A stretch of 64,000 nucleotides of DNA from an uncultured Eubacteriales bacterium (GTDB taxonomy: Bacteria > Bacillota > Clostridia > Peptostreptococcales > Anaerovoracaceae), in the NCBI GenBank assembly GCA_949285555.1, contig CASDYG010000001.1:124001-188000 (forward strand), written 5' to 3'. Of this stretch, positions 1-64,000 are shown in pieces. The translations under genes and the position numbers were made by a program. Each line of letters starts with the position of its first letter. The first letter of the stretch is position 1. The notes below the pieces were generated by a model that made no database searches, was not told where the DNA came from, and was given only the letters and a program-made list of their open reading frames with translations.

Positions 1-150
1 ATTTAATTCTTTAGAAGCAATTAGGGCGTCCTCAAAAAACATCTCATAAAAATCACCCAGTCTAAAAAATAGAATACTATCTGGATTTTTCTCTTTTATG
101 GATAAATACTGCTCCATCATTGGAGAAAGCTTGCCCTTATTGTTGCTCAT
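1..150 (-). CDS. mutS: DNA mismatch repair protein MutS, N-terminal 50 codons only (runs off the window)
   Basis: Reading from an ATG at 150 towards position 1 gives 50 open codons that match the start of MutS: a '[12 protein letters not shown]' helix followed by '[16 protein letters not shown]'. The last stretch carries the Phe-x-Glu mismatch-wedge region (YEMFF) of domain I, which inserts a Phe at mispaired bases. The gene continues beyond the window edge, so the clamp and ATPase domains are not visible. It starts 3 nt after the stop of the aminotransferase gene and has only a weak AAGAATAA-type ribosome site, so translation may be coupled to the upstream gene. The identification rests on a short but very characteristic stretch. 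Confidence 0.9.
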
Positions 151-153
151 ATA

Positions 154-1350
154 TTATTTATTCTTATTATTATAGGCTTCTATACCTAATCTAATAAGCT
201 CTACTCCTCTCTTCATATCTTCTTTCTTTAGAACATATGCTATTCTCATTTCCTCTTTTCCGAGTCCTTGCGTGGCATAAAAACCCTCTGCTGGAGCAAA
301 CATTACAGTTTCTCCATTATCATCAAACTCAGTTAAAAGGAACATGAGGAAATCTTCAATATTATCAACTGGTAGCTTTGCAGTCATATAGAAAGCACCG
401 CCCGGCTTTTGGCATACAACACCAGGAATTTTCATAAGCTCTTCATATACCACATCTCTTCTTCCACAGTATTCTGCCTTTACCTCATCATAATATGATT
501 TAGGAAGTCTAAATAGAGCCGCCGCTCCCACCTGATCTACTGTAGATACACATAGTCTTCCCTGGGCAATTTTCATAGCCTGTGCCATAAACTCTTCATT
601 TTTAGAGATTAGAAGACCTATTCTGGCACCACAAGCAGAGAAACGCTTTGATACTGAATCGATTACAATAACTCTGTCAGCATATTCAGGAAGCATTGAA
701 AAACTTGTAATCTCTCTGTCATCATATGCAAATTCACGATATACTTCATCTGCAATAATCCACAGATCATGCTCTTTTGCTATTTCACCAATAAGTCTCA
801 TTTCATCAAGCGTAAGTACCGTTCCTGTTGGATTACCTGGGCTGATGCATACTATTGCCTTTGTTCTATCAGAAATACCAGCCTCTATAAGCTCTTTCTT
901 TGCATAATGATATCCATCCTCGGCTTTAGTAGTAATAGGTACAACCCTTCCTCCAGCAGATGTAGCAAAAGTATGATAATTAGTATAAAATGGCTCTGGA
1001 ATAAGAACCTCATCACCCTCATTTAAAAGAGACAGGAATGTCATTGTCAACGCCTCAGAGCCGCCGGTAGTAACAATCATGTCATTTCTTTTGTAATCTA
1101 CGCCGTACCCTTTAAAGTAATCTATTACAGCATCCTGCAAATCCGTAATACCACCTGACTCTGCGTAAGCAATTACCTTATTGTCATAGTTTCTAATAGC
1201 ATTCATAAAAACATCAGGTGTTTCTACATCTGGCTGACCAATGTTAAGGTGATATACCTTTTTACCGCTGTCCTTAGCCTTTTGTGCTATAGGATTAAAT
1301 TTTCTGATTGGTGAAAACTGCATCGCTTCCACTTTGTTTGATAGTTTCAT
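154..1350 (-). CDS. Class I/II pyridoxal-phosphate aminotransferase (aspartate aminotransferase-like)
   Basis: A fold-type I aminotransferase of 398 residues transferring amino groups from an acidic or aromatic amino acid to 2-oxoglutarate in the cytoplasm. Numbering from the first possible codon, the SPGNPTG loop lies at about 171-177 (Asn174 contacts PLP), Asp202 and Tyr205 follow in 'IIADEVYREF', and the Schiff-base lysine is Lys236 in 'SVSKRF'. An N-terminal 'NIGQPDVETP' segment is also typical. The ATG at 1350 is preferred because AGGAGG lies 4 nt upstream; the GTG at 1353 is too close. It sits between tlyA and mutS. The exact substrate cannot be told from sequence; aspartate is the default guess. 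Confidence 0.88.
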   Translation of the reverse strand: MKLSNKVEAMQFSPIRKFNPIAQKAKDSGKKVYHLNIGQPDVETPDVFMNAIRNYDNKVIAYAESGGITDLQDAVIDYFKGYGVDYKRNDMIVTTGGSEALTMTFLSLLNEGDEVLIPEPFYTNYHTFATSAGGRVVPITTKAEDGYHYAKKELIEAGISDRTKAIVCISPGNPTGTVLTLDEMRLIGEIAKEHDLWIIADEVYREFAYDDREITSFSMLPEYADRVIVIDSVSKRFSACGARIGLLISKNEEFMAQAMKIAQGRLCVSTVDQVGAAALFRLPKSYYDEVKAEYCGRRDVVYEELMKIPGVVCQKPGGAFYMTAKLPVDNIEDFLMFLLTEFDDNGETVMFAPAEGFYATQGLGKEEMRIAYVLKKEDMKRGVELIRLGIEAYNNKNK

Positions 1351-1367
1351 CACGCCTCCTAAAATAC

Positions 1368-2168
1368 TTATTTTTTAAAGCTTTCTTCGCCTAATTCAAC
1401 TACATTGGCTACATCTATACTATTATACTCCATTTGGTTACTTTTTAAAAGGTATATGATATATTCCACATTACCTTTAGTTCCTTTTATAGGAGAATGG
1501 CTTAATCCTGTAATTGAAAAGCCAGCATTTTGAGCATATGTAAATACTTCTTGAATAACACGATTTTTTACTGAATTATCAGTTACAATTCCGCCTTTTC
1601 CCACATCTTTTCTCCCAGCTTCAAACTGTGGCTTTATAAGAGCAACAACTCTTCCTCCATCCTTTATATATGATGAAAGATTTGGCAGAATATATTTTAA
1701 TGAAATAAATGATACATCAACAGAGGCAAAATCAATATTTTCTTTTAAATCTGAATCATCGTAATATCTAAAATTACATTTTTCGATATTGATAACACGC
1801 TCATCCTGCCTTAGCTTCCAGTCAAGCTGACCATAGCCCACATCAATAGCATATACCTTTTTTGCCCCCTCAAGAAGCATGCAGTGGGTAAATCCTCCTG
1901 TTGATGCACCTACGTCCATACATATGCAATCGCTGAGATCTATATTCCAAAGTTTGATTGCTTTTTCCAGTTTTAGTCCACCTCTGCTCACAAACGGAAT
2001 TTTATCTTCCTTAATGTAAATATCTGCATCCTCTTCCACTTGAAATGCAGCACTTAATACAGGCTGATCCTTGTAAATTACATTTCCAGCCATAATATTA
2101 ACCTTGGCTCTTTCTCTCGATGGAAAAAGACCTCTTTCTACTAAAATGACATCAATTCTTTTTTTCAA
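1368..2168 (-). CDS. tlyA: TlyA family 2'-O-ribose rRNA methyltransferase
   Basis: TlyA uses S-adenosylmethionine to methylate 2'-OH groups of ribosomal RNA cytidines. The 266-residue protein has an N-terminal S4 RNA-binding domain (about 1-62) and a Rossmann methyltransferase domain with the SAM loop DVGASTGGF at 85-93. The K-D-K-E catalytic set is present: Lys66 (GGLKLEKA), Asp151 (SVDVSF), Lys179 (ALIKPQ) and a Glu near 237 (GNVEY). The start is a TTG overlapping the end of dxs by 17 nt with no strong ribosome site, so coupling to dxs is likely. A dxs-tlyA order is common in Firmicutes. Older annotations call it hemolysin A; the motifs support the methyltransferase role. Confidence 0.92.
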   Translation of the reverse strand: MKKRIDVILVERGLFPSRERAKVNIMAGNVIYKDQPVLSAAFQVEEDADIYIKEDKIPFVSRGGLKLEKAIKLWNIDLSDCICMDVGASTGGFTHCMLLEGAKKVYAIDVGYGQLDWKLRQDERVINIEKCNFRYYDDSDLKENIDFASVDVSFISLKYILPNLSSYIKDGGRVVALIKPQFEAGRKDVGKGGIVTDNSVKNRVIQEVFTYAQNAGFSITGLSHSPIKGTKGNVEYIIYLLKSNQMEYNSIDVANVVELGEESFKK

Positions 2169-4023
2169 GACTCGTCATGATCCTTTCGAATATTGCTTCT
2201 GGGGAAAGACCATACTTGTTTCTTAAATCAGCTGTATTTCCATGCTCGACAAATGTATCTTTCCATCCAAAATTTAAAATTTCTGGAGATAAAGCTTCGT
2301 CTACTTTTCCTTTTAGTGTGCTACCGTATCCGCCTATTATTGCACCATCCTCTATTGTTGCAAGAATACTACATGAAGTATTAAAATTATCTTTGTAGGA
2401 AAATGGCTTTATTTGTCTTATGATGACCAGTCCAGTTGAGATGCCAGCACTTTCAAGACGCGTACATACTTTTAAAGCTATTTCTGCCATTGTACCAACA
2501 GCCCAAATATCCACAATATTTCCTTGTTTAATTCTAATATTACTCCATCCATAATTACCGTCAAGTATTGCAGCTACATCTTCAGAGCTGCCTCCCCTTG
2601 GATAGCGAATCGCTGCAGGCGAATTAAGTGTAAGAGCATGCTCTAATATAGGCTTAACGTCCTGTGTAGTAGCTGGTGCAAACATGGTAATGTCAGGGAT
2701 GCATGACAAATATGAAATATCAAAATGTCCATTATGAGTATCTCCGTCAGCTCCGACATTTCCTGCTCTGTCAATAGCAAAGATAACAGGAAGCCTTTGA
2801 AGACAGACATCTTCAATAATCTGATCATATGCTCGCTGTAAAAAGGTGGAATAAATAGCACAAACTGGCTTATATCCTCCCTTCGCTAATCCAGCCGCAA
2901 AGGTTATTGCATGCTCCTCGGCAATGCCCACATCAAAAAATTTTGATGGGTGATGATCTCTGAAGTCAGCTAGTCCTGTACCACTTGGCATTGCAGCAGT
3001 AATGGCTACCACTTTGTCATCCTCTCGTGCAACTTCAGTAATGGCATTTCCAAAGGCTTTGGAAAAATCAACTATTTTTTTTGTTTTAGGATTGGAATTG
3101 GATTTTTCCTCATTTAAATAGTTTAAGTTAAATGGACCTATGCCATGATATTTGTCAGGATGCTCTTCTGCTAGCTTATAGCCCTTACCCTTCTTAGTTA
3201 CAACATGAAGCAAAACCGGATAATTCAAATCTTTTATAAATTCTAATATAGAAATAAGCTCCTTTAGATCATGTCCATTTATTGGTCCGATATATTTAAT
3301 TCCCATTGCTTCAAAAAGATGACCCGCTCCCGATTGTAATGTGGCATATTTGATACTATTTTTTATGGCATGCAGCTTATTTGCCAGTTTATCATTTACC
3401 TCGGACTTAACTCTATTCTTTACATCCTTATATCTCTTAGTTGATGTTAGAAGCTGTAAATAATGTGAAATACCACCAGTATTAGGAGAAATGGACATAC
3501 CGTTATCATTTAAAACTATGAGCATCTGTCCCTTTTTGTACCCTATATTATTTAAAGCTTCATATACCATTCCGCCGGTCATGGCACCATCACCGATAAT
3601 AGATATAATGCGGTGGTTTGCCCCTGAAAGTCTTCTTGCCTCAAAAAGCCCTGTAGCAAAGGAAAGGGAATTACTACTGTGTCCACTGTTTAAAATATCA
3701 TGGTCACTTTCTTGACTTTTAGGAAATCCACTAAGCCCTCCCGTCTGTCTTAAGCTTTTAAAGTCTCTAGCTCTTCCAGTTAAGATTTTATGTACATATG
3801 ACTGATGCCCCACATCCCATATAAACTTATCCTTGGGTGAATCAAAAACTTTATGAAGAGCCATCGTAAGCTCGACTACACCAAGGTTAGGAGCTAAATG
3901 ACCACCTGTTTTCGAAATACTATCGATTAAAAAATCCCTTATTTCATATGTCAATAGCTCTAATTCCTTCATTGACATTTCTTTTAATTCCTTTGGGAAA
4001 TCATATTCTAAAAGTTTTTTCAT
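2152..4023 (-). CDS. dxs: 1-deoxy-D-xylulose-5-phosphate synthase
   Basis: Dxs condenses pyruvate and glyceraldehyde 3-phosphate with thiamine diphosphate, the first step of the MEP isoprenoid pathway. The 623-residue length is standard. Seen are the N-terminal 'HLAPNLGVVELT' helix, the thiamine-diphosphate and magnesium motif 'GDGAMTGGMVYEALNN', the central transketolase pyrimidine-binding domain ('GIAEEHAITFAAG') and the C-terminal domain. An AAGG site precedes the ATG. It lies 16 nt downstream of ispA and overlaps tlyA, so ispA-dxs-tlyA form one unit. Dxs also needs TDP, and the window carries a TDP-controlled thiamine transporter further along. Confidence 0.97.
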   Translation of the reverse strand: MKKLLEYDFPKELKEMSMKELELLTYEIRDFLIDSISKTGGHLAPNLGVVELTMALHKVFDSPKDKFIWDVGHQSYVHKILTGRARDFKSLRQTGGLSGFPKSQESDHDILNSGHSSNSLSFATGLFEARRLSGANHRIISIIGDGAMTGGMVYEALNNIGYKKGQMLIVLNDNGMSISPNTGGISHYLQLLTSTKRYKDVKNRVKSEVNDKLANKLHAIKNSIKYATLQSGAGHLFEAMGIKYIGPINGHDLKELISILEFIKDLNYPVLLHVVTKKGKGYKLAEEHPDKYHGIGPFNLNYLNEEKSNSNPKTKKIVDFSKAFGNAITEVAREDDKVVAITAAMPSGTGLADFRDHHPSKFFDVGIAEEHAITFAAGLAKGGYKPVCAIYSTFLQRAYDQIIEDVCLQRLPVIFAIDRAGNVGADGDTHNGHFDISYLSCIPDITMFAPATTQDVKPILEHALTLNSPAAIRYPRGGSSEDVAAILDGNYGWSNIRIKQGNIVDIWAVGTMAEIALKVCTRLESAGISTGLVIIRQIKPFSYKDNFNTSCSILATIEDGAIIGGYGSTLKGKVDEALSPEILNFGWKDTFVEHGNTADLRNKYGLSPEAIFERIMTSLEKKN

Positions 4024-4039
4024 AAAGTACCTTCATTAG

Positions 4040-4942
4040 CTATTTGTTTCGATATGCCATTAAATCAATTATCTGATTGAAAAATTCAGCATTATCATAA
4101 TACTTGGCAATTGCATCCTTAGCTTGCTTAATATGCCAATTAAGTTTTTCTTTGGCTTCCTCTACTCCATTGTAGATGTTTATGTATGTAACCTTATTTT
4201 TCTTTATATCTGCCATGGTGCTCTTGCCCATGAGCTTAGGATCCCCTTCAATATCCAAAATATCATCGGAAATCTGAAATGCAATACCAAGATGCTCTCC
4301 GTATGTTATGAAATCTTCCATAACATCACTATCAGCTCCACCTAAATATAAACCAGCTAAAATAGAGGCTAATATCAATGCTCCCGTCTTATTAAGATGA
4401 ATATATTGCAGCATTTCCTTAGATAGATTCTTGCCTTCAGCTTCAAGATCCGCAGCCTGCCCTGCTACCATTCCTTGAATACCTGAATTTTTGCAAATTG
4501 TATGTATGGCATTTATTTTATTAGCGATTTCATTAGGATTATCCAGTGAAAGCATTAAATCCTTATTCATTATTTCGTATGCAGTATTTAATAATCCGTC
4601 TCCTGCCAGAATTGCCATACCTTCACCGAAAACTTTATGGTTAGTAAGTTTACCACGCCTATAGTCATCATCATCCATCGCAGGAAGATCATCATGAATA
4701 AGTGAATAGGTATGTATGTATTCGATAGCACAGGCATATGCCATTGCATTTTCAATTTTTCCACCGGCAAATTCACAGGCTGCCAGCAAAAGTACAGGGC
4801 GTATTCTCTTACCTGGAGCAGACAGGCTATATATAATTGCATCCTTAAGTACATCACTTTTACTGTCAATACCTGGCAAAAAATCTAGTAGACAGTCATT
4901 GATCCTATCTTGATATTCTTTATACTGAGCTTTAAACTCCAT
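4040..4942 (-). CDS. ispA: Short-chain polyprenyl diphosphate synthase (farnesyl/geranyl type)
   Basis: A trans-isoprenyl diphosphate synthase that joins IPP to allylic diphosphates for quinone, bactoprenol or carotenoid precursors. The 300-residue all-helical protein has the first aspartate-rich motif 'DDLPAMDDD' at about 84-92, the second 'DDILDIEGD' in the C-terminal third, and the 'GKRIRPVL' substrate-binding motif near 44-51. The two-residue insertion in the first motif is typical of bacterial FPP synthases. GAGGTG lies before the ATG. It sits directly between xseB and dxs, the order seen in Bacillus and Clostridia. Chain-length specificity is inferred, not shown. Confidence 0.93.
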   Translation of the reverse strand: MEFKAQYKEYQDRINDCLLDFLPGIDSKSDVLKDAIIYSLSAPGKRIRPVLLLAACEFAGGKIENAMAYACAIEYIHTYSLIHDDLPAMDDDDYRRGKLTNHKVFGEGMAILAGDGLLNTAYEIMNKDLMLSLDNPNEIANKINAIHTICKNSGIQGMVAGQAADLEAEGKNLSKEMLQYIHLNKTGALILASILAGLYLGGADSDVMEDFITYGEHLGIAFQISDDILDIEGDPKLMGKSTMADIKKNKVTYINIYNGVEEAKEKLNWHIKQAKDAIAKYYDNAEFFNQIIDLMAYRNK

Positions 4943-4954
4943 TATAGCACCTCA

Positions 4955-5146
4955 CTATTTTTCAATATCACTTGCAGTAATTTTAGAAATGGTTTGTTCC
5001 GCCTTTTCCAAAAATATTCTACATTTATCATAATGCTCCTGTGCTTCATTATAATATTTAATTAAATCATCCAGACTCTGTCCAGGCTCCTTCATGCTTT
5101 CAATTGAATTTTTTAAAGCATTTAATTCTTGTTCAAAATTATCCAT
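4955..5146 (-). CDS. xseB: Exodeoxyribonuclease VII small subunit
   Basis: A 63-residue, mostly helical, acidic protein. XseB subunits coat the long coiled-coil arm of XseA to form exonuclease VII, which degrades single-stranded DNA to acid-soluble oligonucleotides. The family pattern of two helices is visible, with the 'PGQSLDDLIKYYNEAQ' segment in the middle. Ribosome site GAGGTAAAT precedes the ATG. It lies 11 nt after xseA and 12 nt before ispA, the usual xseA-xseB-ispA order, which strongly supports the call despite the small size. Confidence 0.93.
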   Translation of the reverse strand: MDNFEQELNALKNSIESMKEPGQSLDDLIKYYNEAQEHYDKCRIFLEKAEQTISKITASDIEK

Positions 5147-5157
5147 ATTTACCTCAT

Positions 5158-6306
5158 TTATATCTCGTTTGGCTCTGCATCTATGATGCGTGCTTTGGCA
5201 GCACCATCATTTAAAACTAGCTTTACTTCTTTATTTTTATCCAGATTTTTGTAACTGGAAATAACCCTGCCAGTTTCATCAAGTACCATGGAATATCCCT
5301 TTTCCAATATCTTATATGGATGCATGGTCTCAGCCTGCTTCCATAGTATTTCTACTTCATTTGTTCTTTTACTGAGCGCTCCAGATATGCTAATATTCAT
5401 AATATCTTTAAGCTGCTTAATTGACTCATCATATTCCTTCAGCTTAGCTTGCAATATATTTGCACCTCTGTCTATGCACTCATTCATAAAATCTTTTAGT
5501 TCTTCCGAATCATAAATCATATTGGCTGCAGCAGTAGGAGTTTCTGCTCTGTAATCAGCTACCATATCCGATAAAGTATAATCTATTTCATGTCCTATGG
5601 CTGTTACAACAGGTATATCACTTTTGAAAATGCTGCGTACCAAAGCCTCGTCATTAAAAACCCACAAATCTTCCTTGGAGCCGCCACCTCTGCCTAATAT
5701 GATGTAATCTAATTTATCCGCATAATTGTTATTTACAAAATCCAACATTTTGCATATATCCACTGCCGCAGATACACCTTGAACCTTTACAGGAAAAAGC
5801 GTAATGCTGACATGCTTGTTTTTTCTTTGGATAATTGACATTATATCATGAAAAGCAGCACTTTCATCTGCTGTGAGGATTCCTATACATTTAGGAAATC
5901 TAGGGATAGCTTTTTTATGCTCTTTATCAAATAGTCCCTCTGCCGAAAGCTTCCTTGTTAATTCTTCAAGGCGAGCATGTATATCTCCCTTACCTGCTTC
6001 CTCCAGCTTGAAAACATTAAATGATAGCCTTCCACTTTTTTTGTAAAATGTAAGCTTACCTTTTACTACAACCTTTGAACCATCGGAAATCTTTTTATTT
6101 CCAACAACATAATGCACACTATTAGCAAAGATTGTACATGAAATGCTGGCATTATCATCAACTAAATCAAAAAAAATCTGTCCGTTGCTTCTTTGCACAA
6201 ATCTGGAAATTTCACCCTCAACCATAACATCGCTTAAAAGAAAATCATTTGTGAGAAGATCTTCTACATGTTTGGCAAGCTTATATACTGAAATAGGCTC
6301 AATCAT
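5158..6306 (-). CDS. xseA: Exodeoxyribonuclease VII large subunit
   Basis: Catalytic subunit of exonuclease VII, active on single-stranded DNA in repair. The 382-residue protein has an N-terminal OB-fold (about 1-100, including the 'VEGEISRF' segment), the catalytic domain with 'GILTADESAA' and the signature 'GRGGGSKEDLWVFNDE', then a helical arm and a C-terminal segment with 'LEKGYSMV'. It is shorter than the E. coli protein (456) mainly in the coiled-coil arm, as in many Firmicutes. Its ATG overlaps the nusB stop region by 8 nt, indicating coupled translation. Confidence 0.95.
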   Translation of the reverse strand: MIEPISVYKLAKHVEDLLTNDFLLSDVMVEGEISRFVQRSNGQIFFDLVDDNASISCTIFANSVHYVVGNKKISDGSKVVVKGKLTFYKKSGRLSFNVFKLEEAGKGDIHARLEELTRKLSAEGLFDKEHKKAIPRFPKCIGILTADESAAFHDIMSIIQRKNKHVSITLFPVKVQGVSAAVDICKMLDFVNNNYADKLDYIILGRGGGSKEDLWVFNDEALVRSIFKSDIPVVTAIGHEIDYTLSDMVADYRAETPTAAANMIYDSEELKDFMNECIDRGANILQAKLKEYDESIKQLKDIMNISISGALSKRTNEVEILWKQAETMHPYKILEKGYSMVLDETGRVISSYKNLDKNKEVKLVLNDGAAKARIIDAEPNEI

Positions 6307-6727
6307 CTATGCTTCTCCCATATGCCTTTACAATTCCTTTAACAAACCCCTCCGATTCAGCGGTAGAGTAATTGCGGGCGAGCATGCCCGCCTGAGAAAC
6401 CACCACGGCTACTTCCGTATCTACATTTGCCTGTATTTCTCCAATAGCAACTCTGAGAATTGCTAAATCAACTCTTGCAATCCTGCTTATATCCCATTTA
6501 TGGCTTAACCTATGTATTATTTCATCAATACTGCTTAAATTATCTAAAATATGCTTAAAAAGAATCTCAGAATATGGTTTTATCAGCCCACCATATTCAT
6601 TTTTGAAAATCTGAAGTGCTTCATGCTTATTGCCAATACTTCCTTGTAATTCCAAGGAATATAGAAGCTGCATAATCTTCATTCTGGCTTCCTGTCTTTT
6701 TACAACCACATATTTATCTCTATTCAT
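6299..6727 (-). CDS. nusB: Transcription antitermination factor NusB
   Basis: A 142-residue all-helical protein. NusB pairs with NusE (S10) on boxA RNA to prevent premature termination in rRNA operons. The N-terminal 'RRQEAR'-like start (here VKRQEARMKIMQLLYSLE) and the C-terminal block 'ISRIARVDLAILRVAIGEI' followed by 'DTEVAVVVSQAG' are characteristic. It overlaps xseA by 8 nt downstream and the Asp23 family gene by 8 nt upstream. The asp23-nusB pairing is a standard Firmicute arrangement. Confidence 0.95.
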   Translation of the reverse strand: MNRDKYVVVKRQEARMKIMQLLYSLELQGSIGNKHEALQIFKNEYGGLIKPYSEILFKHILDNLSSIDEIIHRLSHKWDISRIARVDLAILRVAIGEIQANVDTEVAVVVSQAGMLARNYSTAESEGFVKGIVKAYGRSIDD

Positions 6728-7082
6728 TTTTTATGCCTTTCTTAGCGCTAATTACATTTACTCCCTGAACATGTATGTTGATTTTTTTTAAAGGAGCTCC
6801 CTTAATTGATTTAACCCTATCTGCAATGTTTCTTTGTAGCTCCCATGCCAGCTCGGGAATACCAGCACCAAAATTTACAATTACAGATACATCTAAATTG
6901 TATACTCCTTTATTCTCAGTAAGCTTAAGCCCTCTATTGGGATTATCCCTACGAAGCAGGCTAAATGATATTTCATCCGTAATACTTCTGCTCAGTTTAA
7001 ATACACCTTTTGTATTTAGCACCACCTTTTTTATAGCCAGATATGCAGCTTGTACGGATTCAAAATCTCTATTTGTCTTCAT
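6720..7082 (-). CDS. Asp23/Gls24 family protein (AmaP-type envelope stress family)
   Basis: A 120-residue Asp23/Gls24 domain protein with the family's core 'GVYNLDVSVIVNFGAGIPEL' region and a second alpha-beta half. Family members are linked to cell-envelope stress, often membrane-tethered through a partner; the copy next to nusB is conserved in Firmicutes but its molecular job is unknown. The ATG at 7082 is chosen because AAGGATGAGG precedes it; an upstream TTG at 7100 would add six residues and lacks a ribosome site. It overlaps the preceding CNNM gene by 14 nt and nusB by 8 nt. Confidence 0.82.
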   Translation of the reverse strand: MKTNRDFESVQAAYLAIKKVVLNTKGVFKLSRSITDEISFSLLRRDNPNRGLKLTENKGVYNLDVSVIVNFGAGIPELAWELQRNIADRVKSIKGAPLKKINIHVQGVNVISAKKGIKNE

Positions 7083-8385
7083 TAACCTCATCCTTAACAA
7101 TAATTTTTACCTTGTTTATTCTTTTGTCGGCAATAGATAAGATTTCAAATATATATTTTTCGTCTTCTATTCTTTTTTTCTTTTCTTTTTTTGATGGTAT
7201 TTCGCCTAGCATATCTATAATATAACCGCCTAGGGTTTCACTGTTTTCAGAATGTAATAATATACCAGTTTCATCTTCTAAATCATCCAGGTCAACTCTA
7301 CCGTCTACAATATAAATATTAGGGGCAACATTGTTTATATCCATATGAGCATCATCATATTCATCATCAATGTCACCTACTATTTCTTCTATTATATCTT
7401 CCATGGTTACTATTCCGGTAAAGCCGCCATATTCATCAATTAGTATAGCAATATGCTGTTTTTCTTTTTGCAGCTCAAAAAATAAAGAATCGATATTTTT
7501 TGTATCTGGTACGAAGTATGGTTTTCTCAGAATATCTTTTATATCGACATTATCAAATCCATTTTCTCTGGCTTTAATCAAATAGTCCTTTATATATAGT
7601 ATCCCTATAATATTATCCGTATCATCATCAAATACAGGTATTCTTGAATATTTTAGCTCCATTAGATGATCTATATAGCTAGCTGCATCTGCATTTATGT
7701 CTATAGCAAAAACATCTGTTCTAGGCGTCATGATTTCATATGCCAGTTCATCATCAAAGTTGAATATACTTGAAATCATTTTTTGCCCTTCTTCTTTTAA
7801 TACTCCTTGCTCCCTGCCTATATCCAGCATTGACATTATTTCTTCTTCGGAAAAGTCTCTGCTATCAATATTAGTCTGCTGTCTAAATAGCTTGAGCAAA
7901 ACTACTGCTATAACATTTAATATCAAAAAAACAGGACGCAGCAGCAATGTAAGGCCGCTTAACAAAGGAGAGAATATAACTACCAGCTTTTCCTTATGCT
8001 GAAGGGCGATTTTTCTTGGAAATATATCGCACATTGACATTATAAAACAAACTAAACAAGCAAAGGCTATAAGCCTTTGATAGTCAGTAAAGTCAAAGAA
8101 AATGCAAAGCGAATCTACAAGTAAAGCTGAAAAAAAGAAACATAGCAAACATAAAAGCCTGCAAGTGAATTTGTACCTCATGGGCTTTTCCAGCAATTTT
8201 AATACCTTTTGAATTCTATTATATCGCCTGATTTTTCCTGCATTCATATATTCATCTGCAAGTAGTCTAAGCTTGGTGCTACTTATATTATCCATAGCCA
8301 CTGTAATGGCAAGACTATGAGCATATACTAGCAAAAGGATGAATACTCCTAAAATATATAAGGGTAATGCCTCAGAATCGTTCAT
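7069..8385 (-). CDS. CNNM/CorC family membrane protein with CBS pair
   Basis: A 438-residue membrane protein of the CNNM/CorC (HlyC/YfjD) family, linked to magnesium or cobalt efflux. Order seen: an N-terminal CNNM transmembrane region (about 1-170, hydrophobic segments near 10-30, 75-95, 103-120 and 138-165), a cytosolic CBS pair starting at 'EIMTPRTDVFAI' and running through 'IPVFDDDTDNIIGILYIKDY' to 'DEYGGFTGIVTMEDIIEEI', and a C-terminal CorC_HlyC domain ending near 'IEDEKYIFEILSI'. The ion carried is an inference from the family. It is followed at once by the Asp23 gene, with overlap. Confidence 0.88.
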   Translation of the reverse strand: MNDSEALPLYILGVFILLLVYAHSLAITVAMDNISSTKLRLLADEYMNAGKIRRYNRIQKVLKLLEKPMRYKFTCRLLCLLCFFFSALLVDSLCIFFDFTDYQRLIAFACLVCFIMSMCDIFPRKIALQHKEKLVVIFSPLLSGLTLLLRPVFLILNVIAVVLLKLFRQQTNIDSRDFSEEEIMSMLDIGREQGVLKEEGQKMISSIFNFDDELAYEIMTPRTDVFAIDINADAASYIDHLMELKYSRIPVFDDDTDNIIGILYIKDYLIKARENGFDNVDIKDILRKPYFVPDTKNIDSLFFELQKEKQHIAILIDEYGGFTGIVTMEDIIEEIVGDIDDEYDDAHMDINNVAPNIYIVDGRVDLDDLEDETGILLHSENSETLGGYIIDMLGEIPSKKEKKKRIEDEKYIFEILSIADKRINKVKIIVKDEVNEDK

Positions 8386-8448
8386 ATAGTTCTCCTCTTA
8401 AGTTCAAAATGAAAGCTATTTATTCAATATTCTAAAAATATATTTATT

Positions 8449-9750
8449 TTAAAGAGCCTTTCTCATTATAAAATATTCTTTAATTCCATCCACGCTCTGA
8501 TCAAATCGTACCTTTAGAAGCTGCTTTGGATGTGGCGCATATTCCATTTTCTCATCAGTTTCCGCATCATTTATTTCCACTACCTTAAATTCCTTTGCAC
8601 TATAACTTGGTCCAAAGATTTCTACATGGTCTCCTACGGCAAATTTATTTCTTTGCTGTAAAAGAAGAACACCTTCTTCTATCTGATTGTGAATCACACC
8701 TATGAAGGAATAGTCCCTGCTGTAAGCATTGGATTCATAATTTTGATCCTCATTTGTTGGACTGTCGTAATAAAAGCCAGTAGTAAACTGTCTATTGCTC
8801 ACCTTTGCCACTTCATTAATATAGCTGTCAGCACTTTCGGAAATATCTTCCCCTTTATCTAATTTATTATAATATTCATCTATCGCCTTTCTGTAGGCAC
8901 TTACAACAGTAGCCACATAAAAGAGGCTCTTCATTCTTCCTTCTATCTTTGCAGAGGCTACACCTGCCTCAATCAGATCACCCATATTATCTACCATGGC
9001 AAGATCCTTAGAGTTCATAATATATGTGCCTCTTGAATCTTCTTCTATGGGATAATATTCACCAGGCCTTTTTTCTTCTACTAATGCATATTTCCATCTG
9101 CAAGGATGAGCGCATGCCCCCCTATTGGCATCTCTTTCCACCATAAAATTACTTAAAAGGCAGCGTCCCGAATAGCTGATACACATTGCACCATGTACAA
9201 ATGCCTCAAGTTCTAAATCATCGGGAATATTATTTCTCAGCTCTTTAATTTCATCTAGGGATAATTCCCTCGCCAAAACTATTCTCCTAATACCCATCTG
9301 GTACCAGAAATTTGCAGTAGCATAGTTTGTCATATTTGCCTGCGTACTAAGATGAATTTCAGGATTATTAAGTTTTTCTTTCAAAAGTGCTATAACTCCT
9401 GGATCAGAAGCAATAAAGCCATCAATAGAAAGCTCCTTAATATTTTCCAAATATGTTGTAAGCTTTGGAATATCTTCGTTATGAGGAAAAATATTTAAAG
9501 TGAGATACACCTTTTTCCCAAGAGTATGTGCAAACTCAAGACCCTCCTTAAGCTCATCTATGGTAAAATTTCCTGCTCCTGCACGCAGACTAAATGCTTC
9601 TCCACCCAGATATACGGCATCCGCCCCATAGATAAGGGCATATTTTAATTTTTCTAAATCTCCTGCTGGGGCTAAAAGTTCAATCTTATTTTGTTTCAAA
9701 TTATTGTAAGTGCAACACCATCTCCCACTGAGAAGAGTCCCGTGCTGCAT
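8449..9750 (-). CDS. U32 family peptidase-like protein (probable TrhP-type tRNA hydroxylation factor)
   Basis: U32 family protein with the signature 'ELLAPAGDLEKLKYAL' at its N-terminus and the conserved 'VHGAMCISYSGRCLLSNF' and 'ACAHPCRW' cysteine region. Firmicute relatives next to trmR (TrhP1/2) are needed for 5-hydroxyuridine formation at tRNA position 34 rather than for proteolysis. The gene directly follows an O-methyltransferase, matching that pair. The start is uncertain. ATG at 9750 has an excellent AAGGAGG but lies 54 nt inside the upstream gene and adds 17 unconserved residues; TTG at 9699 overlaps the upstream TGA and fits the family N-terminus better but has no good ribosome site. 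Confidence 0.85.
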   Translation of the reverse strand: MQHGTLLSGRWCCTYNNLKQNKIELLAPAGDLEKLKYALIYGADAVYLGGEAFSLRAGAGNFTIDELKEGLEFAHTLGKKVYLTLNIFPHNEDIPKLTTYLENIKELSIDGFIASDPGVIALLKEKLNNPEIHLSTQANMTNYATANFWYQMGIRRIVLARELSLDEIKELRNNIPDDLELEAFVHGAMCISYSGRCLLSNFMVERDANRGACAHPCRWKYALVEEKRPGEYYPIEEDSRGTYIMNSKDLAMVDNMGDLIEAGVASAKIEGRMKSLFYVATVVSAYRKAIDEYYNKLDKGEDISESADSYINEVAKVSNRQFTTGFYYDSPTNEDQNYESNAYSRDYSFIGVIHNQIEEGVLLLQQRNKFAVGDHVEIFGPSYSAKEFKVVEINDAETDEKMEYAPHPKQLLKVRFDQSVDGIKEYFIMRKAL

Positions 9751-10361
9751 TCATCCTCCTTCATTAAATAGTTTATAAATTCATGCATATGTCTAATGTT
9801 TGTTCTGTGTCTTCGTTTTTTATCAACACTACTACCTACAGTAAGGCCATTCATGTAGATATTATCAGAAAGAACAATTCCCCCCTTTTTCATGAGAGGC
9901 TTCATCGCCTTATAAAATCTTAAATAGTGGCTTTTTGCCCCATCGATAAAAGCAAAATCAAAGTTATTTTCCCCTTTTTCAAGTAGCATTTCTATAAGCT
10001 CACCACCATCACAAATATAAGGATAAATATTATGATAATTAAGCCTTCTGAAATTCTCCTTCGCACGAGTGATTAGCTCATCGTCTACATCGCAGGTATA
10101 TATTTTAGCATCCTTGCAGATACTTGAAAATATCATGGAAGAATAGCCAATAGCAGTGCCTATTTCTAATATTTTAAGAGGTCTTTGCATTCTTAACAGC
10201 TGACATATAAAAGACTCTGTTTCCTTTAAAATAATCGGAATTCTTTCATGCTCCGCTTCCATTCGAATAATACCAAGCTCTTCGGATAATGGCATAAAAA
10301 AGCTGTCAGAAAACTCCCTCACCTTTTCATGTACGACCACATTTTCTCCTACTAGCTTCAT
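9696..10361 (-). CDS. trmR: Class I O-methyltransferase (probable tRNA 5-hydroxyuridine methyltransferase TrmR)
   Basis: A 221-residue SAM-dependent O-methyltransferase of the catechol-OMT-like family 3, with the SAM loop 'LEIGTAIGYSS', the acidic 'YTCDVDDELITRAKENF' and the metal-binding 'AFIDGAKSHY' and 'GIVLSDNIYMNG' segments. In Bacillus the homologue YrrM (TrmR) methylates ho5U34 of tRNA to mo5U34. The neighbours here are mltG upstream and a U32 protein downstream, the same order as yrrL-yrrM-yrrN, so the tRNA role is favoured over small-molecule methylation. A single nucleotide separates it from mltG. Confidence 0.85.
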   Translation of the reverse strand: MKLVGENVVVHEKVREFSDSFFMPLSEELGIIRMEAEHERIPIILKETESFICQLLRMQRPLKILEIGTAIGYSSMIFSSICKDAKIYTCDVDDELITRAKENFRRLNYHNIYPYICDGGELIEMLLEKGENNFDFAFIDGAKSHYLRFYKAMKPLMKKGGIVLSDNIYMNGLTVGSSVDKKRRHRTNIRHMHEFINYLMKEDECSTGLFSVGDGVALTII

Positions 10362-10362
10362 A

Positions 10363-11412
10363 CTAATTTCTACCTGCCTTTTTTAAAGCATCATAATAGG
10401 CATCCTTATTTTTTAGGAATTCATCATAATCAACAGAAAATCTTTGACTTCCATCTAGCTTTTCACTAAGTACAAAATACATATACTTAGTTTTTTCAGG
10501 CTTTAATGCCGCCTCAATAGAAGCTATACCCGGATTGCAAATAGGGCCTGGAGGAAGCCCAATATTTTCATAAGTATTATATGGAGAACTTATAGCAATA
10601 TCATCTTCTGTTAAAATTTCCTTAGGCTCTCCTAAAATGTACTGTATGCTTGAACACATTTGAAGAGGCATGTTCGCATCCAGTCTATTGTAAATTACAC
10701 TGGCTACCTTAGCTCTTTCATCATCCTTTTGCGCTTCCTTTTCAACAATAGAAGCTACAGTAATTATATAATTATATGACTGATTTGTGTTATTGAATTT
10801 TTTAAAAATCTCTTCTGTTTTATTTTCAAAGGTCCTTAGCATGGTGTCTAAAATTTCATGTGCACTCATTCCTTTTGTGAAATTATAAGTTGCAGGAAAT
10901 AAGAAACCATCCAATCTTGTACTATCCATCTTCTGCTTTTCTATAAATGAATAATCAAAATCTCCATTACGAACCTCATCATAAAGCTCATCTCGTGATA
11001 CGATGCCAGCATCCTCTAGCTTTGTAGCTATTTGATCTAATGTATAGCCCTCAGGAATAGTAACAGAATTCTTGCTTACCTCACCTGATTTCTTAAGGGC
11101 TGCCATAATCTCGCTACTATGCATATTAGCGCGCACTACATGAGGACCTGCTTTGATTTCCTCAGGTGAATCAAATAATTTACTATAGACTTTAAAGAAC
11201 AATGCCTTTTTTACAAGTCCCTTTTCTTCCAGCTCTGCAGCTACTTGATCAAGAGTAGCACCAGCTTCCACACTTATTTCCACTTCAGTTGCATTTGCCG
11301 ATGCAGGAGAAGAAATTACTTTATAAGAAGCAAATCCACCTACTACTATCAGCAGAATAATTAATATAATTATGCTTAAAGCTTTCTTACCTTTTGATTT
11401 TCTGTTTGACAT
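10363..11412 (-). CDS. mltG: Endolytic transglycosylase MltG
   Basis: MltG cleaves nascent peptidoglycan strands within the glycan chain and sets strand length at the membrane. The 349-residue protein has a short basic N-terminus, a single transmembrane helix (about 12-32), a LysM-like region ('GATLDQVAAELEEKGLV' and 'TIPEGYTLDQIATKLEDAGI') and a catalytic YceG domain with the active-site Glu in 'ASIVEKEA' and the 'IYNRLDANMPLQ' and 'LPPGPICNPG' blocks. It follows an intrinsic terminator located after efp, so its transcription probably depends on readthrough. Tandem with trmR. Confidence 0.94.
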   Translation of the reverse strand: MSNRKSKGKKALSIIILIILLIVVGGFASYKVISSPASANATEVEISVEAGATLDQVAAELEEKGLVKKALFFKVYSKLFDSPEEIKAGPHVVRANMHSSEIMAALKKSGEVSKNSVTIPEGYTLDQIATKLEDAGIVSRDELYDEVRNGDFDYSFIEKQKMDSTRLDGFLFPATYNFTKGMSAHEILDTMLRTFENKTEEIFKKFNNTNQSYNYIITVASIVEKEAQKDDERAKVASVIYNRLDANMPLQMCSSIQYILGEPKEILTEDDIAISSPYNTYENIGLPPGPICNPGIASIEAALKPEKTKYMYFVLSEKLDGSQRFSVDYDEFLKNKDAYYDALKKAGRN

Positions 11413-11433
11413 AATGTATCCCTTTTAATATGC

Positions 11434-11454
11434 AAAAAGGCGTTTACACGCCTT
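11434..11454 (-). terminator. Intrinsic terminator between efp and mltG
   Basis: On the minus strand an AAGGCGT/ACGCCTT stem with a four-base loop is followed by five T residues, right after the efp stop codon. As it sits inside a run of same-strand genes it probably lowers rather than blocks transcription into mltG. Confidence 0.75.
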
Positions 11455-11457
11455 ATG

Positions 11458-12021
11458 TTAGTTCTTTGATCTACCTAAATACTCACCAGTTCTAGTATCG
11501 ATCTGGATACTTTCACCTTCCTCAATAAATATTGGTACCTGTATGATAGCGCCAGTCTCAACTGTAGCAGCCTTTGTTACATTAGTAGCGGTATCACCTT
11601 TAACACCAGGCTCTGTTTCTATAACCTTAAGATCCACAAAGTTTGGAGCTTCCACTAAGAATGGATTATTCTTATAAAATTTGATTGTTGCCTCATCATT
11701 TTCACGAATGTACTTCATAGCTTCCTCCACCTGATCTTGGCTAATAGGAATCTGTTCATATGTTTCCTGATCCATGAAATAATATAGCTCTCCATCATTA
11801 TATAGATATTGCATAACCTTGGTTTCTATATGCGCCTTAGGGAATTTATCACTAGGATTAAAAGCCTCTTCCCTTGTTGCTCCTGTAAGAATATTCTTGT
11901 ACTTAGTTCTTACAAAGGCTGCACCCTTACCTGGCTTTACATGCTGAAAATCCAAAATAACATGTGGTTCACCATTAATCTCAAAGGTAATACCTTTTCT
12001 AAAATCACCTGCACTAATCAT
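11458..12021 (-). CDS. efp: Translation elongation factor P
   Basis: EF-P binds between the ribosomal P and E sites and relieves stalling at polyproline stretches. The 187-residue protein has the three beta-barrel domains of the family: KOW-like domain I with the tip loop '[14 protein letters not shown]', a central OB domain and a C-terminal OB domain ending '[15 protein letters not shown]'. The tip residue is Lys32, the residue modified in Bacillus EF-P; the PGKGAAF context is of that type. GAGG precedes the ATG. It has its own likely promoter at 12069-12098 and a terminator behind it. Confidence 0.97.
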
Positions 12022-12068
12022 ATAATTTCCTCTTTCAATCTTTTATTTTTCTATTATATTCGTACCTA

Positions 12069-12098
12069 ATTATATCAAATAATAAGGCTATTTTGCAA
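12069..12098 (-). promoter_or_regulatory. Probable sigma-A promoter for efp
   Basis: Minus-strand TTGCAA (12098-12093), an 18-nt spacer and TATAAT (12074-12069) lie 48 nt upstream of the efp start, with the -35 box inside the last codons of the YlbF gene. Confidence 0.5.
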
Positions 12099-12426
12099 TA
12101 GATGGGATAGCATCCATAATTATCTTTTGAACATCATTTATCATAGTTGCCATACGCATTGAGCTTTGGAGGTACTCCATAACAACTGGATTAGCTGCCA
12201 TAATTGCAGAGAATTTTTCCAGATCTGCCTGCATGCTTTGAGCTTTACTCATATCCCCGCCCAAAATTGCCTGTTGTAATTCTGCCTGTTTACTTTCTAA
12301 ATCTTTTAAGATGTTCTTTACATCGGGAATACCATTAATTTTTTCAACTATTTGAGCCATCTCTTTTCCTTCGCCCGACTCCTTGATAGCTGCTGCCAAT
12401 TGGTGTGCCTGATCGTATACGTTCAT
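12088..12426 (-). CDS. YlbF/YmcA family regulatory protein
   Basis: A 112-residue, all-helical protein of the YlbF/YmcA (Com_YlbF) family. In Bacillus, YlbF, YmcA and YaaT form an Fe-S complex that acts with RNase Y in mRNA maturation. The visible pattern is a helical hairpin with 'DVKNILKDLESKQAELQQA' and a C-terminal 'YLQSSMRMATMINDVQKII'. The ATG at 12426 has AGGAGG 5 nt upstream; an upstream ATG at 12447 has none. It follows the RNase J gene by 8 nt, so an RNA-processing role is attractive but inferred. Confidence 0.82.
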   Translation of the reverse strand: MNVYDQAHQLAAAIKESGEGKEMAQIVEKINGIPDVKNILKDLESKQAELQQAILGGDMSKAQSMQADLEKFSAIMAANPVVMEYLQSSMRMATMINDVQKIIMDAIPSIAK

Positions 12427-12434
12427 TATTCCTC

Positions 12435-14318
12435 CTAATAAAAGCACTCTACGATAATCGGTATTATGACAGGATATCTTTTTGTTTTGCTATAAATATA
12501 TCCTCTCATAGATTCTTTGAACTTAAATTTTAAACTATCTATAGAGATACTGGATCTATTAAATTCCTTGTTTATAATTTGCATTGCCTTTTCTTTTGTA
12601 CTTTCGATGAAGGCTCCACTGTCCTTTACGTAGATAAAGCCCATTGTATGAATCTCAGGCTCATCTATGATTTCGCCAGTAAGCTTGTTGAGCTTTATTA
12701 CAAATGTAATAAGACCCGCTTCGGATAACTGTACTCGTTCTTTGAGTACAAGGCTGCCTACATCACCTACACCAAGACCATCTACAAGGATTTCTTCAAT
12801 CTTTATCTTCTCTCGATTAAGCTTCGCTTTTCCCTGCTTTATGGATAACTCATCTCCATTTCCCAAGATGAATACCCTATCCTTCATTTCATCTCCTCGA
12901 AGGTCCTCAGCTAATCTTTTATGTCCAATCAAATGCCTATATTCACCATGAACTGGCATAAAAAATTTAGGCTTTATCAGTGAATGAATAATTTTTAAAT
13001 CCTCCTGAAATGCGTGGCCAGAAACATGTATATCTGCAATATCACTATATATTACATCTACCTCCTTCTTATAAAGTAGGTTTACCACATTACTTACCGT
13101 ACGCTCGTTTCCTGGAACAGGTGTAGAAGAGAAAATTACCATATCACCCTTCTTGAGCTTGACATTTCTGTGCTCATCCTTAGCCATTCTTGATAAAGCA
13201 GCCATAGGTTCACCTTGACTTCCTGTGGTGATGATTACTATTTCACTATCTGGGAACTTAGATGAAATATGAAGCGGTACATAGGTAGATTCAGGAAATT
13301 GGAAATAATTTAAATCCTTTGCAATAGATACAACTTTTTCTATGCTGCGACCTGAAAATGCAACCTTTCTATCATATTTTACAGCTAGCTCTATTATCTT
13401 TTGTATTCTATGAACATTTGAAGAAAAAGTAGCTATTATTATTCTTCCCTTTGCATTACTGAAAATAGTATCAAGAGTATTTCCAACTACCTTTTCCGAC
13501 GGGGTAAAACCTGGCCTTAAAGCATTTGTACTATCTGCCATTAAAAGATCTACCCCCTCAAGACCTATACTAGCTAGCCTGTGCATGTTCATAGGCTCTC
13601 CGTCTACTGGTGTAAAGTCAATTTTAAAGTCTCCTGTATGAAAAACACTTCCCGCCGGAGTCTTTATGTACAAGCAAATCGAATCAACTATAGAGTGAGT
13701 AGCTCTTATAGCTTCAATTGAAAAACTACCAACCTTAAAACTTTTCCCTGCTTTAATAGATTTTAATCTACCTGATATACCGTGTTCTGCTAATTTACTT
13801 TCAATAAGTGCAAGTGGCAGCTTGGTACTATAGATCGGAACATCTAACTTTTTTAAAAGATACGGAATAGCTCCAATATGATCCTCATGTCCATGAGTGA
13901 TTATTAGTGCTTTTACCTTTGATCTGTTTTCTACTAGATAGTTAAAATCTGGTATTACCAAATCAATACCTGGCATCTCACTATTTGGAAATGAAAGACC
14001 GCAGTCCACGGCAATAATCTCATCATTATATTCAAAAACTGTCATATTTTTGCCGATTTCATTAAGGCCTCCAATTGGTATGACTTTAAGCTCACCCATT
14101 TGACCTCTTGCTATACCACCTAATTTTTTAGACCTTTTGATATCTGTCTTATTATGACTTGAAATTCCACTTGTTTTTTGAATCGCCTTATTCTTCTTAG
14201 ACTTATTTGAGCTAGCTTCCTTCTTTTTTAGCACAGCCGGCTTAGCCACTTTGGCTTTATTTATTCTGTTTTTACTCTCTAATTTTTTAGTTTTTCTTTC
14301 TGTATTATTCTTCAACAT
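12435..14318 (-). CDS. rnj: Ribonuclease J with lysine-rich N-terminal extension
   Basis: RNase J is a metallo-beta-lactamase/beta-CASP nuclease with 5'-3' exonuclease and endonuclease activity in mRNA decay and rRNA maturation. The zinc motif 'THGHEDHIG' is at about 141-149, with 'HTGDFKID', 'ADSTNA', the beta-CASP segment 'IIATFSSNVHRIQKI' and a C-terminal 'GHAFQEDLKII' and 'PVHGEYRHL'. The first about 73 residues are an unusual extension rich in Lys, Asn and Ser. An internal ATG at 14099 (GQMGEL) with AGAGG just upstream would give a normal-length protein. It follows leuS by 5 nt. Starts at 14318 (ATG) and 14315 (TTG) are both possible. Confidence 0.93.
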   Translation of the reverse strand: MLKNNTERKTKKLESKNRINKAKVAKPAVLKKKEASSNKSKKNKAIQKTSGISSHNKTDIKRSKKLGGIARGQMGELKVIPIGGLNEIGKNMTVFEYNDEIIAVDCGLSFPNSEMPGIDLVIPDFNYLVENRSKVKALIITHGHEDHIGAIPYLLKKLDVPIYSTKLPLALIESKLAEHGISGRLKSIKAGKSFKVGSFSIEAIRATHSIVDSICLYIKTPAGSVFHTGDFKIDFTPVDGEPMNMHRLASIGLEGVDLLMADSTNALRPGFTPSEKVVGNTLDTIFSNAKGRIIIATFSSNVHRIQKIIELAVKYDRKVAFSGRSIEKVVSIAKDLNYFQFPESTYVPLHISSKFPDSEIVIITTGSQGEPMAALSRMAKDEHRNVKLKKGDMVIFSSTPVPGNERTVSNVVNLLYKKEVDVIYSDIADIHVSGHAFQEDLKIIHSLIKPKFFMPVHGEYRHLIGHKRLAEDLRGDEMKDRVFILGNGDELSIKQGKAKLNREKIKIEEILVDGLGVGDVGSLVLKERVQLSEAGLITFVIKLNKLTGEIIDEPEIHTMGFIYVKDSGAFIESTKEKAMQIINKEFNRSSISIDSLKFKFKESMRGYIYSKTKRYPVIIPIIVECFY

Positions 14319-14323
14319 CCCTC

Positions 14324-16795
14324 CTATCTAACTACAAAGTTAACAAGCTTATTTGGAACGCCGATAGACTTAATTATTGTTTTATCATCAAGCAGCTCTT
14401 TACATATTTGTTCATTTTTAACCAATTCTACCAATGAATTTGAATCAAGTCCCATAGGTACTATCAGCTTTGCTTTTACCTTTCCATTTAGCTGCACAAC
14501 AATTTCTACCTCTTCTACCTGCAAGGCTTTTTCATCTACAGCCGGCCATCCGGCATTCATTATACCAGCATCGCTTCCAAGACCAACCCACATCTCTTCA
14601 CATATGTGAGGTGTGAATGGGGATAAAAGCAATACCATATTTTTAACCGCCTCAAGTAGAATAGCGTCATTTCTATCACTAAGCTCTTTATATTTATAAA
14701 TTTCATTAACAAGTTCCATTATAGAACTTATAGCCGTATTAAAGTTAAATCTTCCTGCAACATCTTCCGTCACTTTTTTAATTGCCGTATGCATTACCAA
14801 ACGAAGCTTTTTATCTTCTTTTGAGAGCTTGTCTCTGCTGTAAGATTCTTCTGGCTTTATGCCTGCAACCTCGTATGCAAGTCTATATACACGATTAAGG
14901 AATCTAAAGCTTCCCTCAACCCCTTCATCAGACCAATCCAGTTCCTTTTGTGGAGGAGCAGCAAAAAGAATGAACAGTCTGGCAGTATCGGCACCATATT
15001 TTTTAATAATTTCATCAGGACTTACTATATTGCCTAAGGATTTACTCATCTTTCTACCATCCTTATTGACCATTCCCTGTGTCAAAAGATTTTTAAATGG
15101 TTCTTCGTTAGAAACATATCCAAGATCCTTAAGTGCCATTTGGAAAAATCTTGAATACAAAAGGTGTAGTATTGCGTGCTCAACACCACCTATATATTGG
15201 TCTACACTCATCCAGTAATCGGCATTTTCTTTGCTGAAAGGCAGCTTCTCATTATGAGGATCACAATATCTGAGGAAATACCATGATGAGTCTAGGAATG
15301 TGTCCATGGTATCAAGCTCTCTTTCCGCGTGACCTCCACATACAGGGCAAACACAATTTTTAAATTCCTTAGAACCTGCAAGTGGAGAGCTACCCTTACC
15401 TGTAAATTCTACATCCTTTGGCAGTAAAACAGGAAGATTCTCTTCCTTTTCTGGCACCCAGCCACATTTTTCACAATAGATCATTGGAATTGGAGTTCCC
15501 CAATATCTCTGTCGGGAAATTAGCCAATCACGAAGCCTATATGTAGTAGTGGCCTTGCCTATCTTCTTCTCCTCAAGATGATTTATGATTTTTCCCATGG
15601 CCTCCTTATTATTAAGCCCGTTAAATTCACCAGAATTTATCATTGTACCTTCTGCAGCATAGCTTTCCGATAAATTATTTATGTCTACTTCTTTATTTAA
15701 AGGTGCAACTACTGGTAAAACAGAAATATTATATTTTTTGGCAAAATCAAAATCTCTTTCATCATGGGCAGGAACTGCCATAATGGCACCAGTACCATAT
15801 CCCATCAGCACATAATCAGATATATAAATTGGAACAGGATTGCCATTTAAAGGATTAATGGCGTTTACGCCAAGAGCGACGCCAGTTTTTTCCTTAACCG
15901 TTGACGTCCTTTCTATATCATTCATATGTGATACGGCTTCTCTATACTCCTCTACCTGCTTCTTTATATTCTCATTCTTGACTATTTTATCCACAAGAGG
16001 ATGTTCAGGGGCAAGTACCATGTATGTAACACCATAAACGGTATCTGCTCTGGTTGTAAACACCTTTATAGTTTCATCTATGCCTTCTACATTAAAATCT
16101 ATAGTAGCACCCCTGGATCTTCCTATCCAGTTTTTTTGCATCAACCTGACTTTTTCAGGCCATCCCTTTAGAGTATCAATATTATCAAGTAGCCTATCTG
16201 CATACTCCGTAATCTTTAAGTACCACTGAGAAAGGCTTTTTTTGCCAACTAATGTTCCACATCTTTCACAGCAGCCATTAACAACCTGCTCATTAGCAAG
16301 TACTGTCTGACAGCTAGGACACCAGTTAACAGGATTTTCTTTTTTATAAGCCAGCCCCTTTTTATAAAACTGAATGAAAATCCACTGCATCCATTTATAA
16401 TAATCGGGGTTACAGGTCTGTACCTCTTTATTCCAATCATAAGAAAGACCGAGCCTATTTAGCTGAGTTCTCATCTCAGCAATGTTATCCCAAGTCCACT
16501 TACTTGGCTCCACGCCATTTTTTATAGCCGCATTTTCAGCTGGAAGTCCAAATGAATCAAATCCCATTGGATGAAGTACATTAAATCCTTGCATCTTCTT
16601 TACTCTGGCAACAACATCACCTATTGAGTAATTTCTAACATGCCCCATATGAAGCTTTCCAGATGGATATGGGAACATTTCAAGTACATAATACTTTTCC
16701 TTACTTTTATCCTCACCAGTAGCAAAAACATTATTTTCTTGCCAATATTTTTGCCAGCTTTTTTCTATTTCCTGAAATTCGTATTTTTCCTTCAT
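14324..16795 (-). CDS. leuS: Leucyl-tRNA synthetase
   Basis: A class I aminoacyl-tRNA synthetase of 823 residues, a usual bacterial length. The HIGH motif appears as '[15 protein letters not shown]' (about 42-56), the KMSKS loop as '[10 protein letters not shown]', and between them the CP1 editing domain with '[13 protein letters not shown]' and '[11 protein letters not shown]'. A zinc-type 'CPSCQTVL...CERCG' insertion is also seen. C-terminal anticodon-binding and '[12 protein letters not shown]' domains are complete. There is no leader space for a T-box: the gene starts 14 nt after rsfS. Confidence 0.98.
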
Positions 16796-16809
16796 TTGTT
16801 ACCTCATTT

Positions 16810-17148
16810 TTAAAACTCAATTTGAACGCAGTCTGACCAAAGCTTATGAAGGGCATACCTTTCCCTGCCTTCTTCTGTAAAAATATTCACTAAAAAATCA
16901 CCGTAATCCATAAGCGTCCAAATTTGACTTGTACCAGTTTCAATGTTCTTAGCCTCGAGTTGCCATCTAAAGCACAGCTCCTTTATAGTCTCCTCAAGTG
17001 CATTTAGCTGTCTTGAAGAACCGGCAGTAGCAATAATCATATAATCTGCAAATGAGGCCTTATCCCCTATCTTGTAAATTAAAATATCTGTTGCTTTTTT
17101 ATTATCAAGCTCTCGTCCTATTTCTTTAACAATACTGTCAATATCCAT
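16810..17148 (-). CDS. rsfS: Ribosomal silencing factor RsfS
   Basis: RsfS (Iojap/YbeB) binds uL14 on the 50S subunit and blocks joining with 30S in starvation. The family block 'DNKKATDILIYKIGDKASFADYMIIA' is split here only for quoting: the DILIYKI and ADYMIIATAGSSRQ segments are plain, followed by 'LMDYGDFLVNIFTEEGRERY'. The ATG at 17148 is chosen because GAGG lies 6 nt upstream and it gives the usual 112 residues; a further ATG at 17160 overlaps the yqeK stop. The nadD-yqeK-rsfS order is conserved in Firmicutes. Confidence 0.94.
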   Translation of the reverse strand: MDIDSIVKEIGRELDNKKATDILIYKIGDKASFADYMIIATAGSSRQLNALEETIKELCFRWQLEAKNIETGTSQIWTLMDYGDFLVNIFTEEGRERYALHKLWSDCVQIEF

Positions 17149-17156
17149 ACCATACC

Positions 17157-17777
17157 TCATATATTTTCTTCTAACCATTTTTTTGCTTCTATACTATCAC
17201 TGTCAATGTTAAAATGATTTGCTGTTAAAAATTCAAGCACACCATTTATGGTAATTAAACATGCTTCGGTAAGTCTTTTTTCATCTAATAGCTTTCTTAT
17301 CTCACCAACAAATTTGTAAGTTCTGTTTTCCTCTGCCGCATCTGCAACAAAGGCTATCATTTCAAGCTGCGACATTCCTCTTCTGCCAGTAGTGTGATAG
17401 CTAATAGCATTTAACACATCTTCATCCTTTATGCCTATTTCATACCTTAAAAACGCCGCTGCCAATTTGCTGTGCGCCAGATTGATATTTTTCTTATATT
17501 TAGCACCTAATTTAAAATAAGTGACCATTTTACTACATTCATCCAGACTTATTTGTTTGAACATATCATGAGCAATTCCGATAAAATAACCCTTAAATGG
17601 ATCTATTCCCCGCTCGCTGCAAAGTGTACTTGCAAGTCTTGCAACACCAACACTATGCTCGTACCTATGTGAAGTCATAACATCCTTAACATGAGCCTCC
17701 ATTATAAGGCTGGCAGCTTCATAAGAACTACAGCTAGCTATAGGCATAAGTTTATTTTTTAGCTGCTCCATATCCAT
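17157..17777 (-). CDS. yqeK: YqeK family HD-domain hydrolase (probable Ap4A hydrolase)
   Basis: A 206-residue HD-domain metal-dependent phosphohydrolase; the YqeK family cleaves diadenosine tetraphosphate symmetrically. Metal-ligand segments are 'SHRYEHSVGVARLA' (His), 'IGIAHDMFKQ' (His-Asp) and 'NLAHSKLAAAFL', with 'AISYHTTGRRGMS' and 'FVADAAEENR' later. A longer open frame reaches 17894 inside nadD but the first 39 codons look unlike the family. The ATG at 17777 has AAGGAG 10 nt upstream and overlaps nadD by 26 nt. Next to nadD, as usual. Confidence 0.9.
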   Translation of the reverse strand: MDMEQLKNKLMPIASCSSYEAASLIMEAHVKDVMTSHRYEHSVGVARLASTLCSERGIDPFKGYFIGIAHDMFKQISLDECSKMVTYFKLGAKYKKNINLAHSKLAAAFLRYEIGIKDEDVLNAISYHTTGRRGMSQLEMIAFVADAAEENRTYKFVGEIRKLLDEKRLTEACLITINGVLEFLTANHFNIDSDSIEAKKWLEENI

Positions 17778-18372
17778 ATAAATTATGCTCCTTAATATAT
17801 ATCTCAATACTTTCTGGAACCAGAGTGTCAAGACGCTCTCCATACGCCGCCCTGATACGTATATCCGTAGAAGATATTGGCAATATAGGTTCACTTAATA
17901 TAACTGTTTCCGTCCCATATTCATTCTTATAATACTTGCTCATATGCTGTGCCAGCCCTAAGCTCATACTGCCTCTTCTTCCAACTATGAAGCTAGTGGA
18001 CTTTAGAAGATCTATTCCTTTATACCATGCTTCAAGCTCCATATATGAATCACTGCCTAAAATAAAGTATAGATTATCACCATAAAATTTTTTAAGCTTT
18101 TTCATAGTTAAGAATGTATAGGAAATTTCATCAGTATCTATCTCAAGTGTTGATATTTCCATAAAAGGATATTGCTTTTGGGCAATTTTCAACATGTTCA
18201 GACGATGCTGCTCAGGAATTTGCTTTTTATTTATCTTAAAAGGAGAAATGTTTGCCGGCAAGTAAATAATTCTATCAAGCCCAGCCTCCTTAAGGGCCAT
18301 TTCTCCCAATCTTATATGTCCCTGATGTATTGGATTAAAGCTTCCTCCTAAGACACCTATGCGCTTTCTCAT
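17752..18372 (-). CDS. nadD: Nicotinate-nucleotide adenylyltransferase
   Basis: NadD joins nicotinate mononucleotide and ATP to make deamido-NAD. The 206-residue protein starts with the nucleotidyltransferase motif 'GGSFNPIHQGHIRLGEMA' containing the HxGH-type signature, followed by 'YLPANISPFK', 'FILGSDSYMELEAWYKGIDLL' and the C-terminal 'LPISSTDIRIRAAYG' (ISSTxIR). It begins 2 nt after aspS and overlaps yqeK, consistent with one transcript. Confidence 0.96.
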   Translation of the reverse strand: MRKRIGVLGGSFNPIHQGHIRLGEMALKEAGLDRIIYLPANISPFKINKKQIPEQHRLNMLKIAQKQYPFMEISTLEIDTDEISYTFLTMKKLKKFYGDNLYFILGSDSYMELEAWYKGIDLLKSTSFIVGRRGSMSLGLAQHMSKYYKNEYGTETVILSEPILPISSTDIRIRAAYGERLDTLVPESIEIYIKEHNLYGYGAAKK

Positions 18373-18374
18373 AT

Positions 18375-20144
18375 CTAATTTTCGACCTTATCATTAACAG
18401 TAATCGCTAGTTCCTCTAGCATATCATCAGATGCTATATCTGGAGCACCACATACCAGGCACTGGGCATTTTGATTCTTTGGAAAAGCGATGACCTCCCT
18501 TATGGATTTTTCACCAGCAATAAGCATAACAAGCCTATCAAGTCCATATGCTATACCACCATGTGGAGGGGCTCCATACTTAAATGCTTCTATCAAAAAG
18601 CCAAATTTATCATTACATTCCTTATCCGACAGTCCAAGACATTCAAACATTCTTTTTTGTAAAGAGCTATCGTGAATTCTTATGCTGCCTCCTCCTATTT
18701 CAACTCCATTTAGTACAATATCATACGCCTCAGCTCGTACATCTAACGGTCTTGTATCTAAGAGGTCAATATCCTCCATCTTTGGACTGGTAAAAGGATG
18801 ATGCATAGCTTTTACCCTGCCTTCTTCATCTTCCTCAAAAAGTGGGAAATCAACAACCCACAGAAGATTAAACTCTTCATCCGAGAGGATACCCATAAGT
18901 TCGGCAACATGTCTTCTAAGAAATCCCATTGCTTCTAATACCACCTTTGATGAATCAGCACCAATCAGAACCAAATCTCCCTTTTTACTATTGCAGCATT
19001 CTAAGATTTCTTTCAGCTCTTTCTCATTAAAAAATTTATTAACAGATGATTTTAATTCATCACCATTTCTAATCCATACAAGTCCATTTAGACCGTAGGT
19101 CTTAACATATGCTGTGAGCTTATCAATATCTTTTCGACTGAAATGAGCATCTCCTCCTGTTACATTGATTCCAACTACATTTCCCCCATTTTCTACGACC
19201 TTGCTAAAGACTTTAAACTCAGACTTCTCGACTAAATGATTTATCGTCTTAAGCTTCATATCAAATCTTAGATCAGGCTTATCACTACCATATTCTTCCA
19301 TAGCCTGTTTATATGTAAGTCTTGGAAGAGGGGTTTTTATGTCGATTCCTTTTGTTTCCTTAAATAGCTTCTTTATAAATCCTTCCTGAATTTGCAGCAC
19401 ATCTTCCCTGTCTACATATGACATTTCCAAATCTATTTGTGTAAATTCAGGTTGCCTGTCTGCGCGTAAGTCCTCATCGCGAAAACATTTTACAATTTGC
19501 ATATATCTATCACACCCAGATACCATAAGAAGCTGCTTAAACATTTGTGGTGACTGTGGAAGTGAATAGAAGCTTCCCTGTTTAACTCTACTTGGCACAA
19601 GATAGTCCCTGGCTCCCTCCGGCGTAGGCTTAATAAGCATAGGAGTTTCTATCTCCAAGAAACCTTCCTCATTAAAATACTGCCTAGCACAAAAAGCAAT
19701 CTTATGTCTGAGCCTAAGATTATTTTGCATCTGAAGCTTACGAAGATCTAGATATCTATATTTAAGCCTGAGTGAATCATCAACATTGTCATCGTCCTTC
19801 ACATAAATAGGTGGTGTCAGCGATATAGAGTAAATGACCAGCTCTTTGACAACAACCTCTATATCACCAGTGTCTAATTCTTGATTCTTAGATGCTCGCT
19901 CTACGACGGTTCCAATAACTCCCACTGAGAATTCACTTCTAAGTTCCATTGCTTTTTGCCTTAACTCGTCGGAAGCATCATCATTAAAGGTTATTTGAAC
20001 AATACCTGTTCTATCTCGCAAATCAGCAAATACAAGTCCTCCTAAGTTCCTTGCTTTTGCTATCCAGCCGTTTAGTTTTACTTCCTGTCCAATATTAGAG
20101 CTTCTAAGCTCACCACACATGTTGGTTCTTTTAATTATCTTCAT
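18375..20144 (-). CDS. aspS: Aspartyl-tRNA synthetase
   Basis: A class IIb synthetase of 589 residues in the bacterial form with an inserted GAD domain. The N-terminal OB anticodon-binding domain ('VKLNGWIAKARNLGGLVFADLRD'-like, quoted in parts), motif 2 'CFRDEDLRADRQPEFTQID' and motif 3 'GIAYGLDRLVML' are all present. The GAD insertion runs through 'NVTGGDAHFSRKDIDKLTAY'. The ATG at 20144 is preferred, with AGGA 7 nt upstream; it overlaps hisS by 14 nt. Whether it is discriminating (Asp only) cannot be told here. Confidence 0.96.
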   Translation of the reverse strand: MKIIKRTNMCGELRSSNIGQEVKLNGWIAKARNLGGLVFADLRDRTGIVQITFNDDASDELRQKAMELRSEFSVGVIGTVVERASKNQELDTGDIEVVVKELVIYSISLTPPIYVKDDDNVDDSLRLKYRYLDLRKLQMQNNLRLRHKIAFCARQYFNEEGFLEIETPMLIKPTPEGARDYLVPSRVKQGSFYSLPQSPQMFKQLLMVSGCDRYMQIVKCFRDEDLRADRQPEFTQIDLEMSYVDREDVLQIQEGFIKKLFKETKGIDIKTPLPRLTYKQAMEEYGSDKPDLRFDMKLKTINHLVEKSEFKVFSKVVENGGNVVGINVTGGDAHFSRKDIDKLTAYVKTYGLNGLVWIRNGDELKSSVNKFFNEKELKEILECCNSKKGDLVLIGADSSKVVLEAMGFLRRHVAELMGILSDEEFNLLWVVDFPLFEEDEEGRVKAMHHPFTSPKMEDIDLLDTRPLDVRAEAYDIVLNGVEIGGGSIRIHDSSLQKRMFECLGLSDKECNDKFGFLIEAFKYGAPPHGGIAYGLDRLVMLIAGEKSIREVIAFPKNQNAQCLVCGAPDIASDDMLEELAITVNDKVEN

Positions 20145-21399
20145 CTTCACTTCCTAGCATTTCTATTAATTCATTCTCTGTAATTGTAAATTGAGATGAA
20201 TCAGCCATTTTCTTAACCGTATACTGACCACTTTGGAGTTCCTCTTCTCCAATGACTATAGTATACTGTGCACCCTTTCTATCAGCGTATTTAAATTGTC
20301 CCTTAGTATTTCTTGCTACTACATCAAGTTCTGCCTTAATCGCATGTCTTCTAAGATTTAAAATAAGCTTTTGTGCCTTCAGCTTAGCTTCTTCTCCAAT
20401 AAATGCAACGAAGGCTTGTAGAGGTTTTTCATCTGGAAAGCTGATTCCGTTTGCCTCCATTACCATGATTAGTCTTTCTATTCCAAGAGCCAATCCTACT
20501 CCTGGAATAGGTGGTCCACCTAACTCTTCAATCAAATGGTCATATCTTCCTCCACCACAGACCGTACCTTGAGCTCCAATAGTGTCTGTGACAAATTCAA
20601 ATGCGGATTTAGAATAATAGTCAAGACCACGAACAATACCGGGATCAATCTCATATGGTACATCCATTGCCCTTAAATTTTCCTGTAATTCTTCAAATGC
20701 CTTTTGGCAATCCGGGCATAGGTAATCAAGCATTTGAGGGGCTCCCTTTACCTCTTGCTGGCAAATAGGAGACTTACAATCTAAGATTCGCATTGGATTT
20801 TTATCCAGTCTTACCTTACAAGTATCACAAAGCTTATCTTTCTTAGGCAACAAAAACTCTCTAAGAGCTTTTCTATGCTCTTTTCTACATACAGGACAAC
20901 CTACGCTATTTATTTTAAGCTTTATGTTATTTATACCAAGCTCTCGAAGAAACTCATGAGCTAATAAAATAACTTCTGCATCGGCAAGCATATTATCCGT
21001 GCCAAATACCTCAATGCCGAATTGGTGAAATGCCCTTAGTCTTCCCGATTGAGGCTTTTCATAACGAAAACATGGAGTATTATAGAAATATTTTGTAGGC
21101 TGCACTTCGGCATACTGCTTGTGTTCCACAAAAGCACGTACCGCTGGAGATGTACCTTCAGGCTTTAGAGTAAGACTTCTACCACCATAATCTTCAAAAG
21201 TGTACATTTCTTTTTGCACAATATCTGTAGTATCTCCTACACCTCGTCTGAAGAGTTCCGTATGCTCAAATACAGGTGTTCTTATTTCCTTAAAACCGTA
21301 TCTTTCACATATGCTCTGGAACTTTTTTTCCAAAAACTGCCATTTATTAATAAAGTTTGGCAAAATATCTTTAGTACCTTTAGGGGCATTAGTTAACAT
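20131..21399 (-). CDS. hisS: Histidyl-tRNA synthetase
   Basis: A class IIa synthetase of 422 residues. Motif 1 region 'RYGFKEIRTPVFEHTELF', motif 2 'FRYEKPQSGRLRAFHQFG', the histidine-A motif 'GLDYYSKSAFEFV' and motif 3 'GVGLALGIERLIM' are seen, followed by the anticodon-binding domain. An insertion with four CxxC-like pairs (about 170-225) occurs between motifs 2 and 3, as in many clostridial HisRS. Ribosome site AGGAGG precedes the ATG. The hemZ-hisS-aspS order is common in Clostridia. Confidence 0.97.
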   Translation of the reverse strand: MLTNAPKGTKDILPNFINKWQFLEKKFQSICERYGFKEIRTPVFEHTELFRRGVGDTTDIVQKEMYTFEDYGGRSLTLKPEGTSPAVRAFVEHKQYAEVQPTKYFYNTPCFRYEKPQSGRLRAFHQFGIEVFGTDNMLADAEVILLAHEFLRELGINNIKLKINSVGCPVCRKEHRKALREFLLPKKDKLCDTCKVRLDKNPMRILDCKSPICQQEVKGAPQMLDYLCPDCQKAFEELQENLRAMDVPYEIDPGIVRGLDYYSKSAFEFVTDTIGAQGTVCGGGRYDHLIEELGGPPIPGVGLALGIERLIMVMEANGISFPDEKPLQAFVAFIGEEAKLKAQKLILNLRRHAIKAELDVVARNTKGQFKYADRKGAQYTIVIGEEELQSGQYTVKKMADSSQFTITENELIEMLGSEDEDN

Positions 21400-21408
21400 G
21401 TTTACCTC

Positions 21409-22782
21409 CTACATAAAAAGCTTTTTCTTTCGTTCAATCATTTCATCTATTCTGGAAATATATTCCATGTAATTAGTTACATTTGCTGCTCTTTCAAGTC
21501 TATTTTCACCTGGAAAATATCTTTTGCTAATAGCCTTAGCTCCTACTGCCAAAATACTATGATGCTCATCCATAATATGTATATTATATATGCTTTCAGT
21601 ACCAGGCATACAATAGCCAACATTCTCTAAGTTAGCTTTCATATTCTTTTGCCTGTATAGATAGTAAGGCTTATAACCGGCACCCTGCAATGCATTCATT
21701 CCATAGTCCACCATCTGCTTTACGAGATTAGCATGCTCATACGCAGTGGTACCTTCTTCTTCAAAAATTTTTGAGCCTCTTTTAATTGATAGGCAATGGA
21801 TTGTAACATTTTCAGGATCAAGCTTAAGTATACCATCTATAGTGTTACAAAAATCTTCTATATTTTCGCCTGCAAGCCCAGCAATGAGATCCGTATTTAT
21901 AACTTCAAATCCGCATTTTTTTGCCATTCTGTAAGCCTGAAAAAACTCATGAACCGTATGTTTTCTACCAATAGTATTCAGTGTTTCCTCTTTCAAAGTT
22001 TGTGGATTTATACTTATACGATTACAACCGTACTTTTTAATAATTTTGAGTTTTTCTTCAGTAATAGTATCTGCTCTTCCAGCTTCAACGGTGAATTCCT
22101 CTATTTCTTCTATTGGAAACAATGTAGTTACATGGCTTAAAAGATCATCAAGCTCATCTGCAGAAAGACTGGTAGGAGTACCGCCACCAATATATATGGA
22201 TGAAAATCTCCTATTTTCCAAAAACTCCTTAGCCCATGATAGCTCTTTCTTCAATGCCAGTAAATATGGTGCATAACTATCCGGAGCCTTTTCTCTTGAA
22301 GTAAAGGAGCAATAAGAGCATCTGCTAGGGCAAAAAGGAATGGATATATAAAGACTGATTTTTTCATCATCATAAGATATAATATCCTTTTGTAGCTCAT
22401 GTATTTCCTGAGATAGCTTTAATCTAGACATGCTGACATGATAGTAGTTAGAGAACTTATCAATTGCATTTTTTTCTCCATATTTATGATAAATTTCACC
22501 ATAAAGCTTTACCGGTCTTATACCAGTAAGTGTTCCCCAGGGCAGTGGTTTAAATCCAAGCTTCATCATAGCAAGATATAGGCTGATTTTGGCTGTATTA
22601 AGATCAGTACCTGCTATTTCCACTACATTATTATGGTTATACCTATCCCATGCCATATCATCTATACCATATAATATGTATTCGTTTTTACTGATAAACT
22701 GATTTATAAGCTCACGAAGCTGAGGCAAATGGGACGCAAGTTCACTTTTAAATATGTACAAATGGATTATACCTCTTTTCAT
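21409..22782 (-). CDS. hemZ: HemZ-type radical SAM protein (coproporphyrinogen dehydrogenase-like)
   Basis: A radical SAM enzyme of the HemN/HemZ family. It has the 4Fe-4S cluster motif 'FCPSRCSYCSF' (Cys-x3-Cys-x2-Cys), the 'YIGGGTPTSL' SAM-binding motif, 'TVEAGRADTITEEKL', 'RISINPQTLKEETL' and a C-terminal 'GYCMPGTESIYNIHIMDEHH'. HemZ is annotated as oxygen-independent coproporphyrinogen oxidase, but activity has been disputed, and no other heme genes lie here. The start is unsure: ATG 22782, TTG 22788 or TTG 22761 (GAGG 10 nt upstream); all overlap the MBL gene. Confidence 0.88.
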   Translation of the reverse strand: MKRGIIHLYIFKSELASHLPQLRELINQFISKNEYILYGIDDMAWDRYNHNNVVEIAGTDLNTAKISLYLAMMKLGFKPLPWGTLTGIRPVKLYGEIYHKYGEKNAIDKFSNYYHVSMSRLKLSQEIHELQKDIISYDDEKISLYISIPFCPSRCSYCSFTSREKAPDSYAPYLLALKKELSWAKEFLENRRFSSIYIGGGTPTSLSADELDDLLSHVTTLFPIEEIEEFTVEAGRADTITEEKLKIIKKYGCNRISINPQTLKEETLNTIGRKHTVHEFFQAYRMAKKCGFEVINTDLIAGLAGENIEDFCNTIDGILKLDPENVTIHCLSIKRGSKIFEEEGTTAYEHANLVKQMVDYGMNALQGAGYKPYYLYRQKNMKANLENVGYCMPGTESIYNIHIMDEHHSILAVGAKAISKRYFPGENRLERAANVTNYMEYISRIDEMIERKKKLFM

Positions 22783-23374
22783 TTCCAATCGTTGTAGATT
22801 GCATATGTCCTGGATATACTACTACTGAGTCCGGCAACAAGTACAGCTTGTTTTGCACCGAGCTTATAAGAGTATTATAATCTCCTGTCCCAAAATCTGT
22901 TCTGCCAATGGAAAGATAAAACAGGGTATCTCCACTAAATAGCACTCCCTCTCTTTCGCAGTAAAAGCAAATACCTCCACATGTGTGTCCCGGAGTTTCA
23001 ATGACATTAAATTTTGCATCTCTCAGTAGGATTTCATCTCCCTCTTTCACCAGCCTGTCAGCTTGAACAGTAATTGGGGTTCTAAAAACCTGATCGCTCA
23101 TATTCAGTCTTGGGTCTGTGAGCACCTTTTCTTCATGCACACCTGCAATAATTTCAAGGTTTGGAAATAGATCCTTAAGCCAGGCAACTCCTCCAATATG
23201 ATCACCGTGAGCATGAGTCAGTAAAATATACCTCATATCAAGTTTAAGCTCATCTATCCTGCTTTCAAGCTGACTGCTTACTCCGCCAGGATCTACCACA
23301 AGACCCACATTGCCATCATATACGAGATAAGTGTTTACCTGCAAAGGGCCTGTATTAAAAAGTTCTATCTTCAT
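22748..23374 (-). CDS. MBL-fold metallohydrolase (glyoxalase II-like)
   Basis: A 208-residue metallo-beta-lactamase-fold hydrolase with the binuclear metal motif 'LTHAHGDHIGG', 'ETPGHTCGGICFYCE' (third metal His), 'VLFSGDTLFYLSIGRTD' (Asp) and 'VVYPGHMQSTTIGNEK' (final His). These match the hydroxyacylglutathione hydrolase-like family found between relA and hemZ/hisS in Clostridia. Natural substrate unknown; a thioester is plausible. The ATG at 23374 has AAAGAG 6 nt upstream; another ATG lies two codons earlier. Confidence 0.88.
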   Translation of the reverse strand: MKIELFNTGPLQVNTYLVYDGNVGLVVDPGGVSSQLESRIDELKLDMRYILLTHAHGDHIGGVAWLKDLFPNLEIIAGVHEEKVLTDPRLNMSDQVFRTPITVQADRLVKEGDEILLRDAKFNVIETPGHTCGGICFYCEREGVLFSGDTLFYLSIGRTDFGTGDYNTLISSVQNKLYLLPDSVVVYPGHMQSTTIGNEKRYNPFVHI

Positions 23375-23443
23375 ACACATCTCTTTCTGTTATTTTATAG
23401 TATCTATCTTTCTATATGTAATATAAGCGGTATACTAGTCAGG

Positions 23444-25651
23444 CTAATTGTTCACCCTATATACCTGCTTCACATCCTCTATATTTCGCAAAACTCTGAG
23501 TATTCTCTCCATTTGATGGGTGCTGTCTATAGCTAAAGTGATTATTAGTCTTAAATCACCATCTTTTTCCACTCGCCCATTTACTCCGGATATATGAATG
23601 TCCATATCTTCGCATGCTCTTGAAATATCACTGAACATATGCTTTCTATCCAAAGAAATAATACATATGTTAGCATTATAAAATTTGCCTTCCTTAACAC
23701 TTTCCCACTCCACAGGAATAAATCTGTGATTATCATTTTCAAGAAGATTCTTAACATTGCTACAGTCACGCCTGTGAACGGAAATCCCACGTCCCTTTGT
23801 AATAAACCCAACAATATCATCACCAGGAACAGGATTGCAGCATTGAGCCACTCTAATCATTAAGTTATCCATTCCCTTAACTATGATAGCTGGTTCATCG
23901 CTTTTTCGTCGTCGTTGTGTATTAGCAGCTGCCTTATTTACACTATTTATCATTTCCTGATCGGAAGGCTTTTCACCTGCTGGCTGTAAGACTGCTCCCT
24001 CATCAAAGTGTTTTAGAAGTGTAGTAGCCACTTTATTAATCATACTTGAATTAGTGGATATTTGAATTAATATTTCTTCGAAGCTACCTATATTTAGTTC
24101 CTTGACAGCTTTATTAATGTATTTTGGCTTAAGAAGTTTAGAAGGTTCAAGCTTACGTTCTTTCAGATATCTCTCTAGAGACTCCCTTCCCTTGATAAGA
24201 TCCTCTTCCTTATTTTCCTTTTTAAGCCATTGTCTTATCTTATTTCTGGCAGATGAACTTTTTACAATCTTAAGCCAGTCAATACTTGGTCCACTTGAAT
24301 TAGGAGAGGTAATAATTTCTACTATATCACCATTATTAAGAACATGGTCAATAGTTACCATTTTACCATTTACCTTAGCTCCTACACATCTACAGCCTAC
24401 ATCTGTATGGATTTTGAAAGCAAAATCAATAGGCACTGATCCCTTAGGCAAATCTATCACCTCACCTTGAGGAGTAAATACGAAAACTTGACTAGAAAAG
24501 AGATCCATTTTTAATGCTTCCATAAATTCAGTAGGATCATCTAAATCTTTTTGCCATTCAAGCGTCTGCCTTAGCCATGCCAGCTTCATTTCATCCTGAT
24601 TTGTAGTGGCGCCGGTCTTACCCTCTTTGTATTTCCAGTGTGCAGCAATACCATACTCTGCAATTTGATGCATTTCAAAGGTTCTTATCTGAATTTCAAA
24701 TGGCTCTCCTCTATCTCCTATTACCGTAGTATGTAATGATTGGTACATATTAGCCTTTGGCATGGCAATATAATCCTTAAAACGTCCTGGTAAAGGTTTC
24801 CACATTGTATGCACCATACCAAGCAAAGAGTAGCAATCTTTGATACTATCAACTATTATACGAATTGCCATAAGGTCAAAGATTTCATCCAGCTGTTTGT
24901 GCTGATATTTCATCTTTTTATATACACTGTAAATATGCTTGGATCTTCCGTATATGTGTGCTTCTATATCCATATCTACAGCTGCTTCCTCAATATCAGA
25001 AATCACCTTTTCAATATGAGCCTCTCTCTGATTTTTTTTAGTTGCTATTTCCTTTTCAAGCTTATCATACGCCTCAGGATCCAGATATTTAAGTGCTAAG
25101 TTTTCAAGCTCGAATTTAACAGAATAGATACCAAGCCTGCTTGCAAGTGGAGCATAAATTTCTATGGTTTCCTTTGATTTTTCCAGCTGCTTTTTAGGCT
25201 TCATAAATTCCATGGTTCTCATATTATGGAGTCGGTCTGCAAGCTTGATAATCAGCACCCTTATATCCTTTGACATTGCCAAAAACATCTTTCGAAGATT
25301 TTCAGCCTGTGCCGCCTCCTTAGTTGCAGATTTAATAGCACCAAGCTTGGTCACTCCATCTACCAGAAGGGCTGCCTCATCTCCGAAATCTTTTGCTAAA
25401 TCTTCTCTCGTATATTCAGTGTCTTCAACAACATCATGCATGAGCCCCCCAATAAGGGTAATCTCATCCATACCTAGCTCAGCCAGAATTTTTGTCACAG
25501 CAATAGGGTGGATAAAATATGGTTCTCCACTTTTTCTAAACTGTCCCTCGTGAAGCTCTTTTGCCTTATCAAAGGCCTTACCTATAAGCTCCAAATCATA
25601 GTTGGGATTTATTTTAGATATTGCTTTTAAAAAATCCTGCTTTTGCTCCAT
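23444..25651 (-). CDS. relA: Bifunctional (p)ppGpp synthetase/hydrolase RelA/SpoT
   Basis: A long RSH protein (735 residues) that makes and degrades the stringent-response alarmone. Domains in order: HD hydrolase (about 45-150, 'GLMHDVVEDTEYT' and 'LADRLHNMRTM', both intact, so hydrolysis is expected), the synthetase domain ('RSKHIYSVYKKMKYQ', 'DLMAIRIIV', 'LHTTVIGDRGEPFEIQIRT'), TGS ('FTPQGEVIDLPKGSVPIDFA'), zinc-finger region ('VAQCCNPVPGDDIVGFIT') and C-terminal ACT. The ATG at 25651 has AGGAG 8 nt upstream; the ATG at 25657 is too close. Confidence 0.97.
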   Translation of the reverse strand: MEQKQDFLKAISKINPNYDLELIGKAFDKAKELHEGQFRKSGEPYFIHPIAVTKILAELGMDEITLIGGLMHDVVEDTEYTREDLAKDFGDEAALLVDGVTKLGAIKSATKEAAQAENLRKMFLAMSKDIRVLIIKLADRLHNMRTMEFMKPKKQLEKSKETIEIYAPLASRLGIYSVKFELENLALKYLDPEAYDKLEKEIATKKNQREAHIEKVISDIEEAAVDMDIEAHIYGRSKHIYSVYKKMKYQHKQLDEIFDLMAIRIIVDSIKDCYSLLGMVHTMWKPLPGRFKDYIAMPKANMYQSLHTTVIGDRGEPFEIQIRTFEMHQIAEYGIAAHWKYKEGKTGATTNQDEMKLAWLRQTLEWQKDLDDPTEFMEALKMDLFSSQVFVFTPQGEVIDLPKGSVPIDFAFKIHTDVGCRCVGAKVNGKMVTIDHVLNNGDIVEIITSPNSSGPSIDWLKIVKSSSARNKIRQWLKKENKEEDLIKGRESLERYLKERKLEPSKLLKPKYINKAVKELNIGSFEEILIQISTNSSMINKVATTLLKHFDEGAVLQPAGEKPSDQEMINSVNKAAANTQRRRKSDEPAIIVKGMDNLMIRVAQCCNPVPGDDIVGFITKGRGISVHRRDCSNVKNLLENDNHRFIPVEWESVKEGKFYNANICIISLDRKHMFSDISRACEDMDIHISGVNGRVEKDGDLRLIITLAIDSTHQMERILRVLRNIEDVKQVYRVNN

Positions 25652-25677
25652 TAACATTACTCCTATTTATGCTATAA

Positions 25678-25705
25678 GGCAGAGTATACATTTGTATCCC
25701 CTGCC
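25678..25705 (-). other. Stem-loop between secDF and relA
   Basis: GGCAG at 25678-25682 and CTGCC at 25701-25705 form a stem with a further short ATACA/TGTAT pairing inside. There is no T-run on either side, so it is not an intrinsic terminator; an RNA-processing or stability element is possible. Confidence 0.4.
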
Positions 25706-25713
25706 TAAAACTT

Positions 25714-27918
25714 CTAATGTGATTTTTTTCCATGCTTTCTTTCGTACTTGCTCCTTCGATCTGACTTGCTCATTTCGTAGAACAAAGGTGTGCATAGGAA
25801 TATGGATGAATAGGTTCCCACCAGAACTCCAGCCATAAGTGGAATCACAAACTCCCTAATTGATGATGAAACCATAATCAAAAGCGGAATCATACAAATC
25901 ATGGTGGTCAGTGATGTCATAATAGAACGCCCTAATGTCTGATTTATACTCATATTAAGTACATCCTTGAAATCACCTTTTCTATGAAGGCGCAGATTCT
26001 CTCTTATCCTGTCAAAGATTACGATTGTATCATTTATTGAATATCCTACAATCGTTAGTATACCTGCAATGAAAGGATTGTTAATCGTAATTCCAAGCAC
26101 TGCATATATTGCCAGTAGAATAAGCACATCGTGTAGTACTCCAACTATGGAGGAAACACCATACTTCCAGTTCTTAAACCTAAATACAATATATATTAGC
26201 ATGCCCACTGCCGCAATTAGGATGGACTTAATAGCATTAGTTTTAAGCTCCTTACCTACAGTAGGACCAAACTCTTCAGAGGATAGCACAGCGTCCTTTG
26301 TTATACCAAAGTCCTGAGAAAGCTTATTGATGATTTCCTTTCTCTGTTCATTTTTAACAGACTTTATTGTTTTTATAACAACTCTCTCCTTGCCTTCGCC
26401 TCCAAAAATAATGGACGGATTAAGATCAAACTGTTCAAGTGATTTTTCGATATCAGCAGAAGCTACCTTCTTGCCCATATCCACCTCAATCATAGTGCCA
26501 CCGGTGAAGTCTATGCCATAATTAAGACCTTTAGTACCCATAGTAACGGCACCTACTAAAATAACTATAATGCTAAAAGCATAGAAAATCTTTCTCTTTG
26601 ATAGAAAATCTATTGCGAAAGTGGATTTCTTTTCTGCATCCTTAATACCAAAAAAGCTGTTTTTTGCAAATTTCTTGCTGGATGCTACAAGTCCTACAAA
26701 AAGCTGCGTTACCACAACAGCGGTAAATATGCTTACAACTATACCTATCATCAAAGTAAGTGCAAAGCCTTTGACTGTTGTAGAACCAATCTCATAAAGA
26801 ACTACCGCAGCAATAAGGGTTGTAATCTGAGCGTCAAGTACGGTTGTAAGTGCATGCTTAAAGCCTTGGTCTACTGCAACCCTTATGCTTTTGCCCTGAT
26901 ATACCTCTTCCTTAATTCTTGAGAAGATAATTACATTAGCATCCACTGCCATTCCTATGGATAATATAATTCCTGCTATTCCTGGCAGAGTGAGGACCAT
27001 TCCCATACCTGCCATCGCCCATAGCACTATGAGTACGTATAGTAAAAGTGCAAAATCTGCAATAAGGCCAAGTCCTCGATAAACAAAGAGCATAAGAAGA
27101 AATACAAGGAGAAGTCCAACCAGTCCTGCCTTGATACTCTTGTTTAGGGCATCCTCACCAATGGTAGCAGTCTGAACTGAAGAAGTAACATCGTGAAGTG
27201 TAGTTGGTAGCGATCCTCCTCTTATCAAAGCAGCAGTCGTAGATGCATCTGCTTTTTTATAGCCGCCATTTCCTTGAGTAATTTCACAGCTGCCGCTATT
27301 AATCACACTTTGTACTTCAGGTGCCGTAATAATTTTGTCATCAAGAACAATAGCAATTTGCCTTGCTCCCATGCCTTCGATAGTAGGTGTAACCTCTCCG
27401 TTAAAAGCCTTTCTTGTTGCTTCTTCAAACAGAGCAGCTCCCTTGCTATCAAACTTCAGATTTATCTTGTAGCCACCATGCTCTGAATCAGTACTAATCT
27501 GTGCATCTTTAACGTTTTCACCATTTAAAGCTACGCTGCCATCTGCAAGTATGAATTTTAACTGTGCGGTTCTTCCAATCTGGCTTATTGCCTCATTTGC
27601 ATCCTTAACACCCGGCATTTCTATACGAAGTCTTTTCTCACCTTCAATAGAAACTGTAGCCTCGGAAATTCCCATGGCATTGACACGGTTATTTAGGACC
27701 GCACGAGTCTGATCCATGAGTTGTTTAAGCTCCTGACCCTTAGCCTTAGTGTCTGCTTCCATTACAACATAAACACCACCATTGATGTCCAGTCCGTATT
27801 TCATCATTTCCTTGATCGGCTTTATCTTCTTTCCTGCACCACCTACGGTTACAACCGATCCTACTATAACTGCAATTAAAATAAGAACTGCAAATATCTT
27901 ATTCCACTTTTTCTTCAT
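25714..27918 (-). CDS. secDF: SecDF protein-translocation fusion
   Basis: SecD and SecF joined in one 734-residue membrane protein that uses the proton gradient to help SecYEG release exported proteins. The SecD half has the first transmembrane helix (about 7-27), the 'GLDINGGVYVVMEAD' periplasmic start, and the five-helix bundle with 'GMAVDANVIIFSRIKEE'. The SecF half starts near 445, with 'LNYGIDFTGGTMIEVDM' and 'VGYSINDTIVIFDRIREN'. These two GxxxDxxxIxxxRI motifs carry the conserved Asp of the proton path. It has its own strong promoter and AGGAG site. Confidence 0.97.
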   Translation of the reverse strand: MKKKWNKIFAVLILIAVIVGSVVTVGGAGKKIKPIKEMMKYGLDINGGVYVVMEADTKAKGQELKQLMDQTRAVLNNRVNAMGISEATVSIEGEKRLRIEMPGVKDANEAISQIGRTAQLKFILADGSVALNGENVKDAQISTDSEHGGYKINLKFDSKGAALFEEATRKAFNGEVTPTIEGMGARQIAIVLDDKIITAPEVQSVINSGSCEITQGNGGYKKADASTTAALIRGGSLPTTLHDVTSSVQTATIGEDALNKSIKAGLVGLLLVFLLMLFVYRGLGLIADFALLLYVLIVLWAMAGMGMVLTLPGIAGIILSIGMAVDANVIIFSRIKEEVYQGKSIRVAVDQGFKHALTTVLDAQITTLIAAVVLYEIGSTTVKGFALTLMIGIVVSIFTAVVVTQLFVGLVASSKKFAKNSFFGIKDAEKKSTFAIDFLSKRKIFYAFSIIVILVGAVTMGTKGLNYGIDFTGGTMIEVDMGKKVASADIEKSLEQFDLNPSIIFGGEGKERVVIKTIKSVKNEQRKEIINKLSQDFGITKDAVLSSEEFGPTVGKELKTNAIKSILIAAVGMLIYIVFRFKNWKYGVSSIVGVLHDVLILLAIYAVLGITINNPFIAGILTIVGYSINDTIVIFDRIRENLRLHRKGDFKDVLNMSINQTLGRSIMTSLTTMICMIPLLIMVSSSIREFVIPLMAGVLVGTYSSIFLCTPLFYEMSKSDRRSKYERKHGKKSH

Positions 27919-27959
27919 ACATTCTCCTAGTCTATAGAAAAAATCAAAAATTACATTTT

Positions 27960-27988
27960 ATTATACTATTTTTTACGGTTTTTTTCAA
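27960..27988 (-). promoter_or_regulatory. Sigma-A promoter for the secDF-relA run
   Basis: Minus-strand TTGAAA (27988-27983), a 17-nt spacer and a perfect TATAAT (27965-27960), 42 nt upstream of the secDF start. This is the clearest promoter of the whole 1-28 kb gene run. Confidence 0.75.
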
Positions 27989-28112
27989 TATTTCTAGCGA
28001 TAATTTTATCATGTACTACACTACTATTACTTTCAAAATAAATTTGATTAGACTCGTTTGAAATATAAAGCATAAACGAAGATACTACAGCTTATATTAT
28101 AAGCTATAATCG

Positions 28113-28141
28113 TTGACAACAACCAGCTAATATTATATTCT
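28113..28141 (+). promoter_or_regulatory. Probable promoter for the thiT riboswitch transcript
   Basis: A perfect TTGACA at 28113-28118 is followed by overlapping -10 candidates: TATATT at 28134-28139 (15-nt spacer) and TATTCT at 28136-28141 (17-nt spacer). Transcription would begin just at the 5' edge of the TPP aptamer. Confidence 0.6.
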
Positions 28142-28145
28142 ATTT

Positions 28146-28235
28146 GTAGCTAGGGGAGCTTTTGCTGAGATTTGAGTCTACTCATAACCCTCATTACCTG
28201 ATGCAGTTAATACTGCCGTAGGGAAGCATTGCAAA
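28146..28235 (+). ncRNA. TPP riboswitch (THI element)
   Basis: The classic thi-box is present: 'AGGGGAGC' (28152-28159), 'GCTGAGA' (28164-28170), 'AACCCT' followed by 'ACCTGATGCAGTTAATACTG' (28196-28215) and 'CGTAGGGAAGC'. The flanks can pair to close P1 (GCT with AGC). It binds thiamine diphosphate and precedes thiT by a terminator hairpin, so high TPP should switch the transporter off. Confidence 0.95.
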
Positions 28236-28243
28236 AAATTCAT

Positions 28244-28266
28244 CCTCCCTAGCTGGAGGTTTTTTT
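28244..28266 (+). terminator. Riboswitch-controlled terminator overlapping the thiT ribosome site
   Basis: CCTCC (28244-28248) pairs with GGAGG (28255-28259), followed by seven T residues and then the thiT ATG. The 3' arm is the thiT Shine-Dalgarno sequence, so the hairpin can both end transcription and hide the ribosome site. The aptamer's 5' strand AGCTAGGGGAG (28148-28158) is nearly complementary to CTCCCTAGCT (28245-28254) and could act as anti-terminator when TPP is absent. Confidence 0.8.
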
Positions 28267-28911
28267 ATGTTTAAAAATTTACAGCCATTTTTAGAGACAG
28301 GCATGGGTAAAGCAGCCATAGCAGTTGTTTTGTTCATTCTTCTGATTTTACTTGGCTTAATTCGTACAAGTAACAGACAGACAAAAAAGGTGGATATAAA
28401 GGCCATGACTTTTTCCGCTCTCATGATTGCTCTTTCCACCATTTTAGGAATGATCACACTGTATAGAATGCCACAGGGAGGCTCTGTCACTGCATTTAGA
28501 ATGCTGCCGATAGTACTTGTTGGCTATTATTATGGCATGAGGCGCGGTATCATAGCAGGTGCTTGTCTTGGCTTCTTAGATTTAACTCTAAATCCATTTG
28601 TTATTCACCCGCTACAGCTTCTTATCGACTATCCGGTAGCATTTGGTGCATTAGGACTTTCAGGTGCTTTTCACAAGAAATCAAACAGCCTTTTACCAGC
28701 CTACATCATTGCTGTTATCGGCCGCTGGTTTTTTGCAACTCTTTCTGGTGCTATATATTTTCCAGAGTACGCACCTGAAGGCTTTAATGGTATAACATGG
28801 TCACTTTGGTACAATTTTACATATCTAGGCGCAGAAGGACTTCTCACTGTCATAGTTTTATCCATACCTATATTAAAACATACCTTTGAGGACTTGAAAG
28901 TACGCCTATAA
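28267..28911 (+). CDS. thiT: ThiT thiamine-specific ECF transporter S-component
   Basis: A 214-residue polytopic membrane protein matching ThiT (YuaJ), the thiamine-binding S-component that docks with a shared EcfAAT energizing module encoded elsewhere. The signature region 'RMPQGGSVTAFRMLPI' is followed by 'YYYGMRRGIIAGACLG' and a C-terminal 'FNGITWSLWYNFTYLGAEG' loop in the thiamine site. About six hydrophobic helices are visible, plus an extra N-terminal helix (about 14-33) beyond the core. The ATG lies 7 nt after GGAGG. The TPP riboswitch upstream confirms the substrate. Confidence 0.94.
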   Translation: MFKNLQPFLETGMGKAAIAVVLFILLILLGLIRTSNRQTKKVDIKAMTFSALMIALSTILGMITLYRMPQGGSVTAFRMLPIVLVGYYYGMRRGIIAGACLGFLDLTLNPFVIHPLQLLIDYPVAFGALGLSGAFHKKSNSLLPAYIIAVIGRWFFATLSGAIYFPEYAPEGFNGITWSLWYNFTYLGAEGLLTVIVLSIPILKHTFEDLKVRL

Positions 28912-28946
28912 TATGTTAAATTATAAACAATACTAGGAGGTGTACC

Positions 28947-29729
28947 ATGTATAACAACTTAAAGGTAAATATTGAGAACAATATTGCAACAGTTACCATA
29001 GATAGACCTAAGGCATTAAATGCGCTTAATGAAGAGGTTCTGAGTGAGCTCTTTGAATGCTTCACTAACCTTTCACTAGATGAAAAAGTAAGAGCAATTA
29101 TACTTACAGGTGAGGGCAAGGCCTTTGTTGCCGGAGCTGATATAGCTGCTATGAATTCAATGAATCCTATTGAGGGCAGACAGATGATGATGCTAGGTCA
29201 TAGTGTTATGAATCTCATAGAAAGCATTGAAAAGCCAGTAATTGCTGCTGTAGGTGGATTTGCCCTGGGTGGTGGATGTGAGCTTGCAATGGCCTGCGAT
29301 ATTCGTATCGCTTCTACAAAAGCAAAATTTGGACAGCCGGAGGTTGGACTTGGAATAATTCCAGGCTTTGGTGGAACTCAAAGACTTTCCCGTCTTGTAG
29401 GTCCTGGTATGGCAAAGCTTATGATTCTTGGTGGCAAGGATATCATGATAGATGGTCAAGAAGCTTTCAGAATAGGTTTAGTGGAAAAGTGTGTTGCTCC
29501 TGAAGAGCTTATGGATACCTGCATAAACATTGCCAACTCTATTATAAAAGCCGCTCCTATTGCAGTAGGTACAGCAAAAACAGCCATAAATAAGGGATTT
29601 AACTTACCTATGCAGGTTGCCAGTACCCTTGAAATAGAATGCTTTACCGCTGCTTTTAGCTCCGATGATAAAACTGAAGGAATGACTGCCTTTTTAGAAA
29701 AGAGAAAAGCAGAATTTAAAGGAAAGTAA
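28947..29729 (+). CDS. Enoyl-CoA hydratase/crotonase family protein (crotonase-like)
   Basis: A 260-residue crotonase-fold protein. Both catalytic glutamates of enoyl-CoA hydratases are present: Glu112 in 'GGGCELAMACD' and Glu132 in 'GQPEVGLGIIPGFGGTQ'. The oxyanion-hole residues lie in 'AFVAGADI' and 'GGFALGGG'. The closest role by pattern is clostridial 3-hydroxybutyryl-CoA dehydratase (Crt). No thiolase, Hbd or Bcd genes lie next to it, so its pathway is open. It follows thiT by 35 nt with AGGAGGTG and no terminator between, so it may share the thiT transcript. Confidence 0.9.
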   Translation: MYNNLKVNIENNIATVTIDRPKALNALNEEVLSELFECFTNLSLDEKVRAIILTGEGKAFVAGADIAAMNSMNPIEGRQMMMLGHSVMNLIESIEKPVIAAVGGFALGGGCELAMACDIRIASTKAKFGQPEVGLGIIPGFGGTQRLSRLVGPGMAKLMILGGKDIMIDGQEAFRIGLVEKCVAPEELMDTCINIANSIIKAAPIAVGTAKTAINKGFNLPMQVASTLEIECFTAAFSSDDKTEGMTAFLEKRKAEFKGK

Positions 29730-29761
29730 AATCTGATAAAATAATTTAACATGTTATAATT

Positions 29762-29800
29762 AAATCCAGGAAAATATTTAATTATTTTTCTGGATTTTTT
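29762..29800 (+). terminator. Intrinsic terminator after the crotonase gene
   Basis: AAATCCAG (29762-29769) pairs with CTGGATTT (29790-29797), extended inward by an A/T-rich stem, and ends in a T-run. Confidence 0.85.
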
Positions 29801-29802
29801 GA

Positions 29803-29831
29803 TTGACACTTTTTTATACGTGGTATATTAG
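29803..29831 (+). promoter_or_regulatory. Probable promoter for the thioredoxin-ccdA pair
   Basis: TTGACA at 29803-29808 directly follows the terminator. The -10 is TATATT at 29824-29829 (15-nt spacer) or TATTAG at 29826-29831 (17 nt). The gene start is about 40 nt downstream. Confidence 0.55.
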
Positions 29832-29868
29832 ACATTATAAGATTAAAGCTCATAAAAGGAGTACAATT

Positions 29869-30444
29869 ATGACTAATAAGAAAACTAAGGCATTCATACT
29901 ATCGCTCATTGCTATTGTTATTCTTGGAGCCATTGGATTAATGTATGCATATAAAAATAAAAGTTCTGTGGAAAATGATACAAGCACATCCCCTTCTACC
30001 TCTACATCTAACAACCCAGGTAGTGATACTTCACAAGATAGCATTGAATCTGATAGCTTCTTTTATATAAAGGGAGATATAGACCTGGATACACTGAAAG
30101 AATCAGGTGTGCCAGTTATAATTGCCTTTGGTTCTAAGACATGTGGTCCATGCCGAACTCTCAAGCCAATCCTATTTAATCTTAAAAAAAGGCTGGATGG
30201 CAAGGCTATAATTAAATATGTAAGTCTGGACGAAAACATTCAGGCTGCTTATGACTATGATATTCAGGTAATTCCAACAATGCTCCTTTTTGATAAGGAT
30301 GGCAATGCATTTGCAGCATCAAATGAGGATTTAAAGAATAAATATGGAATTAGAACGGATGGCGATTATTCCAAGCTTATAGGTGCAGTACCAGAGCAGC
30401 TTCTCATGGAGCTTCTTGAAGATATGGGGCTTGAAAATGAATAA
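29869..30444 (+). CDS. Membrane-anchored thioredoxin-like protein
   Basis: A 191-residue protein with one N-terminal transmembrane helix (about 8-28), a Ser/Thr/Asn-rich linker (about 32-62) and a thioredoxin domain on the outer face. The redox site is Cys92-Gly-Pro-Cys95, with the cis-proline in 'QVIPTMLLFDKDG'. There is no lipobox Cys, so it is helix-anchored. The ATG at 29869 has AAAGGAG 7 nt upstream. Its last 8 nt overlap ccdA, and the pair probably moves reducing power across the membrane: CcdA reduces this thioredoxin, which then reduces extracytoplasmic disulfides. The target protein is not known. Confidence 0.87.
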   Translation: MTNKKTKAFILSLIAIVILGAIGLMYAYKNKSSVENDTSTSPSTSTSNNPGSDTSQDSIESDSFFYIKGDIDLDTLKESGVPVIIAFGSKTCGPCRTLKPILFNLKKRLDGKAIIKYVSLDENIQAAYDYDIQVIPTMLLFDKDGNAFAASNEDLKNKYGIRTDGDYSKLIGAVPEQLLMELLEDMGLENE

Positions 30445-31117
30445 AATATTAGCAGATATAGGATCTTTAATGTCATCTGGTGGTATACTTGCACCTGTTT
30501 TAGCCATAGTTGCAGGTGCGATAACTGCCTTTACACCATGTGCCCTTTCATCTCTGCCGCTTATCATTGCATATATGGGAAATAAAGGTAACAAAAAAGC
30601 TCTCAATATATGTATCGCCTATGGAGTAGGAATAGCTACTGCCTTTATATTTCTTGGAGTGTTTGTTTCTGGCATTTCAAAAATCTTTCTATTGTTTGGT
30701 AAGTACTGGCTATTTCTACTTGGTGGTTTGATGATAATAATGGCACTTGATACAGCAGAATTAATTAAAGTCATTCCTCGCAGTGCACTACAAGTGCAGC
30801 CTACAAAAAAAGGATATATTGGAGCTTATATAATGGGCATACTATCAGGGCTTTTATCAAGTCCTTGCTCTACCCCAGTTCTCGTACTTATGCTTGGCCT
30901 TGTTGCCCAAAAAGGAAGTATCTATTATGGAATAATGCTCATGTTATTTTATTCCATAGGCTATAGCATTTTAATTATTATTGCTGGTACCTCCACTACT
31001 TGGATAAGGTCCATGAAATCATCTAATGCTTACAACAAATCTTATGGATATCTTAAATATGTTCTAGCAACATTAATGATACTTTTGGGTTTATATTTAA
31101 TATATGAAGGACTTTAA
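30437..31117 (+). CDS. ccdA: CcdA/DsbD family transmembrane thiol-electron carrier
   Basis: A 226-residue six-helix protein of the CcdA family, which passes electrons from cytoplasmic thioredoxin to extracytoplasmic thiol partners. The two redox cysteines sit in matching contexts: Cys35 in 'FTPCALSSLP' and Cys144 in 'LSSPCSTPVL'. The chosen ATG overlaps the thioredoxin stop (ATGAATAA), with GGGG just upstream. An earlier frame start at 30383 lies inside the thioredoxin gene and lacks homology. No cytochrome c genes are nearby, so a general thiol-reducing role is preferred. Confidence 0.9.
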   Translation: MNKILADIGSLMSSGGILAPVLAIVAGAITAFTPCALSSLPLIIAYMGNKGNKKALNICIAYGVGIATAFIFLGVFVSGISKIFLLFGKYWLFLLGGLMIIMALDTAELIKVIPRSALQVQPTKKGYIGAYIMGILSGLLSSPCSTPVLVLMLGLVAQKGSIYYGIMLMLFYSIGYSILIIIAGTSTTWIRSMKSSNAYNKSYGYLKYVLATLMILLGLYLIYEGL

Positions 31118-31141
31118 GTCATTAATATACTAACACATTTG

Positions 31142-31223
31142 AAAAGCCACTCTTAACTTAGTAAACATATCTAAATAGTCACATTTTTTCTGTAACTATT
31201 GTTATGTTTAGGAGTGGCTTTTT
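31142..31223. terminator. Bidirectional terminator between ccdA and the FGGY kinase gene
   Basis: GCCACTC (31146-31152) pairs with GAGTGGC (31212-31218), flanked by A-runs and T-runs that serve both strands. Inside are further pairings (AAACATA/TATGTTT and ATAGT-ACA/TGT-ACTAT), giving a long extended hairpin. Confidence 0.8.
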
Positions 31224-31263
31224 ATTTTTGTGTTTTATTTCTTATCTGATCCCGGCTTTAATA

Positions 31264-32853
31264 TTAGCCTCTATGTTTACTCATATCCTTATGAACTTCA
31301 TTTAAGGTCTTATATAATGGTTTCATATGGTTAAATATCTTTCCATAAACTTTATTATAAATTTTATGATAGAAACGCGTCAGCTCTTTATTAGGATAGA
31401 AAATCCTTTCATCATGCACAATCGCTTCTACTGCTTCTTTATAATCTTTAAATCTACCTATGCTTACAAAGGCTACAATAGCTCCGCCGATTCCAGCAGC
31501 TTCATAATTTGATGTCCTTACAGTCGGAATCCCGTACATATCAGCAGTTATCTGACATATTTCATCACTTTGCGATCCACCACCACCTAGTGCAATAAAT
31601 TTAAAGGGTTTGCCCAGCTTCTCCTTCATTACCTTAAGTCCATCCATAAGAGCATAGTTGATACCCTCTACTATAGCACGATAGATATGATGTCTTGTGT
31701 GAACATCTGAGAATCCAAAGATTCCCCCCCTGGCATTTGGCATAGTCATATTTGGTGTGAAGTATGGCTGAAATATTAATCCTTCACAGCCTGGAGGAAT
31801 CTGAGAAAGAGTCTCGTCTAAAATTTCTTCAACACTTATGCCTTTGGACTTTGCAATAAGCTCTTCGTGCTTACCAAACTCCCTTTTAAACCACGATATT
31901 AGCCAGTATCCTCTGTATATCTCATATTCAGGATTATAGTATCCAGGCACCAAACTATCAAAAGGAGGTATGAATCTTTGTATCTCCATATATTTTTTTG
32001 TAGTAAAGGAAAGCGTTGCCTGAGTACCCAGGCTTACTGCTGCTCTACTTTCATCTATACAGCCAAGGCCTAATAATTCACATGCCTTATCTGAACCGGT
32101 AGCAATAACAGGAAGTCCCTCTTTTATACCACTATCCTTACTCATTTTCTCGGTTATTTCTCCCATAACCTCACCGGTTTCATACAGACTTGGAAGCTTA
32201 TCCTTGCAAACCGGAAATACCGGATAAGTTAGTGCCCTGGATGATAGATATGTTCTTTTTTTATAATCAAACGGGAGCCTACCTACCATACTTGCCACTG
32301 CATCTACCATATTTCCAGTCATTTTAAATGTTAGATACCCACTTAAATACAAGCATTTATAAGTTCTATCCCATATTTCAGGCTCATTTTCCATAATCCA
32401 ATTACAGTGTGATTTCTTAAATTGAAGATCCATTTCCTTTTCCATGCCTACAGCTTTTACTGCAATACGATTTACAGGATTGATCTTAGGAGCTCCTTTC
32501 GCCATTCGCTTATCAAGCCATAATATAGCTGGTCTTAAAGCTCTCCCCTTTCTATCGACACACACTATAGTATCTCTGATGGTAGAAATAGAAATAGCAC
32601 GTATATTTTGAAATACATCTGGTATGCGCTCTTTAAGAGCCATTGAGCATTCACATATTTTATAATAGTAAAAATCCGGATCCTGCTCAGCCCATTCTAA
32701 TTCCTTTGAATAGTAAGGTTTTTCGTAGGATATCTTATGCTTACCTAACATATTTCCATTATCATCTATAATCATACATCGTGCGCCTTGTGTACCTACA
32801 TCAAATACAAGTACTACATCCTTATTATTTATATTTCTTTTCATAACACGCAT
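31264..32853 (-). CDS. FGGY-family carbohydrate kinase (xylulokinase-like)
   Basis: An FGGY sugar kinase of 529 residues. The N-terminal phosphate loop 'VVLVFDVGTQGARCMIID', the 'LEWAEQDPDFYY' segment and the C-terminal 'IYRAIVEGINYALMDGL' and 'FIALGGGGSQSDEICQITAD' motifs are all in place. Family members phosphorylate xylulose, glycerol, ribulose or gluconate; sequence alone does not decide. It starts 8 nt after the isocitrate dehydrogenase gene, an odd place for a sugar kinase, and no sugar transporter or isomerase lies near. ATG at 32853 or 32844 are both possible starts; the ribosome site is weak. Confidence 0.88.
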   Translation of the reverse strand: MRVMKRNINNKDVVLVFDVGTQGARCMIIDDNGNMLGKHKISYEKPYYSKELEWAEQDPDFYYYKICECSMALKERIPDVFQNIRAISISTIRDTIVCVDRKGRALRPAILWLDKRMAKGAPKINPVNRIAVKAVGMEKEMDLQFKKSHCNWIMENEPEIWDRTYKCLYLSGYLTFKMTGNMVDAVASMVGRLPFDYKKRTYLSSRALTYPVFPVCKDKLPSLYETGEVMGEITEKMSKDSGIKEGLPVIATGSDKACELLGLGCIDESRAAVSLGTQATLSFTTKKYMEIQRFIPPFDSLVPGYYNPEYEIYRGYWLISWFKREFGKHEELIAKSKGISVEEILDETLSQIPPGCEGLIFQPYFTPNMTMPNARGGIFGFSDVHTRHHIYRAIVEGINYALMDGLKVMKEKLGKPFKFIALGGGGSQSDEICQITADMYGIPTVRTSNYEAAGIGGAIVAFVSIGRFKDYKEAVEAIVHDERIFYPNKELTRFYHKIYNKVYGKIFNHMKPLYKTLNEVHKDMSKHRG

Positions 32854-32861
32854 CCAATATT

Positions 32862-33974
32862 TTATTTTAGTAGTTTTATAATTTCCTTGCTGTATTCCTC
32901 AGCAGCAACATCATTATATGCGTCTAATTTTTTAATATATAGTTCAAGGGCTTGCTCAAGTCTGCGAGCATGCTCTATAAGTCCCATATAATTTAATAGC
33001 ATTATGGCTGCTCTGAGTATGCTAGTTGGATTGGCATATTTCTCCCTGCCCGCCTTTACCAGATCTAAGGCACTACCATGAATAGCTTCAAACATCGCAT
33101 ATTTTTTACCTACATTACCGCTTCCAGCAGTTCCCACTCCTCCTTGTAGCTGAGCCGCTAAATCCGTGATTATATCACCATAGAGATTCGGCAATAAAAA
33201 CACTTCATATGAAGCTGCCTTTTTCGGATTGATTAAATTAGCTGCAAGGATATCCACATATTCTTCATCAACGACAATATCTTTATATCTTTCAGAAGTT
33301 TCCCATGCAATTTGTGAAAATAGACCATCGGTCGCCTTCAAAATATTTGCTTTCGTAACTATAGTTACTCTTTTTTTTCCATTTTTTCTGGCAAAATCAA
33401 AAGCTGCCTCTGCTATTCTTCTAGTTCCTTCTACCGTTGTAACTTTAAAGTCAATAGCCATATCATCCAGCTTAATTCCCTTACTTCCTAAGGCATACTC
33501 ACCTTCTGTATTTTCCCTAAAAAATGTCCAGTCAATATTTTTTTCGGGAATGGAAATAGGTCTTATATTGGAAAAAAGATCAAGCTCCTGTCTAAGTGTT
33601 ACATTAGCACTTTTCATACTTCCGCCTTTAGGTGTAGTTGTAGGGCCTTTCAGAATATACTGAGATTCCCTCAATTTTTGCAGGATTCCTTCAGGAACTG
33701 ACTGTCCAGTTTTCTCTCTTTCTTCAAGAGTTAGACCATCTATTTTATCTAATACTATATCACCATTTTTAATTTCATCAGCTAACAAAAAACTTAGTAC
33801 ATCATATGCTACAGATATGATTACAGGGCCTATTCCATCTCCTGCGACAACAGCTATTTTTTTAATATGTTTATTTTCTAAGGTATTCTTGCTATCCACT
33901 TTTATTTTAGCTACACGCTTTTGTTGCTCTATGATAAGATTATCAAAGTATTCTAAAACATTAGCTTTTGCCAC
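32862..33974 (-). CDS. icd: Isocitrate/isopropylmalate dehydrogenase family protein (probable isocitrate dehydrogenase)
   Basis: A beta-decarboxylating dehydrogenase of 370 residues. The NAD/substrate motifs are 'VAGDGIGPVII', 'FFRENTEGEYALG', a 'TVVTKANIL'-like stretch ('TIVTKANILKATDG') and 'LLPNLYGDIITDLAAQLQGG', followed by 'FEAIHGSALDL'. Its place behind Re-citrate synthase and aconitase argues for isocitrate as substrate, giving 2-oxoglutarate for glutamate; isopropylmalate is the alternative. The first about 40 residues form an extra polar extension. The start is GTG with AAAGGAG 5 nt upstream. Cofactor (NAD or NADP) is not decided. Confidence 0.87.
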   Translation of the reverse strand: MAKANVLEYFDNLIIEQQKRVAKIKVDSKNTLENKHIKKIAVVAGDGIGPVIISVAYDVLSFLLADEIKNGDIVLDKIDGLTLEEREKTGQSVPEGILQKLRESQYILKGPTTTPKGGSMKSANVTLRQELDLFSNIRPISIPEKNIDWTFFRENTEGEYALGSKGIKLDDMAIDFKVTTVEGTRRIAEAAFDFARKNGKKRVTIVTKANILKATDGLFSQIAWETSERYKDIVVDEEYVDILAANLINPKKAASYEVFLLPNLYGDIITDLAAQLQGGVGTAGSGNVGKKYAMFEAIHGSALDLVKAGREKYANPTSILRAAIMLLNYMGLIEHARRLEQALELYIKKLDAYNDVAAEEYSKEIIKLLK

Positions 33975-34001
33975 TGCTACTCCTTTCTGTTCATATCTTG
34001 T

Positions 34002-35930
34002 CTAATGATTCCCTATATAATTTAACAATCCACCAGCCTTTAGAATATCCCACTGCCTGTCGGTAAACTCATAAATCACCGGAATATGTTCACCATCAAT
34101 TTTGACAATAATATTTCTCTCTGTTATTTCTATCTCCACAACACTATCATTTCTTACTTTTTCATAGTCCAAAGGATTTTCAAAACATAATGGAAGAATG
34201 CCAAAATTAATTAAATTGGCCTTATGAATCCTTGCAAAACTTTTTGTTATTACAGCTCTGACCCCTAAATACATTGGTACTAGCGCAGCGTGCTCACGAG
34301 AAGATCCTTGACCGTAATTATCCCCTCCAATGATACAGGAGTTTCCCATTTCCTTTGCACGCTTTGAAAAGGCATCATCTACTACCTGAAAGCAAAATTC
34401 TGATAGCTTAGGTATATTTGATCTAAATGGCAATATTTTACCACCAGCAGGCATAATATGATCTGTAGTAATATTATCCTCTACTTTTAAGCTTACTTCT
34501 AATCGTAGCTTTTTACCAAGTTTTTCTGCTGTTGGAAGGCCTTTAATGTTAGGCCCCCTAAGTAACTCAATGCTTTTTCTTTTCTCTTCCGAATGGGGGG
34601 CTATGATAAATGCATCGTTTATCGTGAAATTTTCAGGTATAGCTCTACCAGCCCTTTCTAAATCATCTGAATACTTTTTTGGATTTGTTAGAACACCATT
34701 TATTGCAGAAGCAGCAGCAACTTCAGGAGATACCAGATACACCTTTGCATCTCTTGTACCACTTCGCCCATAAAAATTACGATTAAAGGTTCTAAGGCTT
34801 ACACCTCCTGAATTAGGCGACATTCCCATGCCTATACATGGCCCGCATGCACACTCTAAAATTCTGCTTCCACTATTTAAGAGCTTAGATAATGTGCCAT
34901 TTTGAGAAATCATTGTAAGTACTTGCTTGGAACCTGGTGAAATTGTCAGAGATACACCTGGACTTGCAACTCTTCCATCTAATATACTTGCAGCTCTTTC
35001 AAGATCAATTATGGACGAATTGGTGCACGAACCGATACAGACTTGATCTACTTTAATCTCACCTATTTCATCAACAGATTTTACATTATCAGGACTATGA
35101 GGGCATGCTACCATTGGCTCAATTTCCGATAGATTTATCTTTATAATTCTGTCATAGGTGGCATTGTCATCAGCAGCAATAGATATATAGTCTTTTTCTC
35201 TGCCCTGAGCCTTAAGGAATTCCCGTGTTCTATCATCTGAAGGAAAGATTGAGCTGGTAGCTCCAAGCTCCGTTCCCATATTAGTAATCGTAGCACGTTC
35301 AGGTACAGATAAGGTTTTAATTCCTTCTCCACCCCATTCAATAATATATCCTACACCACCTTTCACACCAAGTATCTGAAGTAACTTCAGACTTACATCT
35401 TTTGCACTGGCATGAGCAGGAAGTACACCTGTTAGCTCCACCTTAATGATTTTTGGCATCGTAATATAGTAAGGCATTCCTGCCATAGCTGCTGCTACGT
35501 CAAGTCCTCCCGCACCAAAAGCAAGCATTCCAAGCCCACCTGCTGTAGGGGTATGACTATCGGAGCCTACTAATGTTTTTCCAGGCACTCCAAAACGTTC
35601 TAGGTGTACCTGATGACAAATACCATTTCCTGGCCTCGAATAATATAAACCATATTTCTCAGCGGCGCTTTGAATAAAAAGATGATCATCAGCATTTTCA
35701 AAGCCATTTTGCAACGTATTATGGTCCACATATGCCACAGATAGCTCCGTTTTCACACTTGGAATATTCATTGCTTCAAATTCGAGGTACGCCATTGTTC
35801 CTGTGGCATCCTGAGTAAGGGTTTGATCTATGCGTATACCTATCTCTTTTTCATTTTCTAACACTCCGTCAGTAAGATGAGTAGAAAGTATTTTTTCACA
35901 TAGTGTAAGAGGCTTTTTATTATTAAGCAT
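34002..35930 (-). CDS. acnA: Aconitate hydratase
   Basis: A 642-residue Fe-S hydro-lyase interconverting citrate and isocitrate. The three cluster cysteines are in 'CIGSCTNSSIIDLERA' and 'LECACGPCIGMGMSPNSG'. Other landmarks are 'GSDSHTPTAGGLGMLAFGAGG', quoted only in part here as 'LVGSDSHTPTAGG', and the swivel domain 'GGDNYGQGSSREHAALVP'. The short form (no long linker) is the clostridial aconitase type. AAGGAG, overlapping the regulator's stop codon, lies 6 nt before the ATG, so it is coupled to gntR. Its neighbours make citrate to 2-oxoglutarate conversion the clear role. Confidence 0.95.
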   Translation of the reverse strand: MLNNKKPLTLCEKILSTHLTDGVLENEKEIGIRIDQTLTQDATGTMAYLEFEAMNIPSVKTELSVAYVDHNTLQNGFENADDHLFIQSAAEKYGLYYSRPGNGICHQVHLERFGVPGKTLVGSDSHTPTAGGLGMLAFGAGGLDVAAAMAGMPYYITMPKIIKVELTGVLPAHASAKDVSLKLLQILGVKGGVGYIIEWGGEGIKTLSVPERATITNMGTELGATSSIFPSDDRTREFLKAQGREKDYISIAADDNATYDRIIKINLSEIEPMVACPHSPDNVKSVDEIGEIKVDQVCIGSCTNSSIIDLERAASILDGRVASPGVSLTISPGSKQVLTMISQNGTLSKLLNSGSRILECACGPCIGMGMSPNSGGVSLRTFNRNFYGRSGTRDAKVYLVSPEVAAASAINGVLTNPKKYSDDLERAGRAIPENFTINDAFIIAPHSEEKRKSIELLRGPNIKGLPTAEKLGKKLRLEVSLKVEDNITTDHIMPAGGKILPFRSNIPKLSEFCFQVVDDAFSKRAKEMGNSCIIGGDNYGQGSSREHAALVPMYLGVRAVITKSFARIHKANLINFGILPLCFENPLDYEKVRNDSVVEIEITERNIIVKIDGEHIPVIYEFTDRQWDILKAGGLLNYIGNH

Positions 35931-35933
35931 ATA

Positions 35934-36581
35934 TTACTCCTTAAATATTTTCTTCATATTATTGTACGCATTTTCAGAGTGCTCTATTATTAATGATTTT
36001 ACCTTTGCGCTATCGCCCTCCTCCATTGCTGCAATTAACTGCCTATGTTCTTCTACTGATTCTTCCATTCTGGTTTCAACTTTTAATGAAGCCAATCTGA
36101 ATTTCATTAACTTCTTATGAGTAGGCCCAAGGACTGTAGCTAAGACCGGTCTGTCTGAAATTGAGTACATCAGATTATGAAAATCCGTATCAAGGCTAAT
36201 CACCCTCTCTTCATTACCTTTTTTTGCAAAAAATTCCTGCTCATCAATGAGATTTTTTAGTTCCTTTAAAATTTCAGGAGTCATATTTTTCATGAGTCCG
36301 TCCGCAACATATGGCTCAAGTGTCATCTTTATAAGTAACAGATCCTCTAAATCAGTATTAGATACGCCTAAAACTTCAATACCTCTGGTAGTTTCACGAA
36401 TAAGCTTTTCCTGCAAAAGTCTCTTCATTGCTTCTCTGATTGGAGTTCTGCTAACTCCTAAACTTTCTGCCAGCTTACTTTCACTGAAAATTTCTCCTTT
36501 TGCATAGGTACCCTTTAAAATATCATGTTCCAGTGTTTCATACACTTTTTGTGCCAGGGAAACTGGCTTATATTCTATCAT
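35934..36581 (-). CDS. GntR family transcriptional regulator with FCD domain
   Basis: A 215-residue GntR regulator: an N-terminal winged helix ('SLAQKVYETLEHDILKGTY' then 'LAESLGVSRTPIREAMKRLL') and a C-terminal all-helical FCD ligand domain ('DTDFHNLMYSISDRPVLATV' and 'EEHRQLIAAMEEGD'). FCD regulators bind small carboxylates through a metal held by Asp and His residues. It lies inside the citrate-to-glutamate operon, between Re-citrate synthase and aconitase, so local regulation by a C5/C6 acid is likely but inferred. The ATG at 36581 is chosen for the GAGGTG site; an earlier ATG at 36593 overlaps that site. Confidence 0.9.
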   Translation of the reverse strand: MIEYKPVSLAQKVYETLEHDILKGTYAKGEIFSESKLAESLGVSRTPIREAMKRLLQEKLIRETTRGIEVLGVSNTDLEDLLLIKMTLEPYVADGLMKNMTPEILKELKNLIDEQEFFAKKGNEERVISLDTDFHNLMYSISDRPVLATVLGPTHKKLMKFRLASLKVETRMEESVEEHRQLIAAMEEGDSAKVKSLIIEHSENAYNNMKKIFKE

Positions 36582-36603
36582 TTTACACCTCATTATCCGT
36601 TAT

Positions 36604-37971
36604 TTATTTTTCAACTTGCAATAGCCTATGATATTCCTGCATAACCTCCGGCGTGGAAAGATTTGTACATCTTCCGTCAGAATACATTTTATCAATCCAA
36701 TTCTTTAATTCAATTATTATTTCATCATTTTTAGTATATGCCTCATCTTCAGTTAAGTCCAACTTTTCATTAAGCCAGTAAGCAATACCAGCAAGACCTG
36801 AGGCTTTTCCCAAATTAACTCTCGGCTTCTTATTTAAAATTGCCTTGGTATCAAATATGTTATAAATTTCTTCATCCTTTAATAATCCATCTGCATGTAT
36901 ACCTGCTTTGGTTATATTAAAGTCGCGTCCGACAAATGGTGTCATTGGTGGGATTTCATAGCCTAATTCCTTTTCATAGTATTCAGCAAGCTCAGTTACA
37001 ACCCACGGATTCATTCCATCAAGTGCTCCCCTTAATGAAGCATATTCAAACACCATTGCCTCCAAAGGAACATTTCCCGTTCTTTCTCCTATGCCTAAAA
37101 TTGAGCAGTTAACAGAGCTAGCCCCATATAGCCACGCTGCAGAGGCATTAACTACCGCCTTATAAAAATCATTGTGTCCATGCCACTCAAGGCTACTGCT
37201 AGGTACACCCGAATAATGTTTTAGTCCATAAATTATGCCAGGGATACTACGAGGAAGTGCAACACCAGGAAAAGGTACACCATAGCCCATTGTATCGCAT
37301 GCTCTAATCTTTATAGGTACATTAGCTTCTACAGAAAGTTCATTTATTGCGTTTACAAATGGAACTACAAATCCATAAAAATCTGCCCTAGTAATATCTT
37401 CAAGATGACATCTTGGTATGACCCCTATGTCCAGTGCATCCTTTATAGTACCCAAATAGTAGTCCATAACCTGTGCCCTACTCATATTCATTTTCTTAAA
37501 TATATGATAATCACTACAGCTTACTAATATTCCAGTTTCCTTAATACCTATCTTTTTAACAAGATTGAAATCTTCCTTATTAGCTCTGATCCATGTAGTG
37601 ATTTCTGGAAAAGGCAGGTCCTCTGCCATACACTTTTCAATTGCCTCCCTGTCCTTTTTTGTGTAGACAAAAAATTCAGACTGCTTAATGATCCCAAATG
37701 GACCTCCCAGCTTGCTAAGGAGCTTATAGATATGTACTATCTGCTCTACAGTATATGGCGTTCTGGCTTGTTGGCCATCTCTAAAAGTTGTATCAGTTAT
37801 CCAAATATCCTTTGGCATGTCCATAGGTACCCTTCTGTGATTGAAGGCTATCTTTGGTACTTCATCATAGCTAAACATATCCCTGTAAAGGTTAGGTTCT
37901 TTTACATCTTGCAGGGAGTATTTATAGCTTCTTTGTTCTAAAAGATTGCTTTTCTTTGACGCCTCAAGCAT
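36604..37971 (-). CDS. Re-type citrate synthase (isopropylmalate synthase-like)
   Basis: A DRE-TIM metallolyase of 455 residues resembling the Re-citrate synthase of Clostridium kluyveri. The catalytic 'DTTFRDGQQ' is at 60-68 and the metal-binding 'WHGHND' at 263-268; 'GERTGNVPLEAMVFEYASLRG' and 'GIHADGLLKDEEIYNIFD' follow. It lacks the leucine-regulated C-terminal domain of 2-isopropylmalate synthases. It condenses oxaloacetate and acetyl-CoA to citrate with opposite stereochemistry to common citrate synthase. Downstream aconitase and isocitrate dehydrogenase support this over homocitrate synthase. A very good promoter and AGGAGGTG site precede it. Confidence 0.88.
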   Translation of the reverse strand: MLEASKKSNLLEQRSYKYSLQDVKEPNLYRDMFSYDEVPKIAFNHRRVPMDMPKDIWITDTTFRDGQQARTPYTVEQIVHIYKLLSKLGGPFGIIKQSEFFVYTKKDREAIEKCMAEDLPFPEITTWIRANKEDFNLVKKIGIKETGILVSCSDYHIFKKMNMSRAQVMDYYLGTIKDALDIGVIPRCHLEDITRADFYGFVVPFVNAINELSVEANVPIKIRACDTMGYGVPFPGVALPRSIPGIIYGLKHYSGVPSSSLEWHGHNDFYKAVVNASAAWLYGASSVNCSILGIGERTGNVPLEAMVFEYASLRGALDGMNPWVVTELAEYYEKELGYEIPPMTPFVGRDFNITKAGIHADGLLKDEEIYNIFDTKAILNKKPRVNLGKASGLAGIAYWLNEKLDLTEDEAYTKNDEIIIELKNWIDKMYSDGRCTNLSTPEVMQEYHRLLQVEK

Positions 37972-38014
37972 AGTACACCTCCTATTTATCAGTTTTACAA
38001 AGTTCTATTATACC

Positions 38015-38043
38015 AGTATACAGGAAAACAGTGGCTAAGTCAA
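38015..38043 (-). promoter_or_regulatory. Sigma-A promoter of the Re-citrate synthase operon
   Basis: Minus-strand TTGACT (38043-38038), a 17-nt spacer and TATACT (38020-38015), about 44 nt before the ATG. A second TATAAT lies 7 nt further downstream. Confidence 0.7.
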
Positions 38044-38087
38044 AATAAGTACTAAATATTTGCTTTTTAATATTATATATTTTTAAT

Positions 38088-38115
38088 AAAAAAGGAGGCA
38101 TCTATTGATGACTCC
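38088..38115 (-). terminator. Intrinsic terminator after the pdp operon
   Basis: On the minus strand GGAG-T-CATC, a four-base loop and GATG-C-CTCC form a stem with one internal mismatch, followed by six T residues. It ends the aroA-to-pdp run. Confidence 0.8.
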
Positions 38116-38181
38116 TCTTCATTTCATATCTAAGTATTACATTTAATCAAGTTTAAAGTACTGTAATGTCAGAAACAAGAA

Positions 38182-39486
38182 CTATAGACCTATGATCTCT
38201 TTTATAAGTTTTGGTATTTCTACTTTCTCATCAGAAATTTCAAATGCATCCTCAACCTGCTTTGCAGCTACCTCTATTTTCGATTTATCACCATAAATTG
38301 TTGCTAATAAATCTCCTTTTTTCACTGAATCACCCAGCTTTTTAGCAAGTTTTATACCTGCAGAAAGATCAAGAGCATCCTCCTTCTTCTCTCTTCCTGC
38401 ACCGGTGCTCTGAGAAGCTAAACCTATACACTTGCAATGAATCTGGCTTATATATCCATCATTTTTTGCAGTGACCTCAATACTAGCCTGTGGCTCAGGG
38501 AATAAACTATAATCATCTACTACATCAGGATTTCCTCCTTGAGCAGCTATAAATTCCTTAACCTTTGCTAACGCCTTGCCTGATGTAATAGCTTCTGTTG
38601 CCATCATCCTGCCTTCTTCGACGGAGTCTACCATTTCACCCAGCTTAAGCATAATAGCACTAAGACTGATAGCAAGCTCAGTAATATCTTTAGGCCCCTT
38701 GCCTTTAAGTACATCTATAGCTTCTATAATCTCAAGACTGTTACCAACATTATATCCAAGCGGTTGATTCATATCCGTAATCACTGCAACAGTATGCTTT
38801 CCTGCAGCTTCACCAATCTTACACATCATGGTTCCTAATGCTTTAGCACGCTCTTCATCCTCCATGAAGGCCCCATCACCACATTTTACATCCAGTACAA
38901 TCTTGTCACTACCTGCGGCAAGCTTCTTACTCATAATGCTTCCAGATATTAAACTGAAATTATCAACAGTAGCAGTTACATCACGTAGCGCATAGAGAAT
39001 TTTATCTGCTGGAGCTATGTGCCCAGTTTGACCTATAACTGAAATACCAATTTCGTTAACCTGATTTATAAATTCCTCTTTTTCAAGGCTGGTTCTAAAG
39101 CCTGGTATGGATTCCATTTTATCTACAGTGCCACCAGTAAAACCAAGACCACGACCACTCATTTTTGCCACTGGTACTTTGCATGCTGCTACAATTGGAG
39201 CAATAATGAATGTTGTTTTGTCGCCAACTCCACCTGTAGAATGCTTATCTACCTTTATACCTTTAATTGGTGATAGATCGATAACATCTCCTGAATCACG
39301 CATTGACATGGTCAGATTAGATGTTTCCTCCTCATTCATTCCTCTGATATAAATTGCCATAAGAAGAGCAGAGGCTTGATAATCGGCAATTGAGCCACTA
39401 ACAATACCATCTATGAAAAATTGAATTTCTTCTTTTGTAAGTACACCGCCATCTCTTTTTTTCATGATAATTTCACTTATTTTCAT
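38182..39486 (-). CDS. pdp: Pyrimidine-nucleoside phosphorylase
   Basis: A 434-residue class II nucleoside phosphorylase that cleaves thymidine, uridine or deoxyuridine with phosphate. Signature parts are 'GGVGDKTTFIIAPIVAACKVPVAKMSGRGLGFTGG', seen here as 'STGGVGDKTTFIIAPI' and 'KMSGRGLGFTGGT', the 'SGSIMSKKLAAGSDKIVLDV' block (Ser/Lys substrate contacts) and 'TDMNQPLGYNVGNSLE'. A C-terminal PYNP domain follows. It feeds salvage of pyrimidines and pentose phosphate. It starts 11 nt after the phosphoesterase gene; no deoxyribose genes are adjacent. Confidence 0.95.
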   Translation of the reverse strand: MKISEIIMKKRDGGVLTKEEIQFFIDGIVSGSIADYQASALLMAIYIRGMNEEETSNLTMSMRDSGDVIDLSPIKGIKVDKHSTGGVGDKTTFIIAPIVAACKVPVAKMSGRGLGFTGGTVDKMESIPGFRTSLEKEEFINQVNEIGISVIGQTGHIAPADKILYALRDVTATVDNFSLISGSIMSKKLAAGSDKIVLDVKCGDGAFMEDEERAKALGTMMCKIGEAAGKHTVAVITDMNQPLGYNVGNSLEIIEAIDVLKGKGPKDITELAISLSAIMLKLGEMVDSVEEGRMMATEAITSGKALAKVKEFIAAQGGNPDVVDDYSLFPEPQASIEVTAKNDGYISQIHCKCIGLASQSTGAGREKKEDALDLSAGIKLAKKLGDSVKKGDLLATIYGDKSKIEVAAKQVEDAFEISDEKVEIPKLIKEIIGL

Positions 39487-39497
39487 ACATAACCTCT

Positions 39498-40235
39498 TTA
39501 AAATAATTTTTGTGGTTTACAAGCTATATAATCACACGATAAAAGCCTGTAGTTTACCTTATTTAAACTTCCTTGAAATCCTTTTGGATATACATCCTCT
39601 CCATGCAAATGTCCATAGACGCACAAATCAACATTGTGTTCACTAAGTAAATCAGTAAACCGGGAAGCTTGATGCTTATCATTTGTCGGTGGGTAATGTA
39701 TACCGTACACCTTTTTTGCATTGGCAATAGCTTCATTGCCTCTTTCTAATTCTTTTCTATAAAGCTCTTCCATTGCCATAAGTGACATTTCAAGCCTTAA
39801 AACTTCTCTGTCAAATATCTTTCTATCATGAGTATCAAATCCCGTAGTGCCAGGACAAATCCATCCACGGCTTCCTCCTATGAGGATATTCTCCTCCCTG
39901 AGATAATAAGCCGTATTTTGCAGAAAAACAATATCTTCAAACAAAGTATTTAGCCTGGATACTCCCTGCCACCATAAATCATGATTACCTTTAATTATCA
40001 GCTTTTTTCCGGGCAAACTGTGAATGAATTCCAAATCTGCCATCGCCTCTTTTAGCCTAAGTCCCCATGAAATATCACCGAGCAAAAACACAGTATCTCT
40101 CTCGCCGATATTTTCTTTCCAATGTTTTTCTAAAGTCAGATGATGATTTTTCCATATCTGGCCGAAAATATCCATTGGTTTTTCTACAGATGGATCCAAA
40201 GAAAGATGTAAGTCTCCTATCGCATATAAACTCAT
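39498..40235 (-). CDS. Calcineurin-like metallophosphoesterase
   Basis: A 245-residue metallophosphoesterase with the five-motif metal site: 'IGDLHLS' (D-x-H), 'LLGDISWG' (GD), 'IIKGNHDLWW' (GNHD), 'GIHYPP' (H) and 'CVYGHLHGED' (GHxH). The substrate is unknown; relatives act on nucleotides, proteins or lipids. An 'SRGWICPGTTGFDTHD' segment is typical of the subfamily. Located between rmuC and pdp in the shikimate-headed operon, with AAAGG before the ATG. Confidence 0.9.
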   Translation of the reverse strand: MSLYAIGDLHLSLDPSVEKPMDIFGQIWKNHHLTLEKHWKENIGERDTVFLLGDISWGLRLKEAMADLEFIHSLPGKKLIIKGNHDLWWQGVSRLNTLFEDIVFLQNTAYYLREENILIGGSRGWICPGTTGFDTHDRKIFDREVLRLEMSLMAMEELYRKELERGNEAIANAKKVYGIHYPPTNDKHQASRFTDLLSEHNVDLCVYGHLHGEDVYPKGFQGSLNKVNYRLLSCDYIACKPQKLF

Positions 40236-40256
40236 CGTCGTTTCCTTTCAGACTGA

Positions 40257-41609
40257 TTATCCTTCTAATGAATCACTACTATTATTAGAAGATATAAGCT
40301 CTACATCTTCTTCGGAATAATCTAACACATCCACTTTATCAAGCTTTTTGCTTAATGCTCTGGTTCTCACGCCCACCAGCTTCTCTAGGTCCTCATGAGC
40401 TTTTTCTATTCTTCCCTGAGCCTGAGTAAGGGCTTCTCCAAATTTTCCAAACTCAGTCTTTATCTCTGAAAGAAGTGCCCACACCTCACTGCTTCGCTTT
40501 TGTATAGCAAGGGATTTAAAGCCCATATGAAGACTATTTAGGATTGCAACCATAGTCGTAGGTCCTGCAAGAGTAATGCGATACTCTTCATTGAGCAGTT
40601 CCAAAAGGCCCATTGATATTGCTTCCGAGTAAAGTCCTTCTGTAGGCAAGAACATAATAGCAAAATCTGTAGTATGCGGCGGATTTACATATTTGCCGCG
40701 AATATCTGCAGCTTCTTTTTTAATTGTACTTGCCAGTTTTTTTCGGCATGAATCAATTAAATTTTTATCCTGGTTTTCATAAGCATCCATTAAGGCTGCA
40801 TAGGTATCTCCTGGGTACTTTGAATCAATAGGAAGATATATAAAATTATCATCACCCGCTGGCATTTTTATTGCATAATCCACCCTAACTGTTGCACCTG
40901 GCCAAAGCTGTGCCTGTTCCTCAAATTGAGCATATGAAAGTATTTCTTTAAGAATATTTCCAAGCTGTATTTCACCAAATATTCCTCTATTTTTAACATG
41001 AGTAAGTACCTTTTTTAAATCACCTACGCCAGTCGCAAGATTTTGCATCTCACCAAGTCCACGTTGCACCTGTTCAAGACTTTCATTAACAATACGAAAG
41101 GATTGACTTATTCTCTCCTCGAGGGTCTTTTGAAGCTTTTCATCTACCATGCTTCTAAGATGATTTAGCTGCTGATCCATGGTCTGTCTTATGGTGTCCA
41201 TTGCACGTGTATTTTCAGTGTACATTTTGCCAAGAGAGTTATTCATAGCATTATGTATATCTCTCATTGAGTCCATGCTATTTTTGTTCATGGAAGAAAG
41301 CACTTCATTCATTGCAAAAAGTCTGTCGCCTTGAACGTCTGTCATCTGTTTGATGCCACTTTCAAAGCTTTTCATACTTTTATCTATCATGAAGCTAATG
41401 CTATTTACTCCCTCCTTGCTTATAAGATTAATTTCATTTTTAGCAGCATTAAGCTCTCCCTGCATATTTCTGATACCATCTTCAAAAATTCGTGATGTTT
41501 CACCATTTCTATCCTTATTTCTTCTTAATACATAGAAGGTTAAAAATAGATTTATACCAACAAGAATTAGGATGACTATTAAAATAGGAAAAAGTATTTC
41601 TACCCTCAT
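40257..41609 (-). CDS. rmuC: DNA recombination protein RmuC homologue
   Basis: RmuC limits inversion and recombination at short repeats and carries a predicted nuclease-like core. The 450-residue protein has an N-terminal membrane helix (about 6-28), a long coiled coil (about 30-180), and the RmuC domain with 'RGIFGEIQLGNILKEIL', 'YLPIDSKYPGDTYAALMDA', 'DFAIMFLPTEGLYSEAI' and 'AGPTTMVAILNSLHMGF'. An acidic tail rich in Glu, Ser and Asn follows. AAGGGGG precedes the ATG. It sits 8 nt behind the four-domain shikimate gene. Confidence 0.93.
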   Translation of the reverse strand: MRVEILFPILIVILILVGINLFLTFYVLRRNKDRNGETSRIFEDGIRNMQGELNAAKNEINLISKEGVNSISFMIDKSMKSFESGIKQMTDVQGDRLFAMNEVLSSMNKNSMDSMRDIHNAMNNSLGKMYTENTRAMDTIRQTMDQQLNHLRSMVDEKLQKTLEERISQSFRIVNESLEQVQRGLGEMQNLATGVGDLKKVLTHVKNRGIFGEIQLGNILKEILSYAQFEEQAQLWPGATVRVDYAIKMPAGDDNFIYLPIDSKYPGDTYAALMDAYENQDKNLIDSCRKKLASTIKKEAADIRGKYVNPPHTTDFAIMFLPTEGLYSEAISMGLLELLNEEYRITLAGPTTMVAILNSLHMGFKSLAIQKRSSEVWALLSEIKTEFGKFGEALTQAQGRIEKAHEDLEKLVGVRTRALSKKLDKVDVLDYSEEDVELISSNNSSDSLEG

Positions 41610-41617
41610 ATTCCCCC

Positions 41618-43489
41618 TTATATATCTTTTATAAAATCTAATGCCTCAATGTATGCGTTAAACACAGAACCCTTTATAACTTTAGTCATATTATCAGCCA
41701 TTATCGTCTTAGGTCCATACTCAGCTCTTGTTTCTGCCTGAGCAATATGCACCTCTACAGCTGGCAATCCGACTATAGAAATCGCATCGGCAATTGCAAG
41801 TGAACTGTGACCAAAGCCTGTAGGGTTCATAATTATTGCATCATATGCTCCCTTGGCCTGCTGTATAGCCTCTACAATTTCACCCTCGTGATTAGACTGC
41901 ATGAAGCTGACATTTATGTTTCTGTTTCTGCCTTCCTCTGATACCTCTTTTACCATATCTTCATAAGTAAGCGTTCTATCGTCTTCAATGGATATTTCCA
42001 TCAGATTCATGTTTGGACCACTTATTACTAACACATTTTTCTTTAGATCCATCTTATTTTCAAGCTGCATATTGGACCAGCTCTCATAAAGATTTTTTCT
42101 ACGCTCATAAACGCCTTTAATACCATCTCTGACATAAATTGGTCTATCTGCTACCTGAATTTTACCCAGATCACGCTTTACCCAAATTACAATTCCATTC
42201 TGACGCAGCAGCTGTCTATTCTTTTCTTCTTCTACTATTCCGCCTCCTGTTGATATGACCATACCCATTTCCTTTGAAAGCTCTTTGAGAAGCAGATTCT
42301 CCATCACTCTGAATCTGGATTCACCATGCTCCCTGATAAATTCCTCAGGCGTCTTTCCCTGATCCAAAGTGAATATATAGTCAGTATCCATAAATGGCAT
42401 CTTATGTTCACGGGCAATACGTCTTCCAAGAAAGCTTTTTCCAGCACCAGCCATGCCAATTAGCACTCTGTTTAACAATACGGAGAGCACTTTATCAATA
42501 GTACGTTCTATATCATCTACTGAAATATGACCTTTGCACAATATGGATGCCGTTTTACCGCACTGTGCTATAAACATCTCTAATCCTGTAGCAGTTTTTA
42601 TTCCCCGATCCTCTGCATCCATAATCAGTTTTGTTCGATATGGATTATATATAAGATCACAGACTGCACTAAGCTTCTTAAATCGGCTTATATCAACCGG
42701 GGATTCACCGTTATTTGGATAAGCTCCAACAGGAGTAGTATTTACTAGTATTTCAGCATCCTCATGCCTTTCAATGTTTCCATAATTATTTTCACTGGTT
42801 CTAGAAATCTTATAGACATTGGCAGCACCCATATCAGTTACAACGGCACTTACCGTATCAGACATTGGTCCTGTTCCTAATATTACAACTTTTTTACCTG
42901 CAACATCAATTTTGAAATGCTCAAGCATATAATGAAATCCAAAATAATCTGTATTATAACCTGTTAGTGTACCATCCACTTCACGCTTTAAAGTATTTAC
43001 ATTGCCAAGTGCATAGCACTCAGGTGCTAGCTGATCACACCAGTCGTATGCCAGTTTCTTATATTTGCCTGAAACGTTAAATCCTTGATATACCAAGCTG
43101 TTCAAATACTCTTTAATCCTATCCTCAGATGCTTCAAGAATAGAATAATCATAGTCTCCCCAGTAGCTATGAACCCTAGTAGGCAAGTTATCAGTTTTTT
43201 TGTCAGTGAGGAGAGCAAATGAGCCTGTTCTTATTATCTGATCCTGCAATTCTTTAGATGAATCTATTATTGCTCTAAAAGTAGCAGCGTCATAGATGCT
43301 AACCTTTGAAAGTATATCCTCTTCTCTTTTTTGATTTTCTACTGGCAGTCCCTTGCTTTTCTTTAACTTGGCAATTTCTTTTATAACAGCTCTTCTCTGT
43401 TCCAAAAGATGCATGAGCTGATTATCAATTCTGTCAATATCTCTTCTTGCCTTATCTAACGACGTTGGCTTATCAAACTTCTTTTCCAC
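41618..43489 (-). CDS. Four-domain shikimate protein: chorismate mutase, AroE, AroK and type II 3-dehydroquinase
   Basis: One 623-residue protein joining four shikimate/aromatic activities. About 11-88: AroQ-class chorismate mutase (ARRDIDRIDNQL, KLKKSKGLPV, QKREEDIL). About 90-322: shikimate dehydrogenase, with Lys144 in NVSGKYK, 'GNVNTL' and Asp181 in 'GYNTD', but no SLSP shikimate-binding motif. About 340-478: shikimate kinase, P-loop GMAGAGKS 345-352, Asp368/Asp370, Arg392/Arg394, 'STGGGIV', 'ADRP'. About 485-623: type II dehydroquinase with GPNMN 491-495, 'SNHEGE', Asn555, His561, His581 and Arg588, but the lid Arg/Tyr are not apparent. The start is GTG with GGAGG. One nucleotide separates it from aroC. 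Domain calls are firm; full activity is not. Confidence 0.88.
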   Translation of the reverse strand: MEKKFDKPTSLDKARRDIDRIDNQLMHLLEQRRAVIKEIAKLKKSKGLPVENQKREEDILSKVSIYDAATFRAIIDSSKELQDQIIRTGSFALLTDKKTDNLPTRVHSYWGDYDYSILEASEDRIKEYLNSLVYQGFNVSGKYKKLAYDWCDQLAPECYALGNVNTLKREVDGTLTGYNTDYFGFHYMLEHFKIDVAGKKVVILGTGPMSDTVSAVVTDMGAANVYKISRTSENNYGNIERHEDAEILVNTTPVGAYPNNGESPVDISRFKKLSAVCDLIYNPYRTKLIMDAEDRGIKTATGLEMFIAQCGKTASILCKGHISVDDIERTIDKVLSVLLNRVLIGMAGAGKSFLGRRIAREHKMPFMDTDYIFTLDQGKTPEEFIREHGESRFRVMENLLLKELSKEMGMVISTGGGIVEEEKNRQLLRQNGIVIWVKRDLGKIQVADRPIYVRDGIKGVYERRKNLYESWSNMQLENKMDLKKNVLVISGPNMNLMEISIEDDRTLTYEDMVKEVSEEGRNRNINVSFMQSNHEGEIVEAIQQAKGAYDAIIMNPTGFGHSSLAIADAISIVGLPAVEVHIAQAETRAEYGPKTIMADNMTKVIKGSVFNAYIEALDFIKDI

Positions 43490-43490
43490 C

Positions 43491-44555
43491 CTATTCCTCC
43501 ATTAATAAATCCGTTATTACAAAAATGCTGGCTGCTCTTACAACCTCCGGCACTCTGAGTACATATGCGACATCATGACGTCCTTTTATTGTTATATCTT
43601 CATTTTTCATATTACCTAAATTTATAGTTTTTTGTGTCTTTCCAATAGATGGTGTAGGCTTAAAATAACAATCGAAGAAAATATCCTGTCCGCTACTTCG
43701 TCCGCCTAAAATTCCTCCCTGCTTATTTGAAAGAAATGAGATAATTCCATTATCAGTTATATGCAATGAATCATTTGCATCGCTACCTAACATATCTGCC
43801 ACTTCTATCCCTTCCCCGAAGCTAATTGCCTTCATACCTGGAATAGAAAACATCATATGAGAAAGCAATCCTTCAAGCGTATCCATCATTGGTTTTCCCA
43901 TACCAAGTGGTGGATTCTTGATAAGGCATCTTACCACTCCTCCTACAGAATCTCCTGATGTCTTAACGTCTTTCAGCAGCTGCTGCCATTTTTCTTTATC
44001 TTCTTCACCACCAAGCCTTATAAGCTCTGCAAAAATTTCTATTTCATGCTCCTTTAAAGCCGCTTCACATATAGCTGCTGCTACCACTAAAGGTGCAGTA
44101 AGTCTTCCAGAATTATGTCCACCGCCCCTTCGCACTTCATCCATATCAATGCCTGCATACAAAGCTTTATACATAAGTGGAAAATCTGCCGTACCAGGAC
44201 GAGGCATCCCACTAAGACTATCATAATCATTGCTATTTTTGTGCGTATTTTTAATTATAAATGCTAAAGGTGCACCATTGGTTTTTAACACTCGTTTACA
44301 CCTATTAGCATCAGGACTATCAATAGTACAATCATCAGATTCTACTACACCCGATAAAAATATCACCTTATCTTCCTCTATTCTTTTAGTGACGTATTGC
44401 TTTCCTCTTGGTGATCTTTTTTTCAGTCCATCATCTATCTTTTTTTCATCTATTAACATGCCCATTGGAAGGCCTTCAATTACGCCACCTATTGCCGGTC
44501 CATGGGATTCTCCAAAAATGGTCAGTTTAATATTTTTACCAAAGGTACTAGACAA
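43491..44555 (-). CDS. aroC: Chorismate synthase
   Basis: AroC makes chorismate from EPSP with reduced FMN. The 354-residue protein has the signature 'IFGESHGPAIGGVIEGLPMG' at the start, 'RRGGGHNSGRLTAPLVVAAAI' (seen as RRGGGHNSGRLTA) and the C-terminal 'KQGGILGGRSSGQDIFF' with 'GRHDVAYVLRVPEVVRA' close behind. The start is TTG at 44555 with AAGGAGG 5 nt upstream, inside the end of aroA (34-nt overlap). It is flanked by aroA and the four-domain protein, giving a shikimate operon. Confidence 0.96.
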   Translation of the reverse strand: MSSTFGKNIKLTIFGESHGPAIGGVIEGLPMGMLIDEKKIDDGLKKRSPRGKQYVTKRIEEDKVIFLSGVVESDDCTIDSPDANRCKRVLKTNGAPLAFIIKNTHKNSNDYDSLSGMPRPGTADFPLMYKALYAGIDMDEVRRGGGHNSGRLTAPLVVAAAICEAALKEHEIEIFAELIRLGGEEDKEKWQQLLKDVKTSGDSVGGVVRCLIKNPPLGMGKPMMDTLEGLLSHMMFSIPGMKAISFGEGIEVADMLGSDANDSLHITDNGIISFLSNKQGGILGGRSSGQDIFFDCYFKPTPSIGKTQKTINLGNMKNEDITIKGRHDVAYVLRVPEVVRAASIFVITDLLMEE

Positions 44556-46072
44556 AGCCCCTCCTTATTTCCAGTTTTTTTATATTCTACTTCAAATAAT
44601 CCACATTCAAGGCATTGACTTAAAAGCTCAGAATAAGACTTATTAAGTCCCTCTGGATGACACACTAATACACTCCTATGAAATAATATACCGCTTGCCA
44701 TTGCCAGCATAATAATTCTATGATCCTCAGATACACATTCTATCATCTCATCTTGCTTACCTTCAAAATCATATTCATATCTTCTAATAAGTAAGTTTTT
44801 CTTGTGTTCTTCAATACTTGCCACATCAGATAAGATGTTTCTTATTCCCTCTATTCGGTCAGACTCCTTATGATGTAATATGTCGATATTACATAAGTAC
44901 AAATTAATATCTAAGTATATACCTAAAAGTGCAATAAGATGTACACTGTCTGGAAAACTACTACAATCAATTTTCAAGCATTTATGAGAAAAGCTCCTAT
45001 CACAACCAACATTAGAATCTTTTTTATTAATTTCATTATCATAAATAAATCTTTTTATATATTTTGATTCTTTATATTCACCATGATATTTACCTCGGGC
45101 TATTTTTGCCATATACTTAAAAAGTTCACAAGCATAAAAGTCACCTTGATATCCTATATCTGGCCTATTTTCTAATTTCGTATTAAATTCGATACCAATT
45201 CTTTCGCCTTTACTATTATAAAAGTCTTCACCATTATTTGCGGCCATTATAACCATCCAAAAAGCAGCGGATGAATAGTCAATAGGATGATTGAAATTTA
45301 TATTGTTGTTAGTATTATCATTATCCTTTTCTCCACTACTAGTTGCAAGCAAACTAAAAGTGGTTATATCGCTGGATGAAACATCATAGTAAATTCCATA
45401 ATTTTCTAAAAGTGCAAGTGTAAACCTTACATACGAATATGACGGAATATTCCCCGATACAGCAATCTTTGTAGCTGTATCCCCCATACATCCCATTATC
45501 ATAAGAAGCGCTGATAGCTCCTGTGAGGTTTTAATATCCTTAAGTAATATCACTTTATTTTGATGTGAATATGTAATTTCACAATTTTCTATTCCGTTAA
45601 TAGGTCTATTATAAAGTCTTCCATTTACGGTAAATTCTGTTTTTATTCCGATGATATAACACAGGCACACAAAAAACCGAAGCGTTGTTCCACTTTCACC
45701 TACTGCCAGCTTTAGTGTATGACTTGAGAAATAGTCTCTAAAAAACTCTTCTCTACTTTGCTTCAAATGGTCGCCTTTACATGACGTTTTTCTATAGTCA
45801 TCCCACTTGTAGGTAGCAGTTTTAAGATGTTCTAAAAAAGCCATGACACAACTAAGAGTATGCCTGACATCATCACAGCTTTTTCTAGCAATATTTTCAA
45901 TGTCAGTATCTATTGCTGATTCTGTAGCTTCGTATAGACCCATGAAGCTTCCATATTCGTCTATACAATACCTGTTGTAAAATATAATCAAATCTATAAA
46001 AAGTTTTCTATGAATATATGATTTTGATATAGGTAGTATGACAGTATAGGCTTTGCGTTTAGAAATCTTCAT
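44522..46072 (-). CDS. aroA: Divergent, long 3-phosphoshikimate 1-carboxyvinyltransferase (EPSP synthase)
   Basis: The 516-residue protein is about 80 residues longer than usual EPSP synthases (about 430) but keeps the family's key sites: 'PISKSYIHR' (phosphate/Lys-Ser-Arg site), 'GESGTTLRFF', 'LYNRPI', 'TSQELSALLM', the catalytic-Asp region 'FPDSVHLIALLG', 'HHKESDRIEGI' (Lys-Glu-Ser-Asp-Arg), 'SEDHRIIMLAMA' and 'LNKSYSELL'. Extra segments lie after the first motif (about 25-115), in an Asn/Asp-rich loop near 250-270, and near 285-355. It overlaps aroC. No clear ribosome site precedes the ATG. AroA with odd insertions is the best reading; a paralogous enolpyruvyl transferase is less likely given the operon. 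Confidence 0.85.
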   Translation of the reverse strand: MKISKRKAYTVILPISKSYIHRKLFIDLIIFYNRYCIDEYGSFMGLYEATESAIDTDIENIARKSCDDVRHTLSCVMAFLEHLKTATYKWDDYRKTSCKGDHLKQSREEFFRDYFSSHTLKLAVGESGTTLRFFVCLCYIIGIKTEFTVNGRLYNRPINGIENCEITYSHQNKVILLKDIKTSQELSALLMIMGCMGDTATKIAVSGNIPSYSYVRFTLALLENYGIYYDVSSSDITTFSLLATSSGEKDNDNTNNNINFNHPIDYSSAAFWMVIMAANNGEDFYNSKGERIGIEFNTKLENRPDIGYQGDFYACELFKYMAKIARGKYHGEYKESKYIKRFIYDNEINKKDSNVGCDRSFSHKCLKIDCSSFPDSVHLIALLGIYLDINLYLCNIDILHHKESDRIEGIRNILSDVASIEEHKKNLLIRRYEYDFEGKQDEMIECVSEDHRIIMLAMASGILFHRSVLVCHPEGLNKSYSELLSQCLECGLFEVEYKKTGNKEGLCLVPLVKILN

Positions 46073-46416
46073 AAGCTATATTTTACAACATTATCACCGT
46101 TTTGTGAACTACCCACCATCTAAAGAAGTATGAAGAGTAAAATATAAATTACAGCCATGAAAAGCATAGCATAAAATATAATCAGCTCCAAAAGCTAAAA
46201 ATAAAAATCTAAGTTTTAAAACAGTAAATCAAAATTCCTACAGCAGTTTAACGAAAATTAATTACTAATTGCTACAAATATATTATAATTTTTTATTTTA
46301 AATCAATTTCTTAAGTATGAGGCTTTTTACTTTGTTCAATAACTAATATTACCAATACAGTTGTCATTATAAGCTCTAATAAAAATACTTTTAATGTCTA
46401 CTAACTCATTCATTTA
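46073..46416. other. AT-rich intergenic stretch between aroA and a small membrane protein gene
   Basis: No open frame with a plausible ribosome site and no clear terminator. A probable promoter for the aro operon lies at 46277-46306; the rest is featureless AT-rich DNA. Confidence 0.6.
46277..46306 (-). promoter_or_regulatory. Possible promoter for the aroA operon
   Basis: Minus-strand TTGATT (46306-46301), 18-nt spacer, TATATT (46282-46277). A TATAAT lies at 46287-46282 but with only 13 nt from the -35. It would leave a leader of about 200 nt before aroA. Confidence 0.4.
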
Positions 46417-46944
46417 TTAATTAAATTTATCTCGATAAATTTTATCAAACAGCCACTGTAAATTTATAAAAGGCTTTGGTTGCTCATCTATAAGTGGTTT
46501 TAATACTTTAATTATATTCTTTTTTAAAGTGGCATCATTTATTTTACTTATATCTATATCCTTATAATCATTATTGGCATCACTAGCATATATCAATATA
46601 AATTTACTATTAAAGCTATACATCAAATTATCATGATTAAATAAATACCCTTTTTCACCATATAAATTTAATGTTGTAAAATACCCTGTCTGCTCATTGT
46701 TTTTATCAAATGTCAAAATTGCAGGTTTTCCGTCAAAATCATACTCTATCCCATCTATATCAGGATTATATATCCAATCTAAATTATCAACCAACATCAT
46801 AAGTACAGGCTCGGTACCTTTCTTATGTGGAGTATGTTTAGCATAATATACAGAATTTACCTTTAAATTACAGTAAATATATCCATATATTAAAAACAAT
46901 ATAATTAATACCAAAGGAACAGTTATTAGTATTTTTTTCTTCAT
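46417..46944 (-). CDS. Small membrane-anchored protein of unknown function
   Basis: A 175-residue protein I do not recognise. It begins with MKKK and one strong transmembrane helix or uncleaved signal (about 5-24), followed by an extracytoplasmic domain rich in Asn, Asp, Lys and Tyr that looks mixed alpha/beta ('GIEYDFDGKPAILTFDK', 'YLFNHDNLMYSFNSKF'). There is no lipobox and no cysteine-rich motif. The ATG at 46944 has AGGAAG 6 nt upstream; an upstream TTG would add 11 basic residues. It has its own promoter (47000-47029). AT richness and monocistronic setting suggest an accessory gene. Confidence 0.7.
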   Translation of the reverse strand: MKKKILITVPLVLIILFLIYGYIYCNLKVNSVYYAKHTPHKKGTEPVLMMLVDNLDWIYNPDIDGIEYDFDGKPAILTFDKNNEQTGYFTTLNLYGEKGYLFNHDNLMYSFNSKFILIYASDANNDYKDIDISKINDATLKKNIIKVLKPLIDEQPKPFINLQWLFDKIYRDKFN

Positions 46945-46999
46945 TTTATACTTCCTATATTTATATAATCTTTTCAAATATTTACCAATTGCCTTTGTT

Positions 47000-47029
47000 A
47001 TTTTATTTTTAGTGAAATATAAATGTCAA
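47000..47029 (-). promoter_or_regulatory. Promoter for the small membrane protein gene
   Basis: Minus-strand TTGACA (47029-47024), 18-nt spacer, TAAAAT (47005-47000), 55 nt upstream of the ATG at 46944. Confidence 0.6.
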
Positions 47030-47267
47030 GACTTTTTGTAAAATATATTTTTAAATATTTTGTATAATCAATTTTATATGAAACAAGAATAGTCTGTAAT
47101 TCTAAAAAAAGTAACGAATTTAGGTAGGTATTGGTTTGGAAAATACAATTATAGGTTCACAAAATTGATTTAATACTTATATTTTAACAGAAGAAAAAGT
47201 AATTTTTTAAAAGAAAATTTCTGACAGTCAGTCCTTTTCAATACAAACAACTTAGCCTCTTATTTAC

Positions 47268-47299
47268 AAAAAAACGTAGCAGACATTAAAACTGCTACG
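47268..47299 (-). terminator. Intrinsic terminator after the DUF1836 gene
   Basis: A perfect 8-bp stem, CGTAGCAG (47299-47292 on the minus strand) with CTGCTACG (47282-47275), a nine-base loop and seven T residues. Confidence 0.9.
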
Positions 47300-47390
47300 C
47301 AAAGGTCGAAATTTATAATAGTTTAATTATTGCTACTTTATGTTTAAAATATTTTCATATAAATTTTTCTAATATTTCTACAACTATAAT

Positions 47391-47918
47391 CTATTCTTCC
47401 ACATCTTCATCAGTTTCTATGGCAATAATCATGCTTTTTACGAAAAGCTGACTGGCAAAGCTTCTGCAAGCAGCATGGCAAAGCCTCCACATATCATCCT
47501 CACGCATTGATGTATACTCCTCATTAGCCCTCTTAGCCTCTTCAGAAGATGGATTAAATACAAGTGCCAGCTCTCCCTGTAAAATTTTACAAAATTTTCC
47601 ATAGCACTCCTGAACACGTCCATTATCTGTAGCCTTAGAAATAAGCTCAGATACTTGATTGATGGGAAGTACATTTTTTAGCAAAGCAATGACCATAAGT
47701 GCAGCAATCGATTCCTTATCATATTTTTTATTGATTGGAGCCTTAATATATGATTGCTTAACATAGTTACTAACCATAGTTTTGGTTAGTTTATTTACTG
47801 ATCCCTTATCATCATACATAATAAATACACCATTTACTAAATTTATTACCTGCTCCAGATATAATGGCATAGGTGGAAGCTCGTTCCAGCTTGGTAATCT
47901 AAATGTATAAAGCTCCAT
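47391..47918 (-). CDS. DUF1836 domain protein
   Basis: A 175-residue cytoplasmic protein of the DUF1836 family, found in Firmicutes and of unknown function. The conserved core is 'ELPPMPLYLEQVINLVN', 'LTKTMVSNYVKQSYI' (helix-turn-helix-like) and 'KKYDKESIAALMVIALLKNV'. The resemblance of the second block to a DNA-recognition helix suggests a regulator; this is inference. The ATG at 47918 has AAGGAG 5 nt upstream; the track-like upstream start at 47933 overlaps it. It is read divergently from the acyl-CoA synthetase gene, with promoters back to back. Confidence 0.85.
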   Translation of the reverse strand: MELYTFRLPSWNELPPMPLYLEQVINLVNGVFIMYDDKGSVNKLTKTMVSNYVKQSYIKAPINKKYDKESIAALMVIALLKNVLPINQVSELISKATDNGRVQECYGKFCKILQGELALVFNPSSEEAKRANEEYTSMREDDMWRLCHAACRSFASQLFVKSMIIAIETDEDVEE

Positions 47919-48022
47919 AGGTACTCCTTCCATTAATAACTAAATCTACATCTTAAGCAATTATTATTTATTACTTTAGCTTAAATGCAATTAGACTAAT
48001 TTACATAAAATATATCCAATTT

Positions 48023-48051
48023 AGTATAACACTTGCTATAGTATTAGTCAA
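48023..48051 (-). promoter_or_regulatory. Promoter for the DUF1836 gene
   Basis: Minus-strand TTGACT (48051-48046), 17-nt spacer, TATACT (48028-48023). Its -35 box ends 3 nt from the -35 of the divergent promoter. Confidence 0.7.
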
Positions 48052-48054
48052 TAG

Positions 48055-48083
48055 TTGACATGTTATCTAATATTGTGTAATAT
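48055..48083 (+). promoter_or_regulatory. Promoter for the acyl-CoA synthetase gene
   Basis: TTGACA at 48055-48060, 17-nt spacer, TAATAT at 48078-48083; about 55 nt of leader before the ATG. Confidence 0.7.
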
Positions 48084-48144
48084 AGTTTTGGATAACCGAT
48101 TGATTCTAATATAATATTTCGTATATAAGAAGCAGGAGATTTCT

Positions 48145-49857
48145 ATGAAAAACAGTAAGAATTTACAGCAGATAAGTAACTTTCAATTTAAGGATACCTT
48201 TCGCTCATTTATAGATCATATAGGTGATATCTATTGTAATAGAAATGCTTTTATAATAAAAGAAAAAAAATCTTCGGAAGCTAGCTATAAGTACATAACA
48301 TACAAGCAGTTTCAAGAAGATGTAAATGCGCTGGCTGCCTATCTTACCCAATCAGAGCTTATATTAAAACCAATTGCCATAATGGGTTTAAATTCATACC
48401 CATGGTTTTTACTATATTGCTCTATTCTTTATGCAGGAGGTACCTGCGTTCCTTTAGATAAGGAGTTACATGAAATAGAATCTCTTTCATCAATAAAACG
48501 AAGCTATAGTGGTGCATTATTTTATCACGAGAAAACTTCTGTTGATAAATATGTTGACAGTGAAGAAATATTAAAAAATGTAAAATTATATACCTTTGAT
48601 GATATACTTTATTTTACCACAGAAGGTAAAAAGCTTGTAAATGCTGGTTATAAGGCACATCTTGAAAGAACTGCTGATCCTCATATTGCTTCTATTATAT
48701 TATTTACTTCAGGCACAACCTCCAATTCTAAGGCTGTACTTCTTACACAGTATAACGTATTATTTAATGCATGGGATGCAAATATCACGCAGGATGCTCA
48801 TCCAGGAGATGTAACTATGGCATTTTTACCATATCATCATAGTTTTGGTGCTACAGGTCAAGTATTTGCCATGACAGCAGGCCTCACAACCACCTACTGT
48901 GACGGTCTAAAATATATCAAGAAAAACATTCAGGAATACAAAGTATCTATATTTTTTGGTGTACCAGCATTAAATGAAGGTATCTATAAAAAAATAATAG
49001 CCGAAGCAAAAAAGAAAGGCATGTATAAAAAGCTACAAACTGGACTAAAGCTTAGTGGCCTACTTCGAAGATTCGGCATTGATATAAGACGCAGGCTTTT
49101 TAGCTCTATACACAACGAGCTTGGTGGCTCTCTAAGACTTATAATAAATGGCGCTTCTGCAATTGATCCAAATGTACTTAAGGGGCTAAATGATCTTGGG
49201 ATTGTCACTATACAAGGTTACGGTCTTACGGAAGCTGCACCTATGCTTACTGCAGAAAATGCACATAATATGCGACTTGGTTCTGTTGGAAAGGCTATGC
49301 CTCACGTTGAATTAAAGCTTGTAGATAAAGACGAAAATGGTATAGGACAGCTAATAGCAAAAAGTCCTTGTATCATGCAAGGTTATTTCGAAAATACGGA
49401 AGAAACTCAAAAGGTTCTAAAAGATGGATGGCTGTACACAGGTGATTTAGCCACAATTGATGATGATGGCTTTGTCTTTATAAAGGGACGTGCAAAAAAT
49501 GTTATCGTCCTGAAAAATGGTAAAAATGTTTTTCCAGAGGAAATAGAATCTCTTATCACCTCCTCCCTTGATTATATTGATGAAATAATGATATTTGGTG
49601 ATCAGAAAGGATCCGATGACGGAAATGTTTTAGTTGCTGCTAAAATTGTTTATAACGAACATTATATGACCTCTGAGCTAAAGCTTTCTACTAATGAGGA
49701 TATACACCAGTACATTAAGAATGATATTGACAGGATAAATGAAACGATGCCGGTATACAAGCAAATCAAGCGCATCATAACAACAAATGAACCAATGATT
49801 AAAACTACTACTGGTAAAATCAAAAGGTTTAAGGAAGTAAATAACCTTCAACAATAG
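48145..49857 (+). CDS. AMP-binding acyl-CoA synthetase (long-chain fatty-acid type)
   Basis: A 570-residue adenylate-forming enzyme. The P-loop-like A3 motif is 'LFTSGTTSNSKAVLLT', the A5 motif 'TIQGYGLTEAAPML', A7 'WLYTGDLATIDDDGFVFIKG' and A8 'RAKNVIVLKNGKNVFPEEIE'; the C-terminal catalytic lysine lies in 'KTTTGKIKRF'. It is closest by pattern to long-chain acyl-CoA synthetases and would link fatty or other carboxylic acids to CoA. AGGAG precedes the ATG. Substrate not decided. No terminator is seen before the downstream manganese riboswitch promoter. Confidence 0.9.
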   Translation: MKNSKNLQQISNFQFKDTFRSFIDHIGDIYCNRNAFIIKEKKSSEASYKYITYKQFQEDVNALAAYLTQSELILKPIAIMGLNSYPWFLLYCSILYAGGTCVPLDKELHEIESLSSIKRSYSGALFYHEKTSVDKYVDSEEILKNVKLYTFDDILYFTTEGKKLVNAGYKAHLERTADPHIASIILFTSGTTSNSKAVLLTQYNVLFNAWDANITQDAHPGDVTMAFLPYHHSFGATGQVFAMTAGLTTTYCDGLKYIKKNIQEYKVSIFFGVPALNEGIYKKIIAEAKKKGMYKKLQTGLKLSGLLRRFGIDIRRRLFSSIHNELGGSLRLIINGASAIDPNVLKGLNDLGIVTIQGYGLTEAAPMLTAENAHNMRLGSVGKAMPHVELKLVDKDENGIGQLIAKSPCIMQGYFENTEETQKVLKDGWLYTGDLATIDDDGFVFIKGRAKNVIVLKNGKNVFPEEIESLITSSLDYIDEIMIFGDQKGSDDGNVLVAAKIVYNEHYMTSELKLSTNEDIHQYIKNDIDRINETMPVYKQIKRIITTNEPMIKTTTGKIKRFKEVNNLQQ

Positions 49858-49882
49858 CCATATTAAGCTTGAAAAGTATCCC

Positions 49883-49912
49883 TTTACATGGTAAAATTAT
49901 CTCATATATAAT
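49883..49912 (+). promoter_or_regulatory. Promoter for the riboswitch-P-type ATPase transcript
   Basis: TTTACA (49883-49888), 18-nt spacer, TATAAT (49907-49912), placing the start right at the aptamer edge. An alternative TTGAAA (49869-49874), 17 nt, TAAAAT (49892-49897) overlaps it. Confidence 0.65.
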
Positions 49913-49920
49913 TAGTTAAT

Positions 49921-50014
49921 TTAAGAGGGAGTAGCTACCACTTATGATTTATAGTGGAGTAAATGGCGTCATGACGGTTTATCCCGCCTTTACTTTAAAA
50001 AGCAAGACTTTTAG
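49921..50014 (+). ncRNA. Probable yybP-ykoY manganese riboswitch
   Basis: The stretch has the family hallmarks: 'GGGAGTAGC' near the 5' end, an internal 'GGCGTCATGACGG' and 'CCCGCC' region, and a 3' 'AGCAAGAC'. TTAAGAG (49921-49927) can pair with CTTTTAG (50008-50014) as P1. It lies just ahead of a terminator and a P-type cation ATPase, the usual target of this class. A covariance search would settle it. Confidence 0.8.
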
Positions 50015-50037
50015 ATATTATGTCTAAAAGTCTTTTT
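50004..50037 (+). terminator. Terminator of the manganese riboswitch
   Basis: A perfect 12-bp stem, AAGACTTTTAGA (50004-50015) with TCTAAAAGTCTT (50023-50034), then T-rich DNA. Its 5' arm overlaps the P1 3' strand, so metal-bound aptamer would block it and let transcription continue. Confidence 0.88.
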
Positions 50038-50077
50038 GTTTTTAACCTTGCTTAGATTCAAATATGCTGGAGGTAAA

Positions 50078-52642
50078 ATGAATTCTCAAAACGAAAATAA
50101 ATACTACAATATGAATACTGAACAGGTCCTTCATCTTTTAAATAGCTCTAAAGATGGACTTGCTTCAGACAAAATTGAGTTACAAGCACAGCTATATGGC
50201 AAGAATAACCTTGGGGAAGAGAAAAAAGAAGGAATATTCAAAGTATTCTTATTACAATTTAAGGATTTATTAGTATTCATTCTGATTCTAGCTGCCATTC
50301 TTTCCATGGTAACAGGTAATACGGAAAGCTCACTTGTAATACTTGCTGTACTCATATTAAATGCCTTGCTCGGTACGATCCAGTACTTAAAAGCTTCCAA
50401 ATCTCTGGCTTCATTAAAGGCATTATCATCTCCAATGGCAAAAGTCATTCGAGATGGGCACACCTTGGAGATAAAGTCTGATGAGGTAGTTGTAGGAGAT
50501 ATAATTTTATTAGAAGCAGGAGATATAGTACCAGCTGATGGTAGAATAATTGAATCATCCTCTTTACAGGTAAATGAAAGCCATTTGACAGGTGAATCAG
50601 TAGCAGTATCCAAAATTGCAGATGAATTAAACAATTCTTCCGATACCTCCCCTGCTCTTGGGGATCAGTTAAACATGGTATTTTCTGGCTCACTCGTAAC
50701 ATATGGAAAAGCATCTGCTGTAATAACTGCAGTAGGTATGGGAAGCGAGCTTGGTAAAATAGCTGGACTGATGAAGAACACCAAAGAGAGAAAAACTCCT
50801 CTCCAAAAAAATATGGATTCCTTCAGTACTAAGCTAAGCATCGCCATCGTTATACTAAGTATAATTGTATTTTTTGTAAACTATAAAAGAGGAATGGTTC
50901 TTACAGATGCCCTGCTCTTTGCCGTAGCACTGGCTGTAGCGGCTATACCTGAGGCTTTAGCGTCAATCATAACAATTTCATTATCCATAGGTACAGGGCG
51001 TATGGCAAAAGAAAAAGCCATTATAAAAAAGCTTTCTGCCGTTGAAGGACTAGGTTCCGTTTCCATAATTTGTTCCGATAAGACAGGTACACTTACTCAA
51101 AACAAGATGACTGTTACAGATGTATACAGCTTAGATAAGGACGATACATTGCTCCTCACCTGCTCTATACTATGTAATGATGCTATTTTAACTAAGGAAG
51201 GACTATTGGGTGATCCAACTGAAACTGCACTTATAGCCCACTACATGACTAAAAAAGATAACTATGAGCATATCAAAAATGCTTATCCTGCCATAGATCA
51301 GGTACCATTTGACTCCGATAGAAAACTCATGTCATCATTACACGAAATTGATGGTGAGGATTTAATTTTTACAAAAGGTGCTCCTGACGTACTGATTTCA
51401 CGTTGCTCAGGCTTAAGTGAAAAACAGCGCGAGGAAATACTAAGACAAAATGATAGCTGGTCCTCACAAGGTCTTAGAGTACTTGCCTTCGCGTATAAAA
51501 AATTTAATGGTTATAATGATATAAACTTCGATGATGAATATGAACTAAGCTTTCTGGGTCTTATTGCAGAGATAGATCCACCTAGGGATGAATCTAAATA
51601 TGCTGTACAGCAGGCTATAAAAGCAGGTATTACTCCAATTATGATAACTGGAGATCATAAGGTTACTGCAACTGCTATCGCAAAAAGTATTGGTATTTTC
51701 AGAGATGGTAATATTGCTATCACAGGCACACAGCTAGATGAAATGAGTGATGAAGAGCTTTATAATAGTCTTGAGAAAATTACTGTATATGCCAGGGTTT
51801 CACCTGAAAACAAAATCAGGATTGTAAAAGCATGGCAAAAGCTCGGTAAAATTGTTGCAATGACGGGTGACGGTGTAAATGATGCCCCTGCACTAAAAAG
51901 AGCTGATGTTGGCATAGCTATGGGAATTACAGGAACGGAAGTTTCTAAAGATGCTTCGTCCATGATCCTTGCAGATGATAACTTTGCCACTATAATAAGT
52001 GCCGTTTTAAGTGGTAGAAACATATATGAAAATATTAAAAAATCCATCATCTTCCTGCTGTCAGGAAATATGGCAGGCATTCTGATGGTTTTATATGCTA
52101 CAATACTTGGCCTTACTACACCATTTACGGCAGTACATCTGCTTTTTATAAATCTTGTAACAGATAGTATGCCTGCTTTAGCCATAAGCATGGAGCCTGT
52201 TGATCCTACTCTGCTTAATAGGCCGCCAAGACCATCTAATGAGGGTATTCTCAATACCAGAAACAGCATAGGTATTCTAATTCAAGGAATTCTTATTTCC
52301 CTTGCTACCTTCTCATCCTTTTATTATGGACTCAGCTATAGTAATCAAGTAGCTATGACCATGTCCTTTGCTACATTATGTCTTGCAAGACTGATACATG
52401 GATTTGATTTTAGAGGAAGCAACAGTATTTTTACTGGAGGTATACTAAAGAATATCTTCATTATTCTAGCATTTATCGTTGGATTTACTTTACTAGCAGC
52501 AATACTATTCCTAAGGCCACTTTGGTCTGCATTTAATGTAGCCAAGCTGCCAGCCTTTGGATATGCTTATATACTTATTATGGCACTTATCCCTGCCTTT
52601 ATTATTCAGTGCTATAAGCTGATAAAAAGTAAAAAGGTATAA
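50078..52642 (+). CDS. P-type cation-transporting ATPase (calcium/manganese type)
   Basis: An 854-residue P-type ATPase of the P2A (Ca2+/Mn2+) group. The phosphorylated Asp334 lies in 'CSDKTGTLTQNK'; the actuator 'LTGESVAV' and hinge 'GDGVNDAPALK' are intact. Ion-site helices read 'AAIPEALASIITI' (helix 4, PEAL not PEGL) and 'FINLVTDSMPALA' (helix 6, N-x-x-T-D). Ten membrane helices are expected. The ATG at 50078 has GGAGG 4 nt upstream. The riboswitch upstream implies induction by manganese, so Mn2+ export is the likeliest role; calcium export is the alternative. Confidence 0.92.
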   Translation: MNSQNENKYYNMNTEQVLHLLNSSKDGLASDKIELQAQLYGKNNLGEEKKEGIFKVFLLQFKDLLVFILILAAILSMVTGNTESSLVILAVLILNALLGTIQYLKASKSLASLKALSSPMAKVIRDGHTLEIKSDEVVVGDIILLEAGDIVPADGRIIESSSLQVNESHLTGESVAVSKIADELNNSSDTSPALGDQLNMVFSGSLVTYGKASAVITAVGMGSELGKIAGLMKNTKERKTPLQKNMDSFSTKLSIAIVILSIIVFFVNYKRGMVLTDALLFAVALAVAAIPEALASIITISLSIGTGRMAKEKAIIKKLSAVEGLGSVSIICSDKTGTLTQNKMTVTDVYSLDKDDTLLLTCSILCNDAILTKEGLLGDPTETALIAHYMTKKDNYEHIKNAYPAIDQVPFDSDRKLMSSLHEIDGEDLIFTKGAPDVLISRCSGLSEKQREEILRQNDSWSSQGLRVLAFAYKKFNGYNDINFDDEYELSFLGLIAEIDPPRDESKYAVQQAIKAGITPIMITGDHKVTATAIAKSIGIFRDGNIAITGTQLDEMSDEELYNSLEKITVYARVSPENKIRIVKAWQKLGKIVAMTGDGVNDAPALKRADVGIAMGITGTEVSKDASSMILADDNFATIISAVLSGRNIYENIKKSIIFLLSGNMAGILMVLYATILGLTTPFTAVHLLFINLVTDSMPALAISMEPVDPTLLNRPPRPSNEGILNTRNSIGILIQGILISLATFSSFYYGLSYSNQVAMTMSFATLCLARLIHGFDFRGSNSIFTGGILKNIFIILAFIVGFTLLAAILFLRPLWSAFNVAKLPAFGYAYILIMALIPAFIIQCYKLIKSKKV

Positions 52643-52772
52643 AAATTAAGGCATGTACAAAACTAATATATTTTAATGAAATAATGATAAATCTCTATTG
52701 CATCGCCATAAATCCATCATTATATAAGTTAAAATTATCTTAAAATTTTTATAACATTTGAAAATAACATTA

Positions 52773-52851
52773 AAAAACGGAGAAGAATTATTACCTGTTT
52801 TTAGAACATTACTGTTTCTATATTAAATGGTACAAATTCATCTCCGTTTTT
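52773..52851. terminator. Bidirectional terminator between the P-type ATPase and nrdG
   Basis: AAAAACGGAGA (52773-52783) and TCTCCGTTTTT (52841-52851) are perfect inverted repeats with A/T tails serving both converging genes. The 57-nt interior is AT-rich with little structure. Confidence 0.8.
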
Positions 52852-52862
52852 ATTATTCCAGA

Positions 52863-53378
52863 TTACATAAACTCACTTTGCAAAATTACCTTTTCTTTCT
52901 CCATGGACATTGGTAAATTTATGATTCTCTGATTACTACTACCTCTAAATTTAAGAGTGAGATCTCGATCTTCTTTCATATATGGGCCATCAATCAAAAC
53001 ATCAACATATTTAAGCAGCCTTCTTAAATCCTCCTCATTTTTTGAGCGTTCCATTAGCTGCTCAAATGTATATCCCGAATACATTAGGATATGAATGTTT
53101 CTTTTTTTCAGAGCAGCAGCAATGTTTGCAAAAGCTTCGCACTGACATGTAGGCTCTCCTCCGCTAAAAGTTACTTTGTCTACATTCGGATTTTCACTTA
53201 TTGCCTCAATTATCTTTTCGATTTTACAATCATAGCCACCAGTAAAATCATGGGTTTCAGGATTATGACAATCGGTACATTTATGAGGGCATCCCTGTGA
53301 AAAAATTACAAATCGTATGCCTGGTCCATCTACTATAGATTCTCGAATTATACCCTGTAAACGAATGGTATCCTTCAT
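52863..53378 (-). CDS. nrdG: Anaerobic ribonucleotide reductase activating protein
   Basis: A 171-residue radical SAM activase that installs the glycyl radical on NrdD. The cluster motif is 'GCPHKCTDCHNP' (Cys-x3-Cys-x2-Cys), followed by 'TFSGGEPTCQ' for SAM binding and 'DVLIDGPYM' and 'FRGSSNQRIIN' in the C-terminal half. It starts 3 nt after nrdD with GAGG upstream, so the pair is coupled. Confidence 0.95.
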   Translation of the reverse strand: MKDTIRLQGIIRESIVDGPGIRFVIFSQGCPHKCTDCHNPETHDFTGGYDCKIEKIIEAISENPNVDKVTFSGGEPTCQCEAFANIAAALKKRNIHILMYSGYTFEQLMERSKNEEDLRRLLKYVDVLIDGPYMKEDRDLTLKFRGSSNQRIINLPMSMEKEKVILQSEFM

Positions 53379-53381
53379 ATT

Positions 53382-55634
53382 TTAATCCTCTAAGATTCTT
53401 TTAATCCTTTCGTGGCCCTCATTTCCATCATTTTCATATCTTCCACATTTTGGGCAGTAATTATCAATTATTCCTGTATATCCACAGCAAGGATCTCTAT
53501 CCACGGGATGATTTATCGAGCCATAACCTATGCCTACTTCTTTCATGTAGCGTACTATTTCCTCAAAAGCATCTAAATTCTTAAGTGGGTCACCATCAAG
53601 CTCTATATAGGAAATATGTCCTCCATTAGTGTATTTGTGATATGGAGCTTCAAGCCTTAATTTTTCAAATGCACTGATAGGATAATATACAGGAATATGG
53701 AAGCTATTCGTATAATACTCCTTATCTGTAACTCCCTTTATCTCACCAAATCTTTTTTTATCAATTCTTACAAATCTGCCTGATAACCCCTCAGCAGGAG
53801 TAGCGATAAGTGACCAATTAAGTCCGGTTCTTCTGGCCTCCTCATCCATCCTTTTTCTCATGGTTGCCACTATTTCAAGTCCCAGCCTCTGGGCTTCTTC
53901 GCTTTCTCCATGATGCTTTCCTATTAAAGCAATAAGTGTCTCTGCAAGTCCGATAAATCCTATAGTAAGAGTTCCGTGTTTTATTACTTCTTCTACACTG
54001 TCCGTAGGCTTTAGATTCTTTGAATCAATCCATACTCCCTGCCCCATTAAAAATGGAAAATTCATGGCTTTTTTTTGTGACTGAATACGTAGTCTTTCAT
54101 TTAACTGACCGATACAAAGCTCCATCATACTTTCTAGGCTTCTAAAAAATATATCTATATCACCTTTTGATTGAATGGCAAGCCTTGGCAGATTTATGGA
54201 GGTAAAAGATAAATTTCCTCTGCCATAAACTATCTCCCTGCTAGGATCATGTACATTTCCCATAACCCTGGTTCTACAGCCCATATATGCAATCTCTGTT
54301 TCAGGTTTACCTTCAACATAATACTGCTTGTTGAAAGGAGCATCGATAAATGAAAAGTTAGGAAAGAGCCTTTTTGCAGAAACCTTACAAGCAAGTTTAA
54401 ACAGATCATAATTAGGATCTGCAGGATTAAAATTAACACCCTCCTTCACCTTGAAAATTTGAATTGGAAAAATTGGTGTTTCTCCATTGCCAAGTCCAGC
54501 ATCGGTTGCCTTAAGCACACACTCCATAACAAGTCTTCCCTCAAGACTTGTATTCGTTCCATAATTAAGCGAACTAAATGGCACCTGTGCTCCCGCTCTG
54601 GAATGCATTGTATTTAGATTATGTATAAGGGCTTCCATAGCCTGATAAGTCTTTCTCACAATTTCCTTATCAGCATATGTCTTAGCCTTTTTCTGTGCGT
54701 CCACAACCTCTTTTTCAGGTGCCCACGTTTTCATAACATCCCACTCTTTAGCAAGATAGCTTTCCATATTTCCCATATGTGGCATTAAGTCGTGCTCAGC
54801 TTCAATTATTTCTCCTGCCTTTTTCACCTTATCTTCGCCATTATCAATAAATCCCTTTATCTCTAATATCTTTCCCAGATTTGACCAATAAAGCTTCTTA
54901 TAGGTCTTTCGTACCCCTGGTGCCATTGCATAGTCAAAATTAGGTACTGACTGACCACCATGCTGATCATTTTGATTGGATTGAATTGCTATACAGGCAA
55001 GTGCTGCATAGCTTTCAATATCATTAGGCTCTCTTAAAAAACCATGTCCTGTTGAAAATCCACCCTTTAAAAGCCCGACCAAATCTATTTGGCAGCATGT
55101 CATAGTCAAGGTGTAGAAATCCATGTCATGAATATGTATATCTCCCTCATCGTGTGCCTTTGCATATCTTGGGTCAATGACATACATCTTGTAAAATTCC
55201 TTAGCTCCTTCTGAGCCATACTTAAGCATGGTACCCATTGCGGTATTACCATCAATATTAGCATTCTCTCGTTTTACATCATTATCCTTTGCATCAAGGA
55301 AGGTAAGATCCTCATAGAGCTTCATAAGCTTCATATTCATATCTCTAACTCTAGTACGTTCAGCTCTATATAATATATATTCCTTGGCAGTTCTGGCATG
55401 ACCATTTTCTACAAGAGTCTTTTCTACTGCATCTTGTATTTCTTCCACAGTAGGACTCAAAGAATCCTTACCATCTACTAAACGCCTTTCTACCAGCTTT
55501 GCAAGATATTCTGCCATTTCTCTATCTTGTCCTCCGATAGAACTGGCGGCTTTAAATATTGCATCAGTAATCTTATCTAAGTCAAAATTTACCCTTCTGC
55601 CATCCCTCTTAATGATTTCTTTAATCTTTTCCAT
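53382..55634 (-). CDS. nrdD: Anaerobic ribonucleoside-triphosphate reductase NrdD (C-terminus looks short)
   Basis: A 750-residue class III ribonucleotide reductase with an N-terminal ATP-cone ('IIKRDGRRVNFDLDKITDAI') and the catalytic barrel ('MTCCQIDL', 'GHGFLREPNDIESYAALACI', 'NTMHSRAGAQVPFSSLNYGT'). The C-terminus has 'INHPVDRDPCCGYTG' and 'YCPKCGR', the zinc-site area, then ends at 'GHERIKRILED'. In class III enzymes a glycyl-radical motif of the RxxGY kind normally follows; I do not see it. The first zinc pair is also unusual (adjacent Cys-Cys). The ATG at 55634 is chosen for AAGGTGG; GTG at 55643 lies within that site. NrdG is directly downstream. Confidence 0.9.
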   Translation of the reverse strand: MEKIKEIIKRDGRRVNFDLDKITDAIFKAASSIGGQDREMAEYLAKLVERRLVDGKDSLSPTVEEIQDAVEKTLVENGHARTAKEYILYRAERTRVRDMNMKLMKLYEDLTFLDAKDNDVKRENANIDGNTAMGTMLKYGSEGAKEFYKMYVIDPRYAKAHDEGDIHIHDMDFYTLTMTCCQIDLVGLLKGGFSTGHGFLREPNDIESYAALACIAIQSNQNDQHGGQSVPNFDYAMAPGVRKTYKKLYWSNLGKILEIKGFIDNGEDKVKKAGEIIEAEHDLMPHMGNMESYLAKEWDVMKTWAPEKEVVDAQKKAKTYADKEIVRKTYQAMEALIHNLNTMHSRAGAQVPFSSLNYGTNTSLEGRLVMECVLKATDAGLGNGETPIFPIQIFKVKEGVNFNPADPNYDLFKLACKVSAKRLFPNFSFIDAPFNKQYYVEGKPETEIAYMGCRTRVMGNVHDPSREIVYGRGNLSFTSINLPRLAIQSKGDIDIFFRSLESMMELCIGQLNERLRIQSQKKAMNFPFLMGQGVWIDSKNLKPTDSVEEVIKHGTLTIGFIGLAETLIALIGKHHGESEEAQRLGLEIVATMRKRMDEEARRTGLNWSLIATPAEGLSGRFVRIDKKRFGEIKGVTDKEYYTNSFHIPVYYPISAFEKLRLEAPYHKYTNGGHISYIELDGDPLKNLDAFEEIVRYMKEVGIGYGSINHPVDRDPCCGYTGIIDNYCPKCGRYENDGNEGHERIKRILED

Positions 55635-55660
55635 ATATACCACCTTGATGTTTTATTATA

Positions 55661-55676
55661 TAACTATATATAGTGT
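55661..55676 (-). promoter_or_regulatory. NrdR-like operator upstream of nrdD
   Basis: A perfect 12-bp palindrome ACTATATATAGT (55663-55674), extended to TACACTATATATAGTTA on the minus strand, resembles the NrdR box that represses nucleotide-reductase genes. It lies just downstream of the probable transcription start. No second tandem box is convincing. Confidence 0.5.
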
Positions 55677-55696
55677 AAATACTTAATATGTAATAA

Positions 55697-55725
55697 ATCA
55701 TATACTACATAAAGAGGGATGTCAA
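55697..55725 (-). promoter_or_regulatory. Sigma-A promoter for nrdDG
   Basis: Minus-strand TTGACA (55725-55720), 17-nt spacer, TATGAT (55702-55697), about 63 nt before the nrdD ATG. Confidence 0.75.
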
Positions 55726-55782
55726 CGAAAAAATTTACTATATTTTAAAATTTTACAAAAAAATTTTTTAGGAGTATAATAA

Positions 55783-57273
55783 TTGAATATGAGTAAAAAA
55801 TCAAATATAACTAAACGTTTTTTAAATGGTAAATCAAATACAAGACATATAGGCTTTTTTCAATATCGTAAGCTTTTTTTAACCATATGTATGATTCTGG
55901 TGTTTTCAATAACACTTTCATCGTGTAGCCCGATTGGTCAAAACGGGATAAAAAGCTCTATTATTGAAAAATATTCATCTTACAAAGAGGATATGCTCGA
56001 TTCCAGGCAATCTATAAAAACACAGGATGACTTTTATGATTTTCTCAAAGGCTGGATGAAAAATAAGAGCCTTATTTATGAAGAACAAAATAAAAATATT
56101 TTAGTCTACACAAGCAAGTGGAAGGAATATTTTGACAAGGATAATACGCTTGTAACTGAAGGCAATACTATTAAGCCCAGACTTCTAATATGTGGCTATG
56201 ATAATAATAGCTTTGATAACTCTATCTCACCTATTGCTGCCTTTCTATCAATTATCAAGCTAATGGATGACGATATTCCTCTTGCATTAGTATTATTTAA
56301 TAATGAAGATAATAGCTTCAAGGGACTAAAAGGATTTAAACTGCCTGTAAATAATAAGGATATAGAAATATTCCATCTAAACAAAGGCAATAAGCTAATG
56401 TACAGTACTAAGGCAGGCTATACTAAACTATTTACCTTTACAAAAGTCTTAGAGCATTCTCCTGTAAGCTTGGATCAAATTTATCGAATAAAGATAAATG
56501 TACCTTATCAAGGAAATCTGGATACGAGAATATCCAAGCAGCCTAATCCTATAAAGGAACTTTCAAAGCTCCTTTCCAAACTAAAATCATCTATCTATTA
56601 TCAGCTCATTTCATTTGATGGTGGTCCTTACGTAGTTGATAATCCACTTGATGCCCAGGCGCTTATTGCCGTAGACAGCGATAATATGGATAAGCTTAAT
56701 CAGGCAGTAGTAGATGCTCAGGATTCATTTAGCGAATCATATTCAGATGATTTTCCAAATTGCACCTATACAATAGAGCAAGTTGAAAATGGAGAATATA
56801 GTACGGCTCTTTCAGATGAAACAAGAGGAGATATATTAAGTCTTATCTATACTCTTCCCAATGGCACAATTACTACTAATTCCAATGATGAGGCATCCAC
56901 AATCGGTAATCTTACAAGCCTTGCCATGAATGATAATGATGTCACATTAACTACAGTGTTATCTGCAATTTCTAAAGGCGAGGTAAAAGATCAGCTTAGT
57001 ACTGCAAGTACACTGGCAGAATTATCCGGCTTTGCTTTCAATGAGTCTACTCTTCACAAGGGCTGGAAGGGGGCAAAGGATGATGAAGAATTCTTTCAAC
57101 ATATTAGAGAAGTCTATGAAAACAGCGTACATCGAAGCTTTGAGATGATTCCTTCTATCCCATCTTCACCAGCCTATCTTTTAAATGATTACCCAAACCA
57201 AGTCAATATTACAATGACTGATGAAAAGGAGGAAGAGGTAATTAAATTTATCATAACCGCAGTACGACTATAG
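55783..57273 (+). CDS. Secreted lipoprotein with a PepD (M20) dipeptidase-like fold, probable pseudoenzyme
   Basis: A 496-residue protein with a long basic signal (hydrophobic about 31-44) ending in the lipobox L45-S-S-C48. The rest follows the order of aminoacyl-histidine dipeptidase PepD: metal-site 1 'LICGYDNNSFDNS', 'LALVLFNNEDNSFKGLKGF' where PepD has VDEETGMTGA, 'LNKGNKLMYSTKAGYTKLF', a GG-region 'IKINVPYQGNLDTRI', 'IYYQLISFDGG', and the late 'YTLPNGTI' and 'HKGWKGAKDDEEFF' (PepD YPGW). The metal ligands are mostly replaced (His by Tyr139, Asp by Asn141, Asp by Asn200, last His absent). TTG at 55783 has AGGAG 8 nt upstream; ATG at 55789 is 14 nt away. Homology is judged by eye. Confidence 0.7.
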   Translation: MNMSKKSNITKRFLNGKSNTRHIGFFQYRKLFLTICMILVFSITLSSCSPIGQNGIKSSIIEKYSSYKEDMLDSRQSIKTQDDFYDFLKGWMKNKSLIYEEQNKNILVYTSKWKEYFDKDNTLVTEGNTIKPRLLICGYDNNSFDNSISPIAAFLSIIKLMDDDIPLALVLFNNEDNSFKGLKGFKLPVNNKDIEIFHLNKGNKLMYSTKAGYTKLFTFTKVLEHSPVSLDQIYRIKINVPYQGNLDTRISKQPNPIKELSKLLSKLKSSIYYQLISFDGGPYVVDNPLDAQALIAVDSDNMDKLNQAVVDAQDSFSESYSDDFPNCTYTIEQVENGEYSTALSDETRGDILSLIYTLPNGTITTNSNDEASTIGNLTSLAMNDNDVTLTTVLSAISKGEVKDQLSTASTLAELSGFAFNESTLHKGWKGAKDDEEFFQHIREVYENSVHRSFEMIPSIPSSPAYLLNDYPNQVNITMTDEKEEEVIKFIITAVRL

Positions 57274-57302
57274 AGCGATTATCTAAATTAGAAATTGTCA
57301 TG

Positions 57303-57392
57303 AAAATACCCTATATGCTATTTGAACCGACCTCCCATCTGTTAGATTTTAGGTCTAACTTTGGGGCACCTCAATTACATATAGGGTATTTT
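57303..57392. terminator. Bidirectional terminator between the lipoprotein and the amino-acid ABC genes
   Basis: A perfect 15-bp inverted repeat, AAAATACCCTATATG (57303-57317) with CATATAGGGTATTTT (57378-57392). The loop is interrupted by a 51-bp insertion (57323-57373); without it the loop would be only a few bases. Confidence 0.85.
57323..57373 (+). mobile_element. 51-bp insertion-sequence-like remnant (mini-element) in a terminator loop
   Basis: The stretch begins TGAACCGACCTCCC and ends GGGGCACCTCA, ends that resemble the imperfect inverted repeats of IS3/IS150-group elements (TGA...CCC...GTTAGA). Inside, GTTAGA (57341-57346) pairs with TCTAAC (57354-57359). It is flanked on both sides by ATT (57320-57322 and 57374-57376), a likely 3-bp target duplication. 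There is no room for a transposase, so it would be a deletion remnant or a MITE. The IS-family link is from memory. Confidence 0.55.
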
Positions 57393-57399
57393 AAATATT

Positions 57400-58089
57400 T
57401 TAATTCATTGAGGCTAAAAAAGCCTTCAATCTATCACTTCTAGGAGATGCGAAAATATCATTTGGACTTCCCTCTTCTAATATTTTACCTTCATCCATAA
57501 ACACAACTCTTGTAGATACATCCCTGGCAAATTTCATCTCATGAGTAACAATAATCATGGTTATATGCTGCATTGCAAGCTTACGCATAACATCAAGTAC
57601 ACTACCTGTAATTTCAGGATCCAGTGCTGATGTAGGCTCATCAAATAAAATTATATCTGGTTTTGTCGCAAGGCTTCTTGCAATGGCAATTCTTTGCTTT
57701 TGACCTCCTGAAATATGAGCAGGATATGTATCAGCCTTATCTGAAAGACCTACGAGCTCTAAGAGTTTTCTAGCTTCTTCTAGCACTTCTGTTTTCGGTC
57801 TTCTCTGAACCTTAATTGGAGCGTATGTAATATTTTCTAAACATGTCATGTGAGGAAAAAGATTAAAATGCTGAAATACCATGGATGTATCACCTTTTAA
57901 CTCAATGCTACCTGAAGTCGGCACAGACAAGCCATTAATACTTCTGAGAAATGTACTTTTACCAGAACCGGAAGGTCCGATTACTGAAACTATTTCTCCT
58001 TTTTCCATCTGAAAATCTATTCCCTTTAATGCATGGCACCCTACGTATTCCTTGTGCAAATCATTGATTTTAAGTATTATATCTTTCAT
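57400..58089 (-). CDS. Polar amino-acid ABC transporter ATP-binding protein
   Basis: A 229-residue ABC ATPase with Walker A '[11 protein letters not shown]', Q-loop region '[13 protein letters not shown]', signature '[16 protein letters not shown]', Walker B '[14 protein letters not shown]' and switch His 'IIVTHEM'. The HisP/GlnQ group is indicated by '[14 protein letters not shown]'. It shares its boundary base with the permease gene (stop and start overlap by 1 nt) and ends at the bidirectional terminator. It powers uptake of a polar amino acid, substrate unassigned. Confidence 0.95.
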
Positions 58090-58751
58090 TATGCTTCTCC
58101 TTTTGCATCATATCGCTTAAAATGTGTTTCCAGCTTTCCTGCGATTATAGTCAGTATGAGATTAAGCATAAGGTAGATAATGGCAGTTACAAGGAAAACC
58201 AGAGTGGCTGAAGTCCTATTTACGATACCATAGGTTACCTTCATAAGTTCAAGCATACCAATTGCCTGCACAAGTGCTGTATCTTTAACTAAAGTAATGG
58301 TTTCATTAAATACCGACGGAAGAATAGCCTTCATTGTCTGTGGCAGTACAATATCTAATAGAGTCTGCTTCTTAGACAGGTGAAGTGAATGAGCTGCCTC
58401 AAACTGCCCTATATCAATACTATTAAATCCACCTCTATATATTTCAGCAAAATATGCGGCATAATTTAACACAAAGGTAACAGCAGCGGTGGCAAAGGCA
58501 TCAAGAGCTATCCCCATATTTATAGGTAGAAAAAAATAGAAGAAGAACAGCTGTAATAGCAAAGGAGTTCCTCTAAAAATCCATACATATGTACTGCATA
58601 TTAACTTTATTGGTAAAAATTTACTGTTTACTCCCAAAGCAATAGGAAGCCCAAGTGGCAATGACAGTACAAGTGTAATTGCAAATAGCTTTACAGTTTC
58701 CAGCGTCCCCTCTGCTAGTGCTGGCAAATATGACATAATTTCATTTATCAA
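58089..58751 (-). CDS. Polar amino-acid ABC transporter permease
   Basis: A 220-residue permease of the HisM/GlnP type with about five membrane helices, starting '[19 protein letters not shown]' and carrying '[16 protein letters not shown]', the family's RGTPL motif. The coupling loop is '[21 protein letters not shown]', a variant of the EAAxxxGxxxxxxxxxIxLP motif, in which the usual Gly is Leu. The TTG at 58751 is preferred, with AAGGAG 6 nt upstream; GTG at 58778 and ATG at 58766 have no ribosome site and overlap the upstream stem-loop. It lies between the binding-protein gene and the ATPase gene. Confidence 0.92.
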
Positions 58752-58769
58752 TTGCTTCTCCTTCATTAA

Positions 58770-58799
58770 TAGAAGCACTCAGGAATGTGAGTGCTTCTA
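58770..58799 (-). other. Stem-loop between binding-protein and permease genes
   Basis: An 11-bp perfect stem (58770-58780 with 58789-58799) and an eight-base loop. No T-run follows on the minus strand, so a partial terminator or a 3' mRNA stabiliser for the binding-protein message is likely, which would raise that protein's level above the membrane parts. Confidence 0.65.
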
Positions 58800-58803
58800 A
58801 TTT

Positions 58804-59625
58804 TTAATTATCTAAAAATACTACAATATTTTCGCCGAACCATTTTTCACTTATTTCCTTAGCCTTTCCATTGGCTAAAAGTGCCTTTATAGCACCATTC
58901 ACCTGGTTCCTAAGCTTTTCATCTTCTTTTCTGAAGCCTATGACATAGTAGTCATCACCCAATGTATAATCTAAGGCTCTCAGGGAATCATCTTTAGCAT
59001 TGGATTTCATATAAAGTCCAAGTACCTGATCTATAACCATAACATCCACCCTACCTGCCTTAAGGTCTAATAGTGCTTCATCATATGTCTTATATTCTGT
59101 TATATTGTCTTTAAAGCTATCATATGCTTCATTTGCTTTTAGCATCTCAAGAGCAGAAGAATCAGCCTGTGTTCCTAGCTTGTATTTGCTTAAATCTGAT
59201 GCGGTATTTACAGTAACATCATCCTTATTGGACATGAGAATAATTTCATTTTCAAGATATCTCTTGGATAGAGACATTGCCTTTTCACGTTCTGGCGTCT
59301 GTGACATACCATTCCAGATACAATCTATCTTCTTAGATTTAAGTTCCAGATCCTTTGCATCCCAGTTTATAGGCTTAAATTTAATCTTATAACCAAGCTC
59401 TTCTCCTACAGCATTGGCTAAATCTATATCAAAACCCACAAGCTTATTTGACTCATCTCTAAATCCCATAGGAGCAAAGGTATCATCAAGACCTACGATT
59501 AATGTATTATCATCCTTTTTATCAGCCTGCTTATCTTCCTTTTTATCATTACTACATGCTGTAATAAATACTACAGTGACAATTAGCATAAGTGCTAAAA
59601 AAATATTCTTAAAGCCTCTATTCAT
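58804..59625 (-). CDS. Amino-acid ABC transporter substrate-binding lipoprotein
   Basis: A 273-residue type II periplasmic-binding-like lipoprotein: signal peptide ending in the lipobox I-T-A-C24, an Asp/Lys-rich linker, then 'TLIVGLDDTFAPMGFRDE' and 'NKLVGFDIDLANAVGEELG', the family 3 signature, 'CIWNGMSQTPEREKAM' and 'DVMVIDQVLGLYM'. The C-terminal 'EISEKWFGENIVV' is typical. It is the first gene of the three-gene transporter operon and has a very good promoter. The ligand is a polar amino acid by family, not more. Confidence 0.94.
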   Translation of the reverse strand: MNRGFKNIFLALMLIVTVVFITACSNDKKEDKQADKKDDNTLIVGLDDTFAPMGFRDESNKLVGFDIDLANAVGEELGYKIKFKPINWDAKDLELKSKKIDCIWNGMSQTPEREKAMSLSKRYLENEIILMSNKDDVTVNTASDLSKYKLGTQADSSALEMLKANEAYDSFKDNITEYKTYDEALLDLKAGRVDVMVIDQVLGLYMKSNAKDDSLRALDYTLGDDYYVIGFRKEDEKLRNQVNGAIKALLANGKAKEISEKWFGENIVVFLDN

Positions 59626-59673
59626 CTCATCCTCCTATATTACTAGCTTTATTCATTAACTTAACTATTTGCT

Positions 59674-59702
59674 ATTGTAACATAGAAATTTTCACAAGTC
59701 AA
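59674..59702 (-). promoter_or_regulatory. Sigma-A promoter for the amino-acid ABC operon
   Basis: Minus-strand TTGACT (59702-59697), 17-nt spacer, TACAAT (59679-59674), 48 nt before the binding-protein ATG. The palindrome TTGATAA-AG-TTATCAA (59720-59735) sits 17 bp upstream of the -35 and could be an operator. Confidence 0.72.
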
Positions 59703-59806
59703 CGCTTTAATTAGATAAATTGATAAAGTTATCAAAATTTATTTTTACTCGCAACAATATCCCAATATCTAAAATTATAAAAGCTTAGTCGTCCTTTATA
59801 TGTCTC

Positions 59807-62800
59807 TTAGAAAAAGCTTATCTGATCTGTTGCTCCAAGCTTATGAAATACTCCTAGCTTGTTTAAATTCTCAAGACCAGCCTTAGTAATCCTTCCTCTT
59901 GCGACAGCATCTTCCACACTTATAAAAGGCTTTTTTTCATATTCATCATGTAGCATCTTTGAAGCCGTTTCCCCAAAGCCATCTATTGCTATATATGGTA
60001 TTAGTACCTTCCCCTCATGAATATTGAATTTTAAAGGGTCTGAAACTCCTAATAGTGGCTTTTCAAATTCGTATCCTCTTGCAAGCATTTCCAGTACTAT
60101 TTCATAAACCAAAAGCTTATTTTTATCCTTCGCAGTTGGTTTTTCTTGCCTGTGAATTTCAGCCATTTTCTTCTTTATTGCTACCTTACCTTCAAGAACA
60201 GTATTTAAGTCAAAATCCTCTACTACACTAGAAAGATGGGCAGCATAAAATGCTAATGGATAATACACCTTGTACCATGCCATTCTAACAGCCATCATAA
60301 CATACGCCACGGCATGTGCTCTTGGAAACATGTATTTAATCTTTATACAAGAATCAATATACCAATCAGGAACTCCATGCTCTTTCATAAGTGCTAGCTG
60401 ATCATCGCTTATAGGCTTATTCTTTCTGACTATCTCCATTATTGTGAATGCATCCTTGTTTTTCAGCCCCTTTAATAAGAGATAGTTCATTATGTCGTCT
60501 CTTGTGGAAATAACCTCATTCATTGTTGCAATGCCCTGCTTAATATAATATTGTGCATTATTAAGCCATACATCTGTACCGTGGGAAAAGCCTGAAATTC
60601 TTACTAAATCAGAAAAAGTAGAAGGAGAGGTATCATCGAGCATTTTACGAACAAAGTCCGTACCAAATTCCGGTATTCCATAACTACCATGCACCTGATT
60701 GTAATCCTCATCCTTAATATTTAGTGCCTCTACTCCCCTAAATATGGACAAAACATTTGGATCTGTCAGCTCTATTGTAAGTGGATCTATTCCCGTCATA
60801 TCCTCAAGGTGCCTGATCATAGATGGTACCGTATGTCCTAAAATATCCAATTTTAACAAATTTTGATCTATTTTATGATAATCAAAATGCGTGGTAATTA
60901 TTCCCTTATCCTTATCATCTGCTGGATGCTGCACTGGACAAAATTCATATATTTCATGATCATCTGGAACTATGATTATACCACCTGGATGCTGACCTGT
61001 AGTTCTCTTTACACCTGTGCATCCCTGTACTAATCTTTCCACTTCATAGCTTCTTGTCTGCTGAGCAGTTTCATCATGAAATTTTCTTACGTATCCATAT
61101 GCGGTTTTCTCTGCCACAGTACTTACTGTGCCGGCCTTATATACATTTTTTTCACCAAAAATCTCTCCCACATACTTGTGAGCTGTAGCCTGATACTCTC
61201 CAGCAAAATTCAAATCTATATCTGGTTCCTTATCCCCCTCAAATCCTAAAAAGGTTGCAAACGGAATTGTAAAGCCATCTCGTTTAAGCTCGGTACCACA
61301 TACAGGGCACTTCTTTACCGGCATATCTATCCCGCAGTTATATTTTGACAAATCACCCCATTCAAGATATTTACAGTCAGGGCAAATGTAATGCGGCTCA
61401 AGTGGATTCACCTCTGTAATACCAGCCATAGTTGCAGCAAAGGATGAACCAACTGATCCTCTGGATCCTACCAAATAACCATCCTTTAAAGATTTTTCCA
61501 CCAGCATTTGAGCAGATACATACATGACTGCATAACCGTTTTTTATTATGGAAGAAAGCTCTTTTTCCAATCTTTCTCCGATTTCTTTTGGCAACGGGTT
61601 GCCGTATATGCTATGTGCCTTTTCCATACAGCTCTCATAAAGCTTTTGGTCCGCCCCTTCTATCTTAGGAGGAAATTTACCTGATGGAACCGGCCTCATT
61701 TTTTCAATCATATCGGATATCTTGTTGGAGTTTTCTACTACTACCTCATATGCCTTTTCTTCACCAAGATATGAGAATTCATTCAGCATCTCTTCAGTAG
61801 TTCTCATATATAGTCCCTGCCCCTGCTCAGCATCCTTATAGCCCATGCCTGCCATAAGAATATTCCTATATATTGCGGAAGTAGGCTCATCATAGTGAGC
61901 ATCAGTAGTAGCAACTACGGGCTTACCCATCCTGCTACCTAGCTCAACTATTCTTTTATTAAGTGCCTTTAGGTCTTCATTTCCTGAAACGATACCATTT
62001 TCAATCATAAATCGATTATTTATAAGAGGCTGAATCTCCAGATAATCATAAAATTCTGCAATTTTTTCCAGCTCCTCTACGCTTTTACCATTTTTTACAG
62101 CCTGATATACCTCGCCTGCTTCACAGGCAGAACCGATGATAATTCCATCCCTATGTGCCGTAATTACAGATTTAGGAAGTCTTGGCTTCTTATAAAAATA
62201 GTCCAGGTGAGAAATAGACACCATTTTATATAAATTCTTTAGGCCCTCTAAGTTTTTTGCAAGTAAAATTATATGATTAGTTCTCTTTGATTTATAATCA
62301 ATGCTGCCATCTTCATTTTTGCAATCCGAGTCATCAAAAAAGTAACCCTCAAGCCCGTAAATGATTTTAATATCTACGCCTTTCTTCTGCCACTTATCAG
62401 CCTCGCTTGCTGCATCAGGAAAGCTTTGGACAACTCCATGATCTGTAATTGCAACTGCCGTATGCCCCCATCTTGCTGAATTACCTACTAATGTAGCAAC
62501 ATCATTTAATCCGTCCATTGAACTCATCTTAGTATGAGCATGTAGTTCGACTCTTTTCTTGCCAGGATAGTTATCCTCTCTGTACTTTTTTTCATCTGGA
62601 CATATTGACCTAGCAACAATTATTAAATCATTAGAATATGGATCATTTTTAGCTGTTCCTAAAACCTTTATATAATTTCCAACCTTTATCTCTTCCTTTG
62701 CAAGCTTCCATTCTTCATCATTTGCGAAAAGCTTTACGCCCATACTTGCAGTATCATCCGTAATATATATAGTTACTACTTCCTTATTGCTTTTGGCAGA

Positions 62801-63559
62801 ATGAAATGTATCCACGTAAAAGATCTGGCCCTCAACACTCACTGTATCCTTCCAGTCCTGTGATATCTTTACCTCACTATATGGTACAGTTTTTCCAATT
62901 TTACGCTTTCCGTAAATAAAACCCTTACCTTTTCCCCCTGCTTTTCGCCCGTCTGATGCGTTGTTGTATGATGTAGCCTTTTCATGGAGATCACCAGCTT
63001 TTTTTCCATTATAGCAGTTATCCTTAATAGCTTCCTCAGGCTTCATTTCCTCTGCCAGGCTATTATGCATGCTTTCATCAAAGATAAACTTCACATGAGC
63101 CTCAAAGCCCAATGCCTCGCTTATAAGTCCTTCTATAGTCGATACATATTTACTGTTTAGCTCCCTCGTTTTATTAGCATCTACTGTAAATAAATACCAG
63201 CATTTCGATTGCCCATCATATTTGGCTGCGTGCACAAAATTTTTCATCTTTATAGGAAGTAAATCCCCCCTGTAAAGATGTCCCATATATAATTTTAATG
63301 CTTCATCATTATCCTGAATAAGCCCTTTATAGGCAAATTTAAGTTTTACGTCTTTTACGGTTTTCGGCAGCTCCTCCATAAGCTTAAATCTCATTTTTTC
63401 ACAATCAAAAAACGTAGGGACAAAATTAGCTTCAAGTAACAGCTGCAAGCACATATCCTCGTCTATATTTGCCCCCTTGGTAACTATTACACCTTCTTTA
63501 GTTACTCTTTCACCATATTCTTTGAAACTTATTAAATTCAGCAATTTATCTTTTTGCAA
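59807..63559 (-). CDS. polC: PolC-type DNA polymerase III alpha subunit lacking the 3'-5' exonuclease domain
   Basis: Replicative polymerase of low-GC Firmicutes, here 1250 residues instead of the usual about 1440. Order: N-terminal domain (about 1-180), Lys/Gly-rich linker (about 183-222), OB domain (about 238-320), PHP domain from 'VELHAHTKMSSMDG' (337-350) and 'AITDHGVVQSF', then the polymerase with 'SRGSVGSSF' (699-707), zinc pairs Cys726/729 and Cys751/754, and the catalytic 'EPDIDLNF' (Asp780, Asp782). In ordinary PolC a DnaQ-like exonuclease (DVETTG motif) is inserted in the PHP domain; here only about 18 residues (409-426) sit there. The start is TTG with GAGG 9 nt upstream. It follows ispG. 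Confidence 0.93.
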   Translation of the reverse strand: MQKDKLLNLISFKEYGERVTKEGVIVTKGANIDEDMCLQLLLEANFVPTFFDCEKMRFKLMEELPKTVKDVKLKFAYKGLIQDNDEALKLYMGHLYRGDLLPIKMKNFVHAAKYDGQSKCWYLFTVDANKTRELNSKYVSTIEGLISEALGFEAHVKFIFDESMHNSLAEEMKPEEAIKDNCYNGKKAGDLHEKATSYNNASDGRKAGGKGKGFIYGKRKIGKTVPYSEVKISQDWKDTVSVEGQIFYVDTFHSAKSNKEVVTIYITDDTASMGVKLFANDEEWKLAKEEIKVGNYIKVLGTAKNDPYSNDLIIVARSICPDEKKYREDNYPGKKRVELHAHTKMSSMDGLNDVATLVGNSARWGHTAVAITDHGVVQSFPDAASEADKWQKKGVDIKIIYGLEGYFFDDSDCKNEDGSIDYKSKRTNHIILLAKNLEGLKNLYKMVSISHLDYFYKKPRLPKSVITAHRDGIIIGSACEAGEVYQAVKNGKSVEELEKIAEFYDYLEIQPLINNRFMIENGIVSGNEDLKALNKRIVELGSRMGKPVVATTDAHYDEPTSAIYRNILMAGMGYKDAEQGQGLYMRTTEEMLNEFSYLGEEKAYEVVVENSNKISDMIEKMRPVPSGKFPPKIEGADQKLYESCMEKAHSIYGNPLPKEIGERLEKELSSIIKNGYAVMYVSAQMLVEKSLKDGYLVGSRGSVGSSFAATMAGITEVNPLEPHYICPDCKYLEWGDLSKYNCGIDMPVKKCPVCGTELKRDGFTIPFATFLGFEGDKEPDIDLNFAGEYQATAHKYVGEIFGEKNVYKAGTVSTVAEKTAYGYVRKFHDETAQQTRSYEVERLVQGCTGVKRTTGQHPGGIIIVPDDHEIYEFCPVQHPADDKDKGIITTHFDYHKIDQNLLKLDILGHTVPSMIRHLEDMTGIDPLTIELTDPNVLSIFRGVEALNIKDEDYNQVHGSYGIPEFGTDFVRKMLDDTSPSTFSDLVRISGFSHGTDVWLNNAQYYIKQGIATMNEVISTRDDIMNYLLLKGLKNKDAFTIMEIVRKNKPISDDQLALMKEHGVPDWYIDSCIKIKYMFPRAHAVAYVMMAVRMAWYKVYYPLAFYAAHLSSVVEDFDLNTVLEGKVAIKKKMAEIHRQEKPTAKDKNKLLVYEIVLEMLARGYEFEKPLLGVSDPLKFNIHEGKVLIPYIAIDGFGETASKMLHDEYEKKPFISVEDAVARGRITKAGLENLNKLGVFHKLGATDQISFF

Positions 63560-63571
63560 AATATTAAACCT

Positions 63572-64000
63572 CTATTTTTTCTCAAAATATTCATCAATAA
63601 GTTTGAAAAGTTCATCTTTTAGCTTATTTTCTTCTACTTTTTTAATTATTTCACCTTTTGAAAAAATCAGGCCCACTCCCTTTCCTCCAGCTATGCCAAA
63701 ATCAGCTTCTTTGGCCTCACCAGGACCGTTTACAGCACATCCCATAACAGCCACAGTAATCTCCTTGTCTGCATATTTGCTATGTATAATCTCCTCAACC
63801 TCTTTAGCTATGCTGAAAAGGTCAATAGCCGTTCTTCCGCATGTAGGACAACTAATTAAATTAGGGCCTTCCTTGATAAGTCCACATGCCTTCAAAATAT
63901 CCTTTGCCGCATAGATTTCCTGCACAGGATCAGCAGTTAAAGATACTCTCATTGTATTACCGATTCCTCTTAGCAATAAGCCACCTAGTCCTACCGCTGA
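63572..64000 (-). CDS. ispG: 4-hydroxy-3-methylbut-2-enyl-diphosphate synthase IspG, C-terminal part (5' end beyond the window)
   Basis: IspG (GcpE) converts methylerythritol cyclodiphosphate to HMBPP, the sixth step of the MEP pathway, using a 4Fe-4S cluster. The visible 142 codons run open to the window edge and begin '[20 protein letters not shown]', a known internal block. Cluster cysteines are in 'CPTCGRTA' and '[20 protein letters not shown]', with the conserved Glu of NGPGE. The gene lies 12 nt before polC, the common Clostridia order. It complements dxs and ispA elsewhere in the window. Confidence 0.96.

Follow-up and report, generated by a model that had tools for sequence, protein, structure and literature searches.

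A four-domain chorismate mutase, shikimate dehydrogenase, shikimate kinase and type II dehydroquinase chain in a genus of Anaerovoracaceae, with two domains predicted to be inactive or impaired in one species

Pieces of the chain described here are already known from other systems. The Clostridium acetobutylicum protein 3FBT carries, according to its depositors' title, a chorismate mutase (CM) and a shikimate dehydrogenase (SDH) in one chain, as is found here, but it holds these two enzymes only, shikimate kinase (SK) and dehydroquinase (DHQ) being present only in the chain we describe. An AroE-AroK fusion has been reported in Methanomicrobiales and in two bacterial assemblies (PMC11237513, in excerpt), which joins SDH and SK as here but without CM and DHQ. 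In Aro1 of Candida albicans, substitutions in the active site have inactivated the fused type I DHQase, for which a standalone type II enzyme compensates; inactive Aro1 domains and the standalone gene occur together in Candida species (PMC9074039, in excerpt). Both Aro1 and the present chain are multi-step shikimate fusions with a dead DHQase, in our case a predicted one, accompanied by a standalone enzyme of the other type, with the two types swapped here; Aro1 has five domains whereas our chain has four. AROM covers steps 2-6 with a type I dehydroquinase, and neither AROM nor Aro1 is known to include a CM. By Pfam, domains for DHQ synthase, EPSP synthase and type I DHQase are all missing from the chain examined here, which thus departs from the fungal protein in domain order, in DHQ type and in content, as an earlier note on this DNA had maintained. 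No CM-SDH-SK-DHQ chain was described among the best title and abstract matches of a literature search, which left most subscription papers outside.

The DNA analysed is a stretch of 64,000 nucleotides (the window) from contig CASDYG010000001.1 of assembly GCA_949285555.1, an uncultured bacterium of the family Anaerovoracaceae whose genome is referred to as G000 and those of its four congeners as G001 to G004. The coordinates and the single uninterrupted 623-codon frame given in the earlier note were correct, and the strand, on which it was silent, is the minus strand; the plus-strand translation of 41618-43489 is full of stops and the minus strand holds a stop-free ORF of 623 aa. A GGAGG motif lies just 5' of the GTG start, which is separated by one base from the aroC stop. 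The placement of the fusion in an aro operon between aroC and rmuC was likewise borne out, with aroA, aroC, the fusion and rmuC all on one strand of the window (ORFs and Pfam). The features are as follows.

41618..43489, minus strand, CM-SDH-SK-DHQ fusion gene, 623 codons, GTG start (ORF translation, Pfam, congeners)
43253..43447, minus strand, chorismate mutase (AroQ/CM_2) domain, aa 15-79 (Pfam; catalytic residues)
42482..43219, minus strand, shikimate dehydrogenase domain, aa 91-336 (NCBIfam models, 5DZS/3FBT alignment, residues)
42044..42481, minus strand, shikimate kinase domain, aa 337-482 (Pfam; 11 of 11 catalytic positions checked are kept)
41621..42043, minus strand, type II dehydroquinase domain, aa 483-623, predicted inactive (Pfam, residue comparison, model)
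43178..43189, minus strand, site of the lost SxSP shikimate-binding motif (reads NLPT; congeners SLSP or SISP)
41969..42001, minus strand, degenerate DHQ lid loop, aa 497-507 (congeners REPEIYG or REPDIYG)
43491..44555, minus strand, aroC, chorismate synthase, directly upstream of the fusion
44522..46072, minus strand, aroA, EPSP synthase, 516 aa, very divergent (conserved active-site motifs present)
40257..41609, minus strand, rmuC, gene directly downstream of the fusion

The four domains were found in the order claimed. On the window protein the Pfam profiles CM_2 (49.7 bits against a cut-off of 27, aa 15-79), SKI (107 bits against 22.1, aa 348-479) and DHquinase_II (111.9 bits against 23.3, aa 486-620) exceeded their cut-offs; the fourth profile proposed for this search, Shikimate_dh_N (PF08501), stayed below its own (24.1 bits against 27, aa 112-167), and the SDH domain was assigned from NCBIfam and structure matches. 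NCBIfam SDH models matched within aa 113-335 with up to 131 bits. Among the best 25 of 53 NCBIfam matches all SDH and DHQ models lay below their own cut-offs, including the SDH models TIGR00507 (107.7 against 200.2) and NF001322 (131.4 against 285) and the stricter type II DHQ model TIGR01088 (107.5 against 169.85). The closest solved relatives of the SDH domain were the C. difficile SDH 5DZS and the C. acetobutylicum CM/SDH fusion 3FBT, whose chains made up the top five Foldseek matches with TM-scores by target of 0.82-0.86, indicating the SDH fold. All of the best 50 Foldseek rows were SDH or SDH-like proteins, some of them carrying another domain as well; for the CM, SK and DHQ folds the basis is therefore sequence and model confidence. 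The AlphaFold model of the window protein, made with a 52-row alignment, had a mean pLDDT of 90.4; the lowest internal ten-residue blocks were 491-500 in the DHQ lid (59) and 581-590 in DHQ (67), followed by 251-260 in SDH and 501-510 in the DHQ lid (71 each).

The four domains were present in one stop-free frame in all five genomes of the genus, the other four proteins being 49-51% identical to that of the window, and the stop codons or frame breaks between domains that the earlier note had named as refuting the fusion were found in none of them. Because the same frame recurs in 5/5 genomes, chance or misassembly is an unlikely origin for it and was set aside. We sampled 197 genomes of the family (188 with any match) and 391 of the class (354 with any match), two samples which overlap, and among the stronger matches listed those that ran stop-free over all four domains were confined to this genus. 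A candidate from another family (G352), matched over aa 2-621, was rejected as a second four-domain chain when it resolved into a CM-SDH-SK gene and a separate DHQ gene. The chain was also absent at seven loci from named genomes, of which L014, L015, L017 and L018 have separate genes apart from CM-PDT (PDT, prephenate dehydratase) and SDH-SK, L016 is arranged likewise, CM being undetected there, and L019 and L020, which lie at contig ends, include only a portion of the gene run. The contig at L017 is labelled as a Treponema sp. bin and carries a clostridial-type aro operon, by binning error or by transfer. A tblastn search of plasmids with the fusion returned 588 records, one of which matched 80% or more of the query at a single location. 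The earlier note had named a widespread and well-characterised architecture as an outcome that would refute it; this does not apply to the complete chain and applies in part to its pieces.

In many relatives the gene order is aroA, aroC, CM or CM-PDT, SDH-SK and DHQ; in others aroA, CM or DHQ has moved or one of them is absent from the stretch read. Since the operon of relatives keeps the same gene order as the domains, what had been called a scrambled order is operon order. The 138 chains that hold both SDH and SK, after removal of those with an SDH-SK part of less than 300 aa, comprised 102 SDH-SK, 20 CM-SDH-SK, 6 AroC-CM-SDH-SK, 5 AroC-SDH-SK (with a CM perhaps too diverged to detect) and 5 CM-SDH-SK-DHQ chains, shares that are not frequencies because the class loci in the set are best matches. 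SDH and SK were separate in one genome (L167). Single frames spanning CM-SDH (for example in G532 and G202) and SK-DHQ (G231, G396) were seen in the class match listing alone. On the SDH-SK tree, at least 13 changes of state were needed for N-terminal fusion, 5 for AroC fusion and 1 for DHQ fusion, a count which cannot separate gain from loss and in which 40 of 135 inner branches are open. The five four-domain rows formed one clade (SH-aLRT 100) joined to eight SDH-SK-only rows (SH-aLRT 88), and in the sister-group genomes G008 and G175 a CM frame of 94-95 codons, present besides CM-PDT, lies just upstream of SDH-SK; an extra CM frame of this type is a likely source of the fused CM. This comparison shows that the genus-wide fusion was formed through loss of the gene boundaries between aro operon neighbours, joining along the chain a CM, an older SDH-SK fusion and a DHQ. 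Operon order, together with the fusion of each joint elsewhere in the class, argues for one of many operon collapses and not a one-off; of the proposed independent bacterial solution, the distinctness from AROM stands. Open frames of 852-918 codons encoding AroC-CM-SDH-SK were observed at five loci from other genera of the family (L090, L094, L157, L176, L180), a different multi-enzyme from the same operon with chorismate synthase included.

Conservation of the active sites was compared by a leave-one-out procedure in which each domain was scored for the share it keeps of the columns conserved in at least 90% of the other rows; domains covering less than 75% of the profile and loci L037, L067, L073 and L074 were dropped, and tallies at named positions exclude the two standalone rows G000std and G004std, the standalone AroE row being misaligned at S14/S16. 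The window DHQ kept 29/48 conserved columns (0.60), the lowest of 54 with the next lowest, G002, at 0.84, and the window SDH kept 35/43 (0.81), the lowest of 115 with L117 next at 0.82. In the DHQ domain Arg19 is replaced by Ser, Tyr24 by Arg and Arg112 by Gly, each position being kept in 53/54 domains with the window as sole exception. The Arg that closes the R-E-x-[FY]-R motif is here taken as Arg112 and the one that opens it as Arg108; Arg108 is kept along with N12, N75, H81, E99 and H101. The lid Arg19 and Tyr24 have been named essential in type II DHQ (PMC6011038, in excerpt), and in the C. glutamicum enzyme Ala at Arg19 or Tyr24 left almost no activity and Ala at Arg112 left none detectable (PMC10772564, in excerpt); the window domain has none of these three residues. 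The same source reports that Ala at His81 abolishes activity (PMC10772564, in excerpt). His81 is kept in the window and in 50/54 domains and is Tyr in congeners G001-G004, where no other DHQase was found by Pfam for type I or by a search with the fusion protein for type II (the Pfam type II search covered the window's own genome only), which shows that substitution at a site of this kind does not necessarily imply inactivity.

For the SDH domain we assumed a numbering in which Lys65 and Asp102 are the catalytic pair and Ser14 and Ser16 (SxS) bind shikimate. Lys65 and Asp102 are kept in the window, as are Tyr215 and Gln244, and both serines of the shikimate-binding SxS are gone (S14 to Asn, S16 to Pro). 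None of the other 114 domains lacks both, and the one further change at these two sites in the set is an S14 to Thr. Thr61 is further replaced by Ser and Pro63 by Lys, and the NADP loop reads GTGPM instead of GTGGA. We therefore predict from residue comparison that the window DHQ domain is inactive and the SDH domain impaired, and with three DHQ residues and the SDH shikimate-binding serines lost and the NADP loop altered, a working four-enzyme chain is unlikely in the window species. What is new here is that this DHQ stands alone among 54, and this SDH alone among 115, with such residue losses.

The other two domains look intact. The window CM kept 7/7 conserved columns and has R11, R28, K39, R51, E52, S84 and Q88, with Asn at D48 as in 15/86 domains; the window SK kept 23/25 columns (7th lowest of 114) with all 11 catalytic positions that were checked. 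The CM residue set is presumed to follow E. coli numbering, and the SK numbering and roles are assumed likewise. The neighbouring AroC kept 62/69 columns (6th lowest of 90) and AroA 41/53 (lowest of 33). AroA is 516 aa in length with long insertions, in which the SKS, (T)SQ, KESDR, DHR and KS motifs are all present; the genome search with PF00275 gave two partial matches of 24 and 18 bits, where congeners reach 170-191, and the whole protein scored 45 bits. In a quick tree the window AroC forms a long branch that falls outside the AroC of the congeners. That the chain as a whole has become a pseudogene is disfavoured by the open frame and by the codon-position GC of the CM, SDH, SK and DHQ domains, which resembles that of neighbouring genes.

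A type I dehydroquinase (AroD) and a standalone SDH (AroE) were each found in one of the five genus genomes, in both cases that of the window. The two genes, at G000:C1:34023-37002, are 1.3 kb apart; an MFS-like gene, recognised by weak model matches only, separates them, a three-gene TRAP transporter follows, and a 666-aa flavoenzyme and two LysR-like genes, the latter named by eye, precede them. The standalone SDH passed two curated models, shikimate dehydrogenase (536 against 431 bits) and quinate/shikimate dehydrogenase (358 against 349). In E. coli ydiN-ydiB-aroD a transporter, a quinate/shikimate dehydrogenase and a type I AroD adjoin in the same way, to which the window genome's cluster adds the TRAP transporter, the flavoenzyme and the two LysR-like genes. 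The flavoenzyme is related to BaiCD-type enzymes. The whole cluster (L065 4993-14881, G000:C1:29992-39880) is a candidate for the uptake or the reduction of hydroaromatic acids and may be catabolic only.

A second instance of a damaged fused domain was seen in G004: among 114 SK domains, R58K and G80E occur in its fused SK alone. The operon of this genome no longer contains aroC, and a pair of AroC and SK genes, the SK intact, is located on a different contig; this standalone SK falls outside the five fused SKs in the tree (99 support), where the placement of its AroC is unresolved. Extra SK-like proteins occur in the five genus genomes, and that of G004 alone keeps F-R and G-G-G. Those of G000-G003 were rejected as standalone SK, having F-A or F-W where shikimate kinases have F-R, and those of G000 and G003 scored best with a homoserine-kinase model, below cut-off. 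The three clear damaged fused domains of the genus (DHQ, SDH and SK) are thus each accompanied by a standalone enzyme, a pairing drawn from five genomes in which two cases share one cluster and which H81Y, if it is damage, breaks.

DHQ synthase was present in 5/5 genus genomes, with the window-genome AroB passing its curated model (314 against 305 bits). DAHP synthase (PF00793) was found in four of the five and was not found in the window genome, which is 90% complete (class II, PF01474, lay outside the search). In G001 and G002 it stands directly before aroB, with the flanking genes of the window genome on either side of the pair, and G004 shares the upstream neighbour with the window genome and has a different gene downstream; in the window genome itself (L079, G000:C4:119813 region) the upstream flank is 76 bases from aroB, within the contig, and DAHP synthase is absent. 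No prephenate dehydratase was found in the five genomes, nor any prephenate dehydrogenase (TyrA) over cut-off. A weak PF02153 match in the window genome proved to be glycerol-3-phosphate dehydrogenase, and G004 has a weak match below cut-off. The CM domain of the genus is therefore without a known prephenate consumer among the genes found.

We favour, with a probability of roughly 0.6, a genus-wide operon fusion which in the window species has an inactive DHQ and an impaired SDH, both activities being supplied in trans by AroE and AroD, with possible import. In the other four species the chain can plausibly still serve steps 3, 4 and 5 and chorismate mutase, with the caveat that SK is damaged in G004 and that DHQ His81 is Tyr in all four. 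The window chain would most likely work as a CM-SK protein with an inactive DHQ and a damaged SDH, and the unlinked AroE and type I AroD of the MFS/TRAP cluster would supply the two lost steps. We thus read it as a multi-enzyme that is losing those active sites for which standalone enzymes stand in, a counterpart of Candida Aro1 with the types swapped. The missing DAHP synthase and the transporters beside AroE and AroD suggest that shikimate or quinate may be imported and passed through SK, AroA and AroC to chorismate instead of being made de novo, which is the weakest step of the proposal; the retained AroB is hard to explain without DAHP and counts against a finished switch to import. Among host-associated bacteria, shikimate pathways are often incomplete (91/295 proteomes; PMC3018139, in excerpt). 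The window lineage is fast-evolving in other genes too, which we counted against the damage reading: window-to-congener branch ratios were 3.4 for AroB, 3.0 for AroA, 2.9 for the gene after rmuC, 2.8 for another EPSP-family protein (probably MurA) and 1.2 for AroC, compared with 2.0 for the whole fusion (DHQ 4.1, SDH 2.0, CM 1.9, SK 1.3). The SDH residues retained (Lys65, Asp102, Tyr and Gln) and an SDH score just under that of L117 count against it as well, and the open frames and the confident model (pLDDT 90) suggest that some function is probably kept.

Taken further, the pairing of damage with standalone enzymes could be read as modular decay across the genus, in which any fused domain with standalone cover loses its site, combined in the window species with a switch to imported shikimate or quinate and with a dead DHQ kept as an assembly core; this combination as a whole we consider unlikely. 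It is likewise doubtful that decay extends over the entire pathway of the window species, with aromatics obtained from host or neighbours and the fusion eroding along with several other genes. The lack of a detected DAHP synthase, of PDT and of TyrA over cut-off, the lowest-ranked AroA and the long window branches of AroB and AroA all fit such decay; the open state of every frame, the complete set of AroA motifs, the neighbour-like codon-position GC of each domain and the SK and CM catalytic positions that were checked, kept except for CM Asp48 (Asn in 15/86), speak against it.

A fully working chain, in which SDH and DHQ are altered yet active and the standalone AroE and AroD serve only quinate/shikimate breakdown, appears quite unlikely. 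The open frame, the intact CM and SK sites, the SDH Lys/Asp pair and the six retained DHQ residues (N12, N75, H81, E99, H101, R108) are in its favour, and the standalone pair beside transporters resembles a catabolic cluster, but the domain lacks three DHQ residues that are critical in Ala mutants, its lid motif can no longer be recognised, SDH has neither of its two serines and the two domains score lowest of 54 and of 115. Retention of the DHQ domain after catalytic loss as an assembly module is the least probable reading: the domain is in frame and modelled as folded, type II DHQases are dodecamers (shown for C. glutamicum and said of other known ones; PMC10772564, in excerpt) and would hold a CM/SK array together, and an inactive DHQase domain mediates the dimer in Candida Aro1 (PMC9074039, in excerpt), but the DHQ branch ratio is the highest of the four domains, which fits relaxed and not maintained constraint.

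Domain-level annotation overstates this chain, since a profile match over cut-off can cover a site without its catalytic residues. Across the family and class the aro operon grades from unfused genes up to the four-domain chain, and with such a series both the route from operon neighbours to a multi-enzyme and the fate of a fused domain with standalone cover are testable within one set of relatives.
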